Positions 1 through 64,000 of a stretch of DNA of 64,000 nucleotides are shown here, piece by piece. Made by a program: the position numbers and the translations under genes. Position 1 is the first letter of the stretch. Every line of letters begins with the position of its first letter. The notes beneath the pieces were generated by a model that was not told the origin of the DNA, ran no database searches, and was given only the letters and a program-made list of their open reading frames with translations. Source of the stretch: a virus. Where the stretch lies: the IMG/VR virus record IMGVR_UViG_3300042923_000601, positions 1 to 64,000 of that record. One strand, 5' to 3'.

Positions 1-574
1 TCTTATCCATCAGTTTATTGAATTCCTCGAAAGCACCCTTCAGCGCCTGGAGATCAATGGAATGTGAGACGCCATTTAGCTTATCAATCTGAGACAAGTT
101 CTCTGCTATATACCGGCAAGCATAGTAGATTGTCTTCTCATACCCAACCATCGAGTATGGATTACGAACCTTAGGCTTATCCTTATAGGACTCATCCGGT
201 AATCGAGTTTTGAGTTCTTCCACGAGAAGCTTATTGCGTCTAAAGACGTTCTCGTATGTAAATACGAATGACGGGGAGTTTGCAATGGCGCGTAAACGCC
301 AGTCCATGATCGAATGTGCTGATGCATACCCGACCTGTTCAAGCTTAAGCACCACATCATAGACCACGTTCTCGTGTGTCTCGGATGGTACCTTGACATG
401 GACAAAGTAGCTCTTGGCATTCATTGCTTTGTGGACGTCAACCGACAGCTCACCATGCTTCTCAATGAGCGCATTATACCTAGGATCATAGACTGATCTC
501 CACTGTACAGCTTGAGATGCAGCTGACCCTTTACCCTGAGGGTTTCTTAAATACTGCTGAATTGTCAATTCCAT
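1..574 (-). CDS. Hypothetical protein, 3' end outside window
   Basis: An open frame runs from ATG at 574 to the left edge without a stop, so about 191 N-terminal residues are visible and the C-terminus is missing. The start is set by AAGGAGG nine bases upstream. The protein begins MELTIQQYLRNPQ and is soluble and mixed in charge, with no signal peptide or membrane segment. I recognise no family. It is separated from the gene upstream in transcription (ending at 643) by a terminator-like hairpin, so it probably has its own transcript or is read by leakage. Confidence 0.75.
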   Translation of the reverse strand, partial: MELTIQQYLRNPQGKGSAASQAVQWRSVYDPRYNALIEKHGELSVDVHKAMNAKSYFVHVKVPSETHENVVYDVVLKLEQVGYASAHSIMDWRLRAIANSPSFVFTYENVFRRNKLLVEELKTRLPDESYKDKPKVRNPYSMVGYEKTIYYACRYIAENLSQIDKLNGVSHSIDLQALKGAFEEFNKLMDK

Positions 575-602
575 AATGTAACGCCTCCTTAATATAACGT
601 TA

Positions 603-640
603 AAAAAGGGAGCCGAGAAATATACTCAGACTCCCTTGAA
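603..640 (-). terminator. Rho-independent terminator
   Basis: On the minus strand an AAGGGAG...CTCCCTT stem is followed by a T run. It lies just after the stop of the gene at 643. Confidence 0.7.
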
Positions 641-642
641 GT

Positions 643-1410
643 TTATTCAGCAGCCTTTGTAGGCATATACGTGAACCGAGGTGTGGAGGATCGGTCAAAT
701 GGCTGTGCTCCAACCTTGATGCGCTGAGAGAACATGGGTTCACTTCGAACGAATACTTCGCCGGTTTCGTTCTGCTTATATACAATCATTGGAATACCCG
801 TTTCAGTATCAGGTGCAATATGCAGCACCGTATACATCTTTTCTTTGAAATGCAGATATGCCTCACCCACTACAGGGGATGAGACATTGTATGGGTTGAT
901 AAATGTAATATCGCCCATCGTCATCTCATAGCCATCCGCATGGAATGTAAAGAGTGGGATACTTGTGTTAGCCAGACACTCCATGAAATGAGAGAGGGGC
1001 AGCGACCGGACATCGTTGGTGTCCAGGTATTTGAATTCGACAATACGGTCAAGCTCTGCGTCATCACCCACTTTGGTATCTTCAATGCTGACGAAACGCC
1101 CATCCCATCGACGCCATACTTCACCAGCTGTGGGGCAAAGTGGTTTAAGTGGCATATCAGGCACGACGATTGGTACAAGGATAGGTGTACCCACGAATGA
1201 CGTGCCTGTACTGATATCATCCAGATCATTAATCGTATGCTGTTCATATACTATCTCAGGACCGTCTTCTTTCTGAACGACAGATGCCACATGTGCAATA
1301 TGAGATATTGAACCGTCGAGGTTTTTATACTTACCGGCAAACGTATAGACCTTACCGGAAGAATCAACCCATTTTTGTTGGTGTGCGTTATCATGTGTAA
1401 TTCTCATCAT
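643..1410 (-). CDS. DUF1653-like domain protein (255 aa)
   Basis: The C-terminal third (about residues 185-240) has the pattern of the small DUF1653 domain: YLHFKEKMYTVLHIA, then an acidic ET turn, MIVYKQ, a VRS segment and MF. The N-terminal 45 residues (GKVYTFAGKYK...IVYEQ) look like a weaker second copy, suggesting an internal duplication. The family's role is unknown. The start is one of two tandem ATGs at 1410 and 1407, after GGAG. The gene follows the chaperonin gene behind a hairpin. The match was read by eye, so the domain name is tentative. Confidence 0.7.
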   Translation of the reverse strand: MMRITHDNAHQQKWVDSSGKVYTFAGKYKNLDGSISHIAHVASVVQKEDGPEIVYEQHTINDLDDISTGTSFVGTPILVPIVVPDMPLKPLCPTAGEVWRRWDGRFVSIEDTKVGDDAELDRIVEFKYLDTNDVRSLPLSHFMECLANTSIPLFTFHADGYEMTMGDITFINPYNVSSPVVGEAYLHFKEKMYTVLHIAPDTETGIPMIVYKQNETGEVFVRSEPMFSQRIKVGAQPFDRSSTPRFTYMPTKAAE

Positions 1411-1433
1411 TTACATCTCCTTTTTATAAATAG

Positions 1434-1463
1434 AGACTGTAGGATTACCTACAGTCTCCTGAA
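1434..1463 (-). terminator. Hairpin after chaperonin gene
   Basis: A perfect 11-bp stem, GAGACTGTAGG with CCTACAGTCTC and a TAAT loop. The minus-strand tail is A/T-rich rather than a pure T run, so termination may be partial. Confidence 0.6.
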
Positions 1464-1480
1464 TATAATGCTATGAGTGC

Positions 1481-3235
1481 TTATACTTCGCCTTCAAAAT
1501 CAACTGCGTCAACAAAGATCGTATTCGCTGTAGCCAGCACGATCGCTGTATCAATTGCACGCTCAACGATGTTGATATCCGTTTGGATTGGATTAATAAC
1601 ACGGTTCGTGGAATCGCCGCGAAGGTTGATAGGGCCCGCGAATACTGGAACTGGCACGGTGTAACGGCTCATATCAATGCGGCCATTTTCATCAACCAGT
1701 TTCTTACCGGCATTCGTTACGATCAGGTCCATAAATTCAGTGCGGCTTATTGCAGTGCGGTTTTGAACTAAGCGATAGTATACCTTGAGATAAGCTTCCA
1801 TCAGGGAATCCAGCAACAAACTGAATACGCTGATCTGCTGTTCTTGAGGTTTACCAGTGAAGCCGTCTTTCGTTTGAGCCATGAGTGAGAACAACGATGC
1901 AAGGGTGTCCACATTACATCCCACTCCGTAACCAGAGCGAAGTGCAGACTGAACAGCCTTCAATCCGTCCTCAACAAGGCGAAGGTTAATTGATTTGCGT
2001 TGCACAGAATCGCCGCCTACATAGATGGTACGAACACCATTCGTGATAACCTGAAGGCGTTTTTTGAGGGCGTTCAATTCCACCCCAGCACGGGTAACAT
2101 CTTCCTGCGGAAGCAGGCCGGACGCTACCGACGTGACGATCTCATTGATTTTTTCTTGAAGCCATGACACGTGACGATCCAGCGAGTCGGATTGTTTGAA
2201 CCCGGACAGCGTGATCTTACGGTCTCTGATTATGACAGTGTTAGCATAACCTTTGGCCAACCCAGCGATGTTATTGGCATCAATAGTCGTGTTTTCTTCA
2301 TACCCAGCAGCGCCAGTCACCTTGACCAGGTCGTTATAGTCGTCGCTGTCTTGAATGCTATTAGCACGAGTGTATACGATTGCCATATTCAGGAAAATCT
2401 CAGGCTGACTTTGATTGAGCGCTTCAATGAAGCGCACTGCATTCTGGTTTACACCGCTGCAGAAGATCACAAGCGATTTATCAGCAGCCTTCAGTTTACG
2501 AGCGTACTCGTACAGGCTGTTTTCAATGTTTACTTTACCGTCGATAACCAAGATTTCAGCATTCCGCAAGAAACTTGCATTGACACCGTCCTGATTAGCA
2601 AAGGCAGAATGCATCAATTGCCCGCTGATGTTAAGGCCACTTGTGGATTGGATGTAGGTATTACTGCCCATGCTGATATCCAGCAGCACATTCTCATTAG
2701 CCAAATCGTTATTACCGTTGTACAGTTCAACCAGGACATCAGCCAGTTCGCTATTACCGTCAACTGAAGTGAATGCCAGGTCGAAAACATCGGCTGCTGT
2801 GAGTGCTGTTGCACCGTTCTCCAGATCATTAACCAACGCACCGATAATGGTAGATGCAGCGTCCTGAATCTGGGATGGGGTGTATTTAGCAAACAGTTCC
2901 TTGTTATTGCGCAGTTCATGGTATACCGCAGCGGTTACCAGAATTGCAGTTGTTGTACCGTCACCTACATGGTGCGCCTGATGACCAGCCACTTCGAATA
3001 CCATCTGGTATACGGCCTCAGCTGTAGCGTCATCAAATCGTATCATGTTCAAGTTTTCGTAGCCGTCTTTCGACGCATTGATTTCGTTTTTGATTTTGAA
3101 GATGTTATGCGTCCCGAACGGTCCGTATGTAGCGCCAACTGTATTTTCAATAATCGACATAACTTGAGCCACTGTTCCGTGGAACGTGGTTTTAGGCGAA
3201 ACGTTTTGTTTAAAATAGCGACGATCCATTGGCAT
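1481..3235 (-). CDS. GroEL-like chaperonin (584 aa)
   Basis: This is a group I-type chaperonin subunit expected to fold phage or host proteins in an ATP-driven ring. Visible family hallmarks are a GP.G turn and KDG (residues 38-58), the nucleotide-binding GDGTTTA at 91-97 (aspartate equivalent to GroEL D87), an apical GLNISGQLMHSAF segment matching GroEL's substrate-binding entry, VEDGL at 421-425 (equivalent to D398) and a GYGVG turn after it. It is longer than bacterial GroEL (about 548) and lacks the GGM tail. No GroES-like gene is seen in the window. The start at 3235 has AAGGGAG upstream. Phage chaperonins are known from EL, OBP and AR9. Confidence 0.9.
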   Translation of the reverse strand: MPMDRRYFKQNVSPKTTFHGTVAQVMSIIENTVGATYGPFGTHNIFKIKNEINASKDGYENLNMIRFDDATAEAVYQMVFEVAGHQAHHVGDGTTTAILVTAAVYHELRNNKELFAKYTPSQIQDAASTIIGALVNDLENGATALTAADVFDLAFTSVDGNSELADVLVELYNGNNDLANENVLLDISMGSNTYIQSTSGLNISGQLMHSAFANQDGVNASFLRNAEILVIDGKVNIENSLYEYARKLKAADKSLVIFCSGVNQNAVRFIEALNQSQPEIFLNMAIVYTRANSIQDSDDYNDLVKVTGAAGYEENTTIDANNIAGLAKGYANTVIIRDRKITLSGFKQSDSLDRHVSWLQEKINEIVTSVASGLLPQEDVTRAGVELNALKKRLQVITNGVRTIYVGGDSVQRKSINLRLVEDGLKAVQSALRSGYGVGCNVDTLASLFSLMAQTKDGFTGKPQEQQISVFSLLLDSLMEAYLKVYYRLVQNRTAISRTEFMDLIVTNAGKKLVDENGRIDMSRYTVPVPVFAGPINLRGDSTNRVINPIQTDINIVERAIDTAIVLATANTIFVDAVDFEGEV

Positions 3236-3259
3236 TGATAAGACACTCCCTTAGTATGA

Positions 3260-3943
3260 TTAAATTTCGTTAGACAAAAACCCGCGAGTCGTATCATGCA
3301 GATTCGCGTATGCAAGGTTAAAGTTCAGCTCATCGCACAGGTCAAGTAGCACCGGGTGCTTGAGCTGAAGCTTTTCACCTACTGATTTAAAGTTGTACGT
3401 CAATTTAGAAAGAAAAAAAGAAACAGTTTCGATGTCAATCCGGCATCCGCACACAATGTCATAAACCATGTCGACATCGTGTATGAATACACTGGTAATA
3501 TCATTTGCTTCAATAAAAGACTCGACTGATCTTACATCGAAGATGTCGAGTACGACTTGTTCAGCGCGGGGTAATGTAGCTTCCACTTCAGGTAAAATCT
3601 CTACCCCGGCTATAACTAGTCGTTCAACAAACGTTTGCCCACAGGCAAGCTGTAACTGCTCGGCAATTTCTGTTTCAGGTGAAGATACGGTCACATCACG
3701 GTAGTGTTTTCGGATAAACTCGAAATACGAATCTTCTGTCACACCTGGATCGAGTAGACTCGCGGTATTCCGAGTTTCCGAACGTGCTGCAAGATAGATG
3801 TGCCCGAACTGGTCTACTTTGCTATACAAGGGATGTGTGAGACCAGCCCGAAGCATACGGTCAATGAACCCAACACTTTGGAAGAAGATTGTGTTGTAAT
3901 TGAGAACCAGTATTCGCTCAGGTCGTGTGCCGGTCATTGTCAT
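3260..3943 (-). CDS. Hypothetical protein (227 aa) upstream of chaperonin
   Basis: Soluble, acidic protein ending 24 bases before the chaperonin start, so likely co-transcribed with it. It starts MTMTGTRPERILVLNYN and has alternating hydrophobic strands (ILVLNYN, VVLDIFDV, SVFIHDVD) suggestive of an alpha/beta fold. No catalytic motif is recognisable. The pairing with the chaperonin could mean a substrate or co-factor, but that is inference only. Confidence 0.75.
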   Translation of the reverse strand: MTMTGTRPERILVLNYNTIFFQSVGFIDRMLRAGLTHPLYSKVDQFGHIYLAARSETRNTASLLDPGVTEDSYFEFIRKHYRDVTVSSPETEIAEQLQLACGQTFVERLVIAGVEILPEVEATLPRAEQVVLDIFDVRSVESFIEANDITSVFIHDVDMVYDIVCGCRIDIETVSFFLSKLTYNFKSVGEKLQLKHPVLLDLCDELNFNLAYANLHDTTRGFLSNEI

Positions 3944-3970
3944 AATAGAGTACCCGGTACGTAAGTTATA

Positions 3971-4813
3971 TTACTGCTGCATTGCTGCAATCAGGTCATT
4001 AACTTCGCTTTCAGAGGTGTGAATGATTTCAGCACTGTACTTATTGGCATCGCGGTTTCCAGCATAGCGATTAGCATTACCAGCATCGGCATTGCCCCAG
4101 CTTGTGGATTGACGACCGCCAGAGCGGTTACCATTAGACGATTGGGAGAAGTCAACGCCAAGGGACGATGCAAGCTGCACCAAGCGGCCTTCCCAGATTT
4201 TACGATCAAACATTCCTTCTTCTTTGGCGGCATGTACACGGCCATTAGTCATACCGATAGCGTAGTCTTCGAGCGCGTCAAGGAACAGCTCGAATTCAAC
4301 GTTCTCAGCATCATGAGTGTAGCTGCCTGTTGCTGGATTGTAGTTCTTGATGTAAATGTCCGGATTGAAAACGTGTACCAGATACTTGTCTGTCTTTTTC
4401 TGATCGTCAACATCCGTATAAATAACAACTGCGATCGAGTCCGGATTTACATCCTGTAGCGACGCTGTAAGCGTTTCTTTCAGTTCACGGACTTGGATGA
4501 CCTGAATCAAGCCATGCGACAGACCAATTGCGAATCCTTCGAATTCACCGGTCTGTTCCAACTTTTCGAGCGCCTTGCGGCCGCGTTTAGCAATCTTTTT
4601 GCAATCCTTGGAGCCAATATATGCCTCAATACCTGATTTGTAGTCGAATTGGACAGGATTAGTGGACGCGTCTTTTGGCAGTCGGATTGCAATCTCAGCA
4701 GTTTTACTGAAGTAACGAATAGCCAGAGCTGTACGAGTCCGATTATTCTTGCTCTGAAAGCCAAACGTGTTACTTGTCCGTTCCTTCGAATTCTCATTGT
4801 TTGTAAATGCCAT
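3971..4813 (-). CDS. Possible DNA-binding protein with low-complexity linker (280 aa)
   Basis: Residues 1-205 form a structured domain beginning FGFQSKNNRTRTALAIRY. It is followed by a Gly/Asn/Ser/Arg-rich linker (about 212-255) and a short acidic tip ESEVNDLIAAMQQ. A folded domain, floppy Gly/Asn linker and conserved acidic tail is the layout of single-stranded-DNA-binding proteins, but I do not recognise an OB-fold motif and the tip is not the bacterial DDDIPF type. Starts at 4813 after AAAAGGAGAATG. An AT-rich promoter box lies about 90 bases upstream. Confidence 0.7.
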   Translation of the reverse strand: MAFTNNENSKERTSNTFGFQSKNNRTRTALAIRYFSKTAEIAIRLPKDASTNPVQFDYKSGIEAYIGSKDCKKIAKRGRKALEKLEQTGEFEGFAIGLSHGLIQVIQVRELKETLTASLQDVNPDSIAVVIYTDVDDQKKTDKYLVHVFNPDIYIKNYNPATGSYTHDAENVEFELFLDALEDYAIGMTNGRVHAAKEEGMFDRKIWEGRLVQLASSLGVDFSQSSNGNRSGGRQSTSWGNADAGNANRYAGNRDANKYSAEIIHTSESEVNDLIAAMQQ

Positions 4814-4902
4814 AACGTATCATTCTCCTTTTAAGTTGTGATTGTGGGTGAATCATCAATAGCTTGTTAGGGGAGTATCAATAAATAATGAGGGTGTATC
4901 GG

Positions 4903-4918
4903 GACTATGATATTTACC
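4903..4918 (-). promoter_or_regulatory. Phage promoter-like box
   Basis: Minus strand reads AAATATCATAGT, close to the ATATATCATA boxes seen before other genes. It faces the 280-aa gene. Confidence 0.4.
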
Positions 4919-4955
4919 TCAATTTTGAAGTAAAAAATGAAAGGAGGTGATAAAA

Positions 4956-5339
4956 ATGGGTGCTGACACGCAGCTATTTTCATGGGAATCGCTAATGACG
5001 ATCAGTGGAGCGTCTCTATTAGTCTTTCTCATCGTGCAATACACCAAGCAACCCCTTCGTAAGATTCTTAAGTATGTCCCTACGGACTTGTACACCGCCT
5101 TTGTATCTTTCGTCATTTTAGTCACTGCTAGTCTTGCAGAAGACTCTAATACATGGTATGAATGGAAGATGTACGTACTGTGCTTCTTCAATTCATTCTT
5201 AATTGCATCAACGTCAAGTCACATTTACGCAAAAACAAAGAACCCTCCGGTATCCCGGAAGGCCAAAGAAGCAAAAAAAGAAGAGTCTGCCACCGAGAAT
5301 ACATATACGGAAAGCATAGAAGACTCCTCAGGATCATAG
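4956..5339 (+). CDS. Holin, Hol44-like (127 aa)
   Basis: A small membrane protein with three hydrophobic stretches (about residues 11-30, 42-60 and 70-88) and a Lys/Glu-rich cytoplasmic tail. The pattern of a first helix ending in QYTKQPLRK, then PTDLYTAFVSF, then a third helix near FFNSFLIASTSSHIY fits the holin superfamily V (Hol44) layout. Such proteins open the membrane at lysis. ATG 4956 is chosen because AAGGAGGTGA sits five bases upstream; a GTG at 4947 lies inside that site. It stands alone on the plus strand with no endolysin beside it. Confidence 0.65.
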   Translation: MGADTQLFSWESLMTISGASLLVFLIVQYTKQPLRKILKYVPTDLYTAFVSFVILVTASLAEDSNTWYEWKMYVLCFFNSFLIASTSSHIYAKTKNPPVSRKAKEAKKEESATENTYTESIEDSSGS

Positions 5340-5352
5340 AGAAAATTGCCCT

Positions 5353-5377
5353 CCACCGATTAAGGTGGAGGGTTTTG
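5353..5377. terminator. Bidirectional terminator between holin and MgtC-like gene
   Basis: Stem CCCTCCACC / GGTGGAGGG. TTTT follows on plus. On minus, the shared tail TTTTCTCTATGATCC follows and overlaps the holin stop codon. Confidence 0.75.
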
Positions 5378-5400
5378 CCGGTCTACCCGCCCAGAAGTCG

Positions 5401-5859
5401 TTATTCATCGTCTTCATCATGGTGTCCATATGGGCGTAGGTTCTTAAATATTCGAGGTGCGTGGATACCGATAAACATCAATACTAACGTTATAACCGCT
5501 AAATCCAGTACACCATACCCAAGGGATAACCCGATGGCTGATGTGATCCAGATGTTAGCAGCAGTGGTTAATCCGCGTTTAATACTATCCTTATCCATCC
5601 AGATTACACCGGCTCCGATAAACCCTATACCACTTACAACTTGTGCTGCAAGTCGCATAGGGTCTCGGTACTGGTTTGTGTCTAAGGTGGATAGAATCAT
5701 GATAAGAGCAGAGCCAAGACATACGAGGGAATGAGTTCGTATACCTGCTGCTTTATTTTTCGTCGCTCGTTCGTACCCGATAATAACGCCAAATACTAAA
5801 GCTAAGAATAGTCTGAGGTATAAGTGCCAGCCAAGATCAGATAGTATTAAAATTGTCAT
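5401..5859 (-). CDS. MgtC/SapB-family membrane protein (152 aa)
   Basis: Clear MgtC signature: the first helix, then GYERATKNKAAGIRTHSLV, QVVSGIGFIGAGVI, and GLTTAANIWITSAIGL, followed by two more helices and an acidic HHDEDDE tail. In bacteria MgtC is an inner-membrane virulence factor that binds and inhibits F1Fo ATP synthase and acts during magnesium limitation; the soluble C-terminal regulatory domain of longer homologs is absent here. Start at 5859 follows CGGAGGAC. It converges with the holin gene. A role in altering host membrane energetics is inference. Confidence 0.92.
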   Translation of the reverse strand: MTILILSDLGWHLYLRLFLALVFGVIIGYERATKNKAAGIRTHSLVCLGSALIMILSTLDTNQYRDPMRLAAQVVSGIGFIGAGVIWMDKDSIKRGLTTAANIWITSAIGLSLGYGVLDLAVITLVLMFIGIHAPRIFKNLRPYGHHDEDDE

Positions 5860-5894
5860 AATAAGTCCTCCGATTTCGTTTCTTTAGGGATCAT

Positions 5895-5917
5895 AGAGAA
5901 AGCTACCCTCCGCCTAA
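5895..5917 (-). terminator. Hairpin overlapping gene end, with shared 14-base tail
   Basis: Stem CCTCCGCC / GGCGGAGG with the stop codon TAG of the 324-aa gene in or next to the loop. The tail TTTCTCTATGATCC follows on minus; a TATTTTTT run follows on plus. Confidence 0.65.
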
Positions 5918-6888
5918 ACGGCGGAGGTATTTTTTATCGCAACGGATTGTCGGAAATCGTCCGGCCCAAACCCGCACTCTGGGAAGCAGTATACTGCCAT
6001 ATCATAGACAGACTTGAATATTGTGCGAGTAGGTCTTAGCATATTAGCAGACTGCAATCCATTAAATGACATCACTCGACGGATGGCATTTCGAGATGAT
6101 ATACCCTTACGCTCATATACATAATATCGGATACACATCTTTGCGCGTTCCTTTGCGGCTAGAACATCATTTTCATTATATTCTGACATGGTCCAAAATG
6201 ACGATGGGAGCTTTCCTCGTTTCCCTTCTAAAAGCTCTTTGTATATTGGGATCACATCACCGGAGTGCAGCATGTCATTAACATCAGCTGTGATATCTCT
6301 ACCGGCTTTGAACATCGCAACATCGAACTGGTATTCAGGAAATACGAATGAAAACATTGAATACAGCGTATCCCGCCCTGGATAGAGTCTGCGATATGCT
6401 ACATATGCACCCCAAATCCTATTCTCTCGAAGGAATATTACTTTGTCTGGGATGTTGTGAATTCCGCGTAGGTCTAGGTTTAAACGATCATGGATAACAG
6501 CCCGTACGTTGTGTTTGATCGTTTCAGGTGTCCAGTAATCTCTAGGACATCGCGGCATGTCAAGAGGCTGGATATCTAAGTCATCCACGCAGTAAGTAAG
6601 CAGTTCGATCATCGTGTGGAATACTTTACTCACCTCACCTGACAATCCAGATGCCAGTTTAATCTGCCGTAGTTGAGAGATGTCCAGCGCTGCAATTTCA
6701 GCTTTTGTCATTGGATTATACACAAATACATACCACCGGAAACAGATGCGATATCTCATTTTAGAATTCACATCATCCGGTGACCAGTATCCTTTGGGGA
6801 ACTGTTTCCGTGCTCCACTTAACACATCTCTGTACACTTTAATAATTTCTTCTTCACGATTGTCAAACTTGTTTGGGTCAACCATCAT
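5914..6888 (-). CDS. Protein with three internal repeats (324 aa)
   Basis: Three copies of a roughly 100-residue unit are visible. Each has an aromatic PKGYW / PRDYW / PSSFW-type motif, a basic helix (MRYRICFRWYVF, IKHNVRAVIHDRL, AKMCIRYYVYE), and later a segment like VFHTMIELLTYC / LYSMFSFVFPEY / IFKSVYDMAVYCFPE. The layout recalls DUF4046-like Firmicutes proteins, but I am not certain. The basic helices could bind nucleic acid. Start at 6888 is set by CGGAGGTA of the conserved leader. The last codons lie in the terminator stem. Confidence 0.75.
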   Translation of the reverse strand: MMVDPNKFDNREEEIIKVYRDVLSGARKQFPKGYWSPDDVNSKMRYRICFRWYVFVYNPMTKAEIAALDISQLRQIKLASGLSGEVSKVFHTMIELLTYCVDDLDIQPLDMPRCPRDYWTPETIKHNVRAVIHDRLNLDLRGIHNIPDKVIFLRENRIWGAYVAYRRLYPGRDTLYSMFSFVFPEYQFDVAMFKAGRDITADVNDMLHSGDVIPIYKELLEGKRGKLPSSFWTMSEYNENDVLAAKERAKMCIRYYVYERKGISSRNAIRRVMSFNGLQSANMLRPTRTIFKSVYDMAVYCFPECGFGPDDFRQSVAIKNTSAV

Positions 6889-6940
6889 GCATACCTCCGT
6901 TATAGTAGGAATCGTTGTTCATATTTATGATATGTAGTTG
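6889..6940 (-). promoter_or_regulatory. Promoter and conserved leader (no clear stem)
   Basis: Minus strand: box ACATATCATAAATATG, a short spacer, then CCTACTATAACGGAGGTA with the ribosome binding site. Confidence 0.65.
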
Positions 6941-6965
6941 TAACATTGGCTTTTTACATGTAAAA

Positions 6966-6990
6966 AGAGAACCCCATTAAGGGTTCTCTA
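6966..6990 (-). terminator. Terminator overlapping gene end
   Basis: AGAGAACCC / GGGGTTCTCT stem plus TTTT on minus. The TAA stop of the 353-aa gene is in the loop. Confidence 0.75.
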
Positions 6991-8038
6991 CAGGTTCATA
7001 ACGCTGGAGCATCAGTTGACTACGAATGTGTCTAGGCTCATGATTCATCACCCTCGATTGATCAGTAAACCATGAGTGTGGAAGACCAAGATATTCCATG
7101 GAGCCTTCGATATAAATAATCCCTGATGGTGCGTTCTTACTAAGAAGACTTTCAAGTTCATCATCCGTCAGGTCATAGAATGTATCATCCCATTTTAAGG
7201 AGTTGCGAATGAAGTTCTCCGCGTCCCATGCGTCGGAACGGTTTTCGGAGTATGCTGCCGCTGACGTGATAACCCTAAACGAATAACTACCGTCGTTAGC
7301 TGCACGTGCCTTGAACGATCCCATGTTCTTACATGATAACTGAGACAACCAGAACACGTTTTTATTGAACTCGACATCATTGTAGAAATGAACCGGGAAG
7401 TGGAGCTTGTCGGAGTACTCAAGCATCTCTGTGTTATTGCGTGGGATAAATGGAGACGCGATTTTATTCCCTAGTGTCTTATTATACTTATAGCGCCATG
7501 GATGTTCAGGGTCTGACCCGTTTTGAAGGGAGGGTTGCATATATGCAGGTAGATATCGCATCGTGTCTTCCAGTAACTCAAGCTTATGATTTGTATTTGC
7601 GCGATTCATGTCCATTAGACATATACCGCTTCGAACTGAGCCGAATAAATGAACCCATGACAATAATGCCAATGAAGACGTCACTCGACGCTGCTGACGA
7701 ACAGACACCAAATATTGATCCTGATTCTTCAGGGCGACATAGAAACTGGCCAGGTTCATTCGATTAAGCTCGAACCGACTCGGTCCTCCACAGTCAGGCA
7801 CGTATACACATTCCCGGAAATAGTACCATGGATTGATCGTACACTCCAGCATAATGCGCTGCCGCATTTCAGGTGACAGATTTGGATCGTGCGGGTCAAC
7901 ACCTTTCAACTTCCGATCGTACAATCTCAGGTGGAAATCAGAATTTTTGATCCCCAATTGTTGCTTAAGCAGATAAGCCAATTTAAGGAACGACGTGTTA
8001 GTAGTGGTATAATCTATGATGTAAGGTTTGCTTGGCAT
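6977..8038 (-). CDS. Degenerate terminase large-subunit ATPase paralog (353 aa)
   Basis: The protein lines up by eye over nearly its whole length with the ATPase half of the terminase at the right end of this window. NPWYYFRE matches NYWYFLRE; YLVSVRQQRRVTSS (around 113-122) sits where the terminase has YLELPRQFGKTTG; VHFYNDVEF replaces the Walker B strand; VITSAAA replaces CITSTPG; and the closing YIEGSMEYLGLPHSWFT matches YIKFSFLQLGKTMEWYT. The Walker A Gly-Lys-Thr is gone and there is no nuclease domain, so it is probably catalytically dead. Start ATG 8038 is chosen for AAAGGAGG upstream; the frame extends 21 codons further. Confidence 0.75.
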   Translation of the reverse strand: MPSKPYIIDYTTTNTSFLKLAYLLKQQLGIKNSDFHLRLYDRKLKGVDPHDPNLSPEMRQRIMLECTINPWYYFRECVYVPDCGGPSRFELNRMNLASFYVALKNQDQYLVSVRQQRRVTSSLALLSWVHLFGSVRSGICLMDMNRANTNHKLELLEDTMRYLPAYMQPSLQNGSDPEHPWRYKYNKTLGNKIASPFIPRNNTEMLEYSDKLHFPVHFYNDVEFNKNVFWLSQLSCKNMGSFKARAANDGSYSFRVITSAAAYSENRSDAWDAENFIRNSLKWDDTFYDLTDDELESLLSKNAPSGIIYIEGSMEYLGLPHSWFTDQSRVMNHEPRHIRSQLMLQRYEPVENP

Positions 8039-8111
8039 GGTAAAACCTCCTTTGTAAATAGGGCGATAATCGCTCATTTCTACCATGTTTACCCAATACA
8101 CTTACATACAA

Positions 8112-8142
8112 AAAAAGAAGACGGGCTCCCGTCTTCTTTTAA
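8112..8142 (-). terminator. Rho-independent terminator
   Basis: AAAAGAAGACGGG / CCGTCTTCTTTT stem with a T run on minus, after the gene ending at 8157. Confidence 0.8.
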
Positions 8143-8156
8143 GTATTAGCCGCAAA

Positions 8157-8390
8157 TTACCCTATAATTCGTACATGATCAGACCGATATGGGAATCCCA
8201 CAGCATCCATTAGTCGAACGAACCCTGAGGTTACAAGGATGCGCCGTTTAGAGTCGTCATCCATCTTTCCCCATAATTTCTGAAGAAGGTTTCGACGGGA
8301 AGTACTTTCCTTTGTAAAAACACTCGGTTCTCTGACCAGTACTGACACAAATAACTGGTAAATCTCATCTTGATCAAATTCTTCAGCCAT
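8157..8390 (-). CDS. Small hypothetical protein (77 aa)
   Basis: Acidic N-terminus MAEEFDQDEIYQLF, basic middle STSRRNLLQKLWGKM. ATG 8390 has GAAGGGTGG upstream; a GTG two codons earlier is possible. It is the last gene of a three-gene run (61, 119 and 77 aa) with gaps of a few bases. No family recognised. Confidence 0.65.
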   Translation of the reverse strand: MAEEFDQDEIYQLFVSVLVREPSVFTKESTSRRNLLQKLWGKMDDDSKRRILVTSGFVRLMDAVGFPYRSDHVRIIG

Positions 8391-8411
8391 AAACACGACC
8401 CACCCTTCTCG

Positions 8412-8771
8412 TTATCCCATTATCATGGGTAATTCAGCTATCGCATAGGCGTCATGGTCGAACATGAGCCACTGGACGCCTGTTGCTTGAGCAAATCGGT
8501 ATACGCGCATTAGGTCTTCTGGTAAACCAATTGGATCAGGGACATCAGGGTCGTCCAGTACGAGTATGGTGAATCCATACTCTGACTTTGCATAGACAAT
8601 CAACCCGGATACCCCGTCTTCCACTTCTTGACGTAACCATTCATACGTGTCGTCCGATATGTGAATTGATGATATAACCATCATTCGCTGAATGACGTTT
8701 TCGTGATCAACCGTCACAATCGGTGTGGATATACGGTGTTCCTTATAAATCTTGATCACGGGTTTCATCAT
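8412..8771 (-). CDS. Hypothetical protein (119 aa)
   Basis: Begins MMKPVIKIYKEHR at ATG 8771 (second ATG at 8768), preceded by GGAAAGAG, and overlaps the end of the upstream gene by about 29 bases in another frame, suggesting coupled translation. The frame continues upstream to a TTG at 8807, which is a poor start. Alternating strands and acidic loops; no recognisable motif. Confidence 0.65.
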   Translation of the reverse strand: MMKPVIKIYKEHRISTPIVTVDHENVIQRMMVISSIHISDDTYEWLRQEVEDGVSGLIVYAKSEYGFTILVLDDPDVPDPIGLPEDLMRVYRFAQATGVQWLMFDHDAYAIAELPMIMG

Positions 8772-8928
8772 CTCTTTCCGACGCGTTAGGGAAATGGGTT
8801 TCCCCAAACTCGCTTAACGCGTCGAGGAATTCTGTCATCTGACCGGCTCTTTCCTCAGGTGTAGTGTTAGCTAACACCGTATTCCGCCGGTCAACAAGCT
8901 TCTGATACCGTTCTTCTGGTGTCGACAT
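8743..8928 (-). CDS. Small acidic protein (61 aa)
   Basis: MSTPEERYQKLVDRR start with AAGGAGGGG upstream. Mostly helical, rich in Glu/Asp/Arg, ends RDDETRDQDL. First gene of the run with the 119- and 77-aa genes. No family recognised. Confidence 0.65.
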   Translation of the reverse strand: MSTPEERYQKLVDRRNTVLANTTPEERAGQMTEFLDALSEFGETHFPNASERDDETRDQDL

Positions 8929-8945
8929 TGATTAACCCCTCCTTA

Positions 8946-9662
8946 TTAGCAGTTATCTTTAACCCATTGAATCACTTCTGGAAGTGGATTTTCAATCTCT
9001 CCTATTGCAGATGGGTTGGTTTGGACAATCATCATTTGGATTTCCAGGATGTTGCTCTCCAGTGCCTTCTCACCAGCGGGCGTTTGCGTAGCGAGATATC
9101 GCAATACTTCTAGGCATGGGTTTTGAATGTCTTCTAGATATTCCGATTCCTCACTGAGTAGCGACAGCTGTATATCATAATCCAAGTCCTTGATGGAGCC
9201 GACTATGCTCCACGCCGCGTTTTTAATTGCAAGCTGTTGCAATTCCTTAGATGGGTTTTTAACGTTTTCAATATCAGGTGGGCTTTTTTCAATTAGAACT
9301 CTTAAAACTTCAGGGGATGGATCAGGAACGTACGACAGAAGGGAGTTTTCATCCATGGATAACTCAATATATCGTATCTGTACTCGGTCGCTAGGATTTT
9401 TGATATACGCAAACACATGGTGTGGCCAACCCATTGTTCTTTCCATTGCTTCTATTAAGAAGTCATCGCTCAGATGCTCAAGCTTTTCAATGATATATCC
9501 CTCATACGGGTATTCACTGATCGATTTAAGGACAGCTTTGTGTTGAGCAGCCTCGGTTTGATTCTTAACCAATCGAAAATTCTCAACATTCTCGTCAATT
9601 ACCGCAAACTGTTCTTCTTCTGTAAGTATACCGTCACGTTTAATAATTTCAATAGCATTCAT
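8946..9662 (-). CDS. Helical repeat protein (238 aa), paralog of next gene
   Basis: About 35-residue units repeat, each with an acidic or NP turn followed by hydrophobic helices: IENVKNPSKELQQLAIK, LEDIQNPCLEVLRYLA, IGEIENPLPEVIQWV. This is the style of DUF4116-like helical repeats, usually binding platforms. ATG 9662 follows GGAGGTAA, and an AT-rich promoter box lies about 35 bases upstream. The last 80 residues closely resemble the neighbouring 150-aa protein. Confidence 0.75.
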   Translation of the reverse strand: MNAIEIIKRDGILTEEEQFAVIDENVENFRLVKNQTEAAQHKAVLKSISEYPYEGYIIEKLEHLSDDFLIEAMERTMGWPHHVFAYIKNPSDRVQIRYIELSMDENSLLSYVPDPSPEVLRVLIEKSPPDIENVKNPSKELQQLAIKNAAWSIVGSIKDLDYDIQLSLLSEESEYLEDIQNPCLEVLRYLATQTPAGEKALESNILEIQMMIVQTNPSAIGEIENPLPEVIQWVKDNC

Positions 9663-9695
9663 TATATTACCTCCAATTTAGTGAGTTTATTACAC

Positions 9696-9711
9696 AGATA
9701 TAATATGTAAT
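9696..9711 (-). promoter_or_regulatory. Phage promoter-like box
   Basis: Minus strand TTACATATTATATCTG upstream of the 238-aa gene. Confidence 0.45.
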
Positions 9712-9739
9712 TCATCATAGGGTTGACCTTTACATCAAA

Positions 9740-9768
9740 AAAAACAGAGCCATCGACGGGCCCTGTTT
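9740..9768 (-). terminator. Rho-independent terminator
   Basis: AAACAGGGCC / GGCTCTGTTT stem followed by a T run on minus. Confidence 0.75.
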
Positions 9769-9775
9769 TATGAGG

Positions 9776-10228
9776 TTAACAATTGCTGATAAGCCATTTG
9801 ATCACTTCCGGATGTGGATTTTCAAAGAGTCCGATCACTGCTGGGTCAGTCTGAACCGCGAGTAGCTGAATCTCAGGGGTCAAGTTATCCTGTGACGCAA
9901 TTAACATCGGGTCGATTTGAGCAAGATACATCTGCACCTCAGGGCACATATTTGTAATATACGGCAGGTGCTCAGGATGATTGGCAAGAATGTCTAACTG
10001 AATGTCCTTATGTAAATCCTTGATGCAATCAATTGCCGTAGGGTCAATCTTATACACCAGTTGCTGTAATTCCTTGGACGGATTCTTGATCTTCAAGATG
10101 TCAGATAAGCTGGTTCCAATACGACTGCGGACAACGTCTGGTGATGTATATTGTATGCATCCAGACACAATACGACCCCTCTTGTTTACAGGTATTCCGT
10201 TATGATCATTAACTTCAACTGCACTCAC
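9776..10228 (-). CDS. Helical repeat protein (150 aa)
   Basis: Same repeat as the 238-aa neighbour (ILKIKNPSKELQQLV, ENPHPEVIKWLISNC), with an N-terminus of its own. Starts at GTG 10228, nine bases after GGAGG. A tandem duplicate that has diverged; it has its own promoter box and terminator, so the copies are separately expressed. Function unknown. Confidence 0.75.
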   Translation of the reverse strand: MSAVEVNDHNGIPVNKRGRIVSGCIQYTSPDVVRSRIGTSLSDILKIKNPSKELQQLVYKIDPTAIDCIKDLHKDIQLDILANHPEHLPYITNMCPEVQMYLAQIDPMLIASQDNLTPEIQLLAVQTDPAVIGLFENPHPEVIKWLISNC

Positions 10229-10264
10229 CTTGGCATTCCTCCGTTATCGTTGGTTTATCTACCT

Positions 10265-10280
10265 ATCTGTAATATATACC
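10265..10280 (-). promoter_or_regulatory. Phage promoter-like box with leader remnant
   Basis: Minus strand GGTATATATTACAG, then a leader ending CGATAACGGAGG, related to the conserved leader end. Confidence 0.5.
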
Positions 10281-10304
10281 TGAAACTATGATCGACATAG
10301 AAAA

Positions 10305-10326
10305 GACAGAGCCCGAAGGCTCTGTC
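10305..10326 (-). terminator. Rho-independent terminator
   Basis: AGACAGAGCC with TTCGG loop and GGCTCTGTCT, then TTTTCT on minus. Confidence 0.8.
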
Positions 10327-10333
10327 TAATCGT

Positions 10334-10534
10334 TCATTTCTTCATACGATCTTTGAGATCGCGGCAGGTGAACTCGTCACAAGTATACACATCCATACCT
10401 TCGTTATAGTAGTTAGGACCAAGTACATCATTGATCAACTGGCTAAAATGCTTTCGAAGGTTGGCGTACTGCAATAACTGTATGCCAGTATCGGATGGTG
10501 GGCTGGGTTTGTAATTCCCGATTCGTATACCCAT
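10334..10534 (-). CDS. Small hypothetical protein (66 aa)
   Basis: MGIRIGNYKPSPPSD start preceded by TAGGAGGGATACC. Basic C-terminus CRDLKDRMKK and two cysteines (TCDEFTC). It lies 21 bases after the DNA polymerase stop and is probably co-transcribed with it. No family recognised. Confidence 0.7.
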   Translation of the reverse strand: MGIRIGNYKPSPPSDTGIQLLQYANLRKHFSQLINDVLGPNYYNEGMDVYTCDEFTCRDLKDRMKK

Positions 10535-10555
10535 TGGTATCCCTCCTAGGGTTAC

Positions 10556-13500
10556 CTACCCAATATTTACGATATTGGACAGGTAAGGATCAGATTTCTT
10601 ACGATACACTGGTCGTACACCGATCTCTTCAAGAATAGGTGTAACCAGTGACATGTTCTTATTGACCATAGTCTCTACATCCATAATCGCAAGTATCCAA
10701 TCGGGAACTTCTTCCTCAAGAGGAATGGCGATCTGGGTAATACCTGTACGGAGCTTAGGGTCTTTTAACAGCTCAACCATCCGTTCAAATTCTTCACGGT
10801 AGTCAAGGGCGATTGGGGCTAAATCCTTGGCCGACTTAATAGAAACCTTAACGGTATGAATACTATTCGGCATAGTGATATCATTATCTGGGTATAGTGC
10901 ATTCCAGACGTAGGTCGCCTTGAAGGAACCAGACTTCATTGGGTCGTCATAGGAGTCAATGGTATTCACCTTAGACTCTGTCAGAAAGTCCTTGTTACCA
11001 GACTTCACTTCACCTCTGATCTTATCCTCAAGCTTGAGCATCTTACGGAGTGCCTCCTGAATATCAACCTTATCGGTTACGATATGCTCAAAGAGGGTAT
11101 CTTCGATGTGCTTACGGACATATTTCGGCCCAAAGGACACCTTCTTAAAGTCAAAGCCTTTAATGTCGCGCTTTGGTGTTTTCATGTATTCACCTTCACG
11201 CAGGATGATTGAGTTAAGGTAACGTTTCTTGCCCGATGCCAGCAACAAGGCTGTCATGCCAAACTCGTTTTTCATCTGGTAGCTACCGAACGGATGCTTC
11301 TCAGCATTGGTATCGACTTTGAACTTGTCAAGTGCACGAGTGATCAACTCTGTCATGATGTAAGCCACTGTATTCATGGCTTTCAGTCTACGACCTTCAT
11401 CGATCTTATTTCCTTTCGATTTAGTATAGAGCACTGTATTATGAACCGGCTCCATGTACTGAGTGAAGATTTTCATCAGATCATGGATGGTGATGATATT
11501 ACTGTCGGTATCAATGACAACGACATTGTTACGACGGATATTAATCAGGCGGTCAACCCGTCCATAGTATGGATAGTTGTACTGGCAATATTCCAGAATA
11601 ATATTCGTCAATTTCTTAAGGTACTTCTCACCTTCCTGTGGTGGTTTATTTGGATTCAGGAAGAGAGGGGCATTGATGGAGAACTTGTTGATCATCTCAT
11701 GGATCAGTGGGTTCTCTTGGATAAATGCGTTCAGGTTGGACTTATAATATAAGCGATTAAGCGCCGTTTGAGGTACATGTTCCAGTAAAGCATCGAGGAT
11801 ACCTGCATCAAAGTTCTTGATCGCAGTACATTTACGCAGCAGGCGTTCACGCACATCCGACTTGGTTTTATTTGATGCCAGAATCTCACCGTCAATATAA
11901 GATACTTTCTCACTGATAATATTCTCACAATAGTGAAGAAGCTCATCCGTGTCATAGAACTGAATGGTGTCACTCAGGAAGTCCTCAAAGGTAGTCATGG
12001 CCAAAGAGATAAAGGTCTGACCCTTAGAGGTTGTAGACTGTGCGACATGGTACGAATAGAAGGTGGACGATCTCGTTCCTCCAACCCCGTACGCTGAGTT
12101 TACGTATGTCTTTACACGGTTCTGCTTCAGGTTGTACATCTTAGCATTTTCAGTATCACCGACTTTATCATACTCGATTTCGATCTTCTTCAGAACCTTA
12201 CGCTTCTTTAGGAGATTGTCAGTGATGATCAGACCCGGGCTAATTGGCCCTTCTTCGTGACGTTTGAAGAATGTACCAGATTCAGTCAGAATCGGACGCA
12301 CTTCAAGAATCCAGTCTACGATATCAAGCAGGGTCGTATTGTATTCGATATTCTCATAGCTATTAAACAGGATGCAGTCAGTGTTCTTCACATCACGCTT
12401 ATACACCCGTTTAAGGAAGGAATCGAAGTGCGACTCGCTCTCTGGGTGAATCATGCGCATAACTTTCTTCATCTTAAATGACCAGAGATCATAGAATCCA
12501 CCAAAGGATTTCTTCTTGGTAACGATCTTCGGTTCTTTGATATTCCGGTACAGAATGAACTCTTTGAGGTATTCATCTGTACGACGGAGTCCAAACCATT
12601 TAATACCCACCTTGATATAGTCACGAGTTTCGTAATCATCCACGAACTCACCACCACGAAGGTGAGGGTTAACGCTATACTCAAGCGGAGATACCCGGTC
12701 AAGGATAATCAGGCGACCATGCTGAGCAGAGTCAGACATGTTGTTCACCAGCTTAATTGATGGGTACATTGCCGTAGCATCAAGGTCAATAAGGTCAAGG
12801 AAGATGCGATTGCTCCGTTCAGTACCGAACAGCGTCGCACCCACATTGTTGATACCCGTAGGGTCACCAACAAGTGCACCTTTAAGAGTTTCTTCAAATC
12901 CACTTTCAGAGACCACATCCTCACCAGCATCTTCACCGAAGTCAAGGTAATTGGCATTGAGGTTGTTTCTCATGACTTGGCCGTTCTCAAAATGTCCAAC
13001 GTTCCACAAGTTCTTCAAGCTGACCGTTTGCCGGTTGGCTTTATCGACTTGAGTACCGGAGTCGTAACCTTTGAGGAATACGTCGTCGATATCTTCAACC
13101 TTGCGCTCAATCCCGACTTGAGACCACACGTCCACCATCGAGTAGAGAACAAAGTTTTCGTATTCTTCAAGTGCAGCGTTGATGACCGTTACACCTTTTC
13201 TGTCAAACTTACGTTTACCGAGCTTGAGTTCGATTGATGCAACGTTATCGAGGCCGTTAGAGCCAAAGTCTTGACCGCCTTTACGTCTGGCAGCATAATT
13301 CAACATTTGGTCTGTATACTTGGTGTAGGATAAGCAGTTAAAGGAGTCGCCACGGTTCTTAAAGTCACTGATAAACCGCTCGTCCACCTTATAGTACATT
13401 TCCGTTTTACCGAAGTCTGGGTGACAGAACAACGCTTTTGATGGGAGTCCCAACATCGTTGCTCTCTTGTCGATATATGGAATATCGTAGCTCATATTCC

Positions 13501-14353
13501 AGATACCGGTGAAGTCAGGCTTAAAGGCATGCTGAAGCTTAAAGATCGTCATGATCATCTCAGCTTCATCGTCATACATCATGACGTGGTAATCAGCCTT
13601 ACCGTACTTTTCATCAAATTCATCATGCAATCGCTCCATGAAGCGTGGTAGGTTACGTTCAAACTCCGCCTGCTGCTTATACCGTTTGTGATCACGGAGT
13701 AACAGGGTAAATACTTGCGGGAGTTTGACATTAGAACCCGGTGGAATATAGTCATAAATCAGCGTAACCGCTGAAATCGGGCATCTACCTGTCTCGTGAT
13801 CATACTTTGACCGACCGTAGATGTCGGTCTCGATATCGAGGTAGGACTTTGTCAGTGTGTACTTCTTAGGGTCGTAATGAAGTGCGGCTGTTGTGTACAC
13901 ATAGTCTTCGATGCCGCAGTCAGAGAAGTAGGCATGACGCCATTTGTGTACTTCTTTCCGACCATTCCACTTCCCAATCTCCTTAGCATAGTCAATCGTT
14001 TGCTTGACCTTCTTATCTTCTTCGGAGTATAGGTGATTGGAGAGTAATTTATATAGGTACCGTTCTCTCTCCTTATAGGTCACGGTATGTTTATCGAGCA
14101 GCTCGAACGGTACGGCCTCACGAGGCGTCTTCCAGTCGTGCATATGCTCTTCTTTTGTAACGTATATATCAGTCTGTGGGTTCTTGATGATTTGGAGCTT
14201 CTTTTCTCCAGTGTCGAAGTCTCGATAGACGATGAATAGTTCATCATCGGAATAGCTTCCGTCCGGCATTTTCTTTGACCGGCTGTACTGCACATTCAGG
14301 ATTAGGACATTTGCTCCTTTTTCTACCCCATGTAGTAGTGGTCTTGGGTACAT
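10556..14353 (-). CDS. Family B DNA polymerase (1265 aa)
   Basis: Replicative polymerase with proofreading. The exonuclease domain has YLDIETD at 171-177 and a later NMSYDIPYI segment. Polymerase motif A is DLDATAMYPS (about 525), motif B KTYVNSAYG (about 750) and motif C VVIDTDSN (about 945), all with catalytic aspartates present, so it should be active. It is longer than T4 gp43 (898), with extra sequence before the exonuclease domain and in the thumb; no intron or intein break is evident. ATG 14353 has GGGAGG nine bases upstream. It diverges from the plus-strand lysine-rich gene, sharing a roughly 120-base intergenic region. Confidence 0.97.
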   Translation of the reverse strand: MYPRPLLHGVEKGANVLILNVQYSRSKKMPDGSYSDDELFIVYRDFDTGEKKLQIIKNPQTDIYVTKEEHMHDWKTPREAVPFELLDKHTVTYKERERYLYKLLSNHLYSEEDKKVKQTIDYAKEIGKWNGRKEVHKWRHAYFSDCGIEDYVYTTAALHYDPKKYTLTKSYLDIETDIYGRSKYDHETGRCPISAVTLIYDYIPPGSNVKLPQVFTLLLRDHKRYKQQAEFERNLPRFMERLHDEFDEKYGKADYHVMMYDDEAEMIMTIFKLQHAFKPDFTGIWNMSYDIPYIDKRATMLGLPSKALFCHPDFGKTEMYYKVDERFISDFKNRGDSFNCLSYTKYTDQMLNYAARRKGGQDFGSNGLDNVASIELKLGKRKFDRKGVTVINAALEEYENFVLYSMVDVWSQVGIERKVEDIDDVFLKGYDSGTQVDKANRQTVSLKNLWNVGHFENGQVMRNNLNANYLDFGEDAGEDVVSESGFEETLKGALVGDPTGINNVGATLFGTERSNRIFLDLIDLDATAMYPSIKLVNNMSDSAQHGRLIILDRVSPLEYSVNPHLRGGEFVDDYETRDYIKVGIKWFGLRRTDEYLKEFILYRNIKEPKIVTKKKSFGGFYDLWSFKMKKVMRMIHPESESHFDSFLKRVYKRDVKNTDCILFNSYENIEYNTTLLDIVDWILEVRPILTESGTFFKRHEEGPISPGLIITDNLLKKRKVLKKIEIEYDKVGDTENAKMYNLKQNRVKTYVNSAYGVGGTRSSTFYSYHVAQSTTSKGQTFISLAMTTFEDFLSDTIQFYDTDELLHYCENIISEKVSYIDGEILASNKTKSDVRERLLRKCTAIKNFDAGILDALLEHVPQTALNRLYYKSNLNAFIQENPLIHEMINKFSINAPLFLNPNKPPQEGEKYLKKLTNIILEYCQYNYPYYGRVDRLINIRRNNVVVIDTDSNIITIHDLMKIFTQYMEPVHNTVLYTKSKGNKIDEGRRLKAMNTVAYIMTELITRALDKFKVDTNAEKHPFGSYQMKNEFGMTALLLASGKKRYLNSIILREGEYMKTPKRDIKGFDFKKVSFGPKYVRKHIEDTLFEHIVTDKVDIQEALRKMLKLEDKIRGEVKSGNKDFLTESKVNTIDSYDDPMKSGSFKATYVWNALYPDNDITMPNSIHTVKVSIKSAKDLAPIALDYREEFERMVELLKDPKLRTGITQIAIPLEEEVPDWILAIMDVETMVNKNMSLVTPILEEIGVRPVYRKKSDPYLSNIVNIG

Positions 14354-14416
14354 ACATCGAACCTCCCTAGATTTTGCTTCAATTTCGTGTTTAGCATTAG
14401 CTAATATTCTAATCCG

Positions 14417-14432
14417 GGTAATATATCAATCG
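14417..14432 (-). promoter_or_regulatory. Promoter-like box upstream of DNA polymerase
   Basis: Minus strand TTGATATATTACCCGG within the divergent intergenic region (14354-14474). I see no equally clear box for the plus-strand gene. Confidence 0.4.
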
Positions 14433-14474
14433 AAAAACAGAGCAATAAGACAATACTCTAAGGAGGAGTGCATC

Positions 14475-15767
14475 ATGGCACCAAGAAAGAAAACACTTGT
14501 CGCTACGAGTGAAGAGATCGAAGAAGCTGGCCTGAAAAAGGACTTCTTCTCTGATCGAAGAAATAGTGACGGTTATATCAAACTATCGTTTAATGAATAT
14601 GGAGCGCAGCGTATGGCTCAGGCGGCTGAGCGTCGTATCGAGCAGCGTCAAGCAGAAATCGATCAGCTCCGTTCCCAGCATAAGAAATTCGAGAAACTCG
14701 AAGACAAGCTGGAGACGAAGGCTAAGGAAGAGAATAAAAAAAAGAGTAAGAAGGATAAAAAGCGGGAGAAGAAAGAGAAGAAACGTCTCAAGAATCTTCC
14801 GGAATCGTCCCGTATTCTCTTTGCTGCTGTCGAGGAGTACACTGACAGACATCACAAATCCAAGAAAGACAGAAAGAAAGAGCGTGAGGAGTTTGAAGGT
14901 GTTTCGGAGAAGGTAAAACCAAACCGGGCTCCTAAAGAAAAGACTCCGGAGCAGGAAGAAGCCGAGCGTAAGCGTAAGGAAGCAAAGGATCAAATGGACT
15001 TCGAAATGAAGTTCGATGAACCGATCACGCTTCATCGGCAAACCATTATTGAAGTGGACAAGACGCTACAGGAGATCAGCATGATGCTGGAAGAAACCAA
15101 ACTTTCTCGTGCTCGTAACCGTAACGTTATGATTAAAGACTTGCTATCAGCCAAGGGCTCTCTCCTCGGGAACCGTATATCTAGTGCCAATGGTATTGCA
15201 AGTATTCAGAAAACCAAACTGGATGCTGCAGCCAAGAAAGCGGATGCTAGTAAGGGTGAGCAGAACGAGAAGAACCAAAATATCAACCTCTTGGCCAAAG
15301 CTTTCCCTCAGCTGGTCTCGGGTGGTCTTGCGTCGGCTAGTGTTAGTGCTGCTGGTGGAAAAGGCAAGGGTAAAGATAAAGATGATGTTAAGGATGACAA
15401 GGATAAGGACAAGGGGAAAGGCGGTAAGAAAAAAGAGAAGCGTCGCTCTCAGGAAGATGACGATGACTTCATGTCTACCGCAACCAAACTTATCAAATCC
15501 GGCGACTTTAAACTCACCCCGCACGAAGCTGCTATTGGTATCGAGGGTAAGTATAAGGTTGCAATCAAGAAAAGTTTCAGTACACAAGAATGGAAGTTCA
15601 TTGCAATCGACCATAATGGTAACGAGATTGCGAACTTCAAGGAAAAGCACCCGGGTGTCCTGCCTAAGCGGAAGGATCATGATATTCGGTTCGATGACGA
15701 TAAAGATATTGCACGTTGCCGCCGAACAGATCAGATGTTCCAGGTCATTCAGGTTCCGTACATGTAA
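14475..15767 (+). CDS. Lysine/glutamate-rich disordered protein (430 aa)
   Basis: ATG 14475 follows AAGGAGGAG. Residues 45-175 are almost entirely charged (KKKSKKDKKREKKEKKR and similar), with coiled-coil character. A second Lys/Asp tract (about 295-330) precedes a folded C-terminal domain (KYKVAIKKSFSTQEWKFIA...). Two basic disordered arms and a small domain suggest nucleic-acid or virion-interior binding, but no family is recognised. It is alone on the plus strand, transcribed away from the DNA polymerase, and ends in a strong terminator. Confidence 0.8.
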   Translation: MAPRKKTLVATSEEIEEAGLKKDFFSDRRNSDGYIKLSFNEYGAQRMAQAAERRIEQRQAEIDQLRSQHKKFEKLEDKLETKAKEENKKKSKKDKKREKKEKKRLKNLPESSRILFAAVEEYTDRHHKSKKDRKKEREEFEGVSEKVKPNRAPKEKTPEQEEAERKRKEAKDQMDFEMKFDEPITLHRQTIIEVDKTLQEISMMLEETKLSRARNRNVMIKDLLSAKGSLLGNRISSANGIASIQKTKLDAAAKKADASKGEQNEKNQNINLLAKAFPQLVSGGLASASVSAAGGKGKGKDKDDVKDDKDKDKGKGGKKKEKRRSQEDDDDFMSTATKLIKSGDFKLTPHEAAIGIEGKYKVAIKKSFSTQEWKFIAIDHNGNEIANFKEKHPGVLPKRKDHDIRFDDDKDIARCRRTDQMFQVIQVPYM

Positions 15768-15769
15768 AA

Positions 15770-15797
15770 AAAGAGAGGGGCGATGCCTCTCTCTTTT
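15770..15797. terminator. Bidirectional terminator
   Basis: AAAGAGAGG / CCTCTCTCTTT stem with T runs in both directions, between convergent genes. Confidence 0.8.
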
Positions 15798-16261
15798 CAC
15801 CCGAATCTTACAATACCCCGAGGTGTGCGAATACCATTAACCAGACTGGAATCACGTTTGAAGGTGAATACTTCATAGCCGGTTCTGGATAGGAATGTTC
15901 TATTCTTTTCATTATCTGTAAGCACCCAGTTCGCAGCCATACTAACGAACTCTGCAACAGGACCTTCTATAAAGAGCATATCATCACATTCTTGCGTGGT
16001 TACTTTGATATCGCCGCATTCTATGTAAAATAAGAGACGCTTTAAGTCATTAACTGAGAAGGTGAAACGATCTGGGTAGGCCGACTGCTTGAAATGTGCG
16101 ACAAGAGTTTCAAATACAGTAGGTACCCATGACTCAACAGCGTTACGGGTTTGGACGTACGTGTCTTTCCATTCAACCGTATGGGTAAAGACGTCCGAAC
16201 CGAATCGAACTGTGCATCCAAATGTAACGCCATAGTGATTGTGCATCATAATATCAAACAT
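15797..16261 (-). CDS. Hypothetical protein (154 aa) behind conserved leader
   Basis: ATG 16261 is eight bases after GGAGG of the conserved leader; an upstream in-frame extension to 16366 would read through the leader and is rejected. Begins MFDIMMHNHYGVTFG. Mixed alpha/beta, soluble, no motif recognised. One of the genes under the shared promoter-stem-leader module. Confidence 0.75.
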   Translation of the reverse strand: MFDIMMHNHYGVTFGCTVRFGSDVFTHTVEWKDTYVQTRNAVESWVPTVFETLVAHFKQSAYPDRFTFSVNDLKRLLFYIECGDIKVTTQECDDMLFIEGPVAEFVSMAANWVLTDNEKNRTFLSRTGYEVFTFKRDSSLVNGIRTPRGIVRFG

Positions 16262-16329
16262 GTCAACTACCTCCGATATAGTGGGAATATGAGTACGGTT
16301 ATGCTCATTCGTGATTATGATATATACCC
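16262..16329 (-). promoter_or_regulatory. Promoter, stem and conserved leader
   Basis: Minus strand: ATATATCATAATCACGAATG box, stem ATGAG...CTCAT, then CCCACTATATCGGAGGTA. Confidence 0.7.
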
Positions 16330-16356
16330 ACCGGACAGAAAAATTACGGTTAAAAG

Positions 16357-16379
16357 GAGAACCCATTTAAGGGTTCTCC
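16357..16379 (-). terminator. Rho-independent terminator
   Basis: GGAGAACCC / GGGTTCTCC with TTTT on minus, next to the MBL-fold gene end. Confidence 0.75.
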
Positions 16380-16384
16380 ATTGT

Positions 16385-17137
16385 TTAGTCAAAACCTTTG
16401 ACGGTTTTGAATCCAAGTTGTTTCACCGCGTCAGCATCCCAGGATTCATCAATATGCATACACCAAACCTTTGATCGAAGAGACTTCGGAATCAGCCGAG
16501 ATAACTCTTCCAATGGCAGGTGTACATAACCGTTATATGAGAACGACTGGGTGTCTTGATAGATGTAGTCCAACTCATCCGACCGCAACATTCGCAGGAT
16601 CACAGGCGGAATCGACCGGCTGTCCCCACTGTAATAAACCTTAGAGCCTTTAAAGAAGTCGATGAACTCGAAGAGGTATCCATAACATACTTTCAAGTCG
16701 TCATCATGCTCAGTACGAACCGGTGTTACGATGATCCGTCCCAGCTTCTCGCCAATGGTGACGATATTGCGATGACCGCCAAGGTCAAGTCGAACCAAAT
16801 TATACAACGTACTCTTGACACCCATGACATGGAATAAGTTGAGTACAGATTGGGTGTCAGGTGTGTATATGGTAACACCCGGACGGAACGCTCTATCTTT
16901 ATAATACATATTGAAAATCAGAGTGCCGAGACTTCCGACGTGATCGGGGTGAAAATGGGTAATGAATACGTGCACGTGACTTATACCCTGAAGTACATTA
17001 TACCGTTTCAGTCGATCATATGTAGTTTCACCACAATCGATCATGAATAGGTCCTTATCATCAGGGAATTTTAAGTACGCGCCGTTATTACCCAAGCGTG
17101 TGTTAAAAGCTGATCCAGTGCCAATAAATGATAACAT
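16385..17137 (-). CDS. MBL-fold metallo-hydrolase, RNase Z-like (250 aa)
   Basis: Metallo-beta-lactamase fold: the first strand FIGTGSAFNTRLGNNGAYL, an ID.GE strand, then the zinc motif THFHPDHVGSLG near residue 68, a later histidine near RTEHDDD, and YYSGDSR supplying the bridging aspartate. The opening GTGSA and overall order resemble RNase Z and related phosphodiesterases, which act on tRNA 3' ends or cyclic/oligonucleotides. A signalling-nucleotide hydrolase countering host defence is an alternative. ATG 17137 follows GGGAGGAA. Confidence 0.85.
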   Translation of the reverse strand: MLSFIGTGSAFNTRLGNNGAYLKFPDDKDLFMIDCGETTYDRLKRYNVLQGISHVHVFITHFHPDHVGSLGTLIFNMYYKDRAFRPGVTIYTPDTQSVLNLFHVMGVKSTLYNLVRLDLGGHRNIVTIGEKLGRIIVTPVRTEHDDDLKVCYGYLFEFIDFFKGSKVYYSGDSRSIPPVILRMLRSDELDYIYQDTQSFSYNGYVHLPLEELSRLIPKSLRSKVWCMHIDESWDADAVKQLGFKTVKGFD

Positions 17138-17192
17138 TGATAATTCCTCCCATACGAATTTATCTAATGTACGGGAAATAATTATAAAAAAA

Positions 17193-17217
17193 GAGAGGTT
17201 GCCGAAGCAACCCCTCA
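17193..17217 (-). terminator. Rho-independent terminator
   Basis: GAGGGGTTGC-TTCG-GCAACCTCTC followed by a long T run on minus. Confidence 0.85.
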
Positions 17218-17224
17218 CGTAATG

Positions 17225-17626
17225 CTAGTTTACACAGGCGCGGTTTTCATCCAGCCGTCTCTTAGCCTCACGCAGTAAAGTCATGAGTTCGTCATGACTA
17301 TCACCGACAGGGAAGATGTTTGAGTACGTACCGGGTTTACCAATCTCAGCCACATAACCATACACTGGATGTGGCGCAAACTTAAGAGAATTGTTATGGG
17401 CAAGGTGCATGGTTGTGGCATGTTTAGTTTCAACCAGACCCGTTAAAGAGGCGATCTGACCCTCACCCATAGAACCATCATAGCGCATATTTGAGTTTGA
17501 TGTTGATTCATAAATCGTTGCGATCATACCAACTAAATCACCCATATCATACAGTTCAATCGAAAGCTGCCATTTAGGATTTGGGCCGATATTCACTGAT
17601 CCGATGTACGTGTCTCCAACTGCCAT
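17225..17626 (-). CDS. Hypothetical protein (133 aa)
   Basis: Starts ATG 17626 directly after the stop of the preceding gene, with its AAGGAGGTG inside that gene's end, so translation is likely coupled. Beta-rich (YIGSVNIGPNPKWQLSIELYD) with a helical C-terminus. No family recognised. Confidence 0.75.
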   Translation of the reverse strand: MAVGDTYIGSVNIGPNPKWQLSIELYDMGDLVGMIATIYESTSNSNMRYDGSMGEGQIASLTGLVETKHATTMHLAHNNSLKFAPHPVYGYVAEIGKPGTYSNIFPVGDSHDELMTLLREAKRRLDENRACVN

Positions 17627-17902
17627 TTACTGAACACCTCCTTGAATTTGTACGGGCTGTGTTTCTACGATATTACAGTTACGAGCGGCCTTCATCTGAT
17701 CATACTCACGCAGGTCATTGATTACTGCGACGGTCTGATCATGGTATGCCCGAATAGGGCATGCTTTACAGCTGCCATCAAAATTAATACCACGGGTAGT
17801 GCAGATATTGCAGGATACTTTAAATGCCTGCACTGCCTCACCGATAGTAGAGCAGTCCTGTTGAGCCTGAATTGCGATAGTCTGGAATTTAGTTTCGTAC
17901 AT
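17627..17902 (-). CDS. Small cysteine-containing protein (91 aa)
   Basis: Four cysteines in CNICTTRG...GSCKACP (about residues 31-48) form a probable zinc-binding knuckle; flanking sequence is helical. ATG 17902 follows CGGAGGTA of the conserved leader. First gene of a two-gene operon with the 133-aa protein. A regulatory or nucleic-acid-binding role is possible but unproven. Confidence 0.75.
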   Translation of the reverse strand: MYETKFQTIAIQAQQDCSTIGEAVQAFKVSCNICTTRGINFDGSCKACPIRAYHDQTVAVINDLREYDQMKAARNCNIVETQPVQIQGGVQ

Positions 17903-17987
17903 AATAAAATACCTCCGATGTAGTAGGGTTATGTAAACGAATCACCTACAACGTAGGGTCCATTTACATGATTATGATATATAGTCG
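17903..17987 (-). promoter_or_regulatory. Promoter, long stem and conserved leader
   Basis: Minus strand: ATATATCATAATCATG box, outer stem ATGTAAA / TTTACAT with inner CCTAC / GTAGG, then CCTACTACATCGGAGGTA. Confidence 0.75.
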
Positions 17988-18012
17988 CTACCACAAAAAA
18001 TTACGGAAGTAA

Positions 18013-18042
18013 ATCCCGGGCCACGCCATAGGCGCTCCCGGG
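18013..18042 (-). terminator. GC-rich hairpin
   Basis: ACCCGGG...CCCGGGAT with inner GCGCC / GGCG pairing. The T run is weak (ATTTAC), so termination strength is uncertain. Confidence 0.5.
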
Positions 18043-18048
18043 TATGAT

Positions 18049-18525
18049 TTATTCGTGACGAAATAGTTCTCCTAAGAGTGTGTTCACCAAGGTGGCAATC
18101 TCTGTGTAGGAGATATTATACATAATACCACTAAGCTCAGACGGATTAAGCACTTCACTCCAGTTTTCACCATCAATAGACGCATGGAGCCCACCTTTTA
18201 TGAAGGATAGCTTGGCATCTGGCCAAGTATAGTTTGAGATGGAACTGAGGAGTAAATCCTCTTCTTCATGGCGGGTCTGCACCGTGCGAGTCACAAAGTC
18301 ATGAAGCTCGCCTGGTACGTTTAATCTGAGATAGAACCACATGGCGGTATGACCGGTGGATAAGTATCGATCACCCTTAACCATGTATACAACATCGCTG
18401 ATGGTGGTAAAGGTCCCGTTGAGAGCAATGTCCAAGAACGTTAGGATCGAGTCTGTCATTCGAGCCTTCTCAGCATCAATAGGCGGTAGTTCTAGCTCAA
18501 TATAGGAATGGATTTCACTCGGCAT
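18049..18525 (-). CDS. Hypothetical protein (158 aa)
   Basis: Begins MPSEIHSYIELELPP; AAGGAGGG lies in the end of the preceding gene, so the three genes 19706-18049 look like one coupled operon. Mixed alpha/beta, acidic. No family recognised. Confidence 0.7.
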   Translation of the reverse strand: MPSEIHSYIELELPPIDAEKARMTDSILTFLDIALNGTFTTISDVVYMVKGDRYLSTGHTAMWFYLRLNVPGELHDFVTRTVQTRHEEEDLLLSSISNYTWPDAKLSFIKGGLHASIDGENWSEVLNPSELSGIMYNISYTEIATLVNTLLGELFRHE

Positions 18526-18529
18526 ATTT

Positions 18530-19123
18530 TCACCCTCCTTGTTTAGACATGCTCAACTCCAGTGATTCAAAATAGCCAATCAATCCGTCATGATGCTCTA
18601 AATATAGTACCATAGACCGGTGGAGGTCTAGCCACCGAGTATCATACCGGCTAATCTTTGGTTGAACCTCAACCTCAAGACCGTATTTACCCAGATATTC
18701 ATCGGCATAGGCTTGCAATTGATGCAGCAGTGCCAAATAGTTCTCAACGGGCTTCTGCATGAACTCAATACATTCCTCAACCATCGGTTTTGTAGCCCGA
18801 AGAATTTCAAGGATAGCGTCGACTTCAAATGGCTCAATGCTGATAAGCTGCCTTGCCGTCAATGAACCGGCAACCTTTGGCTTGTTCGGATAGGTGTATA
18901 TCTGATATGGCCCAAGCTCCATAGCCTTTTCAATGGATTTCAGGTAATAGGTAATCGATGAAATCTTCGTGATCACGTCAATCTCAGATACCTGACTACC
19001 TTCAACAAATTCACTGACTTGCTTGAGTAATGGCAGAAGGTCGTTACCTGTTATATACCTGCCAATATTGCAAAATTCAAGGTATGCGTCATACAGGTGT
19101 TTAGGCATAGGATCATGCTTCAT
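18530..19123 (-). CDS. Helical protein (197 aa), paralog of the upstream gene
   Basis: ATG 19123 follows GGGGGAGGAG that overlaps the previous stop. The C-terminal half (ILEILRATKP...KYGLEVEVQPKISRYDTRW) resembles the corresponding part of the 192-aa protein (IATILVNTLRP...KYGVESKLKVKPRKEDTQW). Mainly helical. Function unknown; the pair looks like a diverged duplication. Confidence 0.7.
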   Translation of the reverse strand: MKHDPMPKHLYDAYLEFCNIGRYITGNDLLPLLKQVSEFVEGSQVSEIDVITKISSITYYLKSIEKAMELGPYQIYTYPNKPKVAGSLTARQLISIEPFEVDAILEILRATKPMVEECIEFMQKPVENYLALLHQLQAYADEYLGKYGLEVEVQPKISRYDTRWLDLHRSMVLYLEHHDGLIGYFESLELSMSKQGG

Positions 19124-19127
19124 ATGT

Positions 19128-19706
19128 TTATTCTCCTCCCCCAAGTGTTACTGGTGTCATCCATCTAAACTCAACATGACTTTCCACAGGCTGGAGAGCC
19201 GCGTTATACAGGCGAACCCACTGCGTGTCTTCCTTCCGAGGTTTCACCTTGAGCTTGGACTCAACACCATATTTCTTGAGTGACATCTTAATACGCTGCT
19301 TCACTATCCGAATATCATCTTCCATTCGTTCCGCTGTTGGGCGGAGTGTATTGACGAGGATAGTGGCAATAGAATGAAGCGTGTTTGAGGTATCACGGAG
19401 ACCGATAAGGTTACCTTCTTCTACCTCGACGCTATAATACGTTATGCCCATCTCATCAACGCACGGCTTCATCTTTTTGAAGGCATCTTTAAGGATGGAT
19501 TTCATCAATGCCGGAGATGCATCGCCTTCTTTTGGATTCTCATAGTTGCGGATTATGGTGTGGATAATGTGGTTAGCACCCGGTGTTATTTCAGTCGGGA
19601 TACGCTGAGAAAAATCATGCCGACTAACCTCTTTGGTTAGTACGGTATGAAACGCATTTAAGGCTTCGATATAGTCGTGTTCTCTTTCAGTTAGGCGTAG
19701 TTCCAT
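19128..19706 (-). CDS. Helical protein (192 aa)
   Basis: Begins MELRLTEREHDYIEAL at ATG 19706, with a weak GGAG about 13 bases upstream. Helical with a basic C-terminal region. First gene of the operon 19706-18049 and paralogous to the 197-aa gene after it. No family recognised. Confidence 0.7.
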   Translation of the reverse strand: MELRLTEREHDYIEALNAFHTVLTKEVSRHDFSQRIPTEITPGANHIIHTIIRNYENPKEGDASPALMKSILKDAFKKMKPCVDEMGITYYSVEVEEGNLIGLRDTSNTLHSIATILVNTLRPTAERMEDDIRIVKQRIKMSLKKYGVESKLKVKPRKEDTQWVRLYNAALQPVESHVEFRWMTPVTLGGGE

Positions 19707-19749
19707 ACGTATTAAACAACTCCATTCAGTTAGGGTTTGTGTGTACTTA

Positions 19750-19766
19750 GGTATGATATATAATCA
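19750..19766 (-). promoter_or_regulatory. Promoter-like box
   Basis: Minus strand TTGATTATATATCATACC, enclosed by AGGTAT / ATACCT inverted arms. Confidence 0.5.
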
Positions 19767-19793
19767 AATACCTAGTTATTATACCAATGCGGA

Positions 19794-19976
19794 TCAGTGC
19801 ATCCGATTGATGACCTGGTTGGCATATGCAACCATGACATCCGAATACATTCCTTTGATCTGCTTGTCTGTCATGGATTCGTACCAACTTAGAGGATACT
19901 TATTGTCATGGTAATCCATCAAGTTGGTGATTCGAATTTGAATATCCATATCACGATCTCTGTAACTAGTAGACAT
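19794..19976 (-). CDS. Small hypothetical protein (60 aa)
   Basis: MSTSYRDRDMDIQIR start with AAAGGAGAGG upstream; it lies 26 bases after the SbcC-like gene and is probably co-transcribed. Short helical protein, no family recognised. Confidence 0.65.
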   Translation of the reverse strand: MSTSYRDRDMDIQIRITNLMDYHDNKYPLSWYESMTDKQIKGMYSDVMVAYANQVINRMH

Positions 19977-20002
19977 TAAGTATCCTCTCCTTTAAGTTGG
20001 GT

Positions 20003-22726
20003 TTAATATACTTTGATATAATCTTTCCCTGACGATTCCTTCAGGGTGTGACCCGGGAATAGAATGTAGCATACATCATACGGCTCATAATATTCTCTGG
20101 AGTGTGTAATAAAGAAGACCTGATTGATACCAATACGCTTCATTTGCTTCATTAAGATTGTACAGAAGAGTGCTTTGTTTTGCTCACTGAAGCCTGCATC
20201 GACTTCATCATAATTCAGGATACCATAGTTCGCCATGATTGGCTCCATGACAGCCATAGAGAGACAAGTAGAGATAAATGCTCGTTCAGAGGATGATGCA
20301 ATGGAAATGTCGGCACCCTTATCCCCGTTGTGTTGATATGGAATAGTAAATTCCTTATCGGTGATGTTGAATGTGTCGAGATAGAGTGAGCCATCGAAGG
20401 TTTCGCTGAGGAGGAGATTCGCGGAGCGGCGAATGTCTTCCACATACATATTCAGGATGCTAACCGGCATCCCTTTTGTAGTGGACATCGCCTTTTGTAT
20501 AAGTTCTAATATCCGCATGTTGTCCTCAAGCGTTTTCTTCTCTTTTTTATATTCAGCGATCTTCTGCTCTTGATACTTGTAACTATCGCGTTCAGCCGTC
20601 AACGGTTTCAGTCTGGCATCAACGGATTTGAGCTTTTGCTCACGCTCATAAATCTCATCCTTCAGCTCGCTGATTCGCTGACTAGCATCTTTAACCTTGT
20701 CAAAGTCATGAGACAAGGCAATGATTTCTTCCTTATTCTTATCCATCTCTTCCATCCGGTCTCGCATGTCCACCAGCATTTCTTCTTTATCTGCCAGATC
20801 GGAAATACGAGATTCAGTCTCAGCTTCTTCTCCTGACTCCGCTTGAATCCGGACAACTTCCTCATGATGCTTCAGTTTCATCCGCCCTAACTCATTGCGA
20901 AGTGATTGCACCAGATTATCGTTGTCAACCAGACTCTGGAGTTCTCTTTGGAGCAATGGGAGTTTGACGTTACGAACTTCGTCGATCTCCTCTTTGTCCT
21001 GCAGGATTTCAATCATATCATAGAAGTGATCATCGACACCTTTAAGCCGGTCTTCGAGCATCAGCGTCCGAAGTAGTCGATCTTCATTACTGTATTTCTC
21101 ATTGAACGGAAGCCTAGAGAGTAGAGTTAAGTTACTGCGGTAGAAGGTCAGCATGGATTCAACCTTTACCTTCAGTTTCTGTACTGTCGCAATCTCTTCC
21201 ATCTCACGGTGAAGCTTTTTGTATGATGCATTCAGGTCTGCCATCTGAGCATGGAATTCATTGATCTTCTCCTCGATGATGACCCACTTATGATAGTCCT
21301 GTAGGAAAGCACAATCGTCAATCACACAGTCTGCAGGACGTTTATCCAGTGTATCTTTCAAATGCTCATAGCCATTTAACTTGGCAATGTTAAGATCAAG
21401 TTCCGAAATCTTCTTATCAATCTCTTCAAGTGCAGCCTCTGTATCCCGGTAACGAGATTCAAAGTTAACACTGAACGCCGACTGACATGCTTCCTTGATA
21501 TCATCTTCGGTTTCAGAATGGACGATTACATCTTCCATGAATGTCCGAAGGTGGGATAAAACATCGAGACCCCGAACCAGATCGTCCGCAGACACCTTGG
21601 CCTTCAGGTCCTTAGACCGAGAATCGTAACTGTCAAGCTTATCTTGATAGTCTTTCAACAGCTCAACCAGATCATCTTTCGATCGGTCACCAGCCAACTG
21701 CCGAATCAGACTTTCCTTTTCCTCAATGGAGTCATAAATGGTATTCCGGAGATTCTTATGCGACTGTATTGAGGATCGCAGACCGATTAGCTTTTCCTTA
21801 AGGATAGCTTTCTCTGACCCTACAGCAAGAATAAGCTTCTCCAGATCAACCATTGAAGGGATTTCAAGCCCTCTCTCATATAGTACTCGATCGACTTTTG
21901 CTTTGAGCTTATCCTGTCTCGTATTCAGTTCACCAAGCGTATTGCGAATCATTTTGTATCTGTCAGATAGTTCACCTTCAGGGTCAATGGTCTTTAGTTC
22001 TGCTTTATGCTGATTGAGCTTTCCAATGTGCTTATCTCTCTTTTCAACCAACTCATTGGTGTCACGCTCAATAGCCCGGAGTCGCTCTGCAACCGTTACT
22101 TCATCTTCCATACGACCGAGCTTATCAATAATCGACGACAGGTAAGCTTTAACTGTAGAATACTTACGAGTAATCGTCTTACGGAAGGCAACAGGGTCGT
22201 CTGCTTTTGGAATGAAGTTATAGATATGATCTTTGCGGCTGGCACCTGTCATTTGAACCAGTGATACCATCTGGTCATTCTGAGCGGCGAGCTTCATGAA
22301 GTCCTCAGTGATGCCAAATAACTTCTCAATGGCTTCCTTGAAAGAGGAGACCAAGCTATTAGGATTGAGGTCAATTGTCTCGCCGTAGTATTCTTTGAAC
22401 AAGAAGCTCTTGGTTGAGTGGCTCGTCTTAGTCGGTATGTACACATGACGAACCCGAATCACTTCATTCGGGTCATCTTGGTTTTCATAGACCAGTTCCT
22501 TGTACCCTTCCTTCCCTTCACGAACAAACTTACTCCGACCATCTGTCGTACCATCAAACGGATGAATCAATGACAGGGCGGTTGATTTCCCTTTAGCATT
22601 TGTACCCAAAAAAATGAATACAGATTTGTCCCGATGCGGTCTGAGATCAAGCTCAAAGTGCTTTCTACCAAGACCGTTATATATTCCGATGATATTCTCA
22701 CATTCAAAATGGATTAAGCGATACAT
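20003..22726 (-). CDS. SbcC/Rad50-like ATPase (907 aa), gp46-type
   Basis: SMC-type architecture: N-terminal Walker A GTNAKGKST (41-49), long coiled coils, a central hinge with DCVIDDC (about 465), then a second coiled coil and the C-terminal ABC signature SSSERAFISTCLSMA (about 807) and Walker B LNYDEVDAGFSE (about 840). In T4 the homolog gp46 works with nuclease gp47 in recombination-dependent replication and DNA end processing. No SbcD/gp47-like gene is visible in this window. The hinge cysteines are spaced CX4C rather than the usual CXXC zinc hook. ATG 22726 follows AGGAGGA. Confidence 0.92.
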   Translation of the reverse strand: MYRLIHFECENIIGIYNGLGRKHFELDLRPHRDKSVFIFLGTNAKGKSTALSLIHPFDGTTDGRSKFVREGKEGYKELVYENQDDPNEVIRVRHVYIPTKTSHSTKSFLFKEYYGETIDLNPNSLVSSFKEAIEKLFGITEDFMKLAAQNDQMVSLVQMTGASRKDHIYNFIPKADDPVAFRKTITRKYSTVKAYLSSIIDKLGRMEDEVTVAERLRAIERDTNELVEKRDKHIGKLNQHKAELKTIDPEGELSDRYKMIRNTLGELNTRQDKLKAKVDRVLYERGLEIPSMVDLEKLILAVGSEKAILKEKLIGLRSSIQSHKNLRNTIYDSIEEKESLIRQLAGDRSKDDLVELLKDYQDKLDSYDSRSKDLKAKVSADDLVRGLDVLSHLRTFMEDVIVHSETEDDIKEACQSAFSVNFESRYRDTEAALEEIDKKISELDLNIAKLNGYEHLKDTLDKRPADCVIDDCAFLQDYHKWVIIEEKINEFHAQMADLNASYKKLHREMEEIATVQKLKVKVESMLTFYRSNLTLLSRLPFNEKYSNEDRLLRTLMLEDRLKGVDDHFYDMIEILQDKEEIDEVRNVKLPLLQRELQSLVDNDNLVQSLRNELGRMKLKHHEEVVRIQAESGEEAETESRISDLADKEEMLVDMRDRMEEMDKNKEEIIALSHDFDKVKDASQRISELKDEIYEREQKLKSVDARLKPLTAERDSYKYQEQKIAEYKKEKKTLEDNMRILELIQKAMSTTKGMPVSILNMYVEDIRRSANLLLSETFDGSLYLDTFNITDKEFTIPYQHNGDKGADISIASSSERAFISTCLSMAVMEPIMANYGILNYDEVDAGFSEQNKALFCTILMKQMKRIGINQVFFITHSREYYEPYDVCYILFPGHTLKESSGKDYIKVY

Positions 22727-22805
22727 AAGTTATCCTCCTACGACAAAGTTGATTTAATACTAAGTTTAGTTGCCAATTAAAAGCAAAAAAATTAAGATAA
22801 AATAA

Positions 22806-22827
22806 GACCTCCCGAAGGAGGTCTTAT
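22806..22827 (-). terminator. Terminator, same stem as at 23572
   Basis: AAGACCTCC-TTCGG-GGAGGTCTT stem, followed by ATTTTA on minus. Confidence 0.75.
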
Positions 22828-22834
22828 TTATAGT

Positions 22835-23482
22835 TTATGCGGGAAGCACTGCCTTGAATTCATCAGACGGGTAGAACCGAATATCGGTCATAGTGCTACC
22901 GTATGGGCCGTCAGTTGAGACTAGCTTATACTCACCTTCACCGGGGACGATAATCGATCTGTTTGCAACCAACCCCCGTAAGATAACAATGTCATGGCTT
23001 TGGAGCATAGTGGATGCAATAAAGTGATCGATGCATATCCCTCTCTCGATCTCGTCATGCCATTTATACAGGGAATCGACAGTGGCATACAATCCCGCAT
23101 TCATCACATGATGAGTAAGTAGCGTTGTGGGCGGATACAACCTATCCATATCAAAGTCATGAGCCAGCCAGTACTCGAAATCGTCCTCAGGGTCAAAACG
23201 ATACGGGCATTCAACCCGAATAAAGTCCTGATCCTCCCTCGGAAATGCATAATGGAACAGCCCGGATGAATAGGCGGTGATATAGCCGTCCGGCATAAAT
23301 TTTGTATCGCTGAAGAACCGATGGGTTACAGCAAGCCCGCGTGAGATCATTGTTCTGAGGGAGGTTGCAAGGTCCATCCCGACACTACTGTGGACATATT
23401 CTTCACCCTCCTTCATTTCTACACCGAAATTCGGTGCCAATAACACCATCAGATTCATATCAAACTCATTTACATTTTCCAT
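22835..23482 (-). CDS. FYPSDEFK-family protein (215 aa)
   Basis: One of three paralogs in this region. They share a C-terminal block: V.(G/N/D)EGEY..V, then about 15 residues, then (R/H)FYPSDEFK. This copy ends FYPSDEFKAVLPA. The rest is acidic and aromatic-rich with no catalytic signature. Start ATG 23482; the GGAG lies about 10-13 bases upstream. It has its own promoter box and terminator. Function unknown. Confidence 0.75.
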   Translation of the reverse strand: MENVNEFDMNLMVLLAPNFGVEMKEGEEYVHSSVGMDLATSLRTMISRGLAVTHRFFSDTKFMPDGYITAYSSGLFHYAFPREDQDFIRVECPYRFDPEDDFEYWLAHDFDMDRLYPPTTLLTHHVMNAGLYATVDSLYKWHDEIERGICIDHFIASTMLQSHDIVILRGLVANRSIIVPGEGEYKLVSTDGPYGSTMTDIRFYPSDEFKAVLPA

Positions 23483-23524
23483 TACACGTCATCTCCAATA
23501 CCAATATAGTTTGTGGTCTTGCAA

Positions 23525-23541
23525 GTATATAATATATACTC
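23525..23541 (-). promoter_or_regulatory. Phage promoter-like box
   Basis: Minus strand AGTATATATTATATACT, itself an inverted repeat. Confidence 0.5.
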
Positions 23542-23571
23542 CAGTATCTGGTTTTATACGGTATGAAAAAT

Positions 23572-23595
23572 AAGACCTCCCGAAGGAGGTCTTAT
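23572..23595 (-). terminator. Terminator, same stem as at 22806
   Basis: AAGACCTCC-TTCGG-GGAGGTCTT, identical stem to the copy 770 bases away. Confidence 0.75.
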
Positions 23596-23596
23596 G

Positions 23597-23839
23597 CTAA
23601 TCATAGTACGGATGATCCGGATGTAGCTCGTTATAATATTCATTTCTCGCTTGGAACCGCCAGCCGCAGTTACATCGTATGGCAATGTAGAGCATTTGGT
23701 TATGCTCGCCGCAACACCGGGCACCACAGTTAGGACAATCTCTCCAAAGTAATGGCGATATCCTTTTCTTTGGTGCATCATCGACCGGTTCTTCAGGTCT
23801 TTCTTCAGGTCTAAGCGCCCTCAACAATTTGCGTATCAT
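23597..23839 (-). CDS. Zinc-ribbon protein (80 aa)
   Basis: ATG 23839 follows GGAGGGAAAAT. CPNCGARCCGEH (residues 36-47) and RCNCGWRF (55-62) make a probable zinc ribbon; the N-terminus is basic and proline-rich. Likely a small DNA-, RNA- or protein-binding factor. A longer upstream frame to 23911 overlaps the membrane mini-gene and is not preferred. Confidence 0.7.
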   Translation of the reverse strand: MIRKLLRALRPEERPEEPVDDAPKKRISPLLWRDCPNCGARCCGEHNQMLYIAIRCNCGWRFQARNEYYNELHPDHPYYD

Positions 23840-23858
23840 AATATTATTTTCCCTCCTG

Positions 23859-23969
23859 TCAGTCGTCCATCTCAGAATTATCAAGGGTGCTATTATCCAC
23901 GTTAACGGCAACGATGATACCTGTCAATAGTATTAAATCGAGTATAATGTTGATTACCGTGTCGCCCAT
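23859..23969 (-). CDS. Candidate 36-aa single-pass membrane protein
   Basis: Short frame from ATG 23969, beginning MGDTVINIILDLILLTG and ending MDD. One hydrophobic helix covers about residues 4-24. The start overlaps the neighbourhood of the upstream stop (23973), with GGTGG as a weak ribosome binding site, so reinitiation is plausible. It fills an otherwise empty gap in a packed operon. Unproven. Confidence 0.4.
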   Translation of the reverse strand: MGDTVINIILDLILLTGIIVAVNVDNSTLDNSEMDD

Positions 23970-23972
23970 CGG

Positions 23973-24554
23973 TTACCACCGATTACGACGTTGGCGTTTA
24001 GCCTCGGCTCTACGTTGCGCACGGTTTACAATTGGAAGGTCCTTCATGACACTTTCTTTGATATGAAGCATCCGGTCCAGATCATCTTGTATTCGCACCG
24101 ACCCATCTTCCTGAGATGGCCGACTAGCTAGTTGCATAAGCGCCTGTCTCATTCCAAGCATATCTGCACCTGGCCCAGCGACCACAACTCTCGTCCCGGT
24201 AACTGTTACTGACGTATCATCGTTCTCATATAAAGAACCCAGTCGTTCCATGGTATCCTCAACGCTGTTTTCAAGACCAACTACGATAACTTTTCCATCC
24301 TCCAGACGGATAAACGGACTACCTGCGCCTTGCATAAGACCCACTTGTTCATTACTGAACTGATACAGTTCATCAAGAGCATTCTGCATAGTAGGATTAG
24401 CAGCCGCGCAATTCTCAAGTTCTTGTAGTGAATCTATTACTATTGATTTTCCAGATGACGGGTGTTCGACTTCACCGTAGAATTTAGGAATCTCAACTGC
24501 TTTACGTTGTCCCTTGGGTAAAAAGTACCCAACGATCGTTTCACTCTCTTTCAT
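23973..24554 (-). CDS. Hypothetical protein with basic tail (193 aa)
   Basis: ATG 24554 follows AGGAGGTTG. Mixed alpha/beta body with a VTVTGTRVVVAGPG strand segment, then a basic C-terminal tail NRAQRRAEAKRQRRNRW that could bind nucleic acid. The promoter box is only about 15 bases upstream. No family recognised. Confidence 0.7.
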   Translation of the reverse strand: MKESETIVGYFLPKGQRKAVEIPKFYGEVEHPSSGKSIVIDSLQELENCAAANPTMQNALDELYQFSNEQVGLMQGAGSPFIRLEDGKVIVVGLENSVEDTMERLGSLYENDDTSVTVTGTRVVVAGPGADMLGMRQALMQLASRPSQEDGSVRIQDDLDRMLHIKESVMKDLPIVNRAQRRAEAKRQRRNRW

Positions 24555-24567
24555 TGTAACAACCTCC

Positions 24568-24582
24568 TATATAATATATGAA
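24568..24582 (-). promoter_or_regulatory. Promoter box with very short leader
   Basis: Minus strand TTCATATATTATATAGG, running directly into AGGAGG of the 193-aa gene. Confidence 0.5.
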
Positions 24583-25242
24583 TTACAATCCGGCAAGTTT
24601 CTTGAACTCATCAGATGGATAAAAGTGTACCTGGTAAGTCTCGTCCTCAGTTAAAATATCTTCAACCTTAACTATGCGGTATTCACCTTCATTAGGCACC
24701 TCAATAGTCATGATTTCTTCATCCGAAATGGCCTCATAAATACCAGTGACAATTGCTTCATCATGGATAAATGCCAAATACGCGGCTCTCTCCGGCGTGA
24801 TTTCAAAATCGATCGCTGCCATTCGAATCGCACCGGTGTACATATTGTCAATATACTCATCCGGGTTTCCATATTCGTATATCAGTTCATTAAGTAAATG
24901 CTCATCATCCACATCAAGCAGATCATGCCGAACGGTAACGACCAAATGATCAGCGCTGGTTGGTAGATGATACTCCAGTAGAGGCGTTTTGAATGTTACT
25001 TTATGGCTACCGGCTGGGATCATGATCTTATTATAGCCACCGAACGTCACTGCAAGCCCCTTTGACGTTGCCTTTTGTAACGTCCCATAGACTTCTAACG
25101 GAGGGTGGTTACCAAGAAGTGTGTCCATGATGAACAGATTTGCCATTCTCGACATAAACGTTTCCGTGTACCACGGGGGTGTTGTCATTTCAGGATTCTC
25201 CTTTTTAGTCAAGTAGTTCGGGCTAAAAATCAGTTTAAGCAT
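24583..25242 (-). CDS. FYPSDEFK-family protein (219 aa)
   Basis: Starts at the second of two ATGs (25242) after GGAGGTAT, chosen because MLKLIFSPNYLTKKENPEM then aligns with the paralog's MFRLIINPKYKSGKKKNKEM. The C-terminus is EGEYRIV...VHFYPSDEFKKLAGL. The longer frame to 25377 overlaps the neighbour and is rejected. Function unknown; tandem duplicate of the next gene. Confidence 0.75.
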   Translation of the reverse strand: MLKLIFSPNYLTKKENPEMTTPPWYTETFMSRMANLFIMDTLLGNHPPLEVYGTLQKATSKGLAVTFGGYNKIMIPAGSHKVTFKTPLLEYHLPTSADHLVVTVRHDLLDVDDEHLLNELIYEYGNPDEYIDNMYTGAIRMAAIDFEITPERAAYLAFIHDEAIVTGIYEAISDEEIMTIEVPNEGEYRIVKVEDILTEDETYQVHFYPSDEFKKLAGL

Positions 25243-25264
25243 CATATACCTCCAACTGGCTGAC

Positions 25265-25960
25265 CTATTTAAAGTCAGCCATATTCTTAAACTCATCGGA
25301 TGGGTAAAACCGAATGTCGTATTCAATATCATCCAGAGTAGAATCAAAGCCCGGCATAACTTGATATTCACCTTCATCTGGTACAGAGATTACTTTCTTG
25401 AAATCAGATGAATTTATGATCTCTGCAATCCGGTTGACGAGTATAACGTCATGTATGATCGCGAGAACCGATAGGTTCTCCGGAGTAGCATATACACCCG
25501 GGACTGATAAGCCAATAGCAGTTAGGTATAAACTGTCCGTATAATCTTCCGGTTCACAATACATCTCCAGCATCTCATTGAGCGTATCCATGTTATACCG
25601 GTATTCAAGAACATCCGATATCACTTTAACGGTCATATATTCCGTTCCGGCTGAAGGCATTTTGTATTCGAAATGCGGAGTTGCAAACACAAACGCCTGT
25701 TTATCAACGTCCTCATTCCCTACTTTCTTACAGATACGATCTACTAGTTGCTGGTGTTGACCGATCGCGGTCGCAAGGCCGGTTGTCACGGCAGACTGTA
25801 ATTTAGAGCATAGTGCCACCCGCCCCTTATCATCGGGCGGCGGGCTGTCCAGTATACTCCAAAGACTATCTGTGAATCGCATAGTGTAATCAGAATTCAT
25901 CATCTCCTTATTTTTCTTTTTACCAGATTTGTATTTTGGGTTAATAATCAATCTAAACAT
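25265..25960 (-). CDS. FYPSDEFK-family protein (231 aa)
   Basis: ATG 25960 follows GGAGGTG. Same domain plan as the 219-aa neighbour, including the N-terminal basic KYKSGKKKNKE and the C-terminal EGEYQVM...IRFYPSDEFKNM. The two genes lie 22 bases apart and are likely co-transcribed. Function unknown. Confidence 0.75.
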   Translation of the reverse strand: MFRLIINPKYKSGKKKNKEMMNSDYTMRFTDSLWSILDSPPPDDKGRVALCSKLQSAVTTGLATAIGQHQQLVDRICKKVGNEDVDKQAFVFATPHFEYKMPSAGTEYMTVKVISDVLEYRYNMDTLNEMLEMYCEPEDYTDSLYLTAIGLSVPGVYATPENLSVLAIIHDVILVNRIAEIINSSDFKKVISVPDEGEYQVMPGFDSTLDDIEYDIRFYPSDEFKNMADFK

Positions 25961-25974
25961 AGAACACCTCCAAG

Positions 25975-26307
25975 TTATTTATTTGTAACTACAGCAGGGA
26001 TATCGAATTTCATGATATCACCAGCGACACATAAACTCATGAGTTCTAAAAACTGACGTGCGAAACGATATTCAGCAGGTGGTAATTGGGTGTCACCCAT
26101 TAAGTATTCAACAACTTTATCCTTCACAGCTGAGAGTACACCACGGGTTAGTACAAGCTGAGCCCCTTTAGTGGTCTCGTGATTAGCAGGTGAGCCTGAT
26201 CCACCATCTATGAATAGATACTGTACCAGTCTATCAAAGTATTCGCTTTTCAAAGCAGATAATGTCTCTACGATTTCCCCATTTCTAATGATAATAAATG
26301 CTTTCAT
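25975..26307 (-). CDS. Hypothetical protein (110 aa)
   Basis: Begins MKAFIIIRNGEIVETL at ATG 26307 with a weak GGGGGTAG upstream. Helical, basic near ARQFLELM. Probably heads the operon that includes the two FYPSDEFK genes, since a promoter box lies about 40 bases upstream and no terminator separates them. Confidence 0.7.
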   Translation of the reverse strand: MKAFIIIRNGEIVETLSALKSEYFDRLVQYLFIDGGSGSPANHETTKGAQLVLTRGVLSAVKDKVVEYLMGDTQLPPAEYRFARQFLELMSLCVAGDIMKFDIPAVVTNK

Positions 26308-26343
26308 GAACGCTACCCCCGGATCGGTTAGTATGATTCACTA

Positions 26344-26358
26344 CTATAATATATATTT
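26344..26358 (-). promoter_or_regulatory. Phage promoter-like box
   Basis: Minus strand AAATATATATTATAGTAG, one of the best matches to the shared box. Confidence 0.55.
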
Positions 26359-26448
26359 CCATTTACCTGTATATGCCGTGCAAAAAAAATAATTGCTTTT
26401 TAATAGGTTGTACAGAAAGGCAAAAATAATTGAAGGATCATAGAGAAA

Positions 26449-26468
26449 GGAGGCGGATTTCCGCCTCC
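26449..26468 (-). terminator. Hairpin with shared 14-base tail
   Basis: GGAGGCGG-AAAT-CCGCCTCC followed by TTTCTCTATGATCC on minus, after the gene ending at 26483. Confidence 0.75.
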
Positions 26469-26482
26469 CACTCTGTGTCCTA

Positions 26483-27064
26483 TTATCTTGCGTCTTGTAC
26501 CTCACCTTGGAATTCTTGGGTAGCACCAGCTGCTTCCTCTGAGAATGCGGCGGCTTCGTCACCCAGTTCGAGTCCGGCGGTTTTGATAACAACAGTGTTC
26601 AGTTTCTTAGTAAGTTCAATGAGCGATTCCTTAAGAGGTTCAACCACGCGTTCAACCATAGGTTTAACGGTATGGAACACCGCTTTCAATCCACCAAGCA
26701 TGATCGCAAGTTTGAACTTGTTCTTCTCAGTGAAGTCAACCACAACGTCAACCATTTCATCTGTGATGTCCAGCATCATCATAATGAAGTCTTCACTGTA
26801 TTCCAGAGTGACGAGGACTGCATCGTTCTCGCCATCCTCAACACTTAGGGAGATACTACCAGCCATCGACCCAGGCAGTTCAGCGAAAGCAGCTGTGGTA
26901 GCCTCGACCCATACAAGAACATCTTCCTTTGTAACTTCGCCTTCGAACGCAGGGAAGATTGGAACGTTGATCTCGTCGTCGATGGTTTTGTTGATGGCGG
27001 CGACGATCCGGTTATTCAGTACCACGATGCGATTGATTTCTTTCAGGGATGCTGTCAGTTTCAT
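26483..27064 (-). CDS. Hypothetical acidic protein (193 aa) behind conserved leader
   Basis: ATG 27064 follows CGGAGGTAATTA. Highly regular helical protein with a Val/Asp/Glu-rich middle (EMVDVVVDFTEKNKF) and an Ala/Glu-rich C-terminus. No family recognised. Full promoter-stem-leader module upstream and a strong terminator downstream mean a single-gene transcript. Confidence 0.75.
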   Translation of the reverse strand: MKLTASLKEINRIVVLNNRIVAAINKTIDDEINVPIFPAFEGEVTKEDVLVWVEATTAAFAELPGSMAGSISLSVEDGENDAVLVTLEYSEDFIMMMLDITDEMVDVVVDFTEKNKFKLAIMLGGLKAVFHTVKPMVERVVEPLKESLIELTKKLNTVVIKTAGLELGDEAAAFSEEAAGATQEFQGEVQDAR

Positions 27065-27133
27065 AATTAATTACCTCCGATATAGTGGGTGTATGATATA
27101 GGTTTGTACCTATTCGTGATTATGATATATAGC
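27065..27133 (-). promoter_or_regulatory. Promoter, stem and conserved leader
   Basis: Minus strand: ATATATCATAATCACGAATA, stem ATAGGT-ACAA-ACCTAT, then CCCACTATATCGGAGGTA. Confidence 0.8.
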
Positions 27134-27159
27134 CGGATATTGAAGAAATTACGGAAAGA

Positions 27160-27393
27160 TTAGCGGGCGGATTCAGTACGCATTACCCGCATGATATTTT
27201 GACGCATCGGCCCATTAACTGTACAGGTACCGTTGCATCTTGTGCACTTAGCCTGAGTGTCATAGCCAGGAACCATACGTAAAAGAGTCTCGCCTTTACG
27301 ATTGTAGTGATAGCAGCCTTGATATAGTACAGCATGTTTATACCAGTTACCTAAGCTTTGAATAATGGCTTTCGTTGGTTTTGATCTCTTCAT
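27160..27393 (-). CDS. Small putative zinc-binding protein (77 aa)
   Basis: Shares a pattern with the next gene: a CYHYNRKGETLLRMV / CCHIKKKGKSLLQPV segment, then a CTRCNGTC / ICGKCGAEV knuckle and a closing helix with MMRT-like sequence. Start ATG 27393 follows a leader end TACTATATCGGAGGTA but with no separate promoter box, so it is probably co-transcribed from 27895. Confidence 0.7.
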   Translation of the reverse strand: MKRSKPTKAIIQSLGNWYKHAVLYQGCYHYNRKGETLLRMVPGYDTQAKCTRCNGTCTVNGPMRQNIMRVMRTESAR

Positions 27394-27416
27394 TTTAGTT
27401 ACCTCCGATATAGTAT
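27394..27416 (-). promoter_or_regulatory. Leader end only
   Basis: Minus strand TACTATATCGGAGGTAAC without box or stem, between two co-oriented genes. A partial copy of the module. Confidence 0.6.
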
Positions 27417-27421
27417 AATTC

Positions 27422-27826
27422 TTAGCGCTTATGTTTATGACGACCCGGGCTGCTATCCATAAGAGACTTTACGTGAGGGAGAACTTCCGTCTCCAAAATT
27501 TCAAGCGCATGGATGATATGCTCAGGAATGTGGCCATACCCTACATGACAGGCCCGAATTTCACTAGATATTGTACGCATCATATTAACGGTATCATCCA
27601 GATGATCTTCAATATGCGCCACATCGATCAGAACTTCAGCGCCACACTTCCCGCATATTGCCATAAGAGGATTACTACCTGCAACTGGTTGCAGAAGACT
27701 CTTCCCTTTCTTTTTAATATGACAACATGGACGAACCCGTTCAGGCGCGCCCTCAATAGTAACAGCTGCATCGTCATATTTCAAGATAATTTCCTTTACA
27801 CCTTTAATATCCAACTTCTTTTCCAT
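27422..27826 (-). CDS. Putative zinc-binding protein (134 aa)
   Basis: Paralog of the 77-aa protein with N- and C-terminal extensions. CCHIKKKGKSLL and AICGKCGAEVLI supply candidate zinc ligands; the basic C-terminus PGRHKHKR could contact nucleic acid. ATG 27826 follows CGGAGGTAATTAGA. Function unknown. Confidence 0.7.
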   Translation of the reverse strand: MEKKLDIKGVKEIILKYDDAAVTIEGAPERVRPCCHIKKKGKSLLQPVAGSNPLMAICGKCGAEVLIDVAHIEDHLDDTVNMMRTISSEIRACHVGYGHIPEHIIHALEILETEVLPHVKSLMDSSPGRHKHKR

Positions 27827-27895
27827 TCTAATTACCTCCGTTATAGTAGGATTCTGAATAAGCTTGTGCTTATTCGTGATTATGATATGTAGTCG
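27827..27895 (-). promoter_or_regulatory. Promoter, stem and conserved leader
   Basis: Minus strand: ACATATCATAATCACG, stem GAATAAGC-ACAA-GCTTATTC, then CCTACTATAACGGAGGTA. Confidence 0.8.
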
Positions 27896-27929
27896 ATTCT
27901 AAAGAAAATTACGGAAACGCGCAAGCAAA

Positions 27930-27956
27930 AAATAGGAGACAATGAGGTCTCCTATT
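27930..27956 (-). terminator. Rho-independent terminator
   Basis: AATAGGAGAC / GTCTCCTATT with TTTT on minus. Confidence 0.85.
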
Positions 27957-28575
27957 GTTCGATACGATACGCTTTCAGGATCGTAGACAAAATATCTTGT
28001 GCAGAAGACTTAGGGATAGTTACCCATTTATAGTACATTGTCACAGGGCCTTTCTTAACAAGATGGCTGTGGACCGGGTATTGATCCGGGTGAATGTTGC
28101 TGAGGATAAGTCTCTGTACAACGCGATCAGTCGCATACTGCTCACACGCAGCGTCATCCAATTCGCCGAAGTTGGCATTCTGTGCAACGAATGTGTATTT
28201 GCCTTCTAATTGTCTCTCTATATTAAGAAGTGACATGTTGACATATTGAGGTTCAATGGATATGACTTCATCGAACGTCGTCCCAATTAATGAGTCATAG
28301 GTAATGCCGTCATATAGGGTATTAATGACTGGGCCAATGCCATCGCGGATTGTTTTGATCGTTGCTTGCAGTTCAACGATACGGGCGGACTGATACATAC
28401 CCGGTAATAGGTATTCTGCTTGAATTAACGCATATGCCAGGTTCTGCCTAGCGACCTTAACACAATCTGTGGATAATGTGTCATCATTAAAGCACTTCCG
28501 TGCGGCTTGCTGGTATGCGTGAAAACGAATGTCTAGCCGATTGAGTAGTCTCGCCGACTCTATTTCGATATGCAC
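27952..28575 (-). CDS. Hypothetical protein (207 aa), GTG start
   Basis: GTG 28575 lies seven bases after GGAGGG; no ATG is as well placed. Helical N-terminus (ARLLNRLDIRFHAYQQAARKC), mixed C-terminus ending LKAYRIEQ inside the terminator stem. No family recognised. Own promoter box about 40 bases upstream. Confidence 0.7.
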   Translation of the reverse strand: MHIEIESARLLNRLDIRFHAYQQAARKCFNDDTLSTDCVKVARQNLAYALIQAEYLLPGMYQSARIVELQATIKTIRDGIGPVINTLYDGITYDSLIGTTFDEVISIEPQYVNMSLLNIERQLEGKYTFVAQNANFGELDDAACEQYATDRVVQRLILSNIHPDQYPVHSHLVKKGPVTMYYKWVTIPKSSAQDILSTILKAYRIEQ

Positions 28576-28611
28576 TATTTATCCCTCCAGATAATCATAG
28601 TATATTTTCAT

Positions 28612-28626
28612 ATCGATAATATGTCA
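28612..28626 (-). promoter_or_regulatory. Phage promoter-like box
   Basis: Minus strand GACATATTATCGATATG. Confidence 0.4.
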
Positions 28627-28650
28627 TTCGAAATCCAAGTAGCAAAAAAA

Positions 28651-28673
28651 GAAGGAACTCCGAAGAGTTCCTT
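28651..28673 (-). terminator. Rho-independent terminator
   Basis: AAGGAACTC-TTCG-GAGTTCCTT then a T run on minus. Confidence 0.85.
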
Positions 28674-28685
28674 GGTATGTATGTC

Positions 28686-29306
28686 TTAGACGGCTTTAGC
28701 ATTAGCCTTAAGGGATGCAACCATGCGTTCCACACTTCTCCAGATGTCATCACCTTCGCCACGTAAAGCTTCAGCTTCTTCTTGATTAGTCGTTTGTGCG
28801 GCCATCAGATTGCATTCGGTATACGCGAGAGCGCCTTGCTTTTTGGTCAGCCAGATGACAAACCCATACTCTGGTCTAGTCACGATTTTGACCTTCTCCT
28901 GTTCTGTCATATCATTCATGATGTTGAACGTGTACTGGAGAACGTCAGCGGCGAAATCCTGGAAATGATGAACCAGTGCTAGTAAGTTCTCCAGTCCATT
29001 TGGAGTGCGACCAAGGCGTAGCGTCACATTCTTCAGCCGGAAAGCTTCAGCCAATTTGATTTTCTTGTACACGTAATCCAGCATCTTATAGTCGCAGTGA
29101 CGGGCGTACATCGCCGGTGTACTACGAATCATGTTAGCAAACTGCTTATACACGATACTGTCATGCTCAATCAGACCAAGCGCAGCCAGATCATTCAACC
29201 CTGCGATGAAACAATCCTCAATAAATGAAGATTTATTATGCGGCGATACCACAATTAAGAATGAGTCCTTGAGTGCAATGGTGTTCAATTTAATCTTTTT
29301 AGACAT
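28686..29306 (-). CDS. Hypothetical protein (206 aa)
   Basis: Begins MSKKIKLNTIALKDSFLIVV after AGGGAGGA. Helical, soluble. A central YKKIKLAEAFRLKNVTLRLGR segment is basic. No family recognised. Its long leader (29307-29415) contains a 12-bp inverted repeat. Confidence 0.7.
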   Translation of the reverse strand: MSKKIKLNTIALKDSFLIVVSPHNKSSFIEDCFIAGLNDLAALGLIEHDSIVYKQFANMIRSTPAMYARHCDYKMLDYVYKKIKLAEAFRLKNVTLRLGRTPNGLENLLALVHHFQDFAADVLQYTFNIMNDMTEQEKVKIVTRPEYGFVIWLTKKQGALAYTECNLMAAQTTNQEEAEALRGEGDDIWRSVERMVASLKANAKAV

Positions 29307-29329
29307 GTGTAAATCCTCCCTAAAAATAT

Positions 29330-29415
29330 ACTATGAGTATCATATATAACCAACTTAGCACTTTTTTACGGAGTGCGAATTTGAATGTTATCGTGATACT
29401 CATAGAAATGATATA
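29330..29415 (-). promoter_or_regulatory. Promoter region with 12-bp inverted repeat
   Basis: CTATGAGTATCA at 29330-29341 and its inverse at 29393-29404, next to ATATATCATT and ATATATGATA boxes. It could form a leader hairpin or two facing sites. Confidence 0.5.
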
Positions 29416-29434
29416 TCATTGTCGAACCTGATTC

Positions 29435-29824
29435 TTACGGTTTCTTGGAAGCCTTGGGGCTCATGGGTGAAGGTACGATAACCTTCGAGTTTGAGCGGCT
29501 TAAGATAGCCTGACGATCCTTCACGATCTGTGCGATTACCTTACGCGGGATACCAAGCTTGCTTGAAATGTACGTCATGGTCAACCCCTGAGTGTACATT
29601 TTAAAGATTTTGTCAGTCTGGCCCTCATCCAGGTTGGCGGCTACCGCTGGCTCGTTTGGACGGACAATCGTCATATGCACAATAGACCCATCTGGCATAT
29701 CACGATGAACTTCCACCATTGATCCTGCAACGGTTATTTTTGCAGGCCCTACCAGTTCGCCAACCGTTAAATTAACAATAGAATTCGGTATAATAGGCCC
29801 AGTCGGCCCTTTCTTTTTAGCCAT
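29435..29824 (-). CDS. Helix-turn-helix protein (129 aa)
   Basis: ATG 29824 is ten bases after GGAG; earlier in-frame ATGs are too close to it. Residues 72-105 (IFKMYTQGLTMTYISSKLG, then IPRKVIAQIV) fit a resolvase- or sigma-like helix-turn-helix, with a basic tail SPMSPKASKKP. The N-terminal 60 residues form a small beta-rich domain. Probably a DNA-binding regulator of phage genes; target unknown. Confidence 0.7.
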   Translation of the reverse strand: MAKKKGPTGPIIPNSIVNLTVGELVGPAKITVAGSMVEVHRDMPDGSIVHMTIVRPNEPAVAANLDEGQTDKIFKMYTQGLTMTYISSKLGIPRKVIAQIVKDRQAILSRSNSKVIVPSPMSPKASKKP

Positions 29825-29903
29825 TATAATCATTCTCCTTGTATTAAGATGGTATTGTATAGTTTTACCATTCATACATTAATACCGGATGTAACTACAA
29901 AAA

Positions 29904-29929
29904 AGAAGACCTCATGAGAGGTCTTCTCT
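29904..29929 (-). terminator. Rho-independent terminator
   Basis: AGAAGACCTC / GAGGTCTTCT plus TTTT on minus. Confidence 0.8.
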
Positions 29930-29940
29930 ACTACCAGGTA

Positions 29941-32379
29941 TTAGTATCTCATTCTGTCGGATTTCGATTTCTTACCCTTCTTGTCTTTCTTAAATTTAGG
30001 GTACATATTCATACTCATAAGAAGGTTCTTCAGTTCTTTACGATCTTTCTTGGACAGATCAGGAAACAAGTCCTTAATCGAACCGAATTCACTCTTCTTA
30101 TTATCAGTCGGTTCTTGGTCCGGTGTATCACCTTTAATCACAACGAGAGATTTAATCTTCCGAAGTTTATTGAGGCTTGCCACCTCGATCAGAGAATCCG
30201 TACGACTGGCCTCAGTGTACACCCGAGAGATAATGGAGGTCTGTTCAGGTACACTAAGCATGCTGAACACATTAGGGACGAGCTTCTCTACCTCGATCGG
30301 TTCACCCCATGCCACGTTGGTTTCCACCTTCTCAAGAATAGCAATGTACACCAGATTGAGCAGGCGGGATGGATTAAAGAGGCGAAGATTTGTAAATGTA
30401 TCCGAATCAATGTTAAGTTCACCAAGCGCTCCAATTAAAACACCCAATTGGGTTCTTGGGAAGTAGTATGGATGCACAATATCACCGTCAATATCAGCCT
30501 GTGCTCGAAGTACTTCGGCCGCAGAGTGAGTTGCCCCGTGAATAAAGGTGGATGCTAGGCCGGTATTTGAATACCAGACTTGCTTATCATCAGAACGTAT
30601 TGGTTTTGGGGCACTGCTGATTCTTGCATCGATATAGTTAATCAGCCCCTGACGTTCGTCTGGGTATAAGATGTCGCTTACCGCAGCAACGTCTGGGTTC
30701 TGTGCAGTAATACGAATTGTACCAGCATCCTTATCCAACCATGACACCCGAATGGCGGACTCGTCATCCCATACATAAGTATGCGCACCCGTGTCACCTG
30801 GCGTTGACAGTGCTGTCATCAACCAGCGATGGATGTTATCACATGCGATGCTGAAGTACGTCATAACCTTCGTATCGGTATCACCGTCAGGTTCGTCGGA
30901 ATCAACATCGACACTACCATGTGTAGCACCGGCCATCGTGAAGTAGAAGGACCCAGCTCCATCATATTCAAGGCCGAATACCGACGTGCCCGTATTGTAC
31001 ACTCTGGAGCCCGGAGGGTTGAGCGAATCATACCCGGAGTCGGATTCAGTTAGCTCATCGTCAGGCTCTTCATCTGGGGCAACCAGATCAACAGCCTCGG
31101 TAGTCATTGTACCAACTTGGTATGCGATAAGCTCAGATAGACAGTTTACCACGTTGGAAACTTCGTCCGCAGTCATACGAATGCCAATTTCAGTCTGCTG
31201 CACTGAGTTCAAATTCTCACTATTATGACCAACGACAGTTAGAATGATGTCTCCGTTGTCACCATGCTCGGTTATAGCAACCTGACTAGCGGGCGCAATC
31301 CATACAATACGTGCGATCAATGCTGTTTGCCAGTCTTCAGTCAGAAGGGCATGGAGATCAACCAGCTGAGGAGTTGTCGGTTTCATCTCAATGATACCGG
31401 CGGCCATATGGATAACATCACCATCAATAGTAAACGACAGGTGCTGCCCACTACGGAGTGGGATTACCTGTGTCTCGGATGATGGCTGCGGATCGATTGG
31501 GTTCCCTTCCGCATCAATGATATGCAAGTACCGCGCGTTGATCAGTTTCTTCACAGCTGCACTCAACCGCTCAACATCTTCAGTTGTTGCAGCCGCAGCA
31601 TAATTATCAATCTCAACGACGTGCATATCAGGACCCAGAGACCGAACTGCCCATTGCGCGCCACTCAGTTCCGGTATATTGCTACTGAACGCTGCACTTT
31701 TCAATGCACGTCTGAATACGATAAGATCATATCCAGTGAAGACTGCGGACGCAGTATCAGTTGCGACCAGATACCCACGAACCAAAGCTGCGTTCTCAGG
31801 GTCTGTTTCAAACCAAACCTGAGTCCCACTTGCGAACTCGGTTCCGTATTCAAACATTTCCTTCACCGTCTGCTTTTGATTATTCATCTCGCCCTCATCC
31901 TCATCGTCAGTATTTTGTGTTAGTACCGATTCAAAAGACGACACTGTGAGTTCATCGTCGTTGATGGATTCGATATGCTGGATCGCAGAGGAAATAGTTG
32001 CAATCACGCTCTCAATTCCGGATACGTTGAATTTAGTATTGAATGAGATGAAAGAACTTTCGCCTTCACCAATCCATACAAAGTGTACCCGGGTAAGTCC
32101 ACCATAAATGAGCTCGCTCCGCATTTCAATATCGTCGGTGAGCTTAAGCGTGCGTTCTGGGCGATCCTTCCGGTCAACGAATACATCCATAATCATTCTG
32201 AGCATTGTAGGTTTAACCTGAACGAGGTAGCTGTTATACAGCTCTTTGCCGGACCGACCACGTACATACCCACTTCTAGGAGTGTAGAAATATAGGGATA
32301 CGGGCTTGCTGTTCCCATGCATTTTAGTACCTGCAGGGACGACGATTTCAACAAACGGTTTATTCTTTGTAGCTGGCAT
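29941..32379 (-). CDS. Large protein with internal repeats (812 aa)
   Basis: Several diverged copies of one unit are visible. Strands such as VHFVWIGEGESSFISF, ARIVWIAPASQVAITE and IRVSWLDKDAGTIRIT are each followed by a helix such as IESVIATISSAIQHI, VSNVVNCLSELIAYQ or RQGLINYIDARISS. Acidic linkers (DDEDEGE, PDEEPDDELTESDS) separate them. The C-terminus is strongly basic (KFKKDKKGKKSKSDRMRY). No family recognised; could be a scaffold or a host-takeover protein. Start ATG 32379 after AGGAGGAA. Confidence 0.75.
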   Translation of the reverse strand: MPATKNKPFVEIVVPAGTKMHGNSKPVSLYFYTPRSGYVRGRSGKELYNSYLVQVKPTMLRMIMDVFVDRKDRPERTLKLTDDIEMRSELIYGGLTRVHFVWIGEGESSFISFNTKFNVSGIESVIATISSAIQHIESINDDELTVSSFESVLTQNTDDEDEGEMNNQKQTVKEMFEYGTEFASGTQVWFETDPENAALVRGYLVATDTASAVFTGYDLIVFRRALKSAAFSSNIPELSGAQWAVRSLGPDMHVVEIDNYAAAATTEDVERLSAAVKKLINARYLHIIDAEGNPIDPQPSSETQVIPLRSGQHLSFTIDGDVIHMAAGIIEMKPTTPQLVDLHALLTEDWQTALIARIVWIAPASQVAITEHGDNGDIILTVVGHNSENLNSVQQTEIGIRMTADEVSNVVNCLSELIAYQVGTMTTEAVDLVAPDEEPDDELTESDSGYDSLNPPGSRVYNTGTSVFGLEYDGAGSFYFTMAGATHGSVDVDSDEPDGDTDTKVMTYFSIACDNIHRWLMTALSTPGDTGAHTYVWDDESAIRVSWLDKDAGTIRITAQNPDVAAVSDILYPDERQGLINYIDARISSAPKPIRSDDKQVWYSNTGLASTFIHGATHSAAEVLRAQADIDGDIVHPYYFPRTQLGVLIGALGELNIDSDTFTNLRLFNPSRLLNLVYIAILEKVETNVAWGEPIEVEKLVPNVFSMLSVPEQTSIISRVYTEASRTDSLIEVASLNKLRKIKSLVVIKGDTPDQEPTDNKKSEFGSIKDLFPDLSKKDRKELKNLLMSMNMYPKFKKDKKGKKSKSDRMRY

Positions 32380-32398
32380 AATTAATTCCTCCTAGTAT

Positions 32399-32842
32399 TT
32401 AGCGTTGAACAAGTGAATTATCCGACACGACGGTTGGGATGAGCTGTTCATTGATGAAGTACTCAACACCCGTTGCAATGGTCTTAGCCGTATCAGCGTC
32501 AACCACGTAGTTAGACATGAGGTAATCCGTGAAATACTTGCGTATGGTAACATGTTGAAAATCGTCAATGCCGCGAGTGTCGAGAAGTTCAGGCATGGGG
32601 GAATTGGCGTTTAGTTGATTCAACACGTCCCGTACATTTAACCCAGCCGGTACGTAGTCAGGAACCTCCGCCTCAGTGATATTTTCATAATCAGCATTGA
32701 AGCTATCCTCAACGTACTCCAGTCCTTCAGTCGGAAGATCACTAGCTAACGCTTCCGCATATGCATCATCAACATCTGCTGCTTCAATCCGCATGGTGGT
32801 TGCCACCTGCCATGACACTGGCACCTCAAATACTTTACTCAA
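32399..32842 (-). CDS. Hypothetical protein (147 aa), TTG start
   Basis: TTG 32842 is placed after TAGGAGGAG at the end of a conserved-type leader; the upstream in-frame ATG at 32920 would put the promoter inside the gene. Begins MSKVFEVPVSWQVATTM, acidic helical middle. It ends 20 bases before the 812-aa gene and likely shares its transcript. No family recognised. Confidence 0.7.
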   Translation of the reverse strand: MSKVFEVPVSWQVATTMRIEAADVDDAYAEALASDLPTEGLEYVEDSFNADYENITEAEVPDYVPAGLNVRDVLNQLNANSPMPELLDTRGIDDFQHVTIRKYFTDYLMSNYVVDADTAKTIATGVEYFINEQLIPTVVSDNSLVQR

Positions 32843-32914
32843 TATAACTCCTCCTAAATAGTAGTATATAGTAATGACCTGGTGGTCTGTTACTCGGGTA
32901 TAATATATATCCTG
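32843..32914 (-). promoter_or_regulatory. Promoter, stem and leader
   Basis: Minus strand: GATATATATTATACCC box, stem GTAA..GACC / GGTC.TTAC, then ACTACTATTTAGGAGGAG. Confidence 0.65.
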
Positions 32915-32925
32915 AACCAAAGATT

Positions 32926-32953
32926 ACCCAACATGGACTTTTCCATGTTGGGT
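32926..32953 (-). terminator. Hairpin terminator
   Basis: ACCCAACATGG / CCATGTTGGGT; the T content after the stem is modest. Confidence 0.65.
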
Positions 32954-32959
32954 ATAAGG

Positions 32960-33274
32960 TTAACCAATGTAATCAGTTAAACCTGCTGTATAGTTGATAT
33001 ATAGGATCACTGCTGTCAGTGCCATCAACACATCAGGTCTCGCTAACCGATCAAACATTGGGTGGTGGTCCTCCTCGGCATCCGACGCAATCATACATAC
33101 AACTACGATGGGAACAAGGAGTATACCACTTGCTACGATAGCCATCATCTGTGGTGTATTGGCTGAACCTCGGACACATGCGACTAAAAGCAGCACTCCG
33201 ACGATGGTCCAGCCCAGATGACGAACAACAAAATCCAAAATCGAAGCCCAATTCACACGTCTTAGCAAGGTCAT
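32960..33274 (-). CDS. Small membrane protein (104 aa), 3 helices
   Basis: Hydrophobic segments at about 18-35 (LGWTIVGVLLLVACV), 42-63 (MMAIVASGILLVPIVVVCM) and 80-100, with an acidic EEDHH loop between the second and third. ATG 33274 follows AAGGAGAGA. Single-gene unit with its own promoter box and terminator. Could alter the host envelope; no family recognised. Confidence 0.7.
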   Translation of the reverse strand: MTLLRRVNWASILDFVVRHLGWTIVGVLLLVACVRGSANTPQMMAIVASGILLVPIVVVCMIASDAEEDHHPMFDRLARPDVLMALTAVILYINYTAGLTDYIG

Positions 33275-33311
33275 AAATCAATCTCTCCTTCATAGTGGGT
33301 GTGGGTGCATC

Positions 33312-33327
33312 AATATAATATGTAACT
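33312..33327 (-). promoter_or_regulatory. Phage promoter-like box
   Basis: Minus strand TTACATATTATATTGATG, upstream of the membrane protein. Confidence 0.5.
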
Positions 33328-33364
33328 CTACTTATACGTTTGTACGGCTGTAGAAAAAAAGAGA

Positions 33365-33391
33365 AAACTGGACTACCACGGTAGTCCAGTT
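33365..33391 (-). terminator. Rho-independent terminator
   Basis: AACTGGACTACC / GGTAGTCCAGTT, then TTCTCTTTTTTT on minus. Confidence 0.85.
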
Positions 33392-33397
33392 GAATGT

Positions 33398-33937
33398 TTA
33401 CGAGAATAGTTCCAATAATGCAGGTTCATCGCGTGTAAAATTCGGTGAGGCTGGATCAGGTAAAATCACATTCCGGATATACCGCACCGGCTTACGTGTA
33501 TCGTTGAGGATAACCTGTTTACCCCGTATGCATATCGTCGTGAATCCTTTACGAACCACTATAATTCGGTTTGACCCTGTGTACTTTGAGGCTACACTGA
33601 GTTTACCATCTGAATTCACGTGTGGTTCAGGGAATAACACCTTGATAGCATCCTCTATTCTCGAATTGGTAAAGAGAACACGTTCTTTACCCTCACGTGC
33701 TTTGTGTAGCTTGTCAGAATACGTTACGTGTTCTTCGATTGTAGTACCCATCCATATCGGACGAACGGCGGCTTGAGCTTCATCATCCGAAAGGTGTGAA
33801 TCGTTAATGATCACCCTCCCTGAACGTATAAAGATCATCCGCCCGTCATATATGCGTAGTTGTACCACCATGGGACGGTCAGCCCCATGCATGATACTGA
33901 AATGATAGCCCGGTCGATTTACTCGAAATGCTGGCAT
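33398..33937 (-). CDS. IRGK-repeat protein (179 aa)
   Basis: Two internal copies of a short beta motif: MIFIRSGRVIINDS (about 34-47) and TICIRGKQVILNDT (about 135-148), each followed by a helix. The same pair occurs in the 183-aa gene at 34624, so these are paralogs. Start ATG 33937 with GGAG 13 bases upstream. Likely in one operon with the genes up to 35175. Function unknown. Confidence 0.7.
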   Translation of the reverse strand: MPAFRVNRPGYHFSIMHGADRPMVVQLRIYDGRMIFIRSGRVIINDSHLSDDEAQAAVRPIWMGTTIEEHVTYSDKLHKAREGKERVLFTNSRIEDAIKVLFPEPHVNSDGKLSVASKYTGSNRIIVVRKGFTTICIRGKQVILNDTRKPVRYIRNVILPDPASPNFTRDEPALLELFS

Positions 33938-33954
33938 CTTAAATAGCAGCTCCT

Positions 33955-34578
33955 TTATTTAATTAGTGATTTGCCATCATCAATGATGAAGATAAATTCG
34001 CGATCGACATCGTCATTGACTTCGATGATACGTCGGGTTTCAGCCTCCACATCATCTACACGGTGGAATACTGCAATGTAGCGATTAACCCATTCTTTCG
34101 ATTTTCCGGTGATACTGCACAGCCACGCTCTCGTAATAGATAAGTGACTGTCAAAGATGACAATCATAGTATTTTCATGCATCATCTCAACTGCTATTGA
34201 GATTGCCAGTCGGGTTTTCATGTGCCCGGCCAGTCCTAAAATAACATTAAGCGCACTTCCTGGTAAACTAAAGGAAACTGCAATCTTCTTAATGCCTTCC
34301 GGGATAGCCACAGGTCCCTTACCCATTGTCATGATGGGAATATCATTCTCAATAAGATTCTCACCGTGAGACTTTACAATGCTCGCAGTCGTAACATCTC
34401 GTGTCGTACGAGTGATAACTGCGGAGCCAGCGGCACTTAATAGCGGTGCGCTACCAGACGGAAGATCACTGGTGAAAGACAGACTATTCTCAGCCATGCG
34501 GGTGTATGAGGAAAGCTCCAAATTCACAATCAGCTTATGACGAGCCATAACTGTTTCATTTGTTGAGTTAAACGCCAT
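33955..34578 (-). CDS. RecA/DnaB-like P-loop remnant (207 aa)
   Basis: NVILGLAGHMKTRLAISIA (about 110-128) has the position and flanks of a RecA/DnaB/KaiC-type Walker A, but the glycine before lysine is replaced by Met. MIVIFDSHLSI and EFIFIIDDGKSL are Walker B-like strands. The first 100 residues are probably a separate domain. It may be a small ATPase or a non-hydrolysing relative. ATG 34578 follows AAAGGAGAG. It lies between the two IRGK-repeat paralogs. Confidence 0.7.
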   Translation of the reverse strand: MAFNSTNETVMARHKLIVNLELSSYTRMAENSLSFTSDLPSGSAPLLSAAGSAVITRTTRDVTTASIVKSHGENLIENDIPIMTMGKGPVAIPEGIKKIAVSFSLPGSALNVILGLAGHMKTRLAISIAVEMMHENTMIVIFDSHLSITRAWLCSITGKSKEWVNRYIAVFHRVDDVEAETRRIIEVNDDVDREFIFIIDDGKSLIK

Positions 34579-34623
34579 TATAAATCTCTCCTTTAAATAT
34601 GGTATTAATTACATGTATCCCCA

Positions 34624-35163
34624 CTATTTCGAAAATATCTTCGTCACCAGCCACTCTGTCAGCTCAGGTATGGGTTGCTCAGTTTCCATCGCCGCATTAA
34701 CAATGGTCATGATATCAGTGTCTGATTTATTACTGGTATTAAGTAGCATCTTCTTCCCACGAATGACCACACTGTCGTAGCCTTTACGTATGATAATCAT
34801 TCGTTTAGTACCTTGCTCTACAGTTAGGCTATGCTCCAAACGAAGTTCATGCACGCCTTTGAATACCGTTTTGGCTGCATCCCGTATACGACTTTCCGAA
34901 AGTATATCCGGCGTCTTACGAGGCTGATTGTTTAACTGCCGGTTATGGTTGACTTGTGTTTCAAGCGCAGTATCTACCCAAATACGCTGGATTTCTTTCC
35001 GGATAATAATTGGTGGTAATACAGTATCGTTGATCAGAATTTCCTTTCCCCTCATAAGGACAGTGCGACCATCACCCTTTGACCGAAGCAGGTACACAGT
35101 CTTCTTACCACTATAATCCATTTGAAATACAAACTCTCCATTATCAAATCTGTAAACTCCCAA
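34624..35163 (-). CDS. IRGK-repeat protein (about 180 aa)
   Basis: Paralog of the 179-aa gene: RTVLMRGKEILINDT and DSVVIRGKKMLLNTS are the two repeat copies, separated by about 95 residues as in the paralog. The start is uncertain: TTG 35163, nine bases after AAAGGGTG, is preferred; GTG 35175 is the alternative but sits on the ribosome binding site. Function unknown. Confidence 0.65.
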   Translation of the reverse strand: MGVYRFDNGEFVFQMDYSGKKTVYLLRSKGDGRTVLMRGKEILINDTVLPPIIIRKEIQRIWVDTALETQVNHNRQLNNQPRKTPDILSESRIRDAAKTVFKGVHELRLEHSLTVEQGTKRMIIIRKGYDSVVIRGKKMLLNTSNKSDTDIMTIVNAAMETEQPIPELTEWLVTKIFSK

Positions 35164-35196
35164 TTGACTACACACCCTTTAATTTAATATAGTAAA

Positions 35197-35221
35197 AAGA
35201 CTACCCAGTTAAGGGTAGTCT
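35197..35221 (-). terminator. Rho-independent terminator
   Basis: AGACTACCC / GGGTAGTCT with TTTTT on minus, after the dUTPase gene. Confidence 0.85.
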
Positions 35222-35228
35222 AATTGTA

Positions 35229-35843
35229 TTATTGCATGCCTGTGTGACCAAATCCATTGACACCGCGTTCGGTTTCGGAAAACTCTTCGCGGGATTTGGG
35301 TGTAAATTGCCCTTTAATCCGGTTCTGGATGACCAGTTGGCATATCCGGTCTCCATACTTGATGGTAAATGGTTCATCAGAGAGATTCTTCAGTGCCACT
35401 TTAACCTCTCCCCGATAATCGGGGTCGATGGTCGAAGTACCAGTCAGAAGAATAACTTGAAGCTTACTTGCAAGCCCACTGCGGGCCCGGATTTGGGCTT
35501 CAAGGTGCTCTGGAATTTCCATAAAGATACCCAGCGAGATCAGCGTTTTAGCGCCGGGTTCCAGTACGATTTCATCAATCGGTGTTTCAGAGCCGTCAAG
35601 TTCCTCGATAACGAGGTATGCTTTGGCATCTGCACCGACAGCAAATTCATTGGAGTATTTAGGCATGAAATTAGGGTCTTTCGCAGCAACCCCAATCTCA
35701 TAAGACGGGATACCGAGTTTACGGCTCATGAGGAGGTCGAAACCGTCCTCAAGGTCGTCAACGGCGCGCATTATATTGTGCATATCGCGCCGAAGTGCTC
35801 TCCACTGACGTGGAAAACTTGTAATGTCTTTGATCAGTCCCAT
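35229..35843 (-). CDS. dut: Trimeric dUTPase (204 aa)
   Basis: Hydrolyses dUTP to dUMP and pyrophosphate, keeping uracil out of DNA and feeding thymidylate synthesis. All five trimeric dUTPase motifs are visible: YSNEFAVGADAKAY, RARSGLASK, TSTIDPDYRGEVKV, GDRICQLVI and the C-terminal RGVNGFGHTG. About 55 extra N-terminal residues (helical, MGLIKDITSFPRQWRALRRD) precede the core and are unusual. ATG 35843 follows GAGAGGAT. It probably acts with ThyX at 42 kb. Confidence 0.95.
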   Translation of the reverse strand: MGLIKDITSFPRQWRALRRDMHNIMRAVDDLEDGFDLLMSRKLGIPSYEIGVAAKDPNFMPKYSNEFAVGADAKAYLVIEELDGSETPIDEIVLEPGAKTLISLGIFMEIPEHLEAQIRARSGLASKLQVILLTGTSTIDPDYRGEVKVALKNLSDEPFTIKYGDRICQLVIQNRIKGQFTPKSREEFSETERGVNGFGHTGMQ

Positions 35844-35846
35844 GAA

Positions 35847-36611
35847 TTAATCTACATCCTCTCCCATGATATCGTTCACATCCGTAATGACCATAATGTT
35901 AGGATCATTAATCGGATAGACTTCGTCGTCAAACACGACGATTGCTTTCCCCTCCGGAGATAACGGATCGCGGGCTCCTTTCTTATCGAAGAAAATGAGT
36001 CCAACGTTCAGGTCGAATATCCCGGAATACTCATCCATCTTGTTGAATGTCATGCGGCTCTGATGCTCAAGGTGTTTCCTTGCATTCGCCTTGTCCGACA
36101 CTTTTGCCCAGCGAGGGCTGTAGGCATTGAAATCAAGCTGCTTCATCCATAGTGCAATGCGCAGTGCTTTCATACCAAGATCATCGTGTTCGGTAATTTT
36201 CGGGCGGAAGGTTTCACTGACCTTCAGGTCCATGGCATCAACATCTTTCAAGTGCTGAATGAGACTACTATTAATTGTCTCTGGCGTGATAGAAAATATT
36301 CTGTCGATGTGGTAGATTTTCTTTTCCTTATCTGTCCGAGGTCTAGCCACGAACATGTTTTCACCATCCATGTAGATACCGGGCTCGTGAATTTGCTTCG
36401 GCTTCTTCCCACGGAATGGTAAGATAAATGGTAAGCGAGCGACCAGTCCTCCCGGTGCTGTAAATCCAAAGGTATATGCGTTTCCTTCCTGCAAATCAGC
36501 TTCTGTGGTGTAGGGGTATACCCGGTACATAAATTCACCAAAGCTGATAATTTTGTTAGACAACTTCACTTCATTCGCCCCCAATAGTAGACTGTCACCA
36601 GCCCCGATCAT
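35847..36611 (-). CDS. Hypothetical protein (254 aa)
   Basis: ATG 36611 lies eight bases after AGGTGG and overlaps the end of the upstream gene by 17 bases, so translation is probably coupled; GTG 36623 is the alternative. Mixed alpha/beta with a basic segment FRGKKPKQIHEP and acidic C-terminus. It ends three bases before the dUTPase start and may be co-expressed. No family recognised. Confidence 0.7.
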   Translation of the reverse strand: MIGAGDSLLLGANEVKLSNKIISFGEFMYRVYPYTTEADLQEGNAYTFGFTAPGGLVARLPFILPFRGKKPKQIHEPGIYMDGENMFVARPRTDKEKKIYHIDRIFSITPETINSSLIQHLKDVDAMDLKVSETFRPKITEHDDLGMKALRIALWMKQLDFNAYSPRWAKVSDKANARKHLEHQSRMTFNKMDEYSGIFDLNVGLIFFDKKGARDPLSPEGKAIVVFDDEVYPINDPNIMVITDVNDIMGEDVD

Positions 36612-37383
36612 GATGATTGCCACCTAATGATGACCGGGTCTGGAGTTTGGATATGGATGATTCCTCTTGCTTTTTCGGTTCCTTATAGACCGGTACCATA
36701 TCGACGTCGAAATCTGTCAGAAAGGATTCTGAGATTTCTACTTCATGTACTCCGATTTCTGCGCTCTGCAAATAGGTTACCGCTATTAACCCTGCTAAAT
36801 GGAAATCGAATCGGTCAACTTCTCGAACCAATGTGTCAAAGGTGTTAATAGGTATTTGTATCGGATTATAGGATCGCGCATCAAGTGTTATTGACACGCC
36901 TTCTTCCCCATGGTCTTCACCCTCTCTTTTAATCACACAAGGCTTCAAGGTCACCACTTTACCCTTGTAGGGCTGGAATTGTGACTGAAAGCTTCTGTAT
37001 TTAGAATTAATCTTTACTGGACGGTCATCGTCATCATACTCAATGAGGTCGTCCATTTTAAGAACGTTTTGAATATACTCTTTACATACAGCTACAAAGA
37101 AGTCTCGGTTATTGAGATTGATAACGACAGACTCCAAGTATCCTTCCCCTTCCTTATTCTCTAAAACGAGAATAGAGGAATGCGTGAGCCGAAGTGTCGA
37201 CACACGCGGAGGGTCTTTATACGTTGACTTTCGTTTAAATTCAGCATGATAGTATAGCCGTTTCCCTTCTTTATCCGCATAGGACAGCCTAACTTTATGG
37301 GTAAGGTTAATTCGCCTGCCTAGATAAAGAGGAATAACTGTATTAATGCTATCTACATACTCCCTCGGTGTCAGTTTGATCAT
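36595..37383 (-). CDS. Hypothetical protein (262 aa)
   Basis: ATG 37383 follows CGGAGGAA. Two similar halves are faintly visible: a strand pair around YYHAEFKRK/SSILVLENKEG, then SVVINLNNRDFFVAVC, and later SITLDARSYNPIQIP with a helix. Overlaps its neighbours at both ends, consistent with a coupled operon. No family recognised. Confidence 0.7.
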   Translation of the reverse strand: MIKLTPREYVDSINTVIPLYLGRRINLTHKVRLSYADKEGKRLYYHAEFKRKSTYKDPPRVSTLRLTHSSILVLENKEGEGYLESVVINLNNRDFFVAVCKEYIQNVLKMDDLIEYDDDDRPVKINSKYRSFQSQFQPYKGKVVTLKPCVIKREGEDHGEEGVSITLDARSYNPIQIPINTFDTLVREVDRFDFHLAGLIAVTYLQSAEIGVHEVEISESFLTDFDVDMVPVYKEPKKQEESSISKLQTRSSLGGNHHDRGW

Positions 37384-37687
37384 TCGGTTCCTCCGTTGGT
37401 GATAAGGTTAACGTCAATACATGTAAGATTTCCTCAGCTCCAGCTAATGCTTCCAATACTCTCGGGTGAGTTGCGTCAAGCTGTTGACAAAAATCCAGAT
37501 ACCATTCTGCAATGATAGGTGGAGTTGAGAACGCTGACGGGATACCGAGTTTAAACCGCCACTCCAGTATATCCTCGTAAGTAGTTACGTTCATGTCTAA
37601 TAAGTAGTAGATCAACTCTTCAGACCTAGACTTAAACGGCTGTCCCGTCGACTTGTACCAATTTTCAGACGGTACTAACCTTAGCAT
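37349..37687 (-). CDS. Hypothetical protein (112 aa)
   Basis: Start placed at ATG 37687, whose ATGCTAA overlaps the stop of the preceding 48-aa gene, a typical coupling arrangement; the frame extends to ATG 37702 without a ribosome binding site. Begins MLRLVPSENWYKSTGQ. Helical. Overlaps the next gene by 35 bases. No family recognised. Confidence 0.65.
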   Translation of the reverse strand: MLRLVPSENWYKSTGQPFKSRSEELIYYLLDMNVTTYEDILEWRFKLGIPSAFSTPPIIAEWYLDFCQQLDATHPRVLEALAGAEEILHVLTLTLSPTEEPNDQTDTEGVCR

Positions 37688-37827
37688 GCGCCAAACCACC
37701 ATGGGTATGGCATGTATCTCGGACCTGTACCATATAGCTTGGCATAAACCATCGTCATATCCGGACGAGGTTGGGCTGTATTACATCCCGTGCTTATCAC
37801 ATAGAACGTTCGGGTACCTTTTCTCAT
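37681..37827 (-). CDS. Small protein (48 aa)
   Basis: ATG 37827 is preceded by AAAGGAGTTGTCC and, about 40 bases further up, by a good promoter box. Begins MRKGTRTFYVISTG and ends YPWWFGAC. It heads the operon running down to dUTPase, and its stop overlaps the next start. Aromatic and basic; no family recognised. Confidence 0.6.
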   Translation of the reverse strand: MRKGTRTFYVISTGCNTAQPRPDMTMVYAKLYGTGPRYMPYPWWFGAC

Positions 37828-37865
37828 CAGTGGACAACTCCTTTAGGGTCGATTTCACGTTCATT

Positions 37866-37882
37866 ACTATAATATATTATTT
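37866..37882 (-). promoter_or_regulatory. Promoter box for the 37.8-35.2 kb operon
   Basis: Minus strand AATAATATATTATAGTAATG. Confidence 0.55.
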
Positions 37883-37909
37883 AATATTGTGTCTCGACCC
37901 CTATTATTT

Positions 37910-39484
37910 TTAATTACGCCCGTGTAGGTAGCTTTCCTTCCATTTTAAAACAATCCGCCCTTGATCATCTCTGACATAAGGTGCGGCCTTAGGTTTCGGT
38001 GCAATAGGTTCGTCGCCTACGTCAATTGTGATGATTTTACCCTGTTTAGCCTTCTTCCCAAGGTAAGGAAGACGATTCTGATACTGCGCATATGCTTCTT
38101 GGAAGTCAGAATTCAGTACTTCCATATAATAAACTGACTTGTTATTCTTCCGAAGACGACCGGGTAACTGGTCAGCATAAATCTTATTGCTATACGGGAT
38201 GGTGTTAATCATAAATTGAAGATTATAAATATCGGCACCTGTACCAAGTCCTTTTTCTGTACCTAAAATGATATCCTTCTCAAGCTCTCGCTCACGGTCC
38301 TTCTTCGGAATATCACTTGTATACATCCCGACGCTATACTCCGGGAAATTTCTCTCTAAAAACTTAGCCACTACCGTTAGGAATGCCTTAGTAGACCCGA
38401 GAATCAGGAGCTTACCCCCATCTTCTCTATACGGCACCATAATGGTATTGATGGCTTTATAAATCGCATTAAAAAAGGGAACCCGTGCGCCTTGGTGTTC
38501 GACGAGATAGTCCGAATACTTGGCTGCCGATAGTCCATCCTTTGTCTTACAGTTGATTCGTTGCTTTGTGGTTGGTTTATGGTGAAACGTGAATATGATC
38601 ATAATGATATGGTTCGTCTCAATAGTGGCGAACTCTTTACCGATGATAGGCACTCGGCTAAAGAGCCGCTGGAAGATGCGATCTTCATCACGGTCGCCTC
38701 GTCCTGCAGAGGATGTAAGGTAGAAGTTCCGTTTGACGTTAGTGTAGCAGTCGATCTTCACATTGGTTGCAAAGTCCCAGTGCGCTTCATCAATAACCTT
38801 AATCCCGGCTTTGGTCTTCTCAATCACCTTCTGGAAAGTATCCCAGCCGTGTTGACGGGCAAAGGAACGAACTGTCGCTCGGTTAAAGATAAAAATATCC
38901 ACGTCTTCCCTTTCACCTTTTAGGATAGAAAGGCAGTCTTTAGAACCCTTTACAATCATGACTGAGGACTTAGTCTTTGTGGTAGCTTCGAGTATACCCT
39001 CATACCATTGATCAGCGATTCGACTTGCTTGACCGGGTGTAAAGATAACCGCCTTATGCCCAAAGTAGGACATGGCTGCTGTCATACAATAGGTTTTACC
39101 CTTACCGGTATCAAGGTCACAGTATAGCTGGGAATGCCCCTTGGTGTATTGATACCTCTTATTCCCTCCGCAGAAAAAAGAAATAACTTCAAGCTGCAAA
39201 GGCTCACGTGGCTCACGGAGGAGTTGAATATCCATCCGCTCGTATGCTTGAGGTTTTGTGTTCACCTCAACAGTTCGGTCTAATGTAGAGGCAAGCTTAT
39301 CAGCTGAATATCCTCTTGGGATGCGAAGCTCGCGTTTATCTTCGTCATACGCGAACCCTACAATTTCTCTTTGATAAATCCGGTTATTGAAGACTGACAA
39401 TTGATTCTCAATCGTGGTACAGTCTCCTAAGTCATAGTTGGGAATGACATAATGCGAAAAATTAGCAATCACTGTATCTGGCAT
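37910..39484 (-). CDS. SF2 DNA/RNA helicase, UvsW-like (524 aa)
   Basis: ATP-dependent helicase with motif I DLDTGKGKTYC (about 122), motif II VIDEAHWDF (about 230), motif III-like YLTSSAG, and motif VI QLPGRLRKN (about 440). Domain order matches T4 UvsW and related phage helicases, which unwind branched recombination intermediates and R-loops. The GKGKT and PGRLRK forms are typical of such phage members. ATG 39484 follows AGGAGGTTAG; a 59-codon upstream extension runs through the intergenic hairpin and is rejected. Confidence 0.9.
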   Translation of the reverse strand: MPDTVIANFSHYVIPNYDLGDCTTIENQLSVFNNRIYQREIVGFAYDEDKRELRIPRGYSADKLASTLDRTVEVNTKPQAYERMDIQLLREPREPLQLEVISFFCGGNKRYQYTKGHSQLYCDLDTGKGKTYCMTAAMSYFGHKAVIFTPGQASRIADQWYEGILEATTKTKSSVMIVKGSKDCLSILKGEREDVDIFIFNRATVRSFARQHGWDTFQKVIEKTKAGIKVIDEAHWDFATNVKIDCYTNVKRNFYLTSSAGRGDRDEDRIFQRLFSRVPIIGKEFATIETNHIIMIIFTFHHKPTTKQRINCKTKDGLSAAKYSDYLVEHQGARVPFFNAIYKAINTIMVPYREDGGKLLILGSTKAFLTVVAKFLERNFPEYSVGMYTSDIPKKDRERELEKDIILGTEKGLGTGADIYNLQFMINTIPYSNKIYADQLPGRLRKNNKSVYYMEVLNSDFQEAYAQYQNRLPYLGKKAKQGKIITIDVGDEPIAPKPKAAPYVRDDQGRIVLKWKESYLHGRN

Positions 39485-39523
39485 GACTAACCTCCTAAGA
39501 AAGAAAAAATAACGAGCAGAGTA

Positions 39524-39548
39524 GAGAAGGGCAATTACGCCCTTCTCC
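39524..39548 (-). terminator. Hairpin terminator
   Basis: GAGAAGGGC / GCCCTTCTC between the 113-aa gene and the helicase gene; T run weak. Confidence 0.6.
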
Positions 39549-39572
39549 ATCTGTTTTATACCCGATAGGTTA

Positions 39573-39914
39573 CTACTCTTTGCGATATACCATTGGATGC
39601 CGATGAATATGCATACACACAACATCTCGTGGCGATAATACCCATTTAGCATCTTCGACAAAACTGGCCTTGAACTCGTCCACTGTGAAATCTAACTCGG
39701 ATTCCAGAATTAATTCACGGTATGACTCGTCCTCGGTTTCAAATGTAATAATCCACGCGGGGTCTACATTTGTCCGGAATCCTTCTACAAAATGTATAGT
39801 AACGATGTCCGGATTATCAACGTCCACACCCTCAGGTGGTTCATACATCGCTCTTAAATAGTTCTGCAGTGCACATTCAATTTTTATGAATTTTTCATTA
39901 TCAATACTATTCAT
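39573..39914 (-). CDS. Hypothetical acidic protein (113 aa)
   Basis: ATG 39914 follows GAGGTG. Strongly acidic (PPEGVDVDNPDIVTIHF, ETEDESYRELILESELD) with a C-terminal histidine cluster MHIHRHPMVYRKE. No family recognised. Confidence 0.7.
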   Translation of the reverse strand: MNSIDNEKFIKIECALQNYLRAMYEPPEGVDVDNPDIVTIHFVEGFRTNVDPAWIITFETEDESYRELILESELDFTVDEFKASFVEDAKWVLSPRDVVCMHIHRHPMVYRKE

Positions 39915-39936
39915 AATAAACACCTCAGTGCTATGT

Positions 39937-40530
39937 TTAAAAGTTGAAAGTACCAGTCAGATGTGGACTTTTTGTTCGCACATATGCCATGCCGGTATTC
40001 TTTAAATAATGCATTGGGTCAGCAGTTTTCTTAAGAGAATGAAGTGCTTGTGATGCTTTTGATACGAAGGTGGCCATGTATCCCGAAGTTGTCTCCTCAA
40101 CAATGTACGGGTCAAGACCATATTCAAATGCCGCCTGTACCATCGCTTTGATATCACTTCTAGCGATTGTTATACCGGATGCTAACCCATCAACTGGGCG
40201 AACTTCAATCAGTGGTTTATTGTTTAGTGATATCATGTAGCCTTTTGGCATACGAGTAGCTACATAGTCAGTTGCAGCATTGATGTATTTATCATAGACA
40301 TCGTTTGTAATCATCCTTACAATCGAGTCAATATTAGGGATTGTGCGGCTTTCCAAATAGATCAGCCGTGTCCAGGCAGAGACCGAATGGTAGTATACAA
40401 TTTGAATCTGACCATTTATTCTTACCATTGCCCGGATACGGCTACCCTCAGCAATGTCAATTTTCCAACCCGGTGGAAGTTTAGTTTCTACTTGAGATAA
40501 TGTATCGAGTATCATTTCCTCACTTGCCAT
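39937..40530 (-). CDS. LPxGW protein (197 aa)
   Basis: Begins MASEEMILDTLSQ after GGAGGGTTATAGTA. An N-terminal helix then LPPGWKID and beta strands; the 156-aa gene at 40890 has the same start layout (LPAGWCAN), so the two may be distant paralogs. No family recognised. Confidence 0.7.
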   Translation of the reverse strand: MASEEMILDTLSQVETKLPPGWKIDIAEGSRIRAMVRINGQIQIVYYHSVSAWTRLIYLESRTIPNIDSIVRMITNDVYDKYINAATDYVATRMPKGYMISLNNKPLIEVRPVDGLASGITIARSDIKAMVQAAFEYGLDPYIVEETTSGYMATFVSKASQALHSLKKTADPMHYLKNTGMAYVRTKSPHLTGTFNF

Positions 40531-40558
40531 TACTATAACCCTCCTAAAATAAAGTAAA

Positions 40559-40584
40559 GAAGAGCGGGAAAAATCCCGCTCTTC
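40559..40584 (-). terminator. Hairpin terminator
   Basis: GAAGAGCGGGA / TCCCGCTCTTC after the 99-aa gene; T run short. Confidence 0.7.
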
Positions 40585-40587
40585 AAA

Positions 40588-40887
40588 TTATGCCTCAGGG
40601 GCGGATTCTTCTTTGATATACATGATGACAGTATCCTGTGTTTCGGACGTGTTCTTGAACCGAATCAAGACCGTCGATTGGTTAGGCTTGAGGGAACCGC
40701 CAGCCATTTTGATCAGTCGAGTCCGCATGTCCCGGATGGTGTACGCTTGTGCACCAGTTACCTGAGACGGCAGGTTTTCTTCGACCGAAAGATATTTTCT
40801 AGCAGCGATAAGACCACGTGTAGCCCCAATCGATGGTTCTTCACCAGGGATATTCAGATCATTACGAACGTCATTTACGATTGCCAT
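40588..40887 (-). CDS. Hypothetical protein (99 aa)
   Basis: MAIVNDVRNDLNIPGEE start after AGGAGGAA. A basic middle (RDMRTRLIKMAGG) and beta-rich C-terminus. Lies two bases after the 156-aa gene, so is likely coupled to it. No family recognised. Confidence 0.7.
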   Translation of the reverse strand: MAIVNDVRNDLNIPGEEPSIGATRGLIAARKYLSVEENLPSQVTGAQAYTIRDMRTRLIKMAGGSLKPNQSTVLIRFKNTSETQDTVIMYIKEESAPEA

Positions 40888-40889
40888 TG

Positions 40890-41360
40890 TTAAATTCCTC
40901 CTTTAGGTTGTCCAAGTGTTTTGGATTCTTCAGTTTTTTTAAGATAATGCTGACCTGCGGCGTGTATAATCTGCCTATCAACATCACTGATACCATGACG
41001 TACTACGATACCATGAGCACGAGCTAATGCTTGTTCGCGTCTGGTAAGTTGCTCCTTATACCCTGGCGAGTTGCGATGCTCATCAAGCCCAGGGAGAGCT
41101 TCGTTGAATCTGGCTAACAGGCCGTCTGCAATGCATTCGATTGCAAATTCAGGCTCATGGCCTAACTTTATGCATTCGGTATAGGTTGGTTCAACATCAG
41201 CTTCGAGTGTCATAATCATGATACCTTCAGTCAGTTCAGATATCAGAATACGATTACGATTCATTCTCTGCGGCATAAATAACGACGTGGAGTTTGCACA
41301 CCAACCAGCTGGAAGGGATTGATTCAATCGTTCAGCGACCTTGTTAATTATTCCATCCAT
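40890..41360 (-). CDS. LPxGW protein (156 aa)
   Basis: ATG 41360 follows GGGATGGTGG and overlaps the previous gene by 17 bases. N-terminal helix, LPAGW, then a strand-rich part and a basic helical C-terminus (YKEQLTRREQALARAHG). Possibly a distant paralog of the 197-aa gene. Function unknown. Confidence 0.65.
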   Translation of the reverse strand: MDGIINKVAERLNQSLPAGWCANSTSLFMPQRMNRNRILISELTEGIMIMTLEADVEPTYTECIKLGHEPEFAIECIADGLLARFNEALPGLDEHRNSPGYKEQLTRREQALARAHGIVVRHGISDVDRQIIHAAGQHYLKKTEESKTLGQPKGGI

Positions 41361-41628
41361 TAGCGCCACCATCCCTCTTCACCCAGCTATTCCGGCATAT
41401 GGTATACATTTCAAACAGCTGCTCCTCAGTCATCGTTTCCAGTACGTGAGGATTCCAGTCCCAGTGACCATACGATGCCCTGAAAAACCCACATTTATCA
41501 ATCAGTGGGTTACCCATAACGCCGTAGTTCGGTTGAGTTCCAATAACCAGAGACATCAAGTCTCTCTTATCCAGCTCAACAGTGAGCTTCCTTGCAGTTT
41601 CGGGTGTTCCAGTTGTCTCAGCATCCAT
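41344..41628 (-). CDS. Hypothetical protein (94 aa)
   Basis: ATG 41628 is nine bases after AAGGAGG; the ATG at 41637 abuts the site and is less likely. Begins MDAETTGTPETARKL. Follows the ThyX gene by 21 bases, probably on the same transcript. No family recognised. Confidence 0.65.
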   Translation of the reverse strand: MDAETTGTPETARKLTVELDKRDLMSLVIGTQPNYGVMGNPLIDKCGFFRASYGHWDWNPHVLETMTEEQLFEMYTICRNSWVKRDGGANGWNN

Positions 41629-41649
41629 CGTTTTCATCCTCCTTATATT

Positions 41650-42831
41650 CTACAGCGGGCGGTTAATAGCATACCGACGGCCGAAGATGTTACATGTACC
41701 AGCACATTTCAGATTCGGGATTTGAACCTTCGATTTCAGGTCAGCGCCTGATTGAAGTTTCGGATAATCCAGATGAATCTGGGAATGCTCATCCGAGTTA
41801 TTCAGGTATTCGCGGAACGTATCAGCCGTTTGCATAGCGATTTCGCGCTGAGCATTGCAGCAGATGCGCTCGAACGTTTTCAAGATAAAGTGCTCGTATG
41901 TACCGCGTTCAACGATGTCAACCATCGTCGCCTGTGGGTAGGACAAAGCGCCTCTGTAATTAAGGTCAACACGCCATTCGTCCTCAAATGGTTTGACGAT
42001 CTCAGGAACGTAATAGTCCTCAGCATCTTCATCCAGATAGAAGGAGTGATTCAGGGTACGATGCCGCTGCGCTTGAGCATATTGAGCTAAACTGCCCTTA
42101 TACGTCGTGCAATAGACATCCCCATAGTATGGTGTGAACTTCCGTTCATGCAGATGAAGCATGGACAGCTTCCGGTTTTTGAGCCTAGCATTCAGCTCGT
42201 CCACCCGGAATGGCTGCAGTGTATCCAGAAATTCTGGGATATAACTTGCAAGCTTCCCGCCGAATCCGCCGTCATATTTACCCGTAGAGGCGTCGATGTT
42301 GGCATCGTGGAAGTCTTCCAGCATATGAATCAGATAATTCAGTTGATGCAGGTTAGTTGTGTATACCATCGTTGTAGGTGTAAATACACTGAGTTGATAA
42401 CGAGCGTTTTCAATCGCGTATTTTGTCACCTGCAGTGGTGTAAGTTTAGGAAACTGTTCAGCAATGATCGGTGTCAGCTTGTCAATCCATTTACGATAGA
42501 CTACGCCTTCGTCACCCATTGCCTTCATCGTTGTATAACGTGCAGACTTCTCCGAGGTCGTATACATACCTTCGTTGTTCAGCAGCATGGCAAGCGCCTT
42601 CGGGATATCCGAAAAAACAAAGGTGTAATTCACATGACCATACACCGAGTGGTGTCCACTACCCAGTGTCTGGTCGATACGCCGCTGTGTGCGCTCGGTG
42701 TCTTCAGCCATAATAGCTTCGACGGTATCCTTCATGTAACATACTCCTGCGGCATGAGACGAGAACCCAAGGGCCTCGTCCAATGGCAGGATAAATTGCG
42801 GCTTCGTTGAGCCCATAACCACTGTCTTCAT
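41650..42831 (-). CDS. Fused double ThyX, flavin-dependent thymidylate synthase (393 aa)
   Basis: Makes dTMP from dUMP using FAD and methylene-tetrahydrofolate. Two ThyX-like domains are joined. Domain 1 (about 1-175) has GSGHHSVYGHVNYTF (57-71), SEKSARY (93-99) and ENARYQLSVFTPTTMVYTTN. Domain 2 (about 230-345) has QRHRTLNHSFY with RHR at 256-258, and YPQATMVDIVERG...NAQREI. The usual single motif RHR-x7-SxRY is thus split: domain 1 lost RHR, domain 2 lost SxRY. Ordinary ThyX is 220-250 residues. ATG 42831 follows GGAGGAG. Confidence 0.85.
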   Translation of the reverse strand: MKTVVMGSTKPQFILPLDEALGFSSHAAGVCYMKDTVEAIMAEDTERTQRRIDQTLGSGHHSVYGHVNYTFVFSDIPKALAMLLNNEGMYTTSEKSARYTTMKAMGDEGVVYRKWIDKLTPIIAEQFPKLTPLQVTKYAIENARYQLSVFTPTTMVYTTNLHQLNYLIHMLEDFHDANIDASTGKYDGGFGGKLASYIPEFLDTLQPFRVDELNARLKNRKLSMLHLHERKFTPYYGDVYCTTYKGSLAQYAQAQRHRTLNHSFYLDEDAEDYYVPEIVKPFEDEWRVDLNYRGALSYPQATMVDIVERGTYEHFILKTFERICCNAQREIAMQTADTFREYLNNSDEHSQIHLDYPKLQSGADLKSKVQIPNLKCAGTCNIFGRRYAINRPL

Positions 42832-42834
42832 CGG

Positions 42835-43083
42835 TTATTCTCCTCCATTTAGTTGTACCACACTCCATGAATCTTGAATAAAATCCATCATCATGGAGGT
42901 GACTTTGGTTTGGAGAGGCTTGCTCTCTGGGTAAACCACGAGCACGCCGTCCCCGTTTTCAATAATATGTGTACCGGGAAAGGTATCTGGTGGATACATT
43001 TTCCCTCGTTTACTATGTATGACGCCGGTATCTTCTAAACTAGCGCCACGCATGAATAGAGCAACTTCGCCGCTGATATCCAA
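42835..43083 (-). CDS. Hypothetical protein (82 aa), TTG start
   Basis: TTG 43083 follows GGAAGGGG. Begins MDISGEVALFMRGASL, beta-rich with VLVVYPESKPL. It lies directly before ThyX with the ThyX ribosome binding site in its last codons (NGGE), so the two are coupled. No family recognised. Confidence 0.65.
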   Translation of the reverse strand: MDISGEVALFMRGASLEDTGVIHSKRGKMYPPDTFPGTHIIENGDGVLVVYPESKPLQTKVTSMMMDFIQDSWSVVQLNGGE

Positions 43084-43210
43084 GCGGTATTTCCCCTTCC
43101 ATATATCGTTTTAGCCTATTCACTTTTTTATTCCCTAAATTCACCAATAGACCAATAGCTTGTTCGTACCATTTGTTAAATGACACCGGTATCGTCACTT
43201 GTTGTTGCAT
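43040..43210 (-). CDS. Candidate small basic protein (56 aa)
   Basis: Frame from ATG 43210 (MQQQVTIPVSFNKWYEQ...), overlapping the end of the 245-aa gene by 35 bases and the start of the 82-aa gene by 44. It would fill the only gap in this operon, and the sequence looks protein-like (LVNLGNKKVNRLKRYM), but the ribosome binding site is weak. Confidence 0.35.
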   Translation of the reverse strand: MQQQVTIPVSFNKWYEQAIGLLVNLGNKKVNRLKRYMEGEIPLGYQRRSCSIHAWR

Positions 43211-43913
43211 CCCATAAGTGGTACAGATGATACTTCTTTGTAAAGAGTGCGTATGCAACCCGAAGCACCGTCTTACGTTGACGCAGTGGGAACTCCACCG
43301 TTTGGCGAGGACTGAGAACCAATAGCGCATTCGATGTCATTCGAACTTCGATATAGTCAACGTCTCGCCTTACGGTAGGGTCATCTTGTTTAATAAGATA
43401 TGGGAAGTCGGTGTTGATAGCTGGCAGTGAACGAAGTGAATGGTGCAGATACTCCGTGTCCGTCAGATACAAGAAGAACGAAAAGACAGTGGACTTCCCA
43501 AGAAGATTGTTCAAGATATACGAACCAAGGATGTCAAGCTTGGCTATATTGTCCAGTACATCCAAGTACGTTCCTTTAGCAATGATCTCGGATGACTGGT
43601 ACAGAATTTTATCGAATAACGCGAAGCACTCGTGCGTATCGTCACGATACTTACGCAGCATCGTATCGGCATGACGACGAACCTCCGCCTCATAGGTTTC
43701 CTTTGTAGATAGCAGTTCCTTATTGGTAATACGCACGGTCATATGACCTTCCGGCGCTTTGCGTTCCATGCGAGCCAGCGTACGTTTCATATCCGATAGC
43801 TGACGTTCAGCTGCTTCGAGCTTGGTTTCAGTAACTGCCAGTTGAGTAACGAGCCCGTCTTTCTCTCTGGTTGCTTCTGTTGCAACTCTCTTCCATCCAA
43901 AAATACTCGTCAT
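43176..43913 (-). CDS. Hypothetical protein with N-terminal coiled coil (245 aa)
   Basis: Residues 10-55 form a coiled coil (TKLEAAERQLSDMKRTLARM). The C-terminal part is helical and aromatic (VFSFFLYLTDTEYLHHSL). ATG 43913 follows AAAGGGAG. First gene of the operon leading to ThyX. No family recognised; may oligomerise. Confidence 0.7.
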   Translation of the reverse strand: MTSIFGWKRVATEATREKDGLVTQLAVTETKLEAAERQLSDMKRTLARMERKAPEGHMTVRITNKELLSTKETYEAEVRRHADTMLRKYRDDTHECFALFDKILYQSSEIIAKGTYLDVLDNIAKLDILGSYILNNLLGKSTVFSFFLYLTDTEYLHHSLRSLPAINTDFPYLIKQDDPTVRRDVDYIEVRMTSNALLVLSPRQTVEFPLRQRKTVLRVAYALFTKKYHLYHLWDATTSDDTGVI

Positions 43914-43941
43914 AGTAGTAGTCTCCCTTTATTATAGAATA

Positions 43942-43972
43942 AGGTCAGAGGGCTGATTCCCTCTGACCTTTC
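43942..43972 (-). terminator. Hairpin terminator after RNA polymerase gene
   Basis: AAGGTCAGAGGG / CCCTCTGACCTT, followed by ATTCTATAATAAAG on minus. Confidence 0.7.
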
Positions 43973-44014
43973 AGTATCTATTCGTCGTTCCAAAGGTTCA
44001 TAAGAGTATACCTC

Positions 44015-45199
44015 CTACTCGTTGATGAATAGGAGACTGTAGCTTGAAGACTTTGTCTTCTTGTAGGTCAGTGGATTCTTAAGCTGTTGTTTAACCTTCT
44101 CAAACATCAGTCCTGCGATAACAGAACCGCTTAGGATTGCAGCGTCATTCATGCTGACCATCCGGTAGTTAGAAGGTTCCTGTTTAACCGTCCAGTCTGG
44201 GATATCAAGCTCATTATTCTTATCCCGGATCAGGTTACGGATAATCATTTCAATGTGTACCGAAGGCGTCTGGATTCCCCCTTGACGGAAGAGCTTGTTC
44301 AGCACCTTGATGAATTCGTTATAGTCAGTTACACCATCCAGCATCTTCTTACCCTTCTGGATAAACTTCGTAAGCTGCTTGATTGGTTTAGTCAACTCGT
44401 TATTACTAACGCGCAGGAAGAAGAACGGCTCAGTAGCATCAATGTGCTTCAGTTCGATCAGGCATTCCTCTTCATCCGAGTCGATGCTGAAGAACTGACT
44501 GTCACGAAGAAGTCCATACATCTGCTTACTGAGGTATAGGTGCATGCCGGTTTCTTCCCGGATTTCAATCATCTCACCGGTTTTCTTGTCACGGAGCGTA
44601 ACCTTCTCCATGTAATAGTTGTCATATTTATCATAGGCTTCTTCCGACTCCATCTTGATGTCTTGCCGTAACATGACAATCACATACTTGGACTCTTTGA
44701 TCTCAGGGTTGAGCTTAAAGAGCCAGCCGTTTGTGTTGACCAAGATGTTGTAGGTGTCAATGAGCACAACCTTGGCGCTGTTTGTAGCAAGCGCATGTCG
44801 AGCAGATAGCCCCAGCTGCGTCTTTGCTTCATTTGTGTCGATACCTGCGAATTTACCTGCATGCATACCATAGTTTACGTTATAGAGTAAGCCGTAGCAT
44901 ACCTTGCAGATTTTACCGTTCTTCACACCGCAAGTAGCCGGTGATCGGAGTTCCACATTCTTACCAATAAGATGTGTATCCTTGGTGCTGATAACCTTGA
45001 ATTTCTTAGGGCCGACTTTCATAAACCGGCCGTCATAGCTTGTCAGATCAGCCTGCGAGTCAATACGTGTAGAGTACAGATTCACAGTGTCGCAGGAATA
45101 GTGTGGGTCTTCATTAAGCGTCACGTTCTCCGTTGCGAAGTTAATGTGGCGACCAAAGTACCCAGCTTCTGCTACACCCATCTGCATGATACTTGCCTT
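44015..45199 (-). CDS. RNA polymerase beta-prime C-terminal subunit, exon 2
   Basis: Encodes the zinc-binding and trigger-loop side of a multisubunit RNA polymerase. YSCDT followed by SPATCGVKNGKICKVCYG gives four cysteines matching the second zinc site of bacterial RpoC (C814, C888, C895, C898). NEAKTQLGLSARHA matches RpoC's GEPGTQLTMRTFH at the trigger loop, and VHIEMIIRNLIR matches the C-terminal VHIE..VRQML. By itself the frame starts at ATG 45226 with no convincing start, because its first nine codons are intron. Exon 2 supplies about 394 residues. The catalytic DFDGD half is not here. Confidence 0.88.
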   Translation of the reverse strand, partial: KASIMQMGVAEAGYFGRHINFATENVTLNEDPHYSCDTVNLYSTRIDSQADLTSYDGRFMKVGPKKFKVISTKDTHLIGKNVELRSPATCGVKNGKICKVCYGLLYNVNYGMHAGKFAGIDTNEAKTQLGLSARHALATNSAKVVLIDTYNILVNTNGWLFKLNPEIKESKYVIVMLRQDIKMESEEAYDKYDNYYMEKVTLRDKKTGEMIEIREETGMHLYLSKQMYGLLRDSQFFSIDSDEEECLIELKHIDATEPFFFLRVSNNELTKPIKQLTKFIQKGKKMLDGVTDYNEFIKVLNKLFRQGGIQTPSVHIEMIIRNLIRDKNNELDIPDWTVKQEPSNYRMVSMNDAAILSGSVIAGLMFEKVKQQLKNPLTYKKTKSSSYSLLFINE

Positions 45200-46551
45200 C
45201 CTACCTGGTACCTTCACATAGTTCATTACACTATGCAGTTCGCACGGTTTATACGCCGTTGAACTTCTCCGGTTTTTCTCCGGATGTCGAGACTATATCT
45301 TGTCCATAGGGAGACATAAGTCTTCCCCTTAGGACCCTGCCATTTCCATTTAAGAGCATCTCACTCACCCATTTGGGCCGTACGCCTGTTGCCGAATTGC
45401 ACGGCTACTCACTGTTGTCACAGCTTTCGGCTAGTCGTTGAACGTGCTACTATCATATCTTTGCAGATTCACGGAGTGGTTAGTCCCGTTAGTCTACTCC
45501 CCTTAAACTTTTATACAATGAATATATTTCTTCTTTGGTGAAGTATTGGTCTGATATACCTGGCTGAACTCGTTTTCGGTATACATTTTCCACAAAACCT
45601 ATATCAATAGCTAGTCGGCCTGCGATATAGTTATGAGGTCTTCCGGCTACCAAATATCTACAAACTGCATGAACTGTCTCGTCGTCATACTTTCGCTGAC
45701 GTTTGCGGTTTGGTTTGATATTGTATTGATCAGATATTGATTTGTACTTCTTACCAATTGCTATCTCAACCAATAGTGAGAAAAATCGTTTGTTGTCTTT
45801 AACGTTAGATGTGCCAATTATAGCGAGTCCAATCTGACCATAATCCCAATTATCAACTTCCATCATCTTACAGACCTGGTGTACTTGGTCATATGTTAAC
45901 TGGGATTTGATCAAACCATACTCTATGGCATGCATAGTGTTTCTATGAAACGATGCCCATTCCAGATTCTTGTAGTAGTTGTACGTTGAATCACCGCTTA
46001 GATGATTCACTATTGGTAAGTTATCGGGGTTAGGGATAAATGCTAGTGCAACAAGCCGACTGACCATGTAATATGACATGCCATTCGTAGTCCCAACCTC
46101 GCTCAATTTAACAACTACCTTAGGATAACCGGATTTATCAACTTTAGTTTGGAATTTTCTCTCTATACCACGGTCTTTAGAGTATAACCGACCATGGTTT
46201 GATATTAAATAACGTCCACTTATTGCATTGCCGTCTTTGGCGTCATATACCAGAGGACGCCATTCTTCTCTGTCTTTCGGTATCAATCTTAACATGATGT
46301 AATGTCATCCTCTCGTATTAACCTCCATCTCCAACTAGATTCATGATCATAGGGGGATATGATAATACTTCGCTGCTGATAGCACATTTGTTGCAACCCT
46401 TAGACTTACTATCGTCAATAGGTTAGACCTCACCTTGTTTCTGGTTTCCCTCCTGCATCCCGACCAAGGGATTAGGTGTGAGGATTAAGCGCGTCCCAGC
46501 AATTAGACAGGTTATTCAACTGAGCGTTTCCACCCAGAGGGGGCAGTTCTT
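45200..46551 (-). ncRNA. Group I self-splicing intron (1352 nt)
   Basis: The intron interrupts the beta-prime gene between DAVG and KASIMQ. Core elements on minus: R-type GTTCAACGACTA (45432-45443) and S-type ACAAGATATAGTCT (45290-45303), whose GACTA and TAGTC form P7. The 5' exon ends GGGT, which pairs with GCCC just inside the intron and leaves the expected U-G wobble at the splice site; the intron ends in G. This places splice points after 46552 and before 45199 and keeps the frame. An HNH gene lies in a peripheral loop. Exact ends are inferred. Confidence 0.85.
45489..46295 (-). CDS. HNH homing endonuclease with NUMOD4 (268 aa)
   Basis: Intron-encoded endonuclease that should cut intronless copies of the beta-prime gene and drive intron spread. 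The N-terminal NUMOD4 block (EWRPLVYDAKDG...RYLISNHGRLYS) is followed by the HNH core PIVNHLSGDSTYNYYKNLEW and HRNTMHAIEYGL (about 95-130), then DNA-binding helices, including a helix-turn-helix-like YNIKPNRKRQRKYDDETVH. ATG 46295 has AGAGGATG upstream. Its A/T-rich composition differs from the surrounding exons, in keeping with mobility. Confidence 0.9.
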   Translation of the reverse strand: MLRLIPKDREEWRPLVYDAKDGNAISGRYLISNHGRLYSKDRGIERKFQTKVDKSGYPKVVVKLSEVGTTNGMSYYMVSRLVALAFIPNPDNLPIVNHLSGDSTYNYYKNLEWASFHRNTMHAIEYGLIKSQLTYDQVHQVCKMMEVDNWDYGQIGLAIIGTSNVKDNKRFFSLLVEIAIGKKYKSISDQYNIKPNRKRQRKYDDETVHAVCRYLVAGRPHNYIAGRLAIDIGFVENVYRKRVQPGISDQYFTKEEIYSLYKSLRGVD

Positions 46552-47421
46552 ACCCACTGCATCTACATACGCTGACTGAGGAGTGTTCAAACCATCACCC
46601 ATAAGGCTGCTGTTTGTTACATTCGGAATGGTGTCTCCGGACAGTGTCGGTTTAAATCCAACGTTAACGAAGACCTCTTGAGCTTGATGTTTGTTGATTA
46701 CACCTGCACGAATCATTGGTTTGAGCGGGTTGTTATCATCCATTTCATTCAGCAAGATATCAAAGAGCCGATCTGTTTGTCCCCGTAGGAATTGTTCGGC
46801 TTCGTCCACCCGGAATTTATCTGGGTCATCCTCAATATGCGTATTAAGAATATCGTTCACTTCTTTATTGCGACGAGCCATCTTAAGCATATCAAAGATT
46901 GAAATGGAGTTACCGAACAGTGGCCCCATTGCGGTTGCCAGCTTATTCATGAAGACTTGTGTATCGTGATAGATTTCAGATAACCCAGCTGCTGTAAACT
47001 GATCTTTATGGTTATCGGCAAATCGGTCAAAGAACTTCTTATACTCCGCATTCGTAAAGTGTTTCGGTGCAAAGATATCATCCTCTGTAACCGCAATACC
47101 GGTTACGATGTATGGCCGCCACATAATCATATTGAAGACGAAATGCACAAACGGCATTTCGAGTAGTGGACCATCACTGTCAAGCTTATATGCCATTTTA
47201 AGTTGTCCCAAATCTTCCATTGAGATGGACATGTCTTTGCGAGTTTCGGTGATGAGCATATTTACATAAGACTCGTACTCGGAGACCTCTGCAAACTCAT
47301 TGATTACCGGACACAGCTTCATTCCGTTATCTGCTGCGCCATATGCACGTAGTCTACCTTCGATATCCGACAAGCTGTAGTTCCAGCCTGCTAATACCGA
47401 CCCCTTTTTCTTCTTACCCAT
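46552..47421 (-). CDS. RNA polymerase beta-prime C-terminal subunit, exon 1
   Basis: Encodes 290 residues before the intron. The end, GFKPTLSGDTIPNVTNSSLMGDGLNTPQ in outline, matches the RpoC stretch GFKP.PSGEVIP...FRDGLS before the bridge helix. Without splicing the frame reads 11 more codons and stops at 46516. ATG 47421 follows GGGAGGTAACAG. Joined to exon 2 the subunit is about 684 residues, the size expected for the C-terminal beta-prime polypeptide of phiKZ/AR9-type polymerases. The other subunits must lie outside the window. Confidence 0.85.
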
Positions 47422-47537
47422 TCTGTTACCTCCCGTAATAGTAGTCGAAACGAGTGCGCCTAGATGATCAGTTACGATTTATTGTCATCTATGAAGTAGG
47501 TTAATATTGCACTCGGCATGGATATAATATATATCTG
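47422..47537 (-). promoter_or_regulatory. Promoter, stem and leader of the RNA polymerase gene
   Basis: Minus strand: GATATATATTATATCC box, stem CGAGTGC / GCACTCG, then ACTACTATTACGGGAGGTAA. Same architecture as the leaders at 16.3, 27.1 and 27.9 kb. Confidence 0.7.
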
Positions 47538-47567
47538 AAGGATAAGATAGAGACGCCGAAAAGGAAA

Positions 47568-47591
47568 CACCCTTCCAAACCGGAAGGGTGT
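47568..47591 (-). terminator. Hairpin terminator
   Basis: ACACCCTTCC / GGAAGGGTGT, TTTCC after on minus, downstream of the gene ending at 47619. Confidence 0.7.
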
Positions 47592-47618
47592 TCGTATTTG
47601 ACCTAGGAGGGTCGTAAA

Positions 47619-48155
47619 TTAAGCATCCTGCAGCTTCACGCGGCTTGCTTTGATCATTGCAGCCTTTGCTTCCGGGTTTTGAACCAGCTTGAAGCGTTGA
47701 CGGCGAACGATCTGTTCCGCTTTCGCATAGCGGCTGTTCGACCGGATTTGCGTCAGGTATTTCTTCAGGATCATACGTGCCGCAACGACCTTACGGTATG
47801 CCGGGTCACCAGCAGCCTTAGCCATGCGGATTTTCATCAAGTTAATTGCCTTTTGTCTCCGCGCCTCCGGGGACAGTACCACATAAGATTTACTAGCTGC
47901 GTCCTCAGTCAGCAGTTGGTCGCGGATAAACATGGAGCCGTGTTCGGCCAGGAATGCCTGCATCCCGTCAGGACCGATTTCAGCCTCCAGCAATGCCATA
48001 GTGGCCTCCGCCATCAGTTCATCATCAAATTCATCGAAATCAAGGGCGTCATCATCGACGTCTTCGCCTGTGATGTCGTCCTCATAATCGGTGTCAGTCG
48101 CTTCAGCAACGTATGCGCCTTCTTGGATGGCGCGAAGGTGTGCCAATACATCCAT
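47619..48155 (-). CDS. Hypothetical protein with acidic N-half and basic C-half (178 aa)
   Basis: Residues 18-50 are very acidic (DYEDDITGEDVDDDALDFDEFDDE); residues 90-178 are Ala/Lys/Arg-rich helices (RRQKAINLMKIRMAKAAGD, KLVQNPEAKAAMIKASRVK). This charge split resembles scaffold, core or maturation proteins, but there is no sequence match I know. ATG 48155 follows AAAGGAGAAG. Divergent from the plus-strand cluster; the roughly 160-base region between holds the plus-strand promoter box. Confidence 0.7.
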   Translation of the reverse strand: MDVLAHLRAIQEGAYVAEATDTDYEDDITGEDVDDDALDFDEFDDELMAEATMALLEAEIGPDGMQAFLAEHGSMFIRDQLLTEDAASKSYVVLSPEARRQKAINLMKIRMAKAAGDPAYRKVVAARMILKKYLTQIRSNSRYAKAEQIVRRQRFKLVQNPEAKAAMIKASRVKLQDA

Positions 48156-48269
48156 TTTTTACTTCTCCTTTCGCAGTACAAATTTGTTCTTGATTAATAT
48201 GCTGTTGGTTTGTTGAATCTATACTTGCAGGATCGCAGACGAAGTCGTATTCTATTCGACTGAAAACTG

Positions 48270-48286
48270 TATTATATATTATACTA
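48270..48286 (+). promoter_or_regulatory. Promoter box for plus-strand cluster
   Basis: TATTATATATTATACTAATG, the plus-strand copy of the shared box, about 35 bases before the ATG at 48320. Confidence 0.6.
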
Positions 48287-48319
48287 ATGAACTCATACTA
48301 TTAAAGGAGAGATTTATTT

Positions 48320-49117
48320 ATGACAGAAGAACGTCGTTCCATCGTCTTACCTAAAAGCCAAGTGGCTATTATGGTACACACGAAATCTAAGCGGCATTTA
48401 AGATCAACAGACTCTATCCTAAACGCCGGGGCAATTAAGGTGACAGAAGAGCCTATCGGGGTGCTCGGTACAATACCTCACGACCCAGTTTCAGGCATGT
48501 CGGTATTACAAAATATGATAGGAGATGAACGGTTCAATCCCAATCTCGCCAAGTCAGTGCGCATAGCAGTTAAATATATTCGTGATAAATACGGGTTCAT
48601 GCCGCATGATGTCATCATCAAACCGTCTTTTGAAGACGACACACTACTGGTTAAATCGGGTGGTGGATATTTTGACAGTAAACCTGTTAGCTATACAACT
48701 AACAAGACGAAGAAGAGTCCTGACCTTCTGATAGGTACAATCACCATGTCCGCCAACGTTGAGAAGACTATGAACCAATCGGGTGTTACCTATAGAAAAG
48801 GTGAATACCAAGAGATGCTGAAAACTCTTGGTATCCGGTCAACAGCTCCTAGTCTGTTTGTAGCAATGCTGCTACACGAGCTTGGACATGCTTATACGTT
48901 GTATCTATTCTTCAAGGAAGACCTGCAAGAAAACTTTGATATCCTGAACCAGCATGTCAACACCGGACAACGGTTCACATTCTCTGGATTGGCAGCTGAC
49001 GATATTGACCCAATGATGTGGAATTACATCGACTACGATGAAGCTCGGGCTGACTTATTCATGTGGGCTAATATGCGATCGGTATGGAATATCATTTCTG
49101 AGGAGGTTGGGTATTAA
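48320..49117 (+). CDS. HELGH zinc metalloprotease-like protein (265 aa)
   Basis: LLHELGHAYTLYLF gives a zincin motif H186-E187-L-G-H190, and YDEARADLF about 50 residues later offers the third ligand in the ExxxD pattern of gluzincins. The first 180 residues form an N-terminal domain without a signal peptide, so it should act in the cytoplasm or virion. Possible roles are maturation of phage proteins or cleavage of a host target. ATG 48320 follows AAAGGAGAG. Its stop overlaps the next start (TAATG). Confidence 0.8.
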   Translation: MTEERRSIVLPKSQVAIMVHTKSKRHLRSTDSILNAGAIKVTEEPIGVLGTIPHDPVSGMSVLQNMIGDERFNPNLAKSVRIAVKYIRDKYGFMPHDVIIKPSFEDDTLLVKSGGGYFDSKPVSYTTNKTKKSPDLLIGTITMSANVEKTMNQSGVTYRKGEYQEMLKTLGIRSTAPSLFVAMLLHELGHAYTLYLFFKEDLQENFDILNQHVNTGQRFTFSGLAADDIDPMMWNYIDYDEARADLFMWANMRSVWNIISEEVGY

Positions 49118-49752
49118 TGACTATATCTAAACATGAATTTTCTGAGGAAGCTGTAAAAAGAGCGCGTCATATCACGGCACTATCCATGTACGCGATTAAT
49201 TGGCATTACGGCGTGAACGGTACTCCAAATATCGAATCCCGGAGAGAAACGTATTACCGGGATATGATAGTAAAATGGGCGCTTAAATATGGCTACCCAG
49301 AGCTTATCACAGCTGCCCGCACCTTCAATCGCACTAAAAACCGTCGAATCAGGAAGAAGGCATGGAAGTATATTAGACGGGTGCATACTCGGCTGTTGGG
49401 TACTGTGGCTATGGAAGATGCCTTTAAGGTAGATAACCCCAGACGCAGGAGGCGCTTGATTAGGAAAGCATACAAAGCATCACATTTACTTATTATGCGG
49501 AAAATCAAGTTAACTGCGCGGAAACCGTATCATCGCGAGGTACCACTTAATCTCACCGAGGTTGATGCATCTGGCCTGTACCCGAATATCAACCTTACAG
49601 GTGATACACCTGAACCAGTATCTGCTGATCTCAACGACATTGAAGAGTCTGGTGTATACGTCTACGACCGTAACGCTCCAAATGCACCACGGAGTAGCAG
49701 ATATATACTTCAAGTTACACCACAATCAGCTGGGCCGATTACCAATGAGTGA
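49117..49752 (+). CDS. Basic protein (211 aa), coupled to metalloprotease
   Basis: The start overlaps the protease stop, so the two are translationally coupled. Strongly basic middle (FNRTKNRRIRKKAWKYIRRVHTR, NPRRRRRLIRKAYKA), then an acidic C-terminal third (DLNDIEESGVYVYD). No family recognised. Basic helices suggest nucleic-acid binding; it could also be the protease's substrate or partner, which is speculation from gene order. Confidence 0.75.
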   Translation: MTISKHEFSEEAVKRARHITALSMYAINWHYGVNGTPNIESRRETYYRDMIVKWALKYGYPELITAARTFNRTKNRRIRKKAWKYIRRVHTRLLGTVAMEDAFKVDNPRRRRRLIRKAYKASHLLIMRKIKLTARKPYHREVPLNLTEVDASGLYPNINLTGDTPEPVSADLNDIEESGVYVYDRNAPNAPRSSRYILQVTPQSAGPITNE

Positions 49753-50218
49753 TACAGTGGTAGCTGTTGACCAGCCTAATATCTTTACGCTCGCATTCAT
49801 TCTAAACGAAACCGGTCAATACGTACTTCTAACTAGGCCAAAAGCCGAACACCATCCGTTCCAAGGAAAGTTGAATGGGATAGGTGGGAAGGTAAGGGTC
49901 GATGAACGCCCTATTGATGGGGTGGTTCGAGAAGTCGAGGAGGAGACCGGTATTATACTGGGTGCTAATGACCGATTCGAGCAGATTGTCTGTATGCGGT
50001 ACCCTAACGGGAACGAGATGCACGTATACTACATTGTACTAGAGAAGGCGGATGTGTTTCTTGAAGATCGAGAAGCACCCGAAGGTATTCTCAAGTGGTA
50101 TAACGTGCTAGACCCTAATGTCCTCAGTGCCTGTAACCCAGACATTGGAGGACACGGGGATGTCGCATACTTTATCAACTTTTCACGGATTTTATTTATC
50201 AGTAATACCTTAAGATAA
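49745..50218 (+). CDS. Nudix hydrolase (157 aa)
   Basis: Complete Nudix box at residues 48-70: G-x5-E-x7-REUxEExGU, seen as GKVRVDE...VVREVEEETGI. Strand order LAFILNETGQYVLLTRP and a later MHVYYIVLEKAD fit the fold. Substrates of the family are nucleoside diphosphates linked to other groups, including damaged nucleotides, NADH, ADP-ribose or RNA caps; the exact one cannot be read. ATG 49745 overlaps the previous stop, so three genes (protease, basic protein, Nudix) form a coupled operon. A longer frame from 49562 is rejected. Confidence 0.92.
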   Translation: MSDTVVAVDQPNIFTLAFILNETGQYVLLTRPKAEHHPFQGKLNGIGGKVRVDERPIDGVVREVEEETGIILGANDRFEQIVCMRYPNGNEMHVYYIVLEKADVFLEDREAPEGILKWYNVLDPNVLSACNPDIGGHGDVAYFINFSRILFISNTLR

Positions 50219-50232
50219 TAGGAGGATTTGTA

Positions 50233-50760
50233 GTGGAAAATACAATTGTGTTGAACCATGAGTTATTCATGAAAAAATGTGCATCAGCGATGGCAACTGC
50301 AGCCAGTCCGCAAATACAGTTCCTGACCAAATACGCTAGATGGGTATTCCTGCGGGACCAGTATGGTATCGATATCAATGATACCTATTATATGTACGAT
50401 CCGGCAACGTGCACGATATACGCGGATACGAGTTTCCCACTTGTCCAACAGGTGGCCAATGAGTCCGTGCCTATTGAGGTTGTGATGGGCGTTGCATGTG
50501 AGATTATTATTAACCCATGGATAATACCCGAGACATCCGTGACTCACAGCATCGGACCATTTCAAATAAAACGTCCGCGTAAAAAATATACACTTGCAGC
50601 AAACGCAGCAGTCGGCGAATACACTGCACAATATCGTATCATATTCGACACTGATGAATCTGAGTTCAAGGTCGAGTTTCCTGGCGGTATTACACGATAT
50701 GTAGCCAGACTTATCCATGATAGTATCCAGCAAGCTTTGGATGCTGTCCAAACCAAATAG
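50233..50760 (+). CDS. Hypothetical protein (175 aa), GTG start, duplicated
   Basis: GTG 50233 follows AGGAGGATTTGTA. Shares layout with the next gene: MEN start, RYGI.I.D..Y.Y / QYGIDINDTYYMYD, a VVMGVACEIII / IMMGFAFSIIL segment, then IIPxT and SIGPF / TVGPF. Tandem paralogs of unknown function, possibly structural or decoy proteins. Confidence 0.75.
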   Translation: MENTIVLNHELFMKKCASAMATAASPQIQFLTKYARWVFLRDQYGIDINDTYYMYDPATCTIYADTSFPLVQQVANESVPIEVVMGVACEIIINPWIIPETSVTHSIGPFQIKRPRKKYTLAANAAVGEYTAQYRIIFDTDESEFKVEFPGGITRYVARLIHDSIQQALDAVQTK

Positions 50761-50791
50761 CACTACACTTAGATAATAGGAGGAATTCATA

Positions 50792-51355
50792 ATGGAAAAT
50801 AGATTTATTCAAGGTCATAGTAGATTTACAGCTAAAGGTGTACTGGCGTTAGGCCATGTTGCAGAACGCGAAATGCGGTTTCTGGTTGGTCATTCCGACT
50901 GGATGCAGATGGGTGTTCGGTATGGTATCGTGATCAGCGATGTTCTATATACCTACAATACCGACATCCACAGTATCTATGTCGTAGAGGAAATACCACC
51001 ACACGCTACCCAGATCACATTTAAAGATATCCCTAATGATATCATGATGGGATTCGCGTTCAGTATTATTCTTGACCGGGATATTATCCCTGGCACTAAA
51101 CTGGTTAAGACAGTAGGTCCGTTCCCATACAGCGCTAATCTTGCTCCTCACATGAATGAAATCATGGGTGCGATTCCATACACAACAACTGTTGATCGAG
51201 ATGATCACACCTTCATGATTCAACTGAATGATGAGGTCATGGAATATGAGATTGATATACTGAAGCAGGCACTGCTTGCGTGCATCGAGGATGCTGAAAC
51301 GCTTGCCGGTAAGATAGCACCCAAGGGCACGTGGATTAACTTTGAAGTCAAATAA
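50792..51355 (+). CDS. Hypothetical protein (187 aa), paralog of previous gene
   Basis: ATG 50792 follows AGGAGGAATTCATA. Same landmarks as its neighbour (RYGIVISDVLYTY, IMMGFAFSIILD, DIIPGTKLVKTVGPF). Ends just before a strong terminator, which closes the 48.3-51.4 kb transcription unit. Function unknown. Confidence 0.75.
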   Translation: MENRFIQGHSRFTAKGVLALGHVAEREMRFLVGHSDWMQMGVRYGIVISDVLYTYNTDIHSIYVVEEIPPHATQITFKDIPNDIMMGFAFSIILDRDIIPGTKLVKTVGPFPYSANLAPHMNEIMGAIPYTTTVDRDDHTFMIQLNDEVMEYEIDILKQALLACIEDAETLAGKIAPKGTWINFEVK

Positions 51356-51364
51356 CTAAACCTT

Positions 51365-51393
51365 AGAGATTGTCCTATTGTGGGACAATCTCT
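51365..51393 (+). terminator. Rho-independent terminator
   Basis: AGAGATTGTCC / GGACAATCTCT followed by TTATTTTT. Confidence 0.9.
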
Positions 51394-51467
51394 TTATTTT
51401 TACATATCTTTAAATACCCTTTGCTCGACAATCTATTAATCTTACTAATGAAGGAGAGTGTTTAAAG

Positions 51468-51815
51468 ATGTCGTTCAACGCATTGATCATCTTGTATTTC
51501 CTGATGACCAACTTCGGGATTTACTTGCTGGGTATCTTCGAGACTCGGAGGGTGAATATGTATGCAAAGGTACACGGGAAACTTCCGATGCCCACGTATA
51601 TTACCATCACATCAACCGCTCCGTTCGCGTACACAGCTCGCATCACATTGACATTGGGCCGGATTGCAACACAAGTTTTCAAACTGAAGTTCTCACAGAA
51701 GACGAATACGATATTTATGCATCTTACCATGTTTATACTGCTTATCACAACGGGGATGTTTCAATTTGCCTTTGGTTTAATGCGACACTTAGGATGGTTA
51801 GTCAAAAGAATCTAA
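51468..51815 (+). CDS. Membrane protein (115 aa), overlapped by a second frame
   Basis: ATG 51468 is 11 bases after GGAG. Hydrophobic segments near 5-24 and 85-105 with a basic middle; short and membrane-type like the next gene. However, a second frame (GTG 51458 to 51820, 120 aa) covers the same bases and has the more protein-like composition and G-rich first codon positions, but its start sits directly on the ribosome binding site. Which frame is used, or whether both are, cannot be decided by eye. Confidence 0.5.
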   Translation: MSFNALIILYFLMTNFGIYLLGIFETRRVNMYAKVHGKLPMPTYITITSTAPFAYTARITLTLGRIATQVFKLKFSQKTNTIFMHLTMFILLITTGMFQFAFGLMRHLGWLVKRI

Positions 51816-51838
51816 ATTGACCTATCGGGGGAAATTAA

Positions 51839-52195
51839 ATGATTACGACTTTATCCGCATCGTTAACGCTGTACATTTTGTACGTGGGACTTAATACCGT
51901 AATGGCAGCAGTCTCTAAACACACGCTTGACACACAGACCCGGATCACACTAAATAGTCGAACCGCTGTGTTGGTTATGCCCAGATTCTCAGCGTATAAA
52001 GCGGCTGGGATGATCGTATCTATACCAGCTATTCTATATTGCGCTGCCAGAAACAAATCTATTGGCGAACCATATAAGGTCACCAAAGGATTAGCTTCGA
52101 TAACGGCAGACATTCTGTTGACTCACATCTCTGTACCACTTGCGATCTACAATATCGTAAAGTATCAGTCAGAGCGTAAACGTAATTCCATTTAA
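51839..52195 (+). CDS. Small membrane protein (118 aa)
   Basis: ATG 51839 follows CGGGGGAAATTA. Hydrophobic helices near 5-25, 53-68 and 85-108, basic C-terminus YQSERKRNSI. No family recognised. Transcribed with the preceding small gene and ended by a strong hairpin. Confidence 0.65.
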   Translation: MITTLSASLTLYILYVGLNTVMAAVSKHTLDTQTRITLNSRTAVLVMPRFSAYKAAGMIVSIPAILYCAARNKSIGEPYKVTKGLASITADILLTHISVPLAIYNIVKYQSERKRNSI

Positions 52196-52204
52196 ACGTG
52201 AATA

Positions 52205-52229
52205 AACCCATGGAGGAAATTCCTCCATG
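52205..52229. terminator. Bidirectional terminator
   Basis: CCCATGGAGG / CCTCCATGGG with TATCTTATTTTTT on plus, between convergent genes. Confidence 0.85.
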
Positions 52230-52258
52230 GGTATCTTATTTTTTGACTACAGGTGTTA

Positions 52259-52828
52259 CTATATTGTCATATTTGGGTACTTAAGTTGCCGCATTTTCCA
52301 ATCATGTTCCTTGATCGGATCAAAACCGTAATCCCGGTCAGGGCCGGACTTGTCGTTGAGGATTGCCGCTGCATCAGCCATAAAGGTTACGAAGGCTGAT
52401 GCCTTTGCTATATACGGGGGTATGTCCGCCCCGATATAGTTACCCTTTGCATCTTTACCTGGGTTAGTTTCACAAATCGTCTTTACAAAATCAAATGGCA
52501 TATGGGCTGGCCGGGTGGTACCATCCAGTGGGATATAAGGTTTCTTGACAGTTTCCTTTTCAGGTAATGATCGGTCGTCCTCAAACCCGGACAGCATGTA
52601 TTCAACGTAGTTCGGATAGCCTGGTGAGAACTTATCAGTAAACTTAAGATTCAATGATTCAATAGCCTGCTGGAAATTGCTGATTATTACGTTGGAAGCA
52701 AACATGTTACCCGGAAGACGGAGACGCACAAACCCGTTTTTAAGCAAATAAAACATTGCGTCGGGCATGTATGGCGTCTCAACTTCATTCTCAGGTAGTT
52801 CGCTAAATCTTTTAACAACTACTCCCAT
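52259..52828 (-). CDS. Hypothetical protein (189 aa)
   Basis: The only minus-strand gene within the plus cluster. ATG 52828 follows GAGGTGATTATA. Begins MGVVVKRFSELPENE; rich in Pro, Asp and aromatic residues; no motif recognised. It diverges from the 234-aa gene. Confidence 0.7.
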   Translation of the reverse strand: MGVVVKRFSELPENEVETPYMPDAMFYLLKNGFVRLRLPGNMFASNVIISNFQQAIESLNLKFTDKFSPGYPNYVEYMLSGFEDDRSLPEKETVKKPYIPLDGTTRPAHMPFDFVKTICETNPGKDAKGNYIGADIPPYIAKASAFVTFMADAAAILNDKSGPDRDYGFDPIKEHDWKMRQLKYPNMTI

Positions 52829-52897
52829 TATAATCACCTCATTAGAATATTGGTAACTCTTATGCCTGTGTTTTAAAGTAGATATTTTAAAACGTCC

Positions 52898-52908
52898 AAT
52901 ATATTACC
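52898..52908 (+). promoter_or_regulatory. Promoter-like box
   Basis: CCAATATATTACCTG, about 20 bases before ATG 52927. Confidence 0.4.
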
Positions 52909-52926
52909 TGAAAGGAAGATGTTAGA

Positions 52927-53631
52927 ATGGAGTTCGATAAGAAATCTGTATTCGGCGGATTGATTAAGGTATGTGAAATCGTGGGTAAGATCACCACTGA
53001 GCCGATCATTGTATCCGAGGGAACATTTAGCTGGATGGCCGAAGGTGCGCTGGCTGTTGTGTTACTCTCACCTAAGGTAGAGAAGGAGGTCACACCTTTC
53101 TTAACCGGGAAATATGAGTTCGACCCTAAGCTTCCGATCTTTATGATGAAGTACTTTCAGTTTCAAGATATTGAATTTACCGATATCGGTGTTCGTCTTA
53201 CCTTTACAGGAGCATTATCCCCGGAAGCACTTGATGATAAGATGCTTATCAAATACATGGAGCAAATCGATCAGCCCGAGAAGGGTACGTTCGTTATACA
53301 TATCCGACATATCGGCGATAACCATAATTTGATGAATCGAATTCAGGGGATACTTACACGTGTTGGTGAGACTGCCGACTTTGATGCCAGCGTTATCGTA
53401 GATGATCTGGATAAGAATATGATTATGAAAGGTGATACGCCGCTGGATGTAGAGAAGGGGCCGTACCGGATTCGGGCATCTAAATCAATCTTTCAATCCG
53501 TTAATGCTTCTGATAGTATCGCACTTCGGTTTACTCCGTATCGAAATGATCCGAGTACCTTTCTATGTACGGCAACAGTCAGTAAACCCACTTGTATGCT
53601 AATCAACGTGTTCAATGGTTTACACCTGTAG
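52927..53631 (+). CDS. Possible sliding-clamp-like protein (234 aa)
   Basis: ATG 52927 follows GGAAGATGTTAGA. About the size of T4 gp45 (228). N-terminal helix (SVFGGLIKVCEIVGKI) followed by strands with WMAEGALAVVLLSP, and a C-terminal half with a similar helix-strand plan ending CTATVSKPTCMLINVF. These are features of a clamp domain, but there is no decisive motif and the similarity is impressionistic. A structural role next to the portal is equally possible. Confidence 0.65.
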   Translation: MEFDKKSVFGGLIKVCEIVGKITTEPIIVSEGTFSWMAEGALAVVLLSPKVEKEVTPFLTGKYEFDPKLPIFMMKYFQFQDIEFTDIGVRLTFTGALSPEALDDKMLIKYMEQIDQPEKGTFVIHIRHIGDNHNLMNRIQGILTRVGETADFDASVIVDDLDKNMIMKGDTPLDVEKGPYRIRASKSIFQSVNASDSIALRFTPYRNDPSTFLCTATVSKPTCMLINVFNGLHL

Positions 53632-53637
53632 CCAAAC

Positions 53638-53660
53638 GGGCTGTGGGCAACCACAGCCCT
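53638..53660 (+). terminator. Rho-independent terminator
   Basis: GGGCTGTGG-GCAA-CCACAGCCC followed by TTATTTTTTT. Confidence 0.9.
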
Positions 53661-53685
53661 TATTTTTTTCTAGGGAGGAACGATC

Positions 53686-56139
53686 ATGGCAAAGAAAGAC
53701 GATCAAAGTTCGATAAGTGCGATTGCTGGTAACATCAAGCAGCTTATCAACACGCTTGGCAATACACAAAAAGCGACCAGCTATGCAACGTACGGCATTG
53801 AAAGAGACTTATTCGGCTCCACAGAATTGCTGGATAAAATCTCGGAATTGAATAAAAACAATAAGAACACGTTAGAGCGCACCGTTGAGGGTAACAGCTG
53901 GGCCAATAGCCGAATCAACGATTTCGGATTGTTATCTCCGTCTGAAAACGCCCGAAACCTTAGACAGAAACCTAAGGAGCAGCATGGTATCCATGACATT
54001 ATAACCAATAACAAGCAGCTCTTCAGCGAATTGCAGCAGATTATGATGATGGATAACCAGCTGTATGATACCATCGCCGACTATGAAATCCTCCGGCGGT
54101 CTATCCCGGAAATCTCCCGGGTTATCAATCTCCTGGTCAACGCAATCATCATCCCGGAGGTCATTACTTCAGATACCTTCACACTGGAGCATGACATCAA
54201 GAATAAAGGAAATGTTAACGCCGTTATGTCCCGGTTAGAAGAACGCTACGAGTTGGCGTCTAAACTGCGGACAATCGTAGAGAACTATCTGGTCATTGGT
54301 GTGGAGTATGTAACGGTTATCCCGTACAAGGCTGTCATCCAAGCGATCAAATCTGACCCAGATATTCAGAATCGTAGAAAGTCGCTCCTCAAGGAAAGTA
54401 CCCTTCAGGAAAGTGCTGGTATCACAGCTAAACTCACCACAGATGGCATCGGATCACTAAACGAATCGACCTTTATCGACGATTTAACCAACCGCATCAA
54501 GACTCACCTCGATGGGGAAGATGTCGTTGATACTGACACCCTTAAGCAACGGCTGGCTAAGGTTGCAACTGACCATGAAAGTAAAGAATTCAAAGATGGG
54601 CTGGGTCAGATGAATGAGAGTATCACGAAATGGATTGATGGTATCAATGTATACCAATCCAATCGTAAGCTCATTTACGACGCTGCCATTGTTGAATCCG
54701 TGCGTGAGGATAAATCGAAATTCATGTTCGAATCATCCTTTGAGGATTTCTTCTCTGACAATAAAAATATGAAAATCAAGAAAAAGAACGTTGATAGCGC
54801 GGCAGAGGGCATGAACGAGTTGGATGATAAAACGAATAAGGCATATGACCAGCTCGAAATCAATGGATGTAAGATCGAACGGCTTGACCCGGCGAGGGTA
54901 TACCCGCTGCGAATCAAGGATACCGTTATCGCTTATATCTACATGGAAGAACGTCGAGATAAGTCTCTTCGTTACAACCTCCAAGGAGAAATGCGTAACA
55001 ATTTCTCGTTCTATCGGACAGACAATCAGTCCTATGGCGAGTACAATGTTAAGATGATGGAAGACCGTATGATCAGAGAGATTGGTAACCGAGTACTCGC
55101 TAACCTTTCTCCTGAATTCCTTAAGGTCAATTTCGATGACATGGATGTCTTCTATGAGTTCATCCGGGATTCGAACATCCACCGCGAACGTCAAGATATT
55201 ATTATCCTTCACCCGGATGATGTGATTGAGTTCAAACGCCCAGATGGTTCTATCCTTAAAAATGCTACATTCTATGCTAAGATGTACCTGCTTATGGTAC
55301 TCAACAACATCCTAACCAAAGTGAGACGTGGCTCTGACCGTACGATTTACTATGTAAACACAGGTCTGACAAACAACGTTGAACAATCGGTTATGAATGC
55401 TATCGAAGCTATCCAGCATGGTGAAATCCGCGTATCCGACCTTGGGTCGATTGCGGGTATCATGGGTTCGGTTGGCTCGATCGTAGACTTGTTCCTACCT
55501 CAAACCGAGGATGGCGCACGCCCTGTATCACCTGAAGTCATTTCTGGACAATCAGTTGAGATGGATGAGCCATTCTTGCAGTTCCTAATCAAATCTATCA
55601 TTCTTTCCTTTAACGTACCTTCTGTTGTGGTGAACTATACGGATGAGGTTGAGTTCGCTCGTACCCTGTCCATGGCAAACCTCGACGTTGCAACATCAAG
55701 CGCACTGGCTCAAGGTGAAATCAACAAACCTTGGCAACGGTTGGTGCGCCGCATCATGACGTACGAGTATGACCTTGAGAAGGAGGAAGTTGAAACCATC
55801 TTCTCTTCCCTTATCCCATCAAAGAGCATGTTGATTCAGTTAACCAGTGACTTGATTGAAACCACCAAGAATCTGGCTGAATCATTTGCCAATATCCAGC
55901 TTGCAGGCAAAGACCAACTGGATAAACTGAAGCCATTATTCATTAAAGCATTCATGCGACAGAACTTTAATTATGATTGGGCAACAATCGATGCCATCGA
56001 AGAATCAATTAAAAGCGACGATATCGAGGATAAAGCACGAGCTAATGCACTCGACACCGCTGAAGCCGATGCTATGGAATCTGATGCAGCCGGTGGAGAC
56101 GCCGACATGGGCGACGGTAGCGGAGATGGCGGATTCTAA
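53686..56139 (+). CDS. Portal protein, probable (817 aa)
   Basis: Large protein opposite the sheath/tube genes, in the head-tail neighbourhood. The sequence LRRSIPEISRVINLLVNAIIIPEV followed by a long helical region, YEFIRDSNIHRERQDIIILHPDDVIEF, and a stem-like segment QFLIKSIILSFNVPSVVVNY with a Glu/Asp/Gly-rich tail fits the T4 gp20-type portal, the ring through which DNA is packaged. Larger than gp20 (524), as is common in giant phages. ATG 53686 follows GGGAGGAACGATC. No other portal candidate is visible. Confidence 0.75.
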   Translation: MAKKDDQSSISAIAGNIKQLINTLGNTQKATSYATYGIERDLFGSTELLDKISELNKNNKNTLERTVEGNSWANSRINDFGLLSPSENARNLRQKPKEQHGIHDIITNNKQLFSELQQIMMMDNQLYDTIADYEILRRSIPEISRVINLLVNAIIIPEVITSDTFTLEHDIKNKGNVNAVMSRLEERYELASKLRTIVENYLVIGVEYVTVIPYKAVIQAIKSDPDIQNRRKSLLKESTLQESAGITAKLTTDGIGSLNESTFIDDLTNRIKTHLDGEDVVDTDTLKQRLAKVATDHESKEFKDGLGQMNESITKWIDGINVYQSNRKLIYDAAIVESVREDKSKFMFESSFEDFFSDNKNMKIKKKNVDSAAEGMNELDDKTNKAYDQLEINGCKIERLDPARVYPLRIKDTVIAYIYMEERRDKSLRYNLQGEMRNNFSFYRTDNQSYGEYNVKMMEDRMIREIGNRVLANLSPEFLKVNFDDMDVFYEFIRDSNIHRERQDIIILHPDDVIEFKRPDGSILKNATFYAKMYLLMVLNNILTKVRRGSDRTIYYVNTGLTNNVEQSVMNAIEAIQHGEIRVSDLGSIAGIMGSVGSIVDLFLPQTEDGARPVSPEVISGQSVEMDEPFLQFLIKSIILSFNVPSVVVNYTDEVEFARTLSMANLDVATSSALAQGEINKPWQRLVRRIMTYEYDLEKEEVETIFSSLIPSKSMLIQLTSDLIETTKNLAESFANIQLAGKDQLDKLKPLFIKAFMRQNFNYDWATIDAIEESIKSDDIEDKARANALDTAEADAMESDAAGGDADMGDGSGDGGF

Positions 56140-56148
56140 ACGTAAAGA

Positions 56149-56174
56149 GACTACACCACAAATGTGGTGTAGTC
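56149..56174 (+). terminator. Rho-independent terminator
   Basis: GACTACACCACA / TGTGGTGTAGTC with CTTTTTT, between portal and tube genes. Confidence 0.9.
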
Positions 56175-56186
56175 CTTTTTTGGCGT

Positions 56187-56957
56187 TTACAGCGTGTATT
56201 CGCCAGTCAGCGGCTTAGCGTCATTACGCTCAGCGATATAGTTGATCAACAGGTTACGTTGATTCAGCAGTTCCTGTGCCTTCATGTCGATATAGTTACC
56301 GTACTGAAGAACGCCACGGAATGCCACATCATAACCCTCAACGATACCAATTTCGCCCGCATTCCAGTTATAGTGATCATTTGGAACACTTACTGGTGTA
56401 GCAGCTGTGATATAGTGAGCGCGACCCTGAATCTTCTGGTGAGTTTCATCAGTGGTCACGATGATGAAGGAAGCGGAGTGGTTCTCCAAGGAGTACTCCA
56501 GCTTATCATTACCGCTACCAGCGCGGCCCTTGTAATCCTGAATCTTGGAGCGAGGATCACCCATATTCTCGATCCAGTCACGGATCATTGTGTATACAGG
56601 CAAGCCCTTGAACTCCAGAAGCCGGATGGTCAGGGTGTCAAATGGCAGCTCGGAATAGGTGAAGTGTGGTACAAACCGATCAGAGAAACCATGGGTTTGG
56701 TTCTGAGAGTTTGCAGTCAATTCCGGAATACCAGTTGCAGACAGGGATGTCCGTTCCATGATAGCCTTGAACCGGAGATCATGAGTGTCCGGATAGAATT
56801 TCGTAAAGATTTTAGGCGTATTAACAACGAAGATTTGCACGTGACCGGTATATGCAGGGTCGAAAGTCTTGAGCATAGATGAACTCAAGTTCGGCACCCC
56901 CAGCCACAAGCTCGACGCTTCAATCGCCCGTGGTGTAGAACGTAGTACTTCTGTCAT
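56187..56957 (-). CDS. Probable tail tube protein (256 aa)
   Basis: Follows the sheath gene by 25 bases, the usual sheath-then-tube order of contractile-tailed phages. Beta-rich (HVQIFVVNTPKIFTKFY, HSASFIIVTTDETHQKIQ) with a size somewhat above T4 gp19 (163). No diagnostic motif; the call rests on order and composition. ATG 56957 follows AGGAGGTAACCAAA. Confidence 0.65.
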   Translation of the reverse strand: MTEVLRSTPRAIEASSLWLGVPNLSSSMLKTFDPAYTGHVQIFVVNTPKIFTKFYPDTHDLRFKAIMERTSLSATGIPELTANSQNQTHGFSDRFVPHFTYSELPFDTLTIRLLEFKGLPVYTMIRDWIENMGDPRSKIQDYKGRAGSGNDKLEYSLENHSASFIIVTTDETHQKIQGRAHYITAATPVSVPNDHYNWNAGEIGIVEGYDVAFRGVLQYGNYIDMKAQELLNQRNLLINYIAERNDAKPLTGEYTL

Positions 56958-56982
56958 TTTGGTTACCTCCTATTCAAGTTAT

Positions 56983-58737
56983 TTAGACAACGGTGTAGAA
57001 GAAGCTTGTGCCTTTGTTGATGTCTTTGAACTTCACTACGCCATCAACGCGAACACGGTTTCTTCCTGGGCCGATTTCATCTTCGCGCTGAGCAGTCAGC
57101 GTAAAGGAATCCAGTTTACCATCCAGCTGGAAGCCGATGTTCTGGATCAGGAATGCTTGGTATTTCTCGATGTCAGTATCCGTAGCGAAGTTCCAGCGTT
57201 GCTGTTTCGCAGTACGAAGACCGATACGAATGATCAGGTGCAGCAGGTACATGTTGTTCTTTTCAACCAGAGCCGAATCCTGCTTTTTAGCAGTGGACTG
57301 GTGAGCAGCAACATAACCGCCGACTTCTTCCATCGCAAAGTTAATGCGATTGTCAATGAAGGACTGTACAATATCCGAATTCTCATCATAGAATGCTGGT
57401 TTGTAAGAACCTGCAATCATGTTGGAGTATGGATAGTTTGCGCCAGCCTGTGGCCAGTGGCCGCCTCTGGAGTTGATCAGGTTCGGCAGAGCGAACGCGT
57501 CGAAGAAGGATAATGGCATTGTCAGACGTTTATTGGTGAACGGATCAGTGTACTGACCATATCCTGCCTGCAGATGCACTGCGGAAGAATCATAAGCCAG
57601 ATCACCGGATACACGCATCGCCAAGATAGTCGCGGCAGAGCCTTGGAGACCAAAGTCAATAACCGGTTTTGTGGTTTGACGTCTGCCAGCAAATGTGACC
57701 AGGGCGTCTTTAACCGCTTGTGTAGCACCGAAGTCAAACACGTAGTCCACAGTATAACGGTATTCATTCACCAGAAGGAGAGCAGGCTCCTCATTGTAAA
57801 TTTCCGCCATGCGGGCCATCATGTTAGTTACACGGTTAGGTTCAGTTCTTGCAAAGTCACCGTCGCCGCCACCAGCCAGTGCAAGGCCACCCACAGCTGT
57901 GAAGTCTACAGAGGTGTCTTGAATCTGGTAGTTAGGATAAGCGACATTTGCCTTTGTATTACCAAAGAAAATATCAGGATACTCTTCACCGGCAGGTACG
58001 TATGCAGCGATTGCAGCCAGGAAGGTGTCGTAGGTATCCAGCATACGGAAGAACACATCTGGAACGCGAGTTTCAACGTATTCGTCAGCGTAGATGCTGG
58101 TGCTGTCCAAAACAGCATCGATGTGTGTCGAGAAGGACACGGATTGAGGGCTGCTGCTGACCGATCTGCGAGACTCAAGGGTATATGCCCGCTGTGGGAT
58201 AACCTTTTCTGTCACGCGGTCAGGAACCAACCGCCAAGTGTACTTATTACCCTCAACACCAGTCCAGTTCAAACCGTGAACGGCGATAGGGTATGTCCGG
58301 TAACCATCAACGTCAGCTACAGTAGTAGCCAGTGCTTCGGCAGCTGTAATCAAGCTCTCCAGATTCACCGCGTCGTTGATTGTCTTGATTTCAAACTTCA
58401 CCTCAAATACGTCATCCTTCACACGGCCTTTTGCCAGAATAACATTGTGGGCATAGGTAGATGTTTTGGATGTAACACGATGGGTGATCACGTCACCGCC
58501 GCCACGAAGGAACTCGTAAGCGTAGTAGATTGGTGCCAGTGTGTTATTGAGGGAAGGTGTACCGTACCGATTCACCAGGGTAGACTGTGTATACCCTTGG
58601 TAAGTTGTCAGTTCAGTATCCTTACCGTAACCACGCGGCGAGAAGATAGGGATGAATGCTGTTGGCCGATCAACGTTTAGCGCCGCCGGAACCGGGGCGG
58701 TAATGGTCTGATCGACAATCGTAACCTTATCAAACAT
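56983..58737 (-). CDS. Tail sheath protein (584 aa)
   Basis: Contractile sheath subunit. N-terminal segment APVPAALNVDRPTAFIPIFSPRGYGKDTEL in outline, then YEFLRGGGDVITHRV, typical of sheath N-termini where a (Y/F)F.NGG..(Y/V)..RV motif occurs. A variable domain sits in the middle, and the C-terminus has NLINSRGGHWPQAGANYPYSN, VGGYVAAHQSTAKKQDSALVEKNN and a final conserved domain. Shows the phage is a myovirus. ATG 58737 follows GAGGAGGCATTTGACC. Confidence 0.88.
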   Translation of the reverse strand: MFDKVTIVDQTITAPVPAALNVDRPTAFIPIFSPRGYGKDTELTTYQGYTQSTLVNRYGTPSLNNTLAPIYYAYEFLRGGGDVITHRVTSKTSTYAHNVILAKGRVKDDVFEVKFEIKTINDAVNLESLITAAEALATTVADVDGYRTYPIAVHGLNWTGVEGNKYTWRLVPDRVTEKVIPQRAYTLESRRSVSSSPQSVSFSTHIDAVLDSTSIYADEYVETRVPDVFFRMLDTYDTFLAAIAAYVPAGEEYPDIFFGNTKANVAYPNYQIQDTSVDFTAVGGLALAGGGDGDFARTEPNRVTNMMARMAEIYNEEPALLLVNEYRYTVDYVFDFGATQAVKDALVTFAGRRQTTKPVIDFGLQGSAATILAMRVSGDLAYDSSAVHLQAGYGQYTDPFTNKRLTMPLSFFDAFALPNLINSRGGHWPQAGANYPYSNMIAGSYKPAFYDENSDIVQSFIDNRINFAMEEVGGYVAAHQSTAKKQDSALVEKNNMYLLHLIIRIGLRTAKQQRWNFATDTDIEKYQAFLIQNIGFQLDGKLDSFTLTAQREDEIGPGRNRVRVDGVVKFKDINKGTSFFYTVV

Positions 58738-58779
58738 GGTCAAATGCCTCCTCTTCACTCTTAAGTAATGTAGATTATT

Positions 58780-59562
58780 CTACTGTTCAGATTCATCCAT
58801 CTGTTCCGGGCGTATCCGAATGCCTTTAATGACTTTTTCGATGTTTGTCAATGGGGCGGGGTTCTTACGGTCATCCCGGTTATCCGCCACCGTGAGCATG
58901 GACTTTACATCTTCGAAGCCAACCCCAGCCAGTGTGGAGGTAAACGCTGAACTCTCACGCATATTAATCCCTCTAATGATTTTAGAGTTGTCGGCATCCG
59001 GTTTGGCAACAAACCGAGCCAAGACAGACAGGTCACTGATCGACCGATATACAGCTGAGCTTACGATCTGCTGTACGGATTGATGGACGTTCAGTTTACT
59101 ATCATGAATCTTTTGCACTTTATTGACGACATCATTAACCTCGCTGCCGTAGTTGAGGCGAATCTTTCCTTCTGTCCACTGGGTAACAAACCGTTCGACG
59201 GAAGTTGGATTCTTTACAATCTCTGAATTGTAAATCAGTTCTGCGCCTCTGTAGTATACAAAGACTGTGAACCGTTCATTTGTACCATAAAGATTCATCT
59301 CCGCCCGCTTGACTTCATCTGGACGTGTAAGCAGCATGGTCGGAATCGCAAATTCAGAAAGTGGAACCTTAGCAATATCAGTCGCACCCTCAGGTACGAT
59401 TCGGTACTTTGCAATAAAGAGAAGATCGAAGATTTCACCGTCTTGTACAGCCAGCTTCGCATCGAAGTACTGGTCAGGCACATAGATTTCGCAACGGGGA
59501 GCATCTAAAATAATCTTAGACCCTTTGGCAACAAAGTAGCGTTCGTTCTGTTCATACGTCAT
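58780..59562 (-). CDS. Virion-associated protein candidate (260 aa)
   Basis: Lies between the sheath gene and the 512-aa gene in the tail/neck cluster. Begins MTYEQNERYFVAKGSK after AAGGAGGGTAAAT. Beta-rich first half, helical second half with a long VNDVVNKVQKIHDSKLNVHQ helix. No family recognised; neck, tail-completion or sheath-terminator roles are guesses from position. Confidence 0.7.
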   Translation of the reverse strand: MTYEQNERYFVAKGSKIILDAPRCEIYVPDQYFDAKLAVQDGEIFDLLFIAKYRIVPEGATDIAKVPLSEFAIPTMLLTRPDEVKRAEMNLYGTNERFTVFVYYRGAELIYNSEIVKNPTSVERFVTQWTEGKIRLNYGSEVNDVVNKVQKIHDSKLNVHQSVQQIVSSAVYRSISDLSVLARFVAKPDADNSKIIRGINMRESSAFTSTLAGVGFEDVKSMLTVADNRDDRKNPAPLTNIEKVIKGIRIRPEQMDESEQ

Positions 59563-59607
59563 ATTTACCCTCCTTTCGCATTACTTGTCTGTTCGACACA
59601 CGAAAAA

Positions 59608-59632
59608 AGACACTTCCCGAAGGAAGTGTCTT
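59608..59632 (-). terminator. Rho-independent terminator
   Basis: AAGACACTTCC-TTCGG-GAAGTGTCTT followed by TTTTTCG on minus. Confidence 0.85.
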
Positions 59633-59638
59633 GGTTTA

Positions 59639-61177
59639 TTATGGCGTGAGAACTCTGTAGAACTCAGCAAAGGCAGCGTGAGTGAATTCACGGTAACGGA
59701 CATTCATGGACTGTGTAAGGATGCTCATGGTGAATGATACCACGTATTTATTGTAGGTATCAGTCAGCTCAGTCGGCTTGTAAGCCCGAGCCATTACATA
59801 GCAGAATACCGTAGCGAAGCTCTCTGCCTGTCTGAGGTGGCTTTTGGTGATACTATGCTTCTCAGCGAAGAGTTTGAGGTTGTGAAGGCGTTCGTCAAAC
59901 GGCTCGCCTTCTTCATTATACTCAACCTTGGTTTGACCGGTAACAATGTTAGCCATGTCACCATAATCCAGATACGAGATTTCATCCAATACCGGGAACA
60001 TGCGATATGTTTCCAGCATGGCGATGAACATCATCCATACACTGGTCAGGTATTGAGGCGTAGCTTGCTTATCGGAAATATTCTTTGGAACCGGGAATTG
60101 CACTACGAAGGATGGATCATTGTTAAGCTTACCCACAAAGTCGTGGATTGCCCGCGCGACCATCTTCTTGTCTTTAAAGTCCTTTTGAATCTTGGACTTC
60201 AAGTTGAAGCCTTTTTCAATGATGCGGTGGAACGAGAACGCTTCGTCCAGCGCCTTAATCCGGCTTTCACAGGTTTCGATTTCAGTCTGAACGAACCGGT
60301 TTGTGAAGTGCAGCGGGTCGGATTTCAGACGTTCAACGTACCGTTTAAGATATTCTTTGTAGTGATGCAGTGGAGTAGGGTATGTATCCTCACCCTCCAT
60401 GCTGGCCTTGATTTCAAGCTCCATATCATTGATGCCTGCTTCTTGGAAGAACTTCATGGAGGCATTGACTTCATCAATTGCATTGATGATAGAGTTGCTT
60501 TCCGTAATCGAAGCCTTCAGATCAAGCAGGAATGCTTTAGCAGCCTTGATTGGTTTAGGGTTGAACTGCGTGATGCCTTTGTACAGCACATCACCAAGGA
60601 TCGTCTTCACCTGTTCGTCGCCGAGGTTTGTGATCTCGTTACGAGTCAGGCTACCCACTGTATCTTCCAATTTAGTTACAAGCTTATCAACTTCAGCATC
60701 CGGCGTATCGCTTGGGATCAGAAGCAGGATATTCTGGCGTGCGATTGCAGAGAACTGCTTGCGCACTTCCTCAGGGGTAGGAGGCTGGATGTCAGCCAGC
60801 GATTCAGGGGCGGTTTCATCGTCTTCACGAACCGGTACAATCGATTTCTCGCCGGTTAGAGCATCCACCTTAACCTGTGCACGAACCAGCTTTTCGCCTT
60901 CACCAAGCTGAGCAAGCATTTCTTCCCGGGTCATATTAAGCTCATCGTCCTCGACATCAAACGCCTTGATGTTAAGACCAAGGTCTTCCGGGTCAGCCAT
61001 TACATTGAATGGACTGGCCTCAGCTTCCAATGCAGCAGCTACGATTGGATTGGTTTTACCGGATTGTCTAGGGTAGTCAAGACCTGCGTCGTCTTGCGTG
61101 CCGCGAGCAGCAAACTGCGCGCCTTGATTCAAGATAGCTTTGAATTCATCAACTACGTTTTCTCTGGATTTAGACAT
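59639..61177 (-). CDS. Virion-associated protein candidate (512 aa)
   Basis: Acidic, disordered N-terminal 150 residues (EDLGLNIKAFDVEDDELN...) followed by a helical body (SIINAIDEVNASMKFFQEAG, FGHRIIEKGF-type helices). ATG 61177 follows GGGAGAGAA. It is one base from the end of the 255-aa gene and downstream of terminase, so belongs to the packaging/neck block. No family recognised. Confidence 0.7.
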   Translation of the reverse strand: MSKSRENVVDEFKAILNQGAQFAARGTQDDAGLDYPRQSGKTNPIVAAALEAEASPFNVMADPEDLGLNIKAFDVEDDELNMTREEMLAQLGEGEKLVRAQVKVDALTGEKSIVPVREDDETAPESLADIQPPTPEEVRKQFSAIARQNILLLIPSDTPDAEVDKLVTKLEDTVGSLTRNEITNLGDEQVKTILGDVLYKGITQFNPKPIKAAKAFLLDLKASITESNSIINAIDEVNASMKFFQEAGINDMELEIKASMEGEDTYPTPLHHYKEYLKRYVERLKSDPLHFTNRFVQTEIETCESRIKALDEAFSFHRIIEKGFNLKSKIQKDFKDKKMVARAIHDFVGKLNNDPSFVVQFPVPKNISDKQATPQYLTSVWMMFIAMLETYRMFPVLDEISYLDYGDMANIVTGQTKVEYNEEGEPFDERLHNLKLFAEKHSITKSHLRQAESFATVFCYVMARAYKPTELTDTYNKYVVSFTMSILTQSMNVRYREFTHAAFAEFYRVLTP

Positions 61178-61178
61178 T

Positions 61179-61946
61179 CTAATTCTCTCCCATCGGTATA
61201 TTAAATGATCTGGTCAGGCGAGTTCCAAGTTCCACGACAATGTTATGATCGTAGATATTGTCCTTCATTTCTTGCATCAGACCAGCAAAAACACTGTCTT
61301 CGCTGCTTACATGGAGGATACTTTGACTATCCGGGCCATCAAGCGCGCTGTGAAGCTCATTGATACTGCGGATGTCACCGCCCATAACCGCGTACTGGAT
61401 AAACGTGTCGAAGCTGATGTTCATCGAGATGACGACATCGAGGACAGTACCCAGATTGGTAATGGTTAAGATCGCAGGCTCCAAATCCTCAGGGGTATCT
61501 GGACGCAGCTGAGACCGGTTAATCAATTCCGGGTCGATACTGTGGAGTATATTCTCATAGTTCTCCCGGATATAGTAGAACAAAAATGTCGTGATGGCAT
61601 CTTTCAAATCCAACACAAAGAATCGATACAGCTGACGAACCAGCGGTGCCAGATCGTCGCTATCGTAGCCGATTTCAACGTGATACTTGGATTCGATCCA
61701 TTGGATGATGTCGTTATGCAGGTGCTCACGGAAGTCTTCAATGTTGCCGTAATCGGCCTGATCATAATTCTCCGTGATGTATTTGTACTTGATGTTAAAC
61801 TCTTTCAGATAGTCAGTCGTGCTACAGTCGAGACCGCTCATGATTTGCTCCCGAATAGACTCCGTAAAGAACTGGTTGTCAATGATAGTCGCAATCTGAT
61901 GCAGCTTAGCCTCGTTACTGATACCCTCGTGATCGATGATAGCCAT
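61179..61946 (-). CDS. Virion-associated protein candidate (255 aa)
   Basis: Acidic helical protein (MAIIDHEGISNEAKLHQIA...) beginning after GGAAGGGG. Sits directly between terminase and the 512-aa gene, with one base to the latter. A neck or head-completion factor is possible from position only. No family recognised. Confidence 0.7.
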   Translation of the reverse strand: MAIIDHEGISNEAKLHQIATIIDNQFFTESIREQIMSGLDCSTTDYLKEFNIKYKYITENYDQADYGNIEDFREHLHNDIIQWIESKYHVEIGYDSDDLAPLVRQLYRFFVLDLKDAITTFLFYYIRENYENILHSIDPELINRSQLRPDTPEDLEPAILTITNLGTVLDVVISMNISFDTFIQYAVMGGDIRSINELHSALDGPDSQSILHVSSEDSVFAGLMQEMKDNIYDHNIVVELGTRLTRSFNIPMGEN

Positions 61947-62010
61947 AAGTGCTTCCCCTTCCTATAAATGGGTCTTGTCTAATAATGTGTCTGCTGTATG
62001 GTAAAAAAGA

Positions 62011-62035
62011 AAGTAGCTGGTTTTCACCAGCTACT
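62011..62035 (-). terminator. Terminator overlapping terminase stop
   Basis: AGTAGCTGG / CCAGCTACT with a T run on minus; the TGA stop codon is in the loop. Confidence 0.8.
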
Positions 62036-64000
62036 CCCACTGTACCGATCTCCTAAACCGAAAATCTGGTTAGTCGTACGGTCAAGCCTAACCGCTGAGC
62101 GTGCATTAAGCATTGCGATCGCATTTGGTTTCATGACCTTATTCATACCATGACCATCGGTTGTGAAGATGCTTGAGTTGTGATCGTTAGCCTCCAATTC
62201 CCACAGTTCCTTCTCGCTATTACGCTCTAAATCTTCTACGAAGAGAAGATCGTCGAACAGACCAGACAGGAATGGGTTATTCTTAGCTATCTTAGCGAAT
62301 TTGGTTTTACGAAGGACTTTATCGAGGACATCCTCTTGGTTGTAGTCCCGTTCTTCCAGTTCATCGCCATTGAAATTATACCGATTAAACAGACCAAACC
62401 GGCTAAGGTTACGCCCATAAAACATGACGTAGATACATGCCAAGTAAGCGAAGATGACGTCATCGTGCTTACCAGCTTGGTGATCGATGCGTTCTTCATT
62501 CTTGTACTCCAAATAACGGAGTTGATCAACGAAGTCACGGCAAGCGATCTTTTGTTTATACTTATTGTCAGACACAAACTTCAGCAGCAGGTCCATCATC
62601 TTCGGACGAGTGGCTGAGGTGACCTCATGACCATATACCAGCTTATCTTTATTCTTTGGCTTAATGACACCCTTCTTACGGCTCTCTTCAGCCAAGCGAT
62701 AAGCGAAGTCATAGTACATAAAGTTCTTCAGTGGTGTGCGGAGTAAGTCTTCAATAACAGCCGAACCGACATAGTTACTTTCAATAACCAGTACAGAGTT
62801 CGGGAAGTGTTCCATCATAAGCGTATATAAGAACCGCTTAAGTTCTGGAGATCGCATCGTGTTATTCTGGAACAAGGCAACCAGTTCAAGGGTTTCAGAG
62901 TCTACGATCGCAACAGCAGTCGCATCCTTACCTACACCCTTCGACACGTCGACACCGACCAGGTAACGTTTAAATGGATCGATCTCTCTATATACATCTA
63001 CATAGTAGTGACCGTTGATCCGAATCGTGCGGATAGGCTCAGTTGCCATTTCAACCAGCGCTTCGATATCCTCTGCACTAAATGGAGAGTTATTCGACGC
63101 TTTATTCCACTGGAGAAGCAACTCACGACGGATTTTAACCCAGTTATTATTGAGGTTCTCACACTGCTCCGTATACCATTCCATGGTCTTACCCAGTTGT
63201 AAGAATGAGAACTTAATGTAGACCATTTTGTTGGAAGAGTTCTTCCGGAGCCAGGTCTCAACATATTCTGCGTCTTCATCATACAGGTTCTCTGTAAACG
63301 GAGCCGCATTTTTGATAAGCGTAAAGGCATAGTCACCGTGAGTTGTACCAAGGTCACCCGGTGTAGAGGTGATACATACACCGTATGGTTTGCCGTTCTT
63401 CGCCGCGTTCTCAGATGCACGAGAGAACGCTGGCATTGCGGCAGCGTGGATAACTTCATTGAACAGCATGTGGCCCAACTCGTCAAACCACAGGGATGCA
63501 ACGGTGAGACCGCGACCCGCCCGCTCTGCGTTTTGGGTGTTACGGGCAGAGGCTTTAGTCAGAATCTTATTTCCAAGACGTTTATTCTTGATTTCGTTTA
63601 CGTTGTCCGTCTGACTCTTCAGCTCACCTGTCTTTTCATCGAAATCTTTATTGAACTGGAGGTAGAGAGGAAGCAAAGCACGGCTTTCTTTTAGACGGGC
63701 CAAGTTACTTACCGACGCTGCCTTATCCATATTCATAAAGATCGTTGTGGACGAGGTGGCATTGAAGTTAAACTGCCAGAGGTAACGCTGCACGGCACCT
63801 GTCGTCTTACCGAACTGACGAGGCAGCTCTAGGTAGTGAGAGAGGTTATGTTCAAAGCACCAAGCTTGTGCCAAGTTACCCCGGTGTAGCATAAAGGGGG
63901 TACCGCCACCGATATCCGTGGAAGCACCCTCTTCGGGGATTCTGGCAATTTCACGTAGGAAGTACCAATAATTTCGAGACACTTCGACAACGACCTTACT
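62024..64000 (-). CDS. Terminase large subunit, 5' end outside window
   Basis: Packaging motor with ATPase and nuclease. Walker A LPRQFGKTTG (near 63810), Walker B VASLWFDELGH, coupling motif CITSTPGD, nuclease acidic residues in VGVDVSKGVGKDA and VIESNYVG, and the last aspartates in GKHDDVIFAYLACIYV. About 658 residues are visible; the frame stays open to the right edge, and the first possible start inside (GTG 63982) lacks a ribosome binding site, so the N-terminus lies beyond 64000. The stop overlaps the terminator stem. Confidence 0.93.
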   Translation of the reverse strand, partial: SKVVVEVSRNYWYFLREIARIPEEGASTDIGGGTPFMLHRGNLAQAWCFEHNLSHYLELPRQFGKTTGAVQRYLWQFNFNATSSTTIFMNMDKAASVSNLARLKESRALLPLYLQFNKDFDEKTGELKSQTDNVNEIKNKRLGNKILTKASARNTQNAERAGRGLTVASLWFDELGHMLFNEVIHAAAMPAFSRASENAAKNGKPYGVCITSTPGDLGTTHGDYAFTLIKNAAPFTENLYDEDAEYVETWLRKNSSNKMVYIKFSFLQLGKTMEWYTEQCENLNNNWVKIRRELLLQWNKASNNSPFSAEDIEALVEMATEPIRTIRINGHYYVDVYREIDPFKRYLVGVDVSKGVGKDATAVAIVDSETLELVALFQNNTMRSPELKRFLYTLMMEHFPNSVLVIESNYVGSAVIEDLLRTPLKNFMYYDFAYRLAEESRKKGVIKPKNKDKLVYGHEVTSATRPKMMDLLLKFVSDNKYKQKIACRDFVDQLRYLEYKNEERIDHQAGKHDDVIFAYLACIYVMFYGRNLSRFGLFNRYNFNGDELEERDYNQEDVLDKVLRKTKFAKIAKNNPFLSGLFDDLLFVEDLERNSEKELWELEANDHNSSIFTTDGHGMNKVMKPNAIAMLNARSAVRLDRTTNQIFGLGDRYSGSSW

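Follow-up and report, generated by a model that had tools for sequence, protein, structure and literature searches.

A large-terminase paralog without catalytic residues in large phages, a possible mimic of the packaging motor

The locus and its relation to the large terminase

The window, by which the whole analysed stretch of 64,000 nucleotides is meant, belongs to a phage record of 246,689 bp (G000) and includes two genes related to the large terminase, TerL (Table 1). One is the gene of TerL itself (64195..62024), the 5' end of which lies just beyond the window. The other, here called pseudo-TerL, encodes a shorter protein. For this gene a longer open reading frame (ORF) from GTG 8101 was set aside in favour of ATG 8038, which has a ribosome binding site (RBS); the ORF with its start and stop agrees with the coordinates noted earlier.

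Table 1. Features of the pseudo-TerL locus and the TerL gene in the window.
Feature	Position	Strand	Description
Pseudo-TerL gene, 353 aa	6977..8038	-	Paralog of the TerL ATPase domain that lacks the catalytic residues and the nuclease domain
N-terminal module, ca. residues 1-112	7704..8038	-	Extends to just before Walker A; best preserved part
Degenerate Walker A	7676..7705 (approximate)	-	VRQQRRVTSS (TerL: LPRQFGKTTG); RQ kept
RBS before ATG 8038	8043..8053 (approximate)	-	AAAGGAGG
Intrinsic terminator of pseudo-TerL gene	6948..6990	-	GAGAACC cttaat GGGGTTCTC TTTTT; overlaps stop codon; fold z-score -3.75
Intrinsic terminator of upstream gene	8105..8145	-	Divides that gene from pseudo-TerL gene; fold z-score -4.71
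TerL gene, 723 aa	62024..64000 in window	-	Walker A and B intact, RNase H nuclease domain present; runs on to 64195
Lineage-specific insert with pseudo-TerL gene	4919..10534		Between conserved 280-aa gene (3971-4813) and family B DNA polymerase gene (10556-14353)

Within G000 pseudo-TerL matched exactly two places, itself and TerL at 64183..63107. BLASTP gave 26% identity to the window part of TerL over 295 columns (E=2e-22), and the genome search 31% identity to full-length TerL over residues 19-367 (E=8.7e-37). The protein matched also the PHROG terminase-large-subunit profile (E=8e-39). The original prediction that it aligns over its whole length with the ATPase half of TerL is confirmed. 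Nothing was found for the protein in Pfam or PDB sequence searches, and ordinary annotation could therefore miss it.

The gene stems from a duplication of the ATPase half of a large terminase of the phiKZ/AR9 type and has since diverged. The jumbo-phage TerLs of the phiKZ/AR9/Goe21 type (phrog_2, phrog_32359; ca. 25-31% identity) share with it the fold, the N-terminal module, the RQ of Walker A and many structural residues. They differ from it in length (ca. 725 against ca. 350 aa) and in having the Walker A Lys, the Walker B Asp-Glu, the GRG arginine motif and the nuclease domain, all absent from pseudo-TerL.

Distribution

Equivalents were first looked for in the whole records of six close relatives, and the search was then extended to more than 100 other related records. 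Two were found in related uncultivated phages, one in G002 (345 aa, 214152-215171) and one in G003 (366 aa, directly after TerL). A third is present in the cultivated Vibrio phage vB_pir03 (QNI21149.1, 321 aa, 188001-188966), where it is annotated only as a hypothetical protein. No pseudo-TerL was found in G005 (207 kb) or G006 (216 kb), two close relatives whose records may be incomplete, and in the more than 100 other related records only TerL was found. A tblastn search of 50,697 phage records matched 296 of them at 297 places, in essence a single TerL per record, vB_pir03 being the record with two places among those listed. Single-protein scans of viral contigs with the window protein or query P0007 found no close orthologs, and a TerL-profile scan of genome contigs found none. 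The relatives in G002, G003 and vB_pir03 have the same loss as the window protein, and no orthologs with intact Walker motifs were encountered in the ortholog check.

The vB_pir03 protein resembles the window protein in being a paralog of the ATPase half of TerL, without nuclease domain and accompanied by an intact TerL (QNI21002.1). Its Walker A reads PRQRGRS (Lys replaced by Arg) and its Walker B DD. It differs in having kept the Ser/Thr and Asp of the site, in having mostly lost the C-terminal subdomain and in its separate place in the tree. vB_pir03 has also a third, more decayed TerL paralog (QNI21202.1, 276 aa; L380:946-1776), and a 6,417-aa protein with dozens of DUF285 repeats is encoded just before its pseudo-TerL gene (L414:8605-27858).

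Some candidates were rejected. A 386-aa terminase-like BFVD entry, seemingly from the deposit of Campylobacter phage CP20, did not lead to a second pseudo-TerL there; only one TerL was found in CP20, with an intein-like insertion after 'RQC'. The split TerLs of AR9, PBS1, G019, G039, G061 and G062 were not accepted as pseudo-TerLs.

Loss of the catalytic site and the nuclease domain

In pseudo-TerL the Lys of Walker A (PRQFGKTTG in TerL) is replaced by Arg and the Thr by Val, and the pattern RQxxK[ST] is gone. Walker B has changed from WFDE to FYND, losing Asp-Glu, and the GRG motif before it from GRGL to SDKL. The C-terminal RNase H-like nuclease domain is absent, as the ORF stops at the ATPase/nuclease linker and is followed by the terminator. 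The destruction of both Walker motifs and the lack of the nuclease had thus been read correctly at the outset. The coupling motif (T[ST]TPGD-like), likewise described as destroyed, has lost most of its residues (ITSTPGD to ITSAAAY), while its 'TS' survives.

In place of the arginine of the GRG motif the window protein has D, the G003 protein T and the vB_pir03 protein S; the G002 protein has kept R. In other TerLs an arginine is given to the neighbouring subunits, and the position of this finger varies between TerLs (PMC5727402). From its place, the GRG arginine is a candidate trans-arginine finger, and a trans-acting arginine has probably been lost in three of the four copies.

The loss was compared between seven catalytic columns, each with a conservation of 90% or more across the TerL set, and 30 other conserved columns. 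The window protein has kept 1/7 catalytic and 24/30 other columns (Fisher p=0.002), the G002 protein 1/7 and 22/30 (p=0.007), and the G003 protein 0/7 and 26/30 (p=3e-5). In the vB_pir03 protein, with 4/7 and 19/30, catalytic loss is not in statistical excess (p=1.0), yet its Lys and Glu are gone. The replacement of the Walker A Lys by Arg, a broken Walker B and the lack of the nuclease are common to all four pseudo-TerLs. Every TerL examined has kept the Lys and DE, and no complete TerL examined was without K[ST]. Among 181 unique TerL-like open frames, which did not yet include the later found vB_pir03 protein, Walker A was covered without Lys only in the three pseudo-TerLs of the clade. Full-length TerLs without 'GK' were rejected as further dead motors; they read RQxxK[ST] with DE intact and are thus of the active type.

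The N-terminal module is the best preserved part, 53% of its positions in the window protein matching a clade TerL, and the catalytic core the least preserved. The core/N identity ratio was 0.44-0.65 in the pseudo-TerLs against 0.58-0.97 in the active TerLs, a skew beyond that of nearly all active ones. The window protein no longer has the residues that bind and hydrolyse ATP, nor the GRG arginine motif or any of the nuclease domain, but it has kept the fold, the N-terminal module and most of the structural residues.

Predicted fold and the N-terminal module

AlphaFold2 modelled pseudo-TerL with a mean pLDDT of 91.8 and a pTM of 0.91. The input alignment comprised 44 sequences, taken from the window and from retrieved loci, and since most of its rows are active TerLs the model leans to the TerL fold; sequence homology gives independent support. 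In Foldseek the top 28 PDB matches were all TerL ATPase domains or full TerLs (T4 gp17, 2o0h, E=1.3e-9), and the best BFVD matches were large terminases (query TM ca. 0.90). The G002 copy has the same predicted fold (pLDDT 88.7; 2o0h, E=7e-10). The structure prediction thus returned a TerL ATPase fold and not an unrelated one. The best solved-structure matches, the ATPase domains of T4 gp17 (PDB 2o0h), P74-26 and D6E (E 1e-9 to 1e-5), differ from pseudo-TerL in being catalytically active motors, and have only 9-12% identity to it.

The N-terminal module (VDPxDPxLTxEQxxxIxxExxxNPxYFxxxI) occurs alone in other, otherwise unrelated large-phage proteins, those of G100 (158 aa), G094 (416 aa) and G088 (153 aa), with E 3e-13 to 4e-6. 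This would fit an exapted adaptor, in which the module binds something outside packaging and the dead ATPase core serves as no more than a scaffold. Such an adaptor would not need the full ATPase fold, which is kept in the G000, G002 and G003 proteins down to the last subdomain, and this explanation appears improbable. The loci with the module only are L381:1335-1811(-), L382:1544-2794(-) and L383:1339-1800(-), and the G100 protein adjoins a replicative-helicase-like gene.

Maintenance and expression

The GC content of the copies follows that of their host records (44.5, 33.2 and 26.4% against 44.6, 35.1 and 30.4%). In the right frame their synonymous codon scores fall within the ordinary range or exceed it; the other frames score lower. 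The codon usage, the RBS and the gene's own terminator indicate a real gene. The frames are intact in three genomes (345-366 codons) in spite of ca. 30% mutual identity, and the gene has therefore been long maintained.

Gene duplication is common in phages and split TerLs exist in the group (AR9, PBS1, G061, G062), both of which would suit a functionless gene, be it a duplicate in decay (a pseudogene) or a TerL that is misassembled or split by an intron. In the split TerLs, too, part of the ATPase half has an ORF of its own, but their parts jointly make up one TerL with intact Walker A, whereas G000, as also G002 and G003, has an intact full-length TerL elsewhere. A half of an intron-split TerL was ruled out by this complete TerL and by the lack of a nuclease ORF beside the pseudo-TerL gene. 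Considering also the intact frames, the typical codon usage, the own expression signals and the concentration of the loss on the catalytic columns, absence of function is highly improbable.

An early-type promoter motif, TATATATTATA, was found in the window and the rest of G000 at a tight spacing of ca. 48 bases before start codons, its ten-base core having 28 exact matches in G000. It resembles the early promoter of phiKZ. With one mismatch the motif marks two genes upstream of pseudo-TerL (8946-9662 and 9776-10228). When sought in G000 it was not found before the pseudo-TerL gene itself, and no late promoter motif emerged. The signals lean towards a non-early expression of pseudo-TerL. The G002 variant of the motif ends ATTATT. 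Elsewhere in the window (44015-47421, -) an RNA polymerase beta-prime-like gene is divided into two ORFs (46516-47421 and 44015-45226), both of which match one ORF in G002. The 268-aa ORF between them (45489-46295) has a weak NUMOD4 match below the Pfam cutoff and is a possible homing endonuclease; an Rfam intron was not found at this split gene.

The timing bears on the possibility of an immune decoy, a mimic that would occupy TerL-sensing defences (STAND proteins of the Avs1-3 type) without triggering them and so shield the real TerL. Avs1-Avs4 recognise the large terminase, the portal or another phage protein (PMC12931631), and the fold matches included the solved structure of an Avs3-bound PhiV-1 terminase (8dgc_E, E=4e-3 and 8e-3). 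Sporadic, fast-diverging and repeatedly arising accessory genes are also typical of arms races. However, a decoy should precede TerL, and no early motif was found before the gene, which is cut off by a terminator from the early genes upstream; furthermore, Avs binding normally activates Avs. A decoy is thus an unlikely explanation, if the least unlikely of the alternatives.

Genomic position and origin

The junction that in G000 holds the insert is only 550-740 bp long in G002, G005 and G006. Two neighbours within the insert (5914-6888 and 8412-8807, -) contain domains of unknown function, DUF4046 and DUF5983. A GroEL/Cpn60-like chaperonin gene of the window (1481-3235, -) is conserved in G002, G005 and G006, and in G002 the pseudo-TerL copy lies ca. 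8.5 kb past the chaperonin gene of that genome. G002 has also a cluster of paralogous proteins (216757-222149; L153) with a common N-terminal motif, 'KLRLIQEGxSIxEINxG', which is perhaps a targeting or propeptide signal. The G003 copy has TerL on one side and the conserved next gene on the other, and its stop directly adjoins the ATG of the latter.

In the tree the G003 copy was sister to the clade TerLs (100/98), the G000 and G002 copies grouped together elsewhere (99/82), and the vB_pir03 copy was placed apart. The AU test rejected the G000, G002 and G003 copies as one clade (p=0.015), the branches being long. When G002 was removed, the G000 copy was by path nearest to the Goe21-type TerLs and not to the clade TerLs, again with long branches. 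At least two origins of pseudo-TerLs are favoured by these placements, and not proved because the branches are very long. The pseudo-motor of the original prediction had been called conserved. This holds in that the fold is kept, the catalysis is lost and the relatives share the loss; it does not hold for the distribution, which is sporadic; the locus changes from genome to genome, and more than one origin is probable.

The placements could also speak for a poison against competitors, that is, a dominant-negative TerL that would block the packaging of co-infecting related phages and spare the own, more divergent TerL. Co-assembly with the own TerL would be poor at 31% identity, the G000 and G002 copies place closer to TerLs of the Goe21 type than to the TerL of their own phage, and the gene sits in a variable insert. 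Against this, the G003 copy groups with the TerLs of its own clade, and the long branches make the G000 and G002 placements unsafe. A poison seems improbable.

Proposed function and implications

Pseudo-TerL is a pseudoenzyme of a known family. TerL has as partners the portal, other TerL subunits and DNA (PMC7617512), and Avs proteins in immunity (PMC12931631); its subunits touch the portal clip depending on nucleotide state (PMC7617512). A mimic without ATP hydrolysis and nuclease would act by binding only. We tentatively propose, at a probability of roughly 45%, that pseudo-TerL is an ATPase-dead motor mimic that docks on a TerL partner and modulates packaging. It would take a surface that is normally TerL's, either the portal clip of a prohead or a position within the TerL ring. 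Docking would go via the retained N-terminal module and the C-terminal subdomain, the module being assumed to face the portal or the ring. With no ATP hydrolysis, and in three of four cases no arginine for the neighbour, the motor might be held or delayed. Pseudo-TerL could then serve, for example, as a checkpoint or cap that prevents packaging by immature heads or determines the moment at which TerL engages. The roles first suggested for it, regulating packaging, capping the portal or acting as a structural partner, are plausible.

The homology and fold, the selective catalytic loss, the change of Lys to Arg in all four proteins, the well-kept N-terminal module and the long maintenance argue for this motor mimic, and the location of the G003 copy, with its stop on the ATG of the next gene, suggests a link to packaging. 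The location of the window gene, in an accessory insert next to genes with early-type promoter motifs and outside the packaging operon, argues against it, as does the vB_pir03 protein with its lack of an excess in catalytic loss, and the sporadic presence disfavours an essential packaging role. We infer that a packaging regulator or cap is to be favoured over an immune decoy, a competitor poison and an unrelated adaptor.

TerL serves as a universal marker and as the archetype of a viral motor. No description of a terminase pseudo-ATPase, of a paralog, or of a second or inactive copy was found in the open-access papers searched. There is about an even chance that large phages repeatedly evolve dead copies of the packaging ATPase, a viral class of pseudo-motors acting as regulators, decoys or weapons at the terminase-portal step. 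Because one member is present in the cultivated phage vB_pir03, the idea is testable now. The dead copies would provide a natural tool to part docking from ATP hydrolysis, and they would call for caution in phage classification based on TerL. They may add a new level to the control of packaging, or to the contest between phages and immunity over TerL.

Follow-up and report, generated by a model that had tools for sequence, protein, structure and literature searches.

A double ThyX encoded by a phage and its relatives, with the active-site motif divided between the two halves

In a window of 64,000 nucleotides (the whole stretch of viral DNA analysed here, from an IMG/VR source record of 246,689 bases), a gene was found to encode a protein of two ThyX domains, P0001, between which the ThyX active-site motif is divided, half 1 bearing SxRY and half 2 bearing RHR. 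This division was confirmed to be fixed in the close family of the protein. As judged from sequence and structural models, P0001 most likely functions as a ThyX in which each pair of halves provides one composite site, as the initial annotation of this DNA had suggested. The evidence proved firmer and reached further than that annotation, and the protein represents a conserved asymmetric ThyX form.

ThyX is essential in many microbes and is a drug target. As identical chains share the site of ordinary ThyX, the roles of its two sides are difficult to tell apart. A natural protein that carries these sides on separate domains would allow each to be altered alone, and offers a clear test case of how a duplicated enzyme comes to depend on both copies.

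Domain structure and division of the motif

The features of the gene, whose open reading frame starts with ATG, are summarized in Table 1. The Pfam model Thy1 (PF02511) matched residues 25-170 only, at 62.6 bits against a cut-off of 24.8, and the NCBIfam thyX equivalog (TIGR02170) matched half 1 only, at 38.6 bits, below its cut-off of 87.9. The NCBIfam cut-off was missed by P0001 and by the three close relatives tested (4/4), and genomes that rely on the double form may therefore look as if they were without a thymidylate synthase. A search of the solved structures with the P0001 sequence found none, the three matches being chance ones (best E 0.48).

Table 1. Positions in the window of the double thyX gene and its features, with the basis of each assignment
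Feature	Position	Strand	Basis or conservation
Double thyX gene, P0001	41650..42831	(-)	393 aa plus stop; family of 85 relatives
Half 1 (D1), residues 1-212, ThyX domain	42196..42831	(-)	Pfam Thy1, VIA, hhalign
Half 2 (D2), about residues 225-393, ThyX domain without its own Pfam match	41653..42159	(-)	Separate model, Foldseek, VIA, hhalign
SxRY motif S96-A97-R98-Y99, half 1	42535..42546	(-)	Kept in 86/86
N86-E87-G88 at the RHR place, half 1	42568..42576	(-)	R78 and H79 equivalents 0/86; R80 2/86
R144, equivalent to R147 of T. maritima ThyX, half 1	42400..42402	(-)	86/86
Q253-A-Q-R256-H257-R258, Q75 and RHR equivalents, half 2	42058..42075	(-)	Q253, R256, H257 and R258 each 86/86
R322, R174 equivalent, half 2	41866..41868	(-)	86/86; half 1 has L171 there, Arg at 171 in 0/86
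C324, C376, C380, C-terminal cysteine cluster	41692..41862	(-)	Each 86/86; also in single-copy clostridial ThyX
GGAGGAG, likely ribosome-binding site	42840..42846	(-)	Sequence; 8 nt upstream of ATG

The folds of both halves were assessed with AlphaFold2 models. The model of the whole protein reached a pLDDT of 89.2 and a pTM of 0.89, the latter of which suggests a confident placement of D1 relative to D2. In the VIA comparison with T. maritima ThyX, half 1 gave a Z of 12.0 over about the first 216-222 model residues, and the two top rows aligned 162-165 residues at an rmsd of 2.5-2.8. Half 2, modelled separately (pLDDT 87.2, pTM 0.84), retrieved ThyX in Foldseek with a best E of 5.1e-5; in VIA, rows 1-47 were all ThyX or PolB at Z 8.6-11.6, the best of them covering 130 residues at Z 11.6 and rmsd 3.3, and the unrelated row 48 stood at Z 2.6. 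In single hhalign comparisons against single-copy ThyX, half 1 gave a probability of 98% (E 1.5e-13) and half 2 one of 84% (E 7e-6), and the two halves, compared directly with each other as profiles, gave no match. In one relative (from the genome G024), a second Thy1 match fell in half 2 at 18.8 bits, below the cut-off. The proposal of the initial annotation that both halves are ThyX domains was thus upheld by Pfam for half 1, by the folds, and by hhalign against single-copy ThyX. Pfam and the fold place P0001 in the ThyX superfamily; it is not a canonical ThyX, its motif being divided and its score lying below the NCBIfam cut-off.

That Pfam sees one domain, and that the halves have no profile match to each other, could also be read as signs of chance or artefact, with a second half that is not ThyX or a fusion that is an assembly error. 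This reading, however, is refuted by the 85 relatives in separate contigs that carry both halves and by the ThyX fold of half 2, and we consider its probability negligible.

The division of the motif was counted over 86 sequences, comprising P0001, five proteins from phage contigs, and the best 80 of 191 genomic relatives. As had been noticed from the sequence of P0001, half 1 keeps SxRY without RHR, and half 2 keeps RHR without SxRY; the residues 93-99 first assigned to SxRY correspond to the longer stretch SEKSARY, of which SxRY itself occupies 96-99. In an alignment-free count, SxRY was present within the first 200 aa in 86/86 and after residue 220 in 0/86, and RHR after residue 200 in 86/86 and before it in 0/86. 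The family alignment showed S96, R98, Y99, E141, R144, and H60 (the H53 equivalent) to be conserved in half 1 of all 86 sequences. In half 2, a Ser at the S88 place was found in 0/86, an Arg at the R90 place in 1/86, a Tyr at the Y91 place in 0/86 (81 gaps), and, where the alignment is poor, an Arg at the R147 place in 2/86. The division is accordingly wider than the two motifs of the initial annotation, including also R144 and E141 in half 1 and Q253 and R322 in half 2, and since it is fixed in 86/86, it is more than chance. As single-copy controls, 33 sequences were used (TM0449, two phage proteins, and the 30 best Thy1 matches, a set biased to typical ones); R78, H79, R80, S88, R90, Y91, and R174 were kept in 33/33 of them, and Q75 and R147 in 32/33.

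Half 2 is short, lacks a Pfam match, and has lost SxRY and R147, as would a structural or regulatory pseudo-domain, in which case half 1 alone would catalyse together with other half-1 domains. Against this, Q75, R78, H79, and R174 are lost from half 1 in 86/86, and exactly these residues are kept by half 2 in 86/86; retention of the very residues that half 1 has lost would be surprising in a pseudo-domain, and the reading is thus improbable.

In addition to the divided motif, half 2 carries a C-terminal cysteine cluster, whose fourth cysteine (column 369) was found in 81/86 and is Val in P0001. In single-copy clostridial ThyX, such a cluster lies around R174 and in the tail, with at least three Cys after AQxE in 30/33. 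The cluster may bind metal in the bacterial relatives.

Distribution, genomic context, and probable role

The same fusion was sought in relatives, as the initial annotation had proposed, and was found with both halves in one frame at all 85 loci, 5 viral and 80 genomic, in frames of 353-417 aa (the 353-aa frame being cut by a contig edge). In the viral contigs, a scan with the half-1 motif TTSEKSARYT yielded 5 stretches, all encoding relatives with 34-54% identity to P0001, and an alignment scan yielded the same five contigs; single-sequence scans of the viral contigs yielded no relative with P0001 and none with the query from phage Carin-5. A scan with the half-2 motif AQAQRHRT yielded 15 stretches, of which 3 were known, 7 were new with the motif peptide, and 5 were new without it; the 7 new stretches with the peptide showed neither SxRY nor a BLASTP match. 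In the genome contigs, the alignment scan matched 271 stretches, 191 of which encode relatives, and the best 80 were kept. These 80 derive mostly from metagenome-assembled genomes (MAGs) of Clostridia and Bacilli and include a Woesearchaeota, an unplaced archaeon, and a Saccharibacteria record; relatives with the divided motif come from many gut bacteria. When a sample of 199 genomes from one host's phylum was searched with the close-family profile (E 1e-30), the centre genome alone was matched, and the form is thus widespread but uncommon. In a tblastn search of 50,697 phage records with P0001, no named phage relative was found at E 0.01; at E 10, five weak, partial places were obtained, and half 2 alone gave four weak places.

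The window proteins include the marks of a jumbo phage, namely a family B DNA polymerase, a GroEL-like protein, an RNA polymerase beta-type subunit, a tail sheath, and a large terminase. The double thyX locus is conserved in four of the five related phage contigs (L013, L014, L016, and L017), where one flank holds relatives of the RNA polymerase piece at 44015-45226 and of the open reading frame at 43176-43913, and the other flank a relative of the helicase at 37910-39661. This shared position indicated that the gene is an old one of the phage group and not a recent capture.

Several other genes of the window were observed in passing. The RNA polymerase beta-type gene is split into two pieces, 46516-47421 and 44015-45226, which cover phrog_3015 positions 28-232 and 246-647, respectively; the ~1.3 kb between the pieces (44015-47421 overall) holds an open reading frame at 45489-46295 with a weak NUMOD4 match below the cut-off, and in L013 both gene parts adjoin. 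The gap is likely a homing-endonuclease insertion, and no Rfam match to a group I intron was found in it up to E 1. The product of 16385-17218 (-) is a metallo-beta-lactamase-fold protein like the anti-Pycsar protein Apyc1 (45.4 bits against a cut-off of 50; phrog_392), possibly a counter-defence gene, and that of 1481-3235 (-) is a phage-encoded GroEL-like chaperonin (PF00118, 53.3 bits; phrog_5725, 194.9 bits). Four scans, each covering ten window proteins, named no modification gene.

To survey function, 50 of the 80 host genomes (those of the best 50 loci) were searched; they are mostly MAGs of untold completeness, and absences from them are accordingly soft. Thy1 was matched in 50/50, as a single match in 45. 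The second match was half 2 of the same frame in G024, a second double-length frame in G017, and a shorter frame in G023, G032, and G048 (3/50). ThyA was matched in 3/50, once with an internal stop and twice partially, and thymidine kinase in 19/50. In 44/50 host genomes, neither ThyA nor a further shorter Thy1 frame was found, and in 29/50, none of ThyA, another Thy1, and thymidine kinase was found. The whole phage record was searched for Thy1, ThyA, and TMP kinase only; it contained one Thy1 and a TMP kinase (78.6 bits), and ThyA gave no match. Given that the double form is the sole copy found in most of these host genomes and in the phage record, dTMP synthesis appeared to be its likeliest role.

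PolB of Streptomyces cacaoi is a ThyX relative that methylates UMP. The fold comparison retrieved its chains 4p5a and 4p5b with either half, at lower rank than the best ThyX chains, in line with a possible methylation of another uracil nucleotide such as UMP by an enzyme that is not needed for dTMP. We regard this as very improbable in view of the 44/50 family genomes in which no other thymidylate synthase was found.

The proposed composite site

Ordinary ThyX is a tetramer of identical chains, each of its sites being built from neighbouring subunits. Because the sites are thus shared among identical subunits, each ordinary ThyX chain must carry both residue sets. In the T. maritima structures, R147 presumably groups with S88 and R90, and R78 with Q75 and R174.

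In the structure of a viral ThyX in complex with an inhibitor, Gln-75 (monomer A) and Gln-89 (monomer B) flank the ligand, which receives hydrogen bonds from Ser-88 of monomer B and from a strictly conserved residue of monomer A, Arg-182 (PMC3498832). By our own reading, Arg-182 would correspond to R174 of T. maritima ThyX. According to two further reports, R174 activates dUMP and the substitutions S88A, R90A, and Y91A slow the ThyX reaction (PMC8316439), and R78 faces the reduced flavin and H53 is supplied by a third monomer (PMC11940539). The sets kept in the family sequences appear to agree with the published division between subunits, half 2 corresponding to monomer A and half 1 to monomer B. 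If the four blocks (RHR with Q75, SxRY, R147, and R174) were each kept in either copy at random, full agreement would arise in 1 of 8 cases, both orders being counted; the strength of the agreement thus comes from fixed conservation and recurrence, and not from one protein.

The sequence division and the structural models together led us to favour, with a probability of roughly three in four, the reading that P0001 is an asymmetric ThyX that makes dTMP with one composite site per pair of halves. We infer that both residue sets meet in one site, that the assembly has two chains, and that the product is dTMP. In the proposed mechanism (T. maritima numbers), a duplication and fusion of ThyX would have come first; half 1 would have retained the side of the site with S88-x-R90-Y91, E144, and R147, and half 2 the side with Q75, R78-H79-R80, and R174. 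One contact of D1 with D2 would then give one complete site, and the mirror-image site, with RHR/R174 from half 1 and SxRY/R147 from half 2, would be dead. Two chains would take the place of the usual four, with two working sites versus four. The chemistry would be that of ThyX, namely the FAD- and methylenetetrahydrofolate-dependent methylation of dUMP to dTMP, and the phage's own TMP kinase would pass dTMP on toward dTTP.

Distant doubles and comparison with known systems

A search of the open-access literature returned no description of a double ThyX whose motif is divided. The chlamydial ThyX, of about 500 aa, has been enzymatically characterised. If it is a double, the activity of a double ThyX is already known.

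Length alone is not evidence of doubling, as was evident from several lookalikes. The ThyX of Gordonia phage Djokovic (406 aa), double by its length, carries RTRHASYAQESMRF in one stretch and was rejected as a single domain with extra sequence. Likewise rejected were L143-L145 and L148-L150 (387-432 aa), which consist of one ThyX domain that keeps all the residues and an insert of ~150 aa shortly after SxRY, possibly an intein; these six insert-bearing single-domain frames served as the length control.

Thy1 was matched in 171 of the 199 genomes of the phylum examined above, and 29 of the 199, with two Thy1 matches or a weak best match, were chosen for a closer look, together with four fetched long-frame regions and one control region. 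This sample contained 16 distant double proteins from 16 genomes, of several groups and 428-699 aa in length (L133-L136, 461-505 aa; L154-L157, 658-699; L159-L160, 542-559; L161, 513; L162-L164 and L167, 428-475; L166, 486). Their first halves kept S88, R90, Y91, and R147 and lost R78 and H79 in 16/16. The second halves that aligned there kept RHR and lost R147 and Y91 in 15/15, and lost R90 in 14/15, L167 retaining an Arg at that place; for L166, half 2 could not be aligned over its RHR region. The division is unclean at R174, as 6 of the 14 first halves covered (L154-L157, L161, and L166) still have an Arg there, and that of H53 and of the FAD-contact residues N163 and R165 is inconsistent between families. 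In half 2 of the class II doubles (L133-L136), Q75 is replaced by His (4/4), and Ser remains at the S88 place in L133 and L134; the class II doubles tested passed the NCBIfam thyX cut-off (2/2). No reverse-order double was found among the 16 distant doubles or the 86 close-family members. A FastTree phylogeny of 85 halves over 206 columns, computed without half 2 of the close family to weigh one origin of the doubles against several, gave weak or middling support at the deep nodes. The broader proposition, to which we give an even chance, is that doubled ThyX is a general unnamed form, in which the symmetry of the ancestral site has been broken, with an N-terminal copy that always holds SxRY/R147 and a C-terminal copy that always holds RHR. 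This form would have had either a single, very early origin or repeated origins constrained to this order by the structure, and would have half as many sites per assembly.

Two further observations concern gene architecture. L154-L157 (Clostridia) have long extra segments before and between the halves. At L170 945-4973 (G211:C1), a Clostridia double thyX is split by a group II intron (RF02004, 154.7 bits; RF00029, 41.5 bits), whose apparent reverse transcriptase is encoded by an open frame of 620 aa, and the first exon frame ends in ...GIPIEDAR, at the R147 codon.

Known proteins with a similar layout are those related to gp130 of Bacillus phage SP-15, which the authors of the SP-15 report hypothesise to be a hydroxymethyluridylate synthase with 5-hydroxymethyl-dUMP as the proposed product (PMC5977210). 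Like P0001, SP-15 gp130 and eight similar records represent ThyX relatives of double length. In the seven that were aligned (SP-15, Carin-5, GXN1, Va2, 150E35-1, 1.031.O, and YerA41), the order is similar by eye, half 1 having SxR and half 2 having R-[HQ]-[RHA]; YerA41, which has such a gp130-like gene, has T-modified DNA (PMC9023294). By analogy, P0001 might be a ThyX relative whose composite site yields 5-hydroxymethyl-dUMP, destined for a hypermodified thymine of the phage DNA, and not dTMP. Several lines of evidence render this unlikely. The gp130 group showed no significant similarity to the profiles of the present family (hhalign probability 0.2%, E 0.27), and BLASTP of P0001 against the Carin-5 protein gave nothing better than E 0.2. 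SP-15 retains a separate ordinary ThyX (gene 9), whereas P0001 is the sole thymidylate synthase found in its record, as the double form is in most host genomes tested, and the close family is bacterial and housekeeping-like, with 80 kept genome loci.

Compared with P0001, the distant Clostridia doubles likewise have two Thy1 domains in one frame and the same order of division, but they are longer, are unmatched by the close-family profile at E 1e-30, and have N163/R165/H53 and R174 divided otherwise than the close family or undivided. Single-copy ThyX (T. maritima TM0449; PF02511; TIGR02170) has RHR followed by SxRY in one domain, whereas neither domain of P0001 has both; it shares its fold with both halves of P0001, and its active-site residues are the same as those of the two halves summed.
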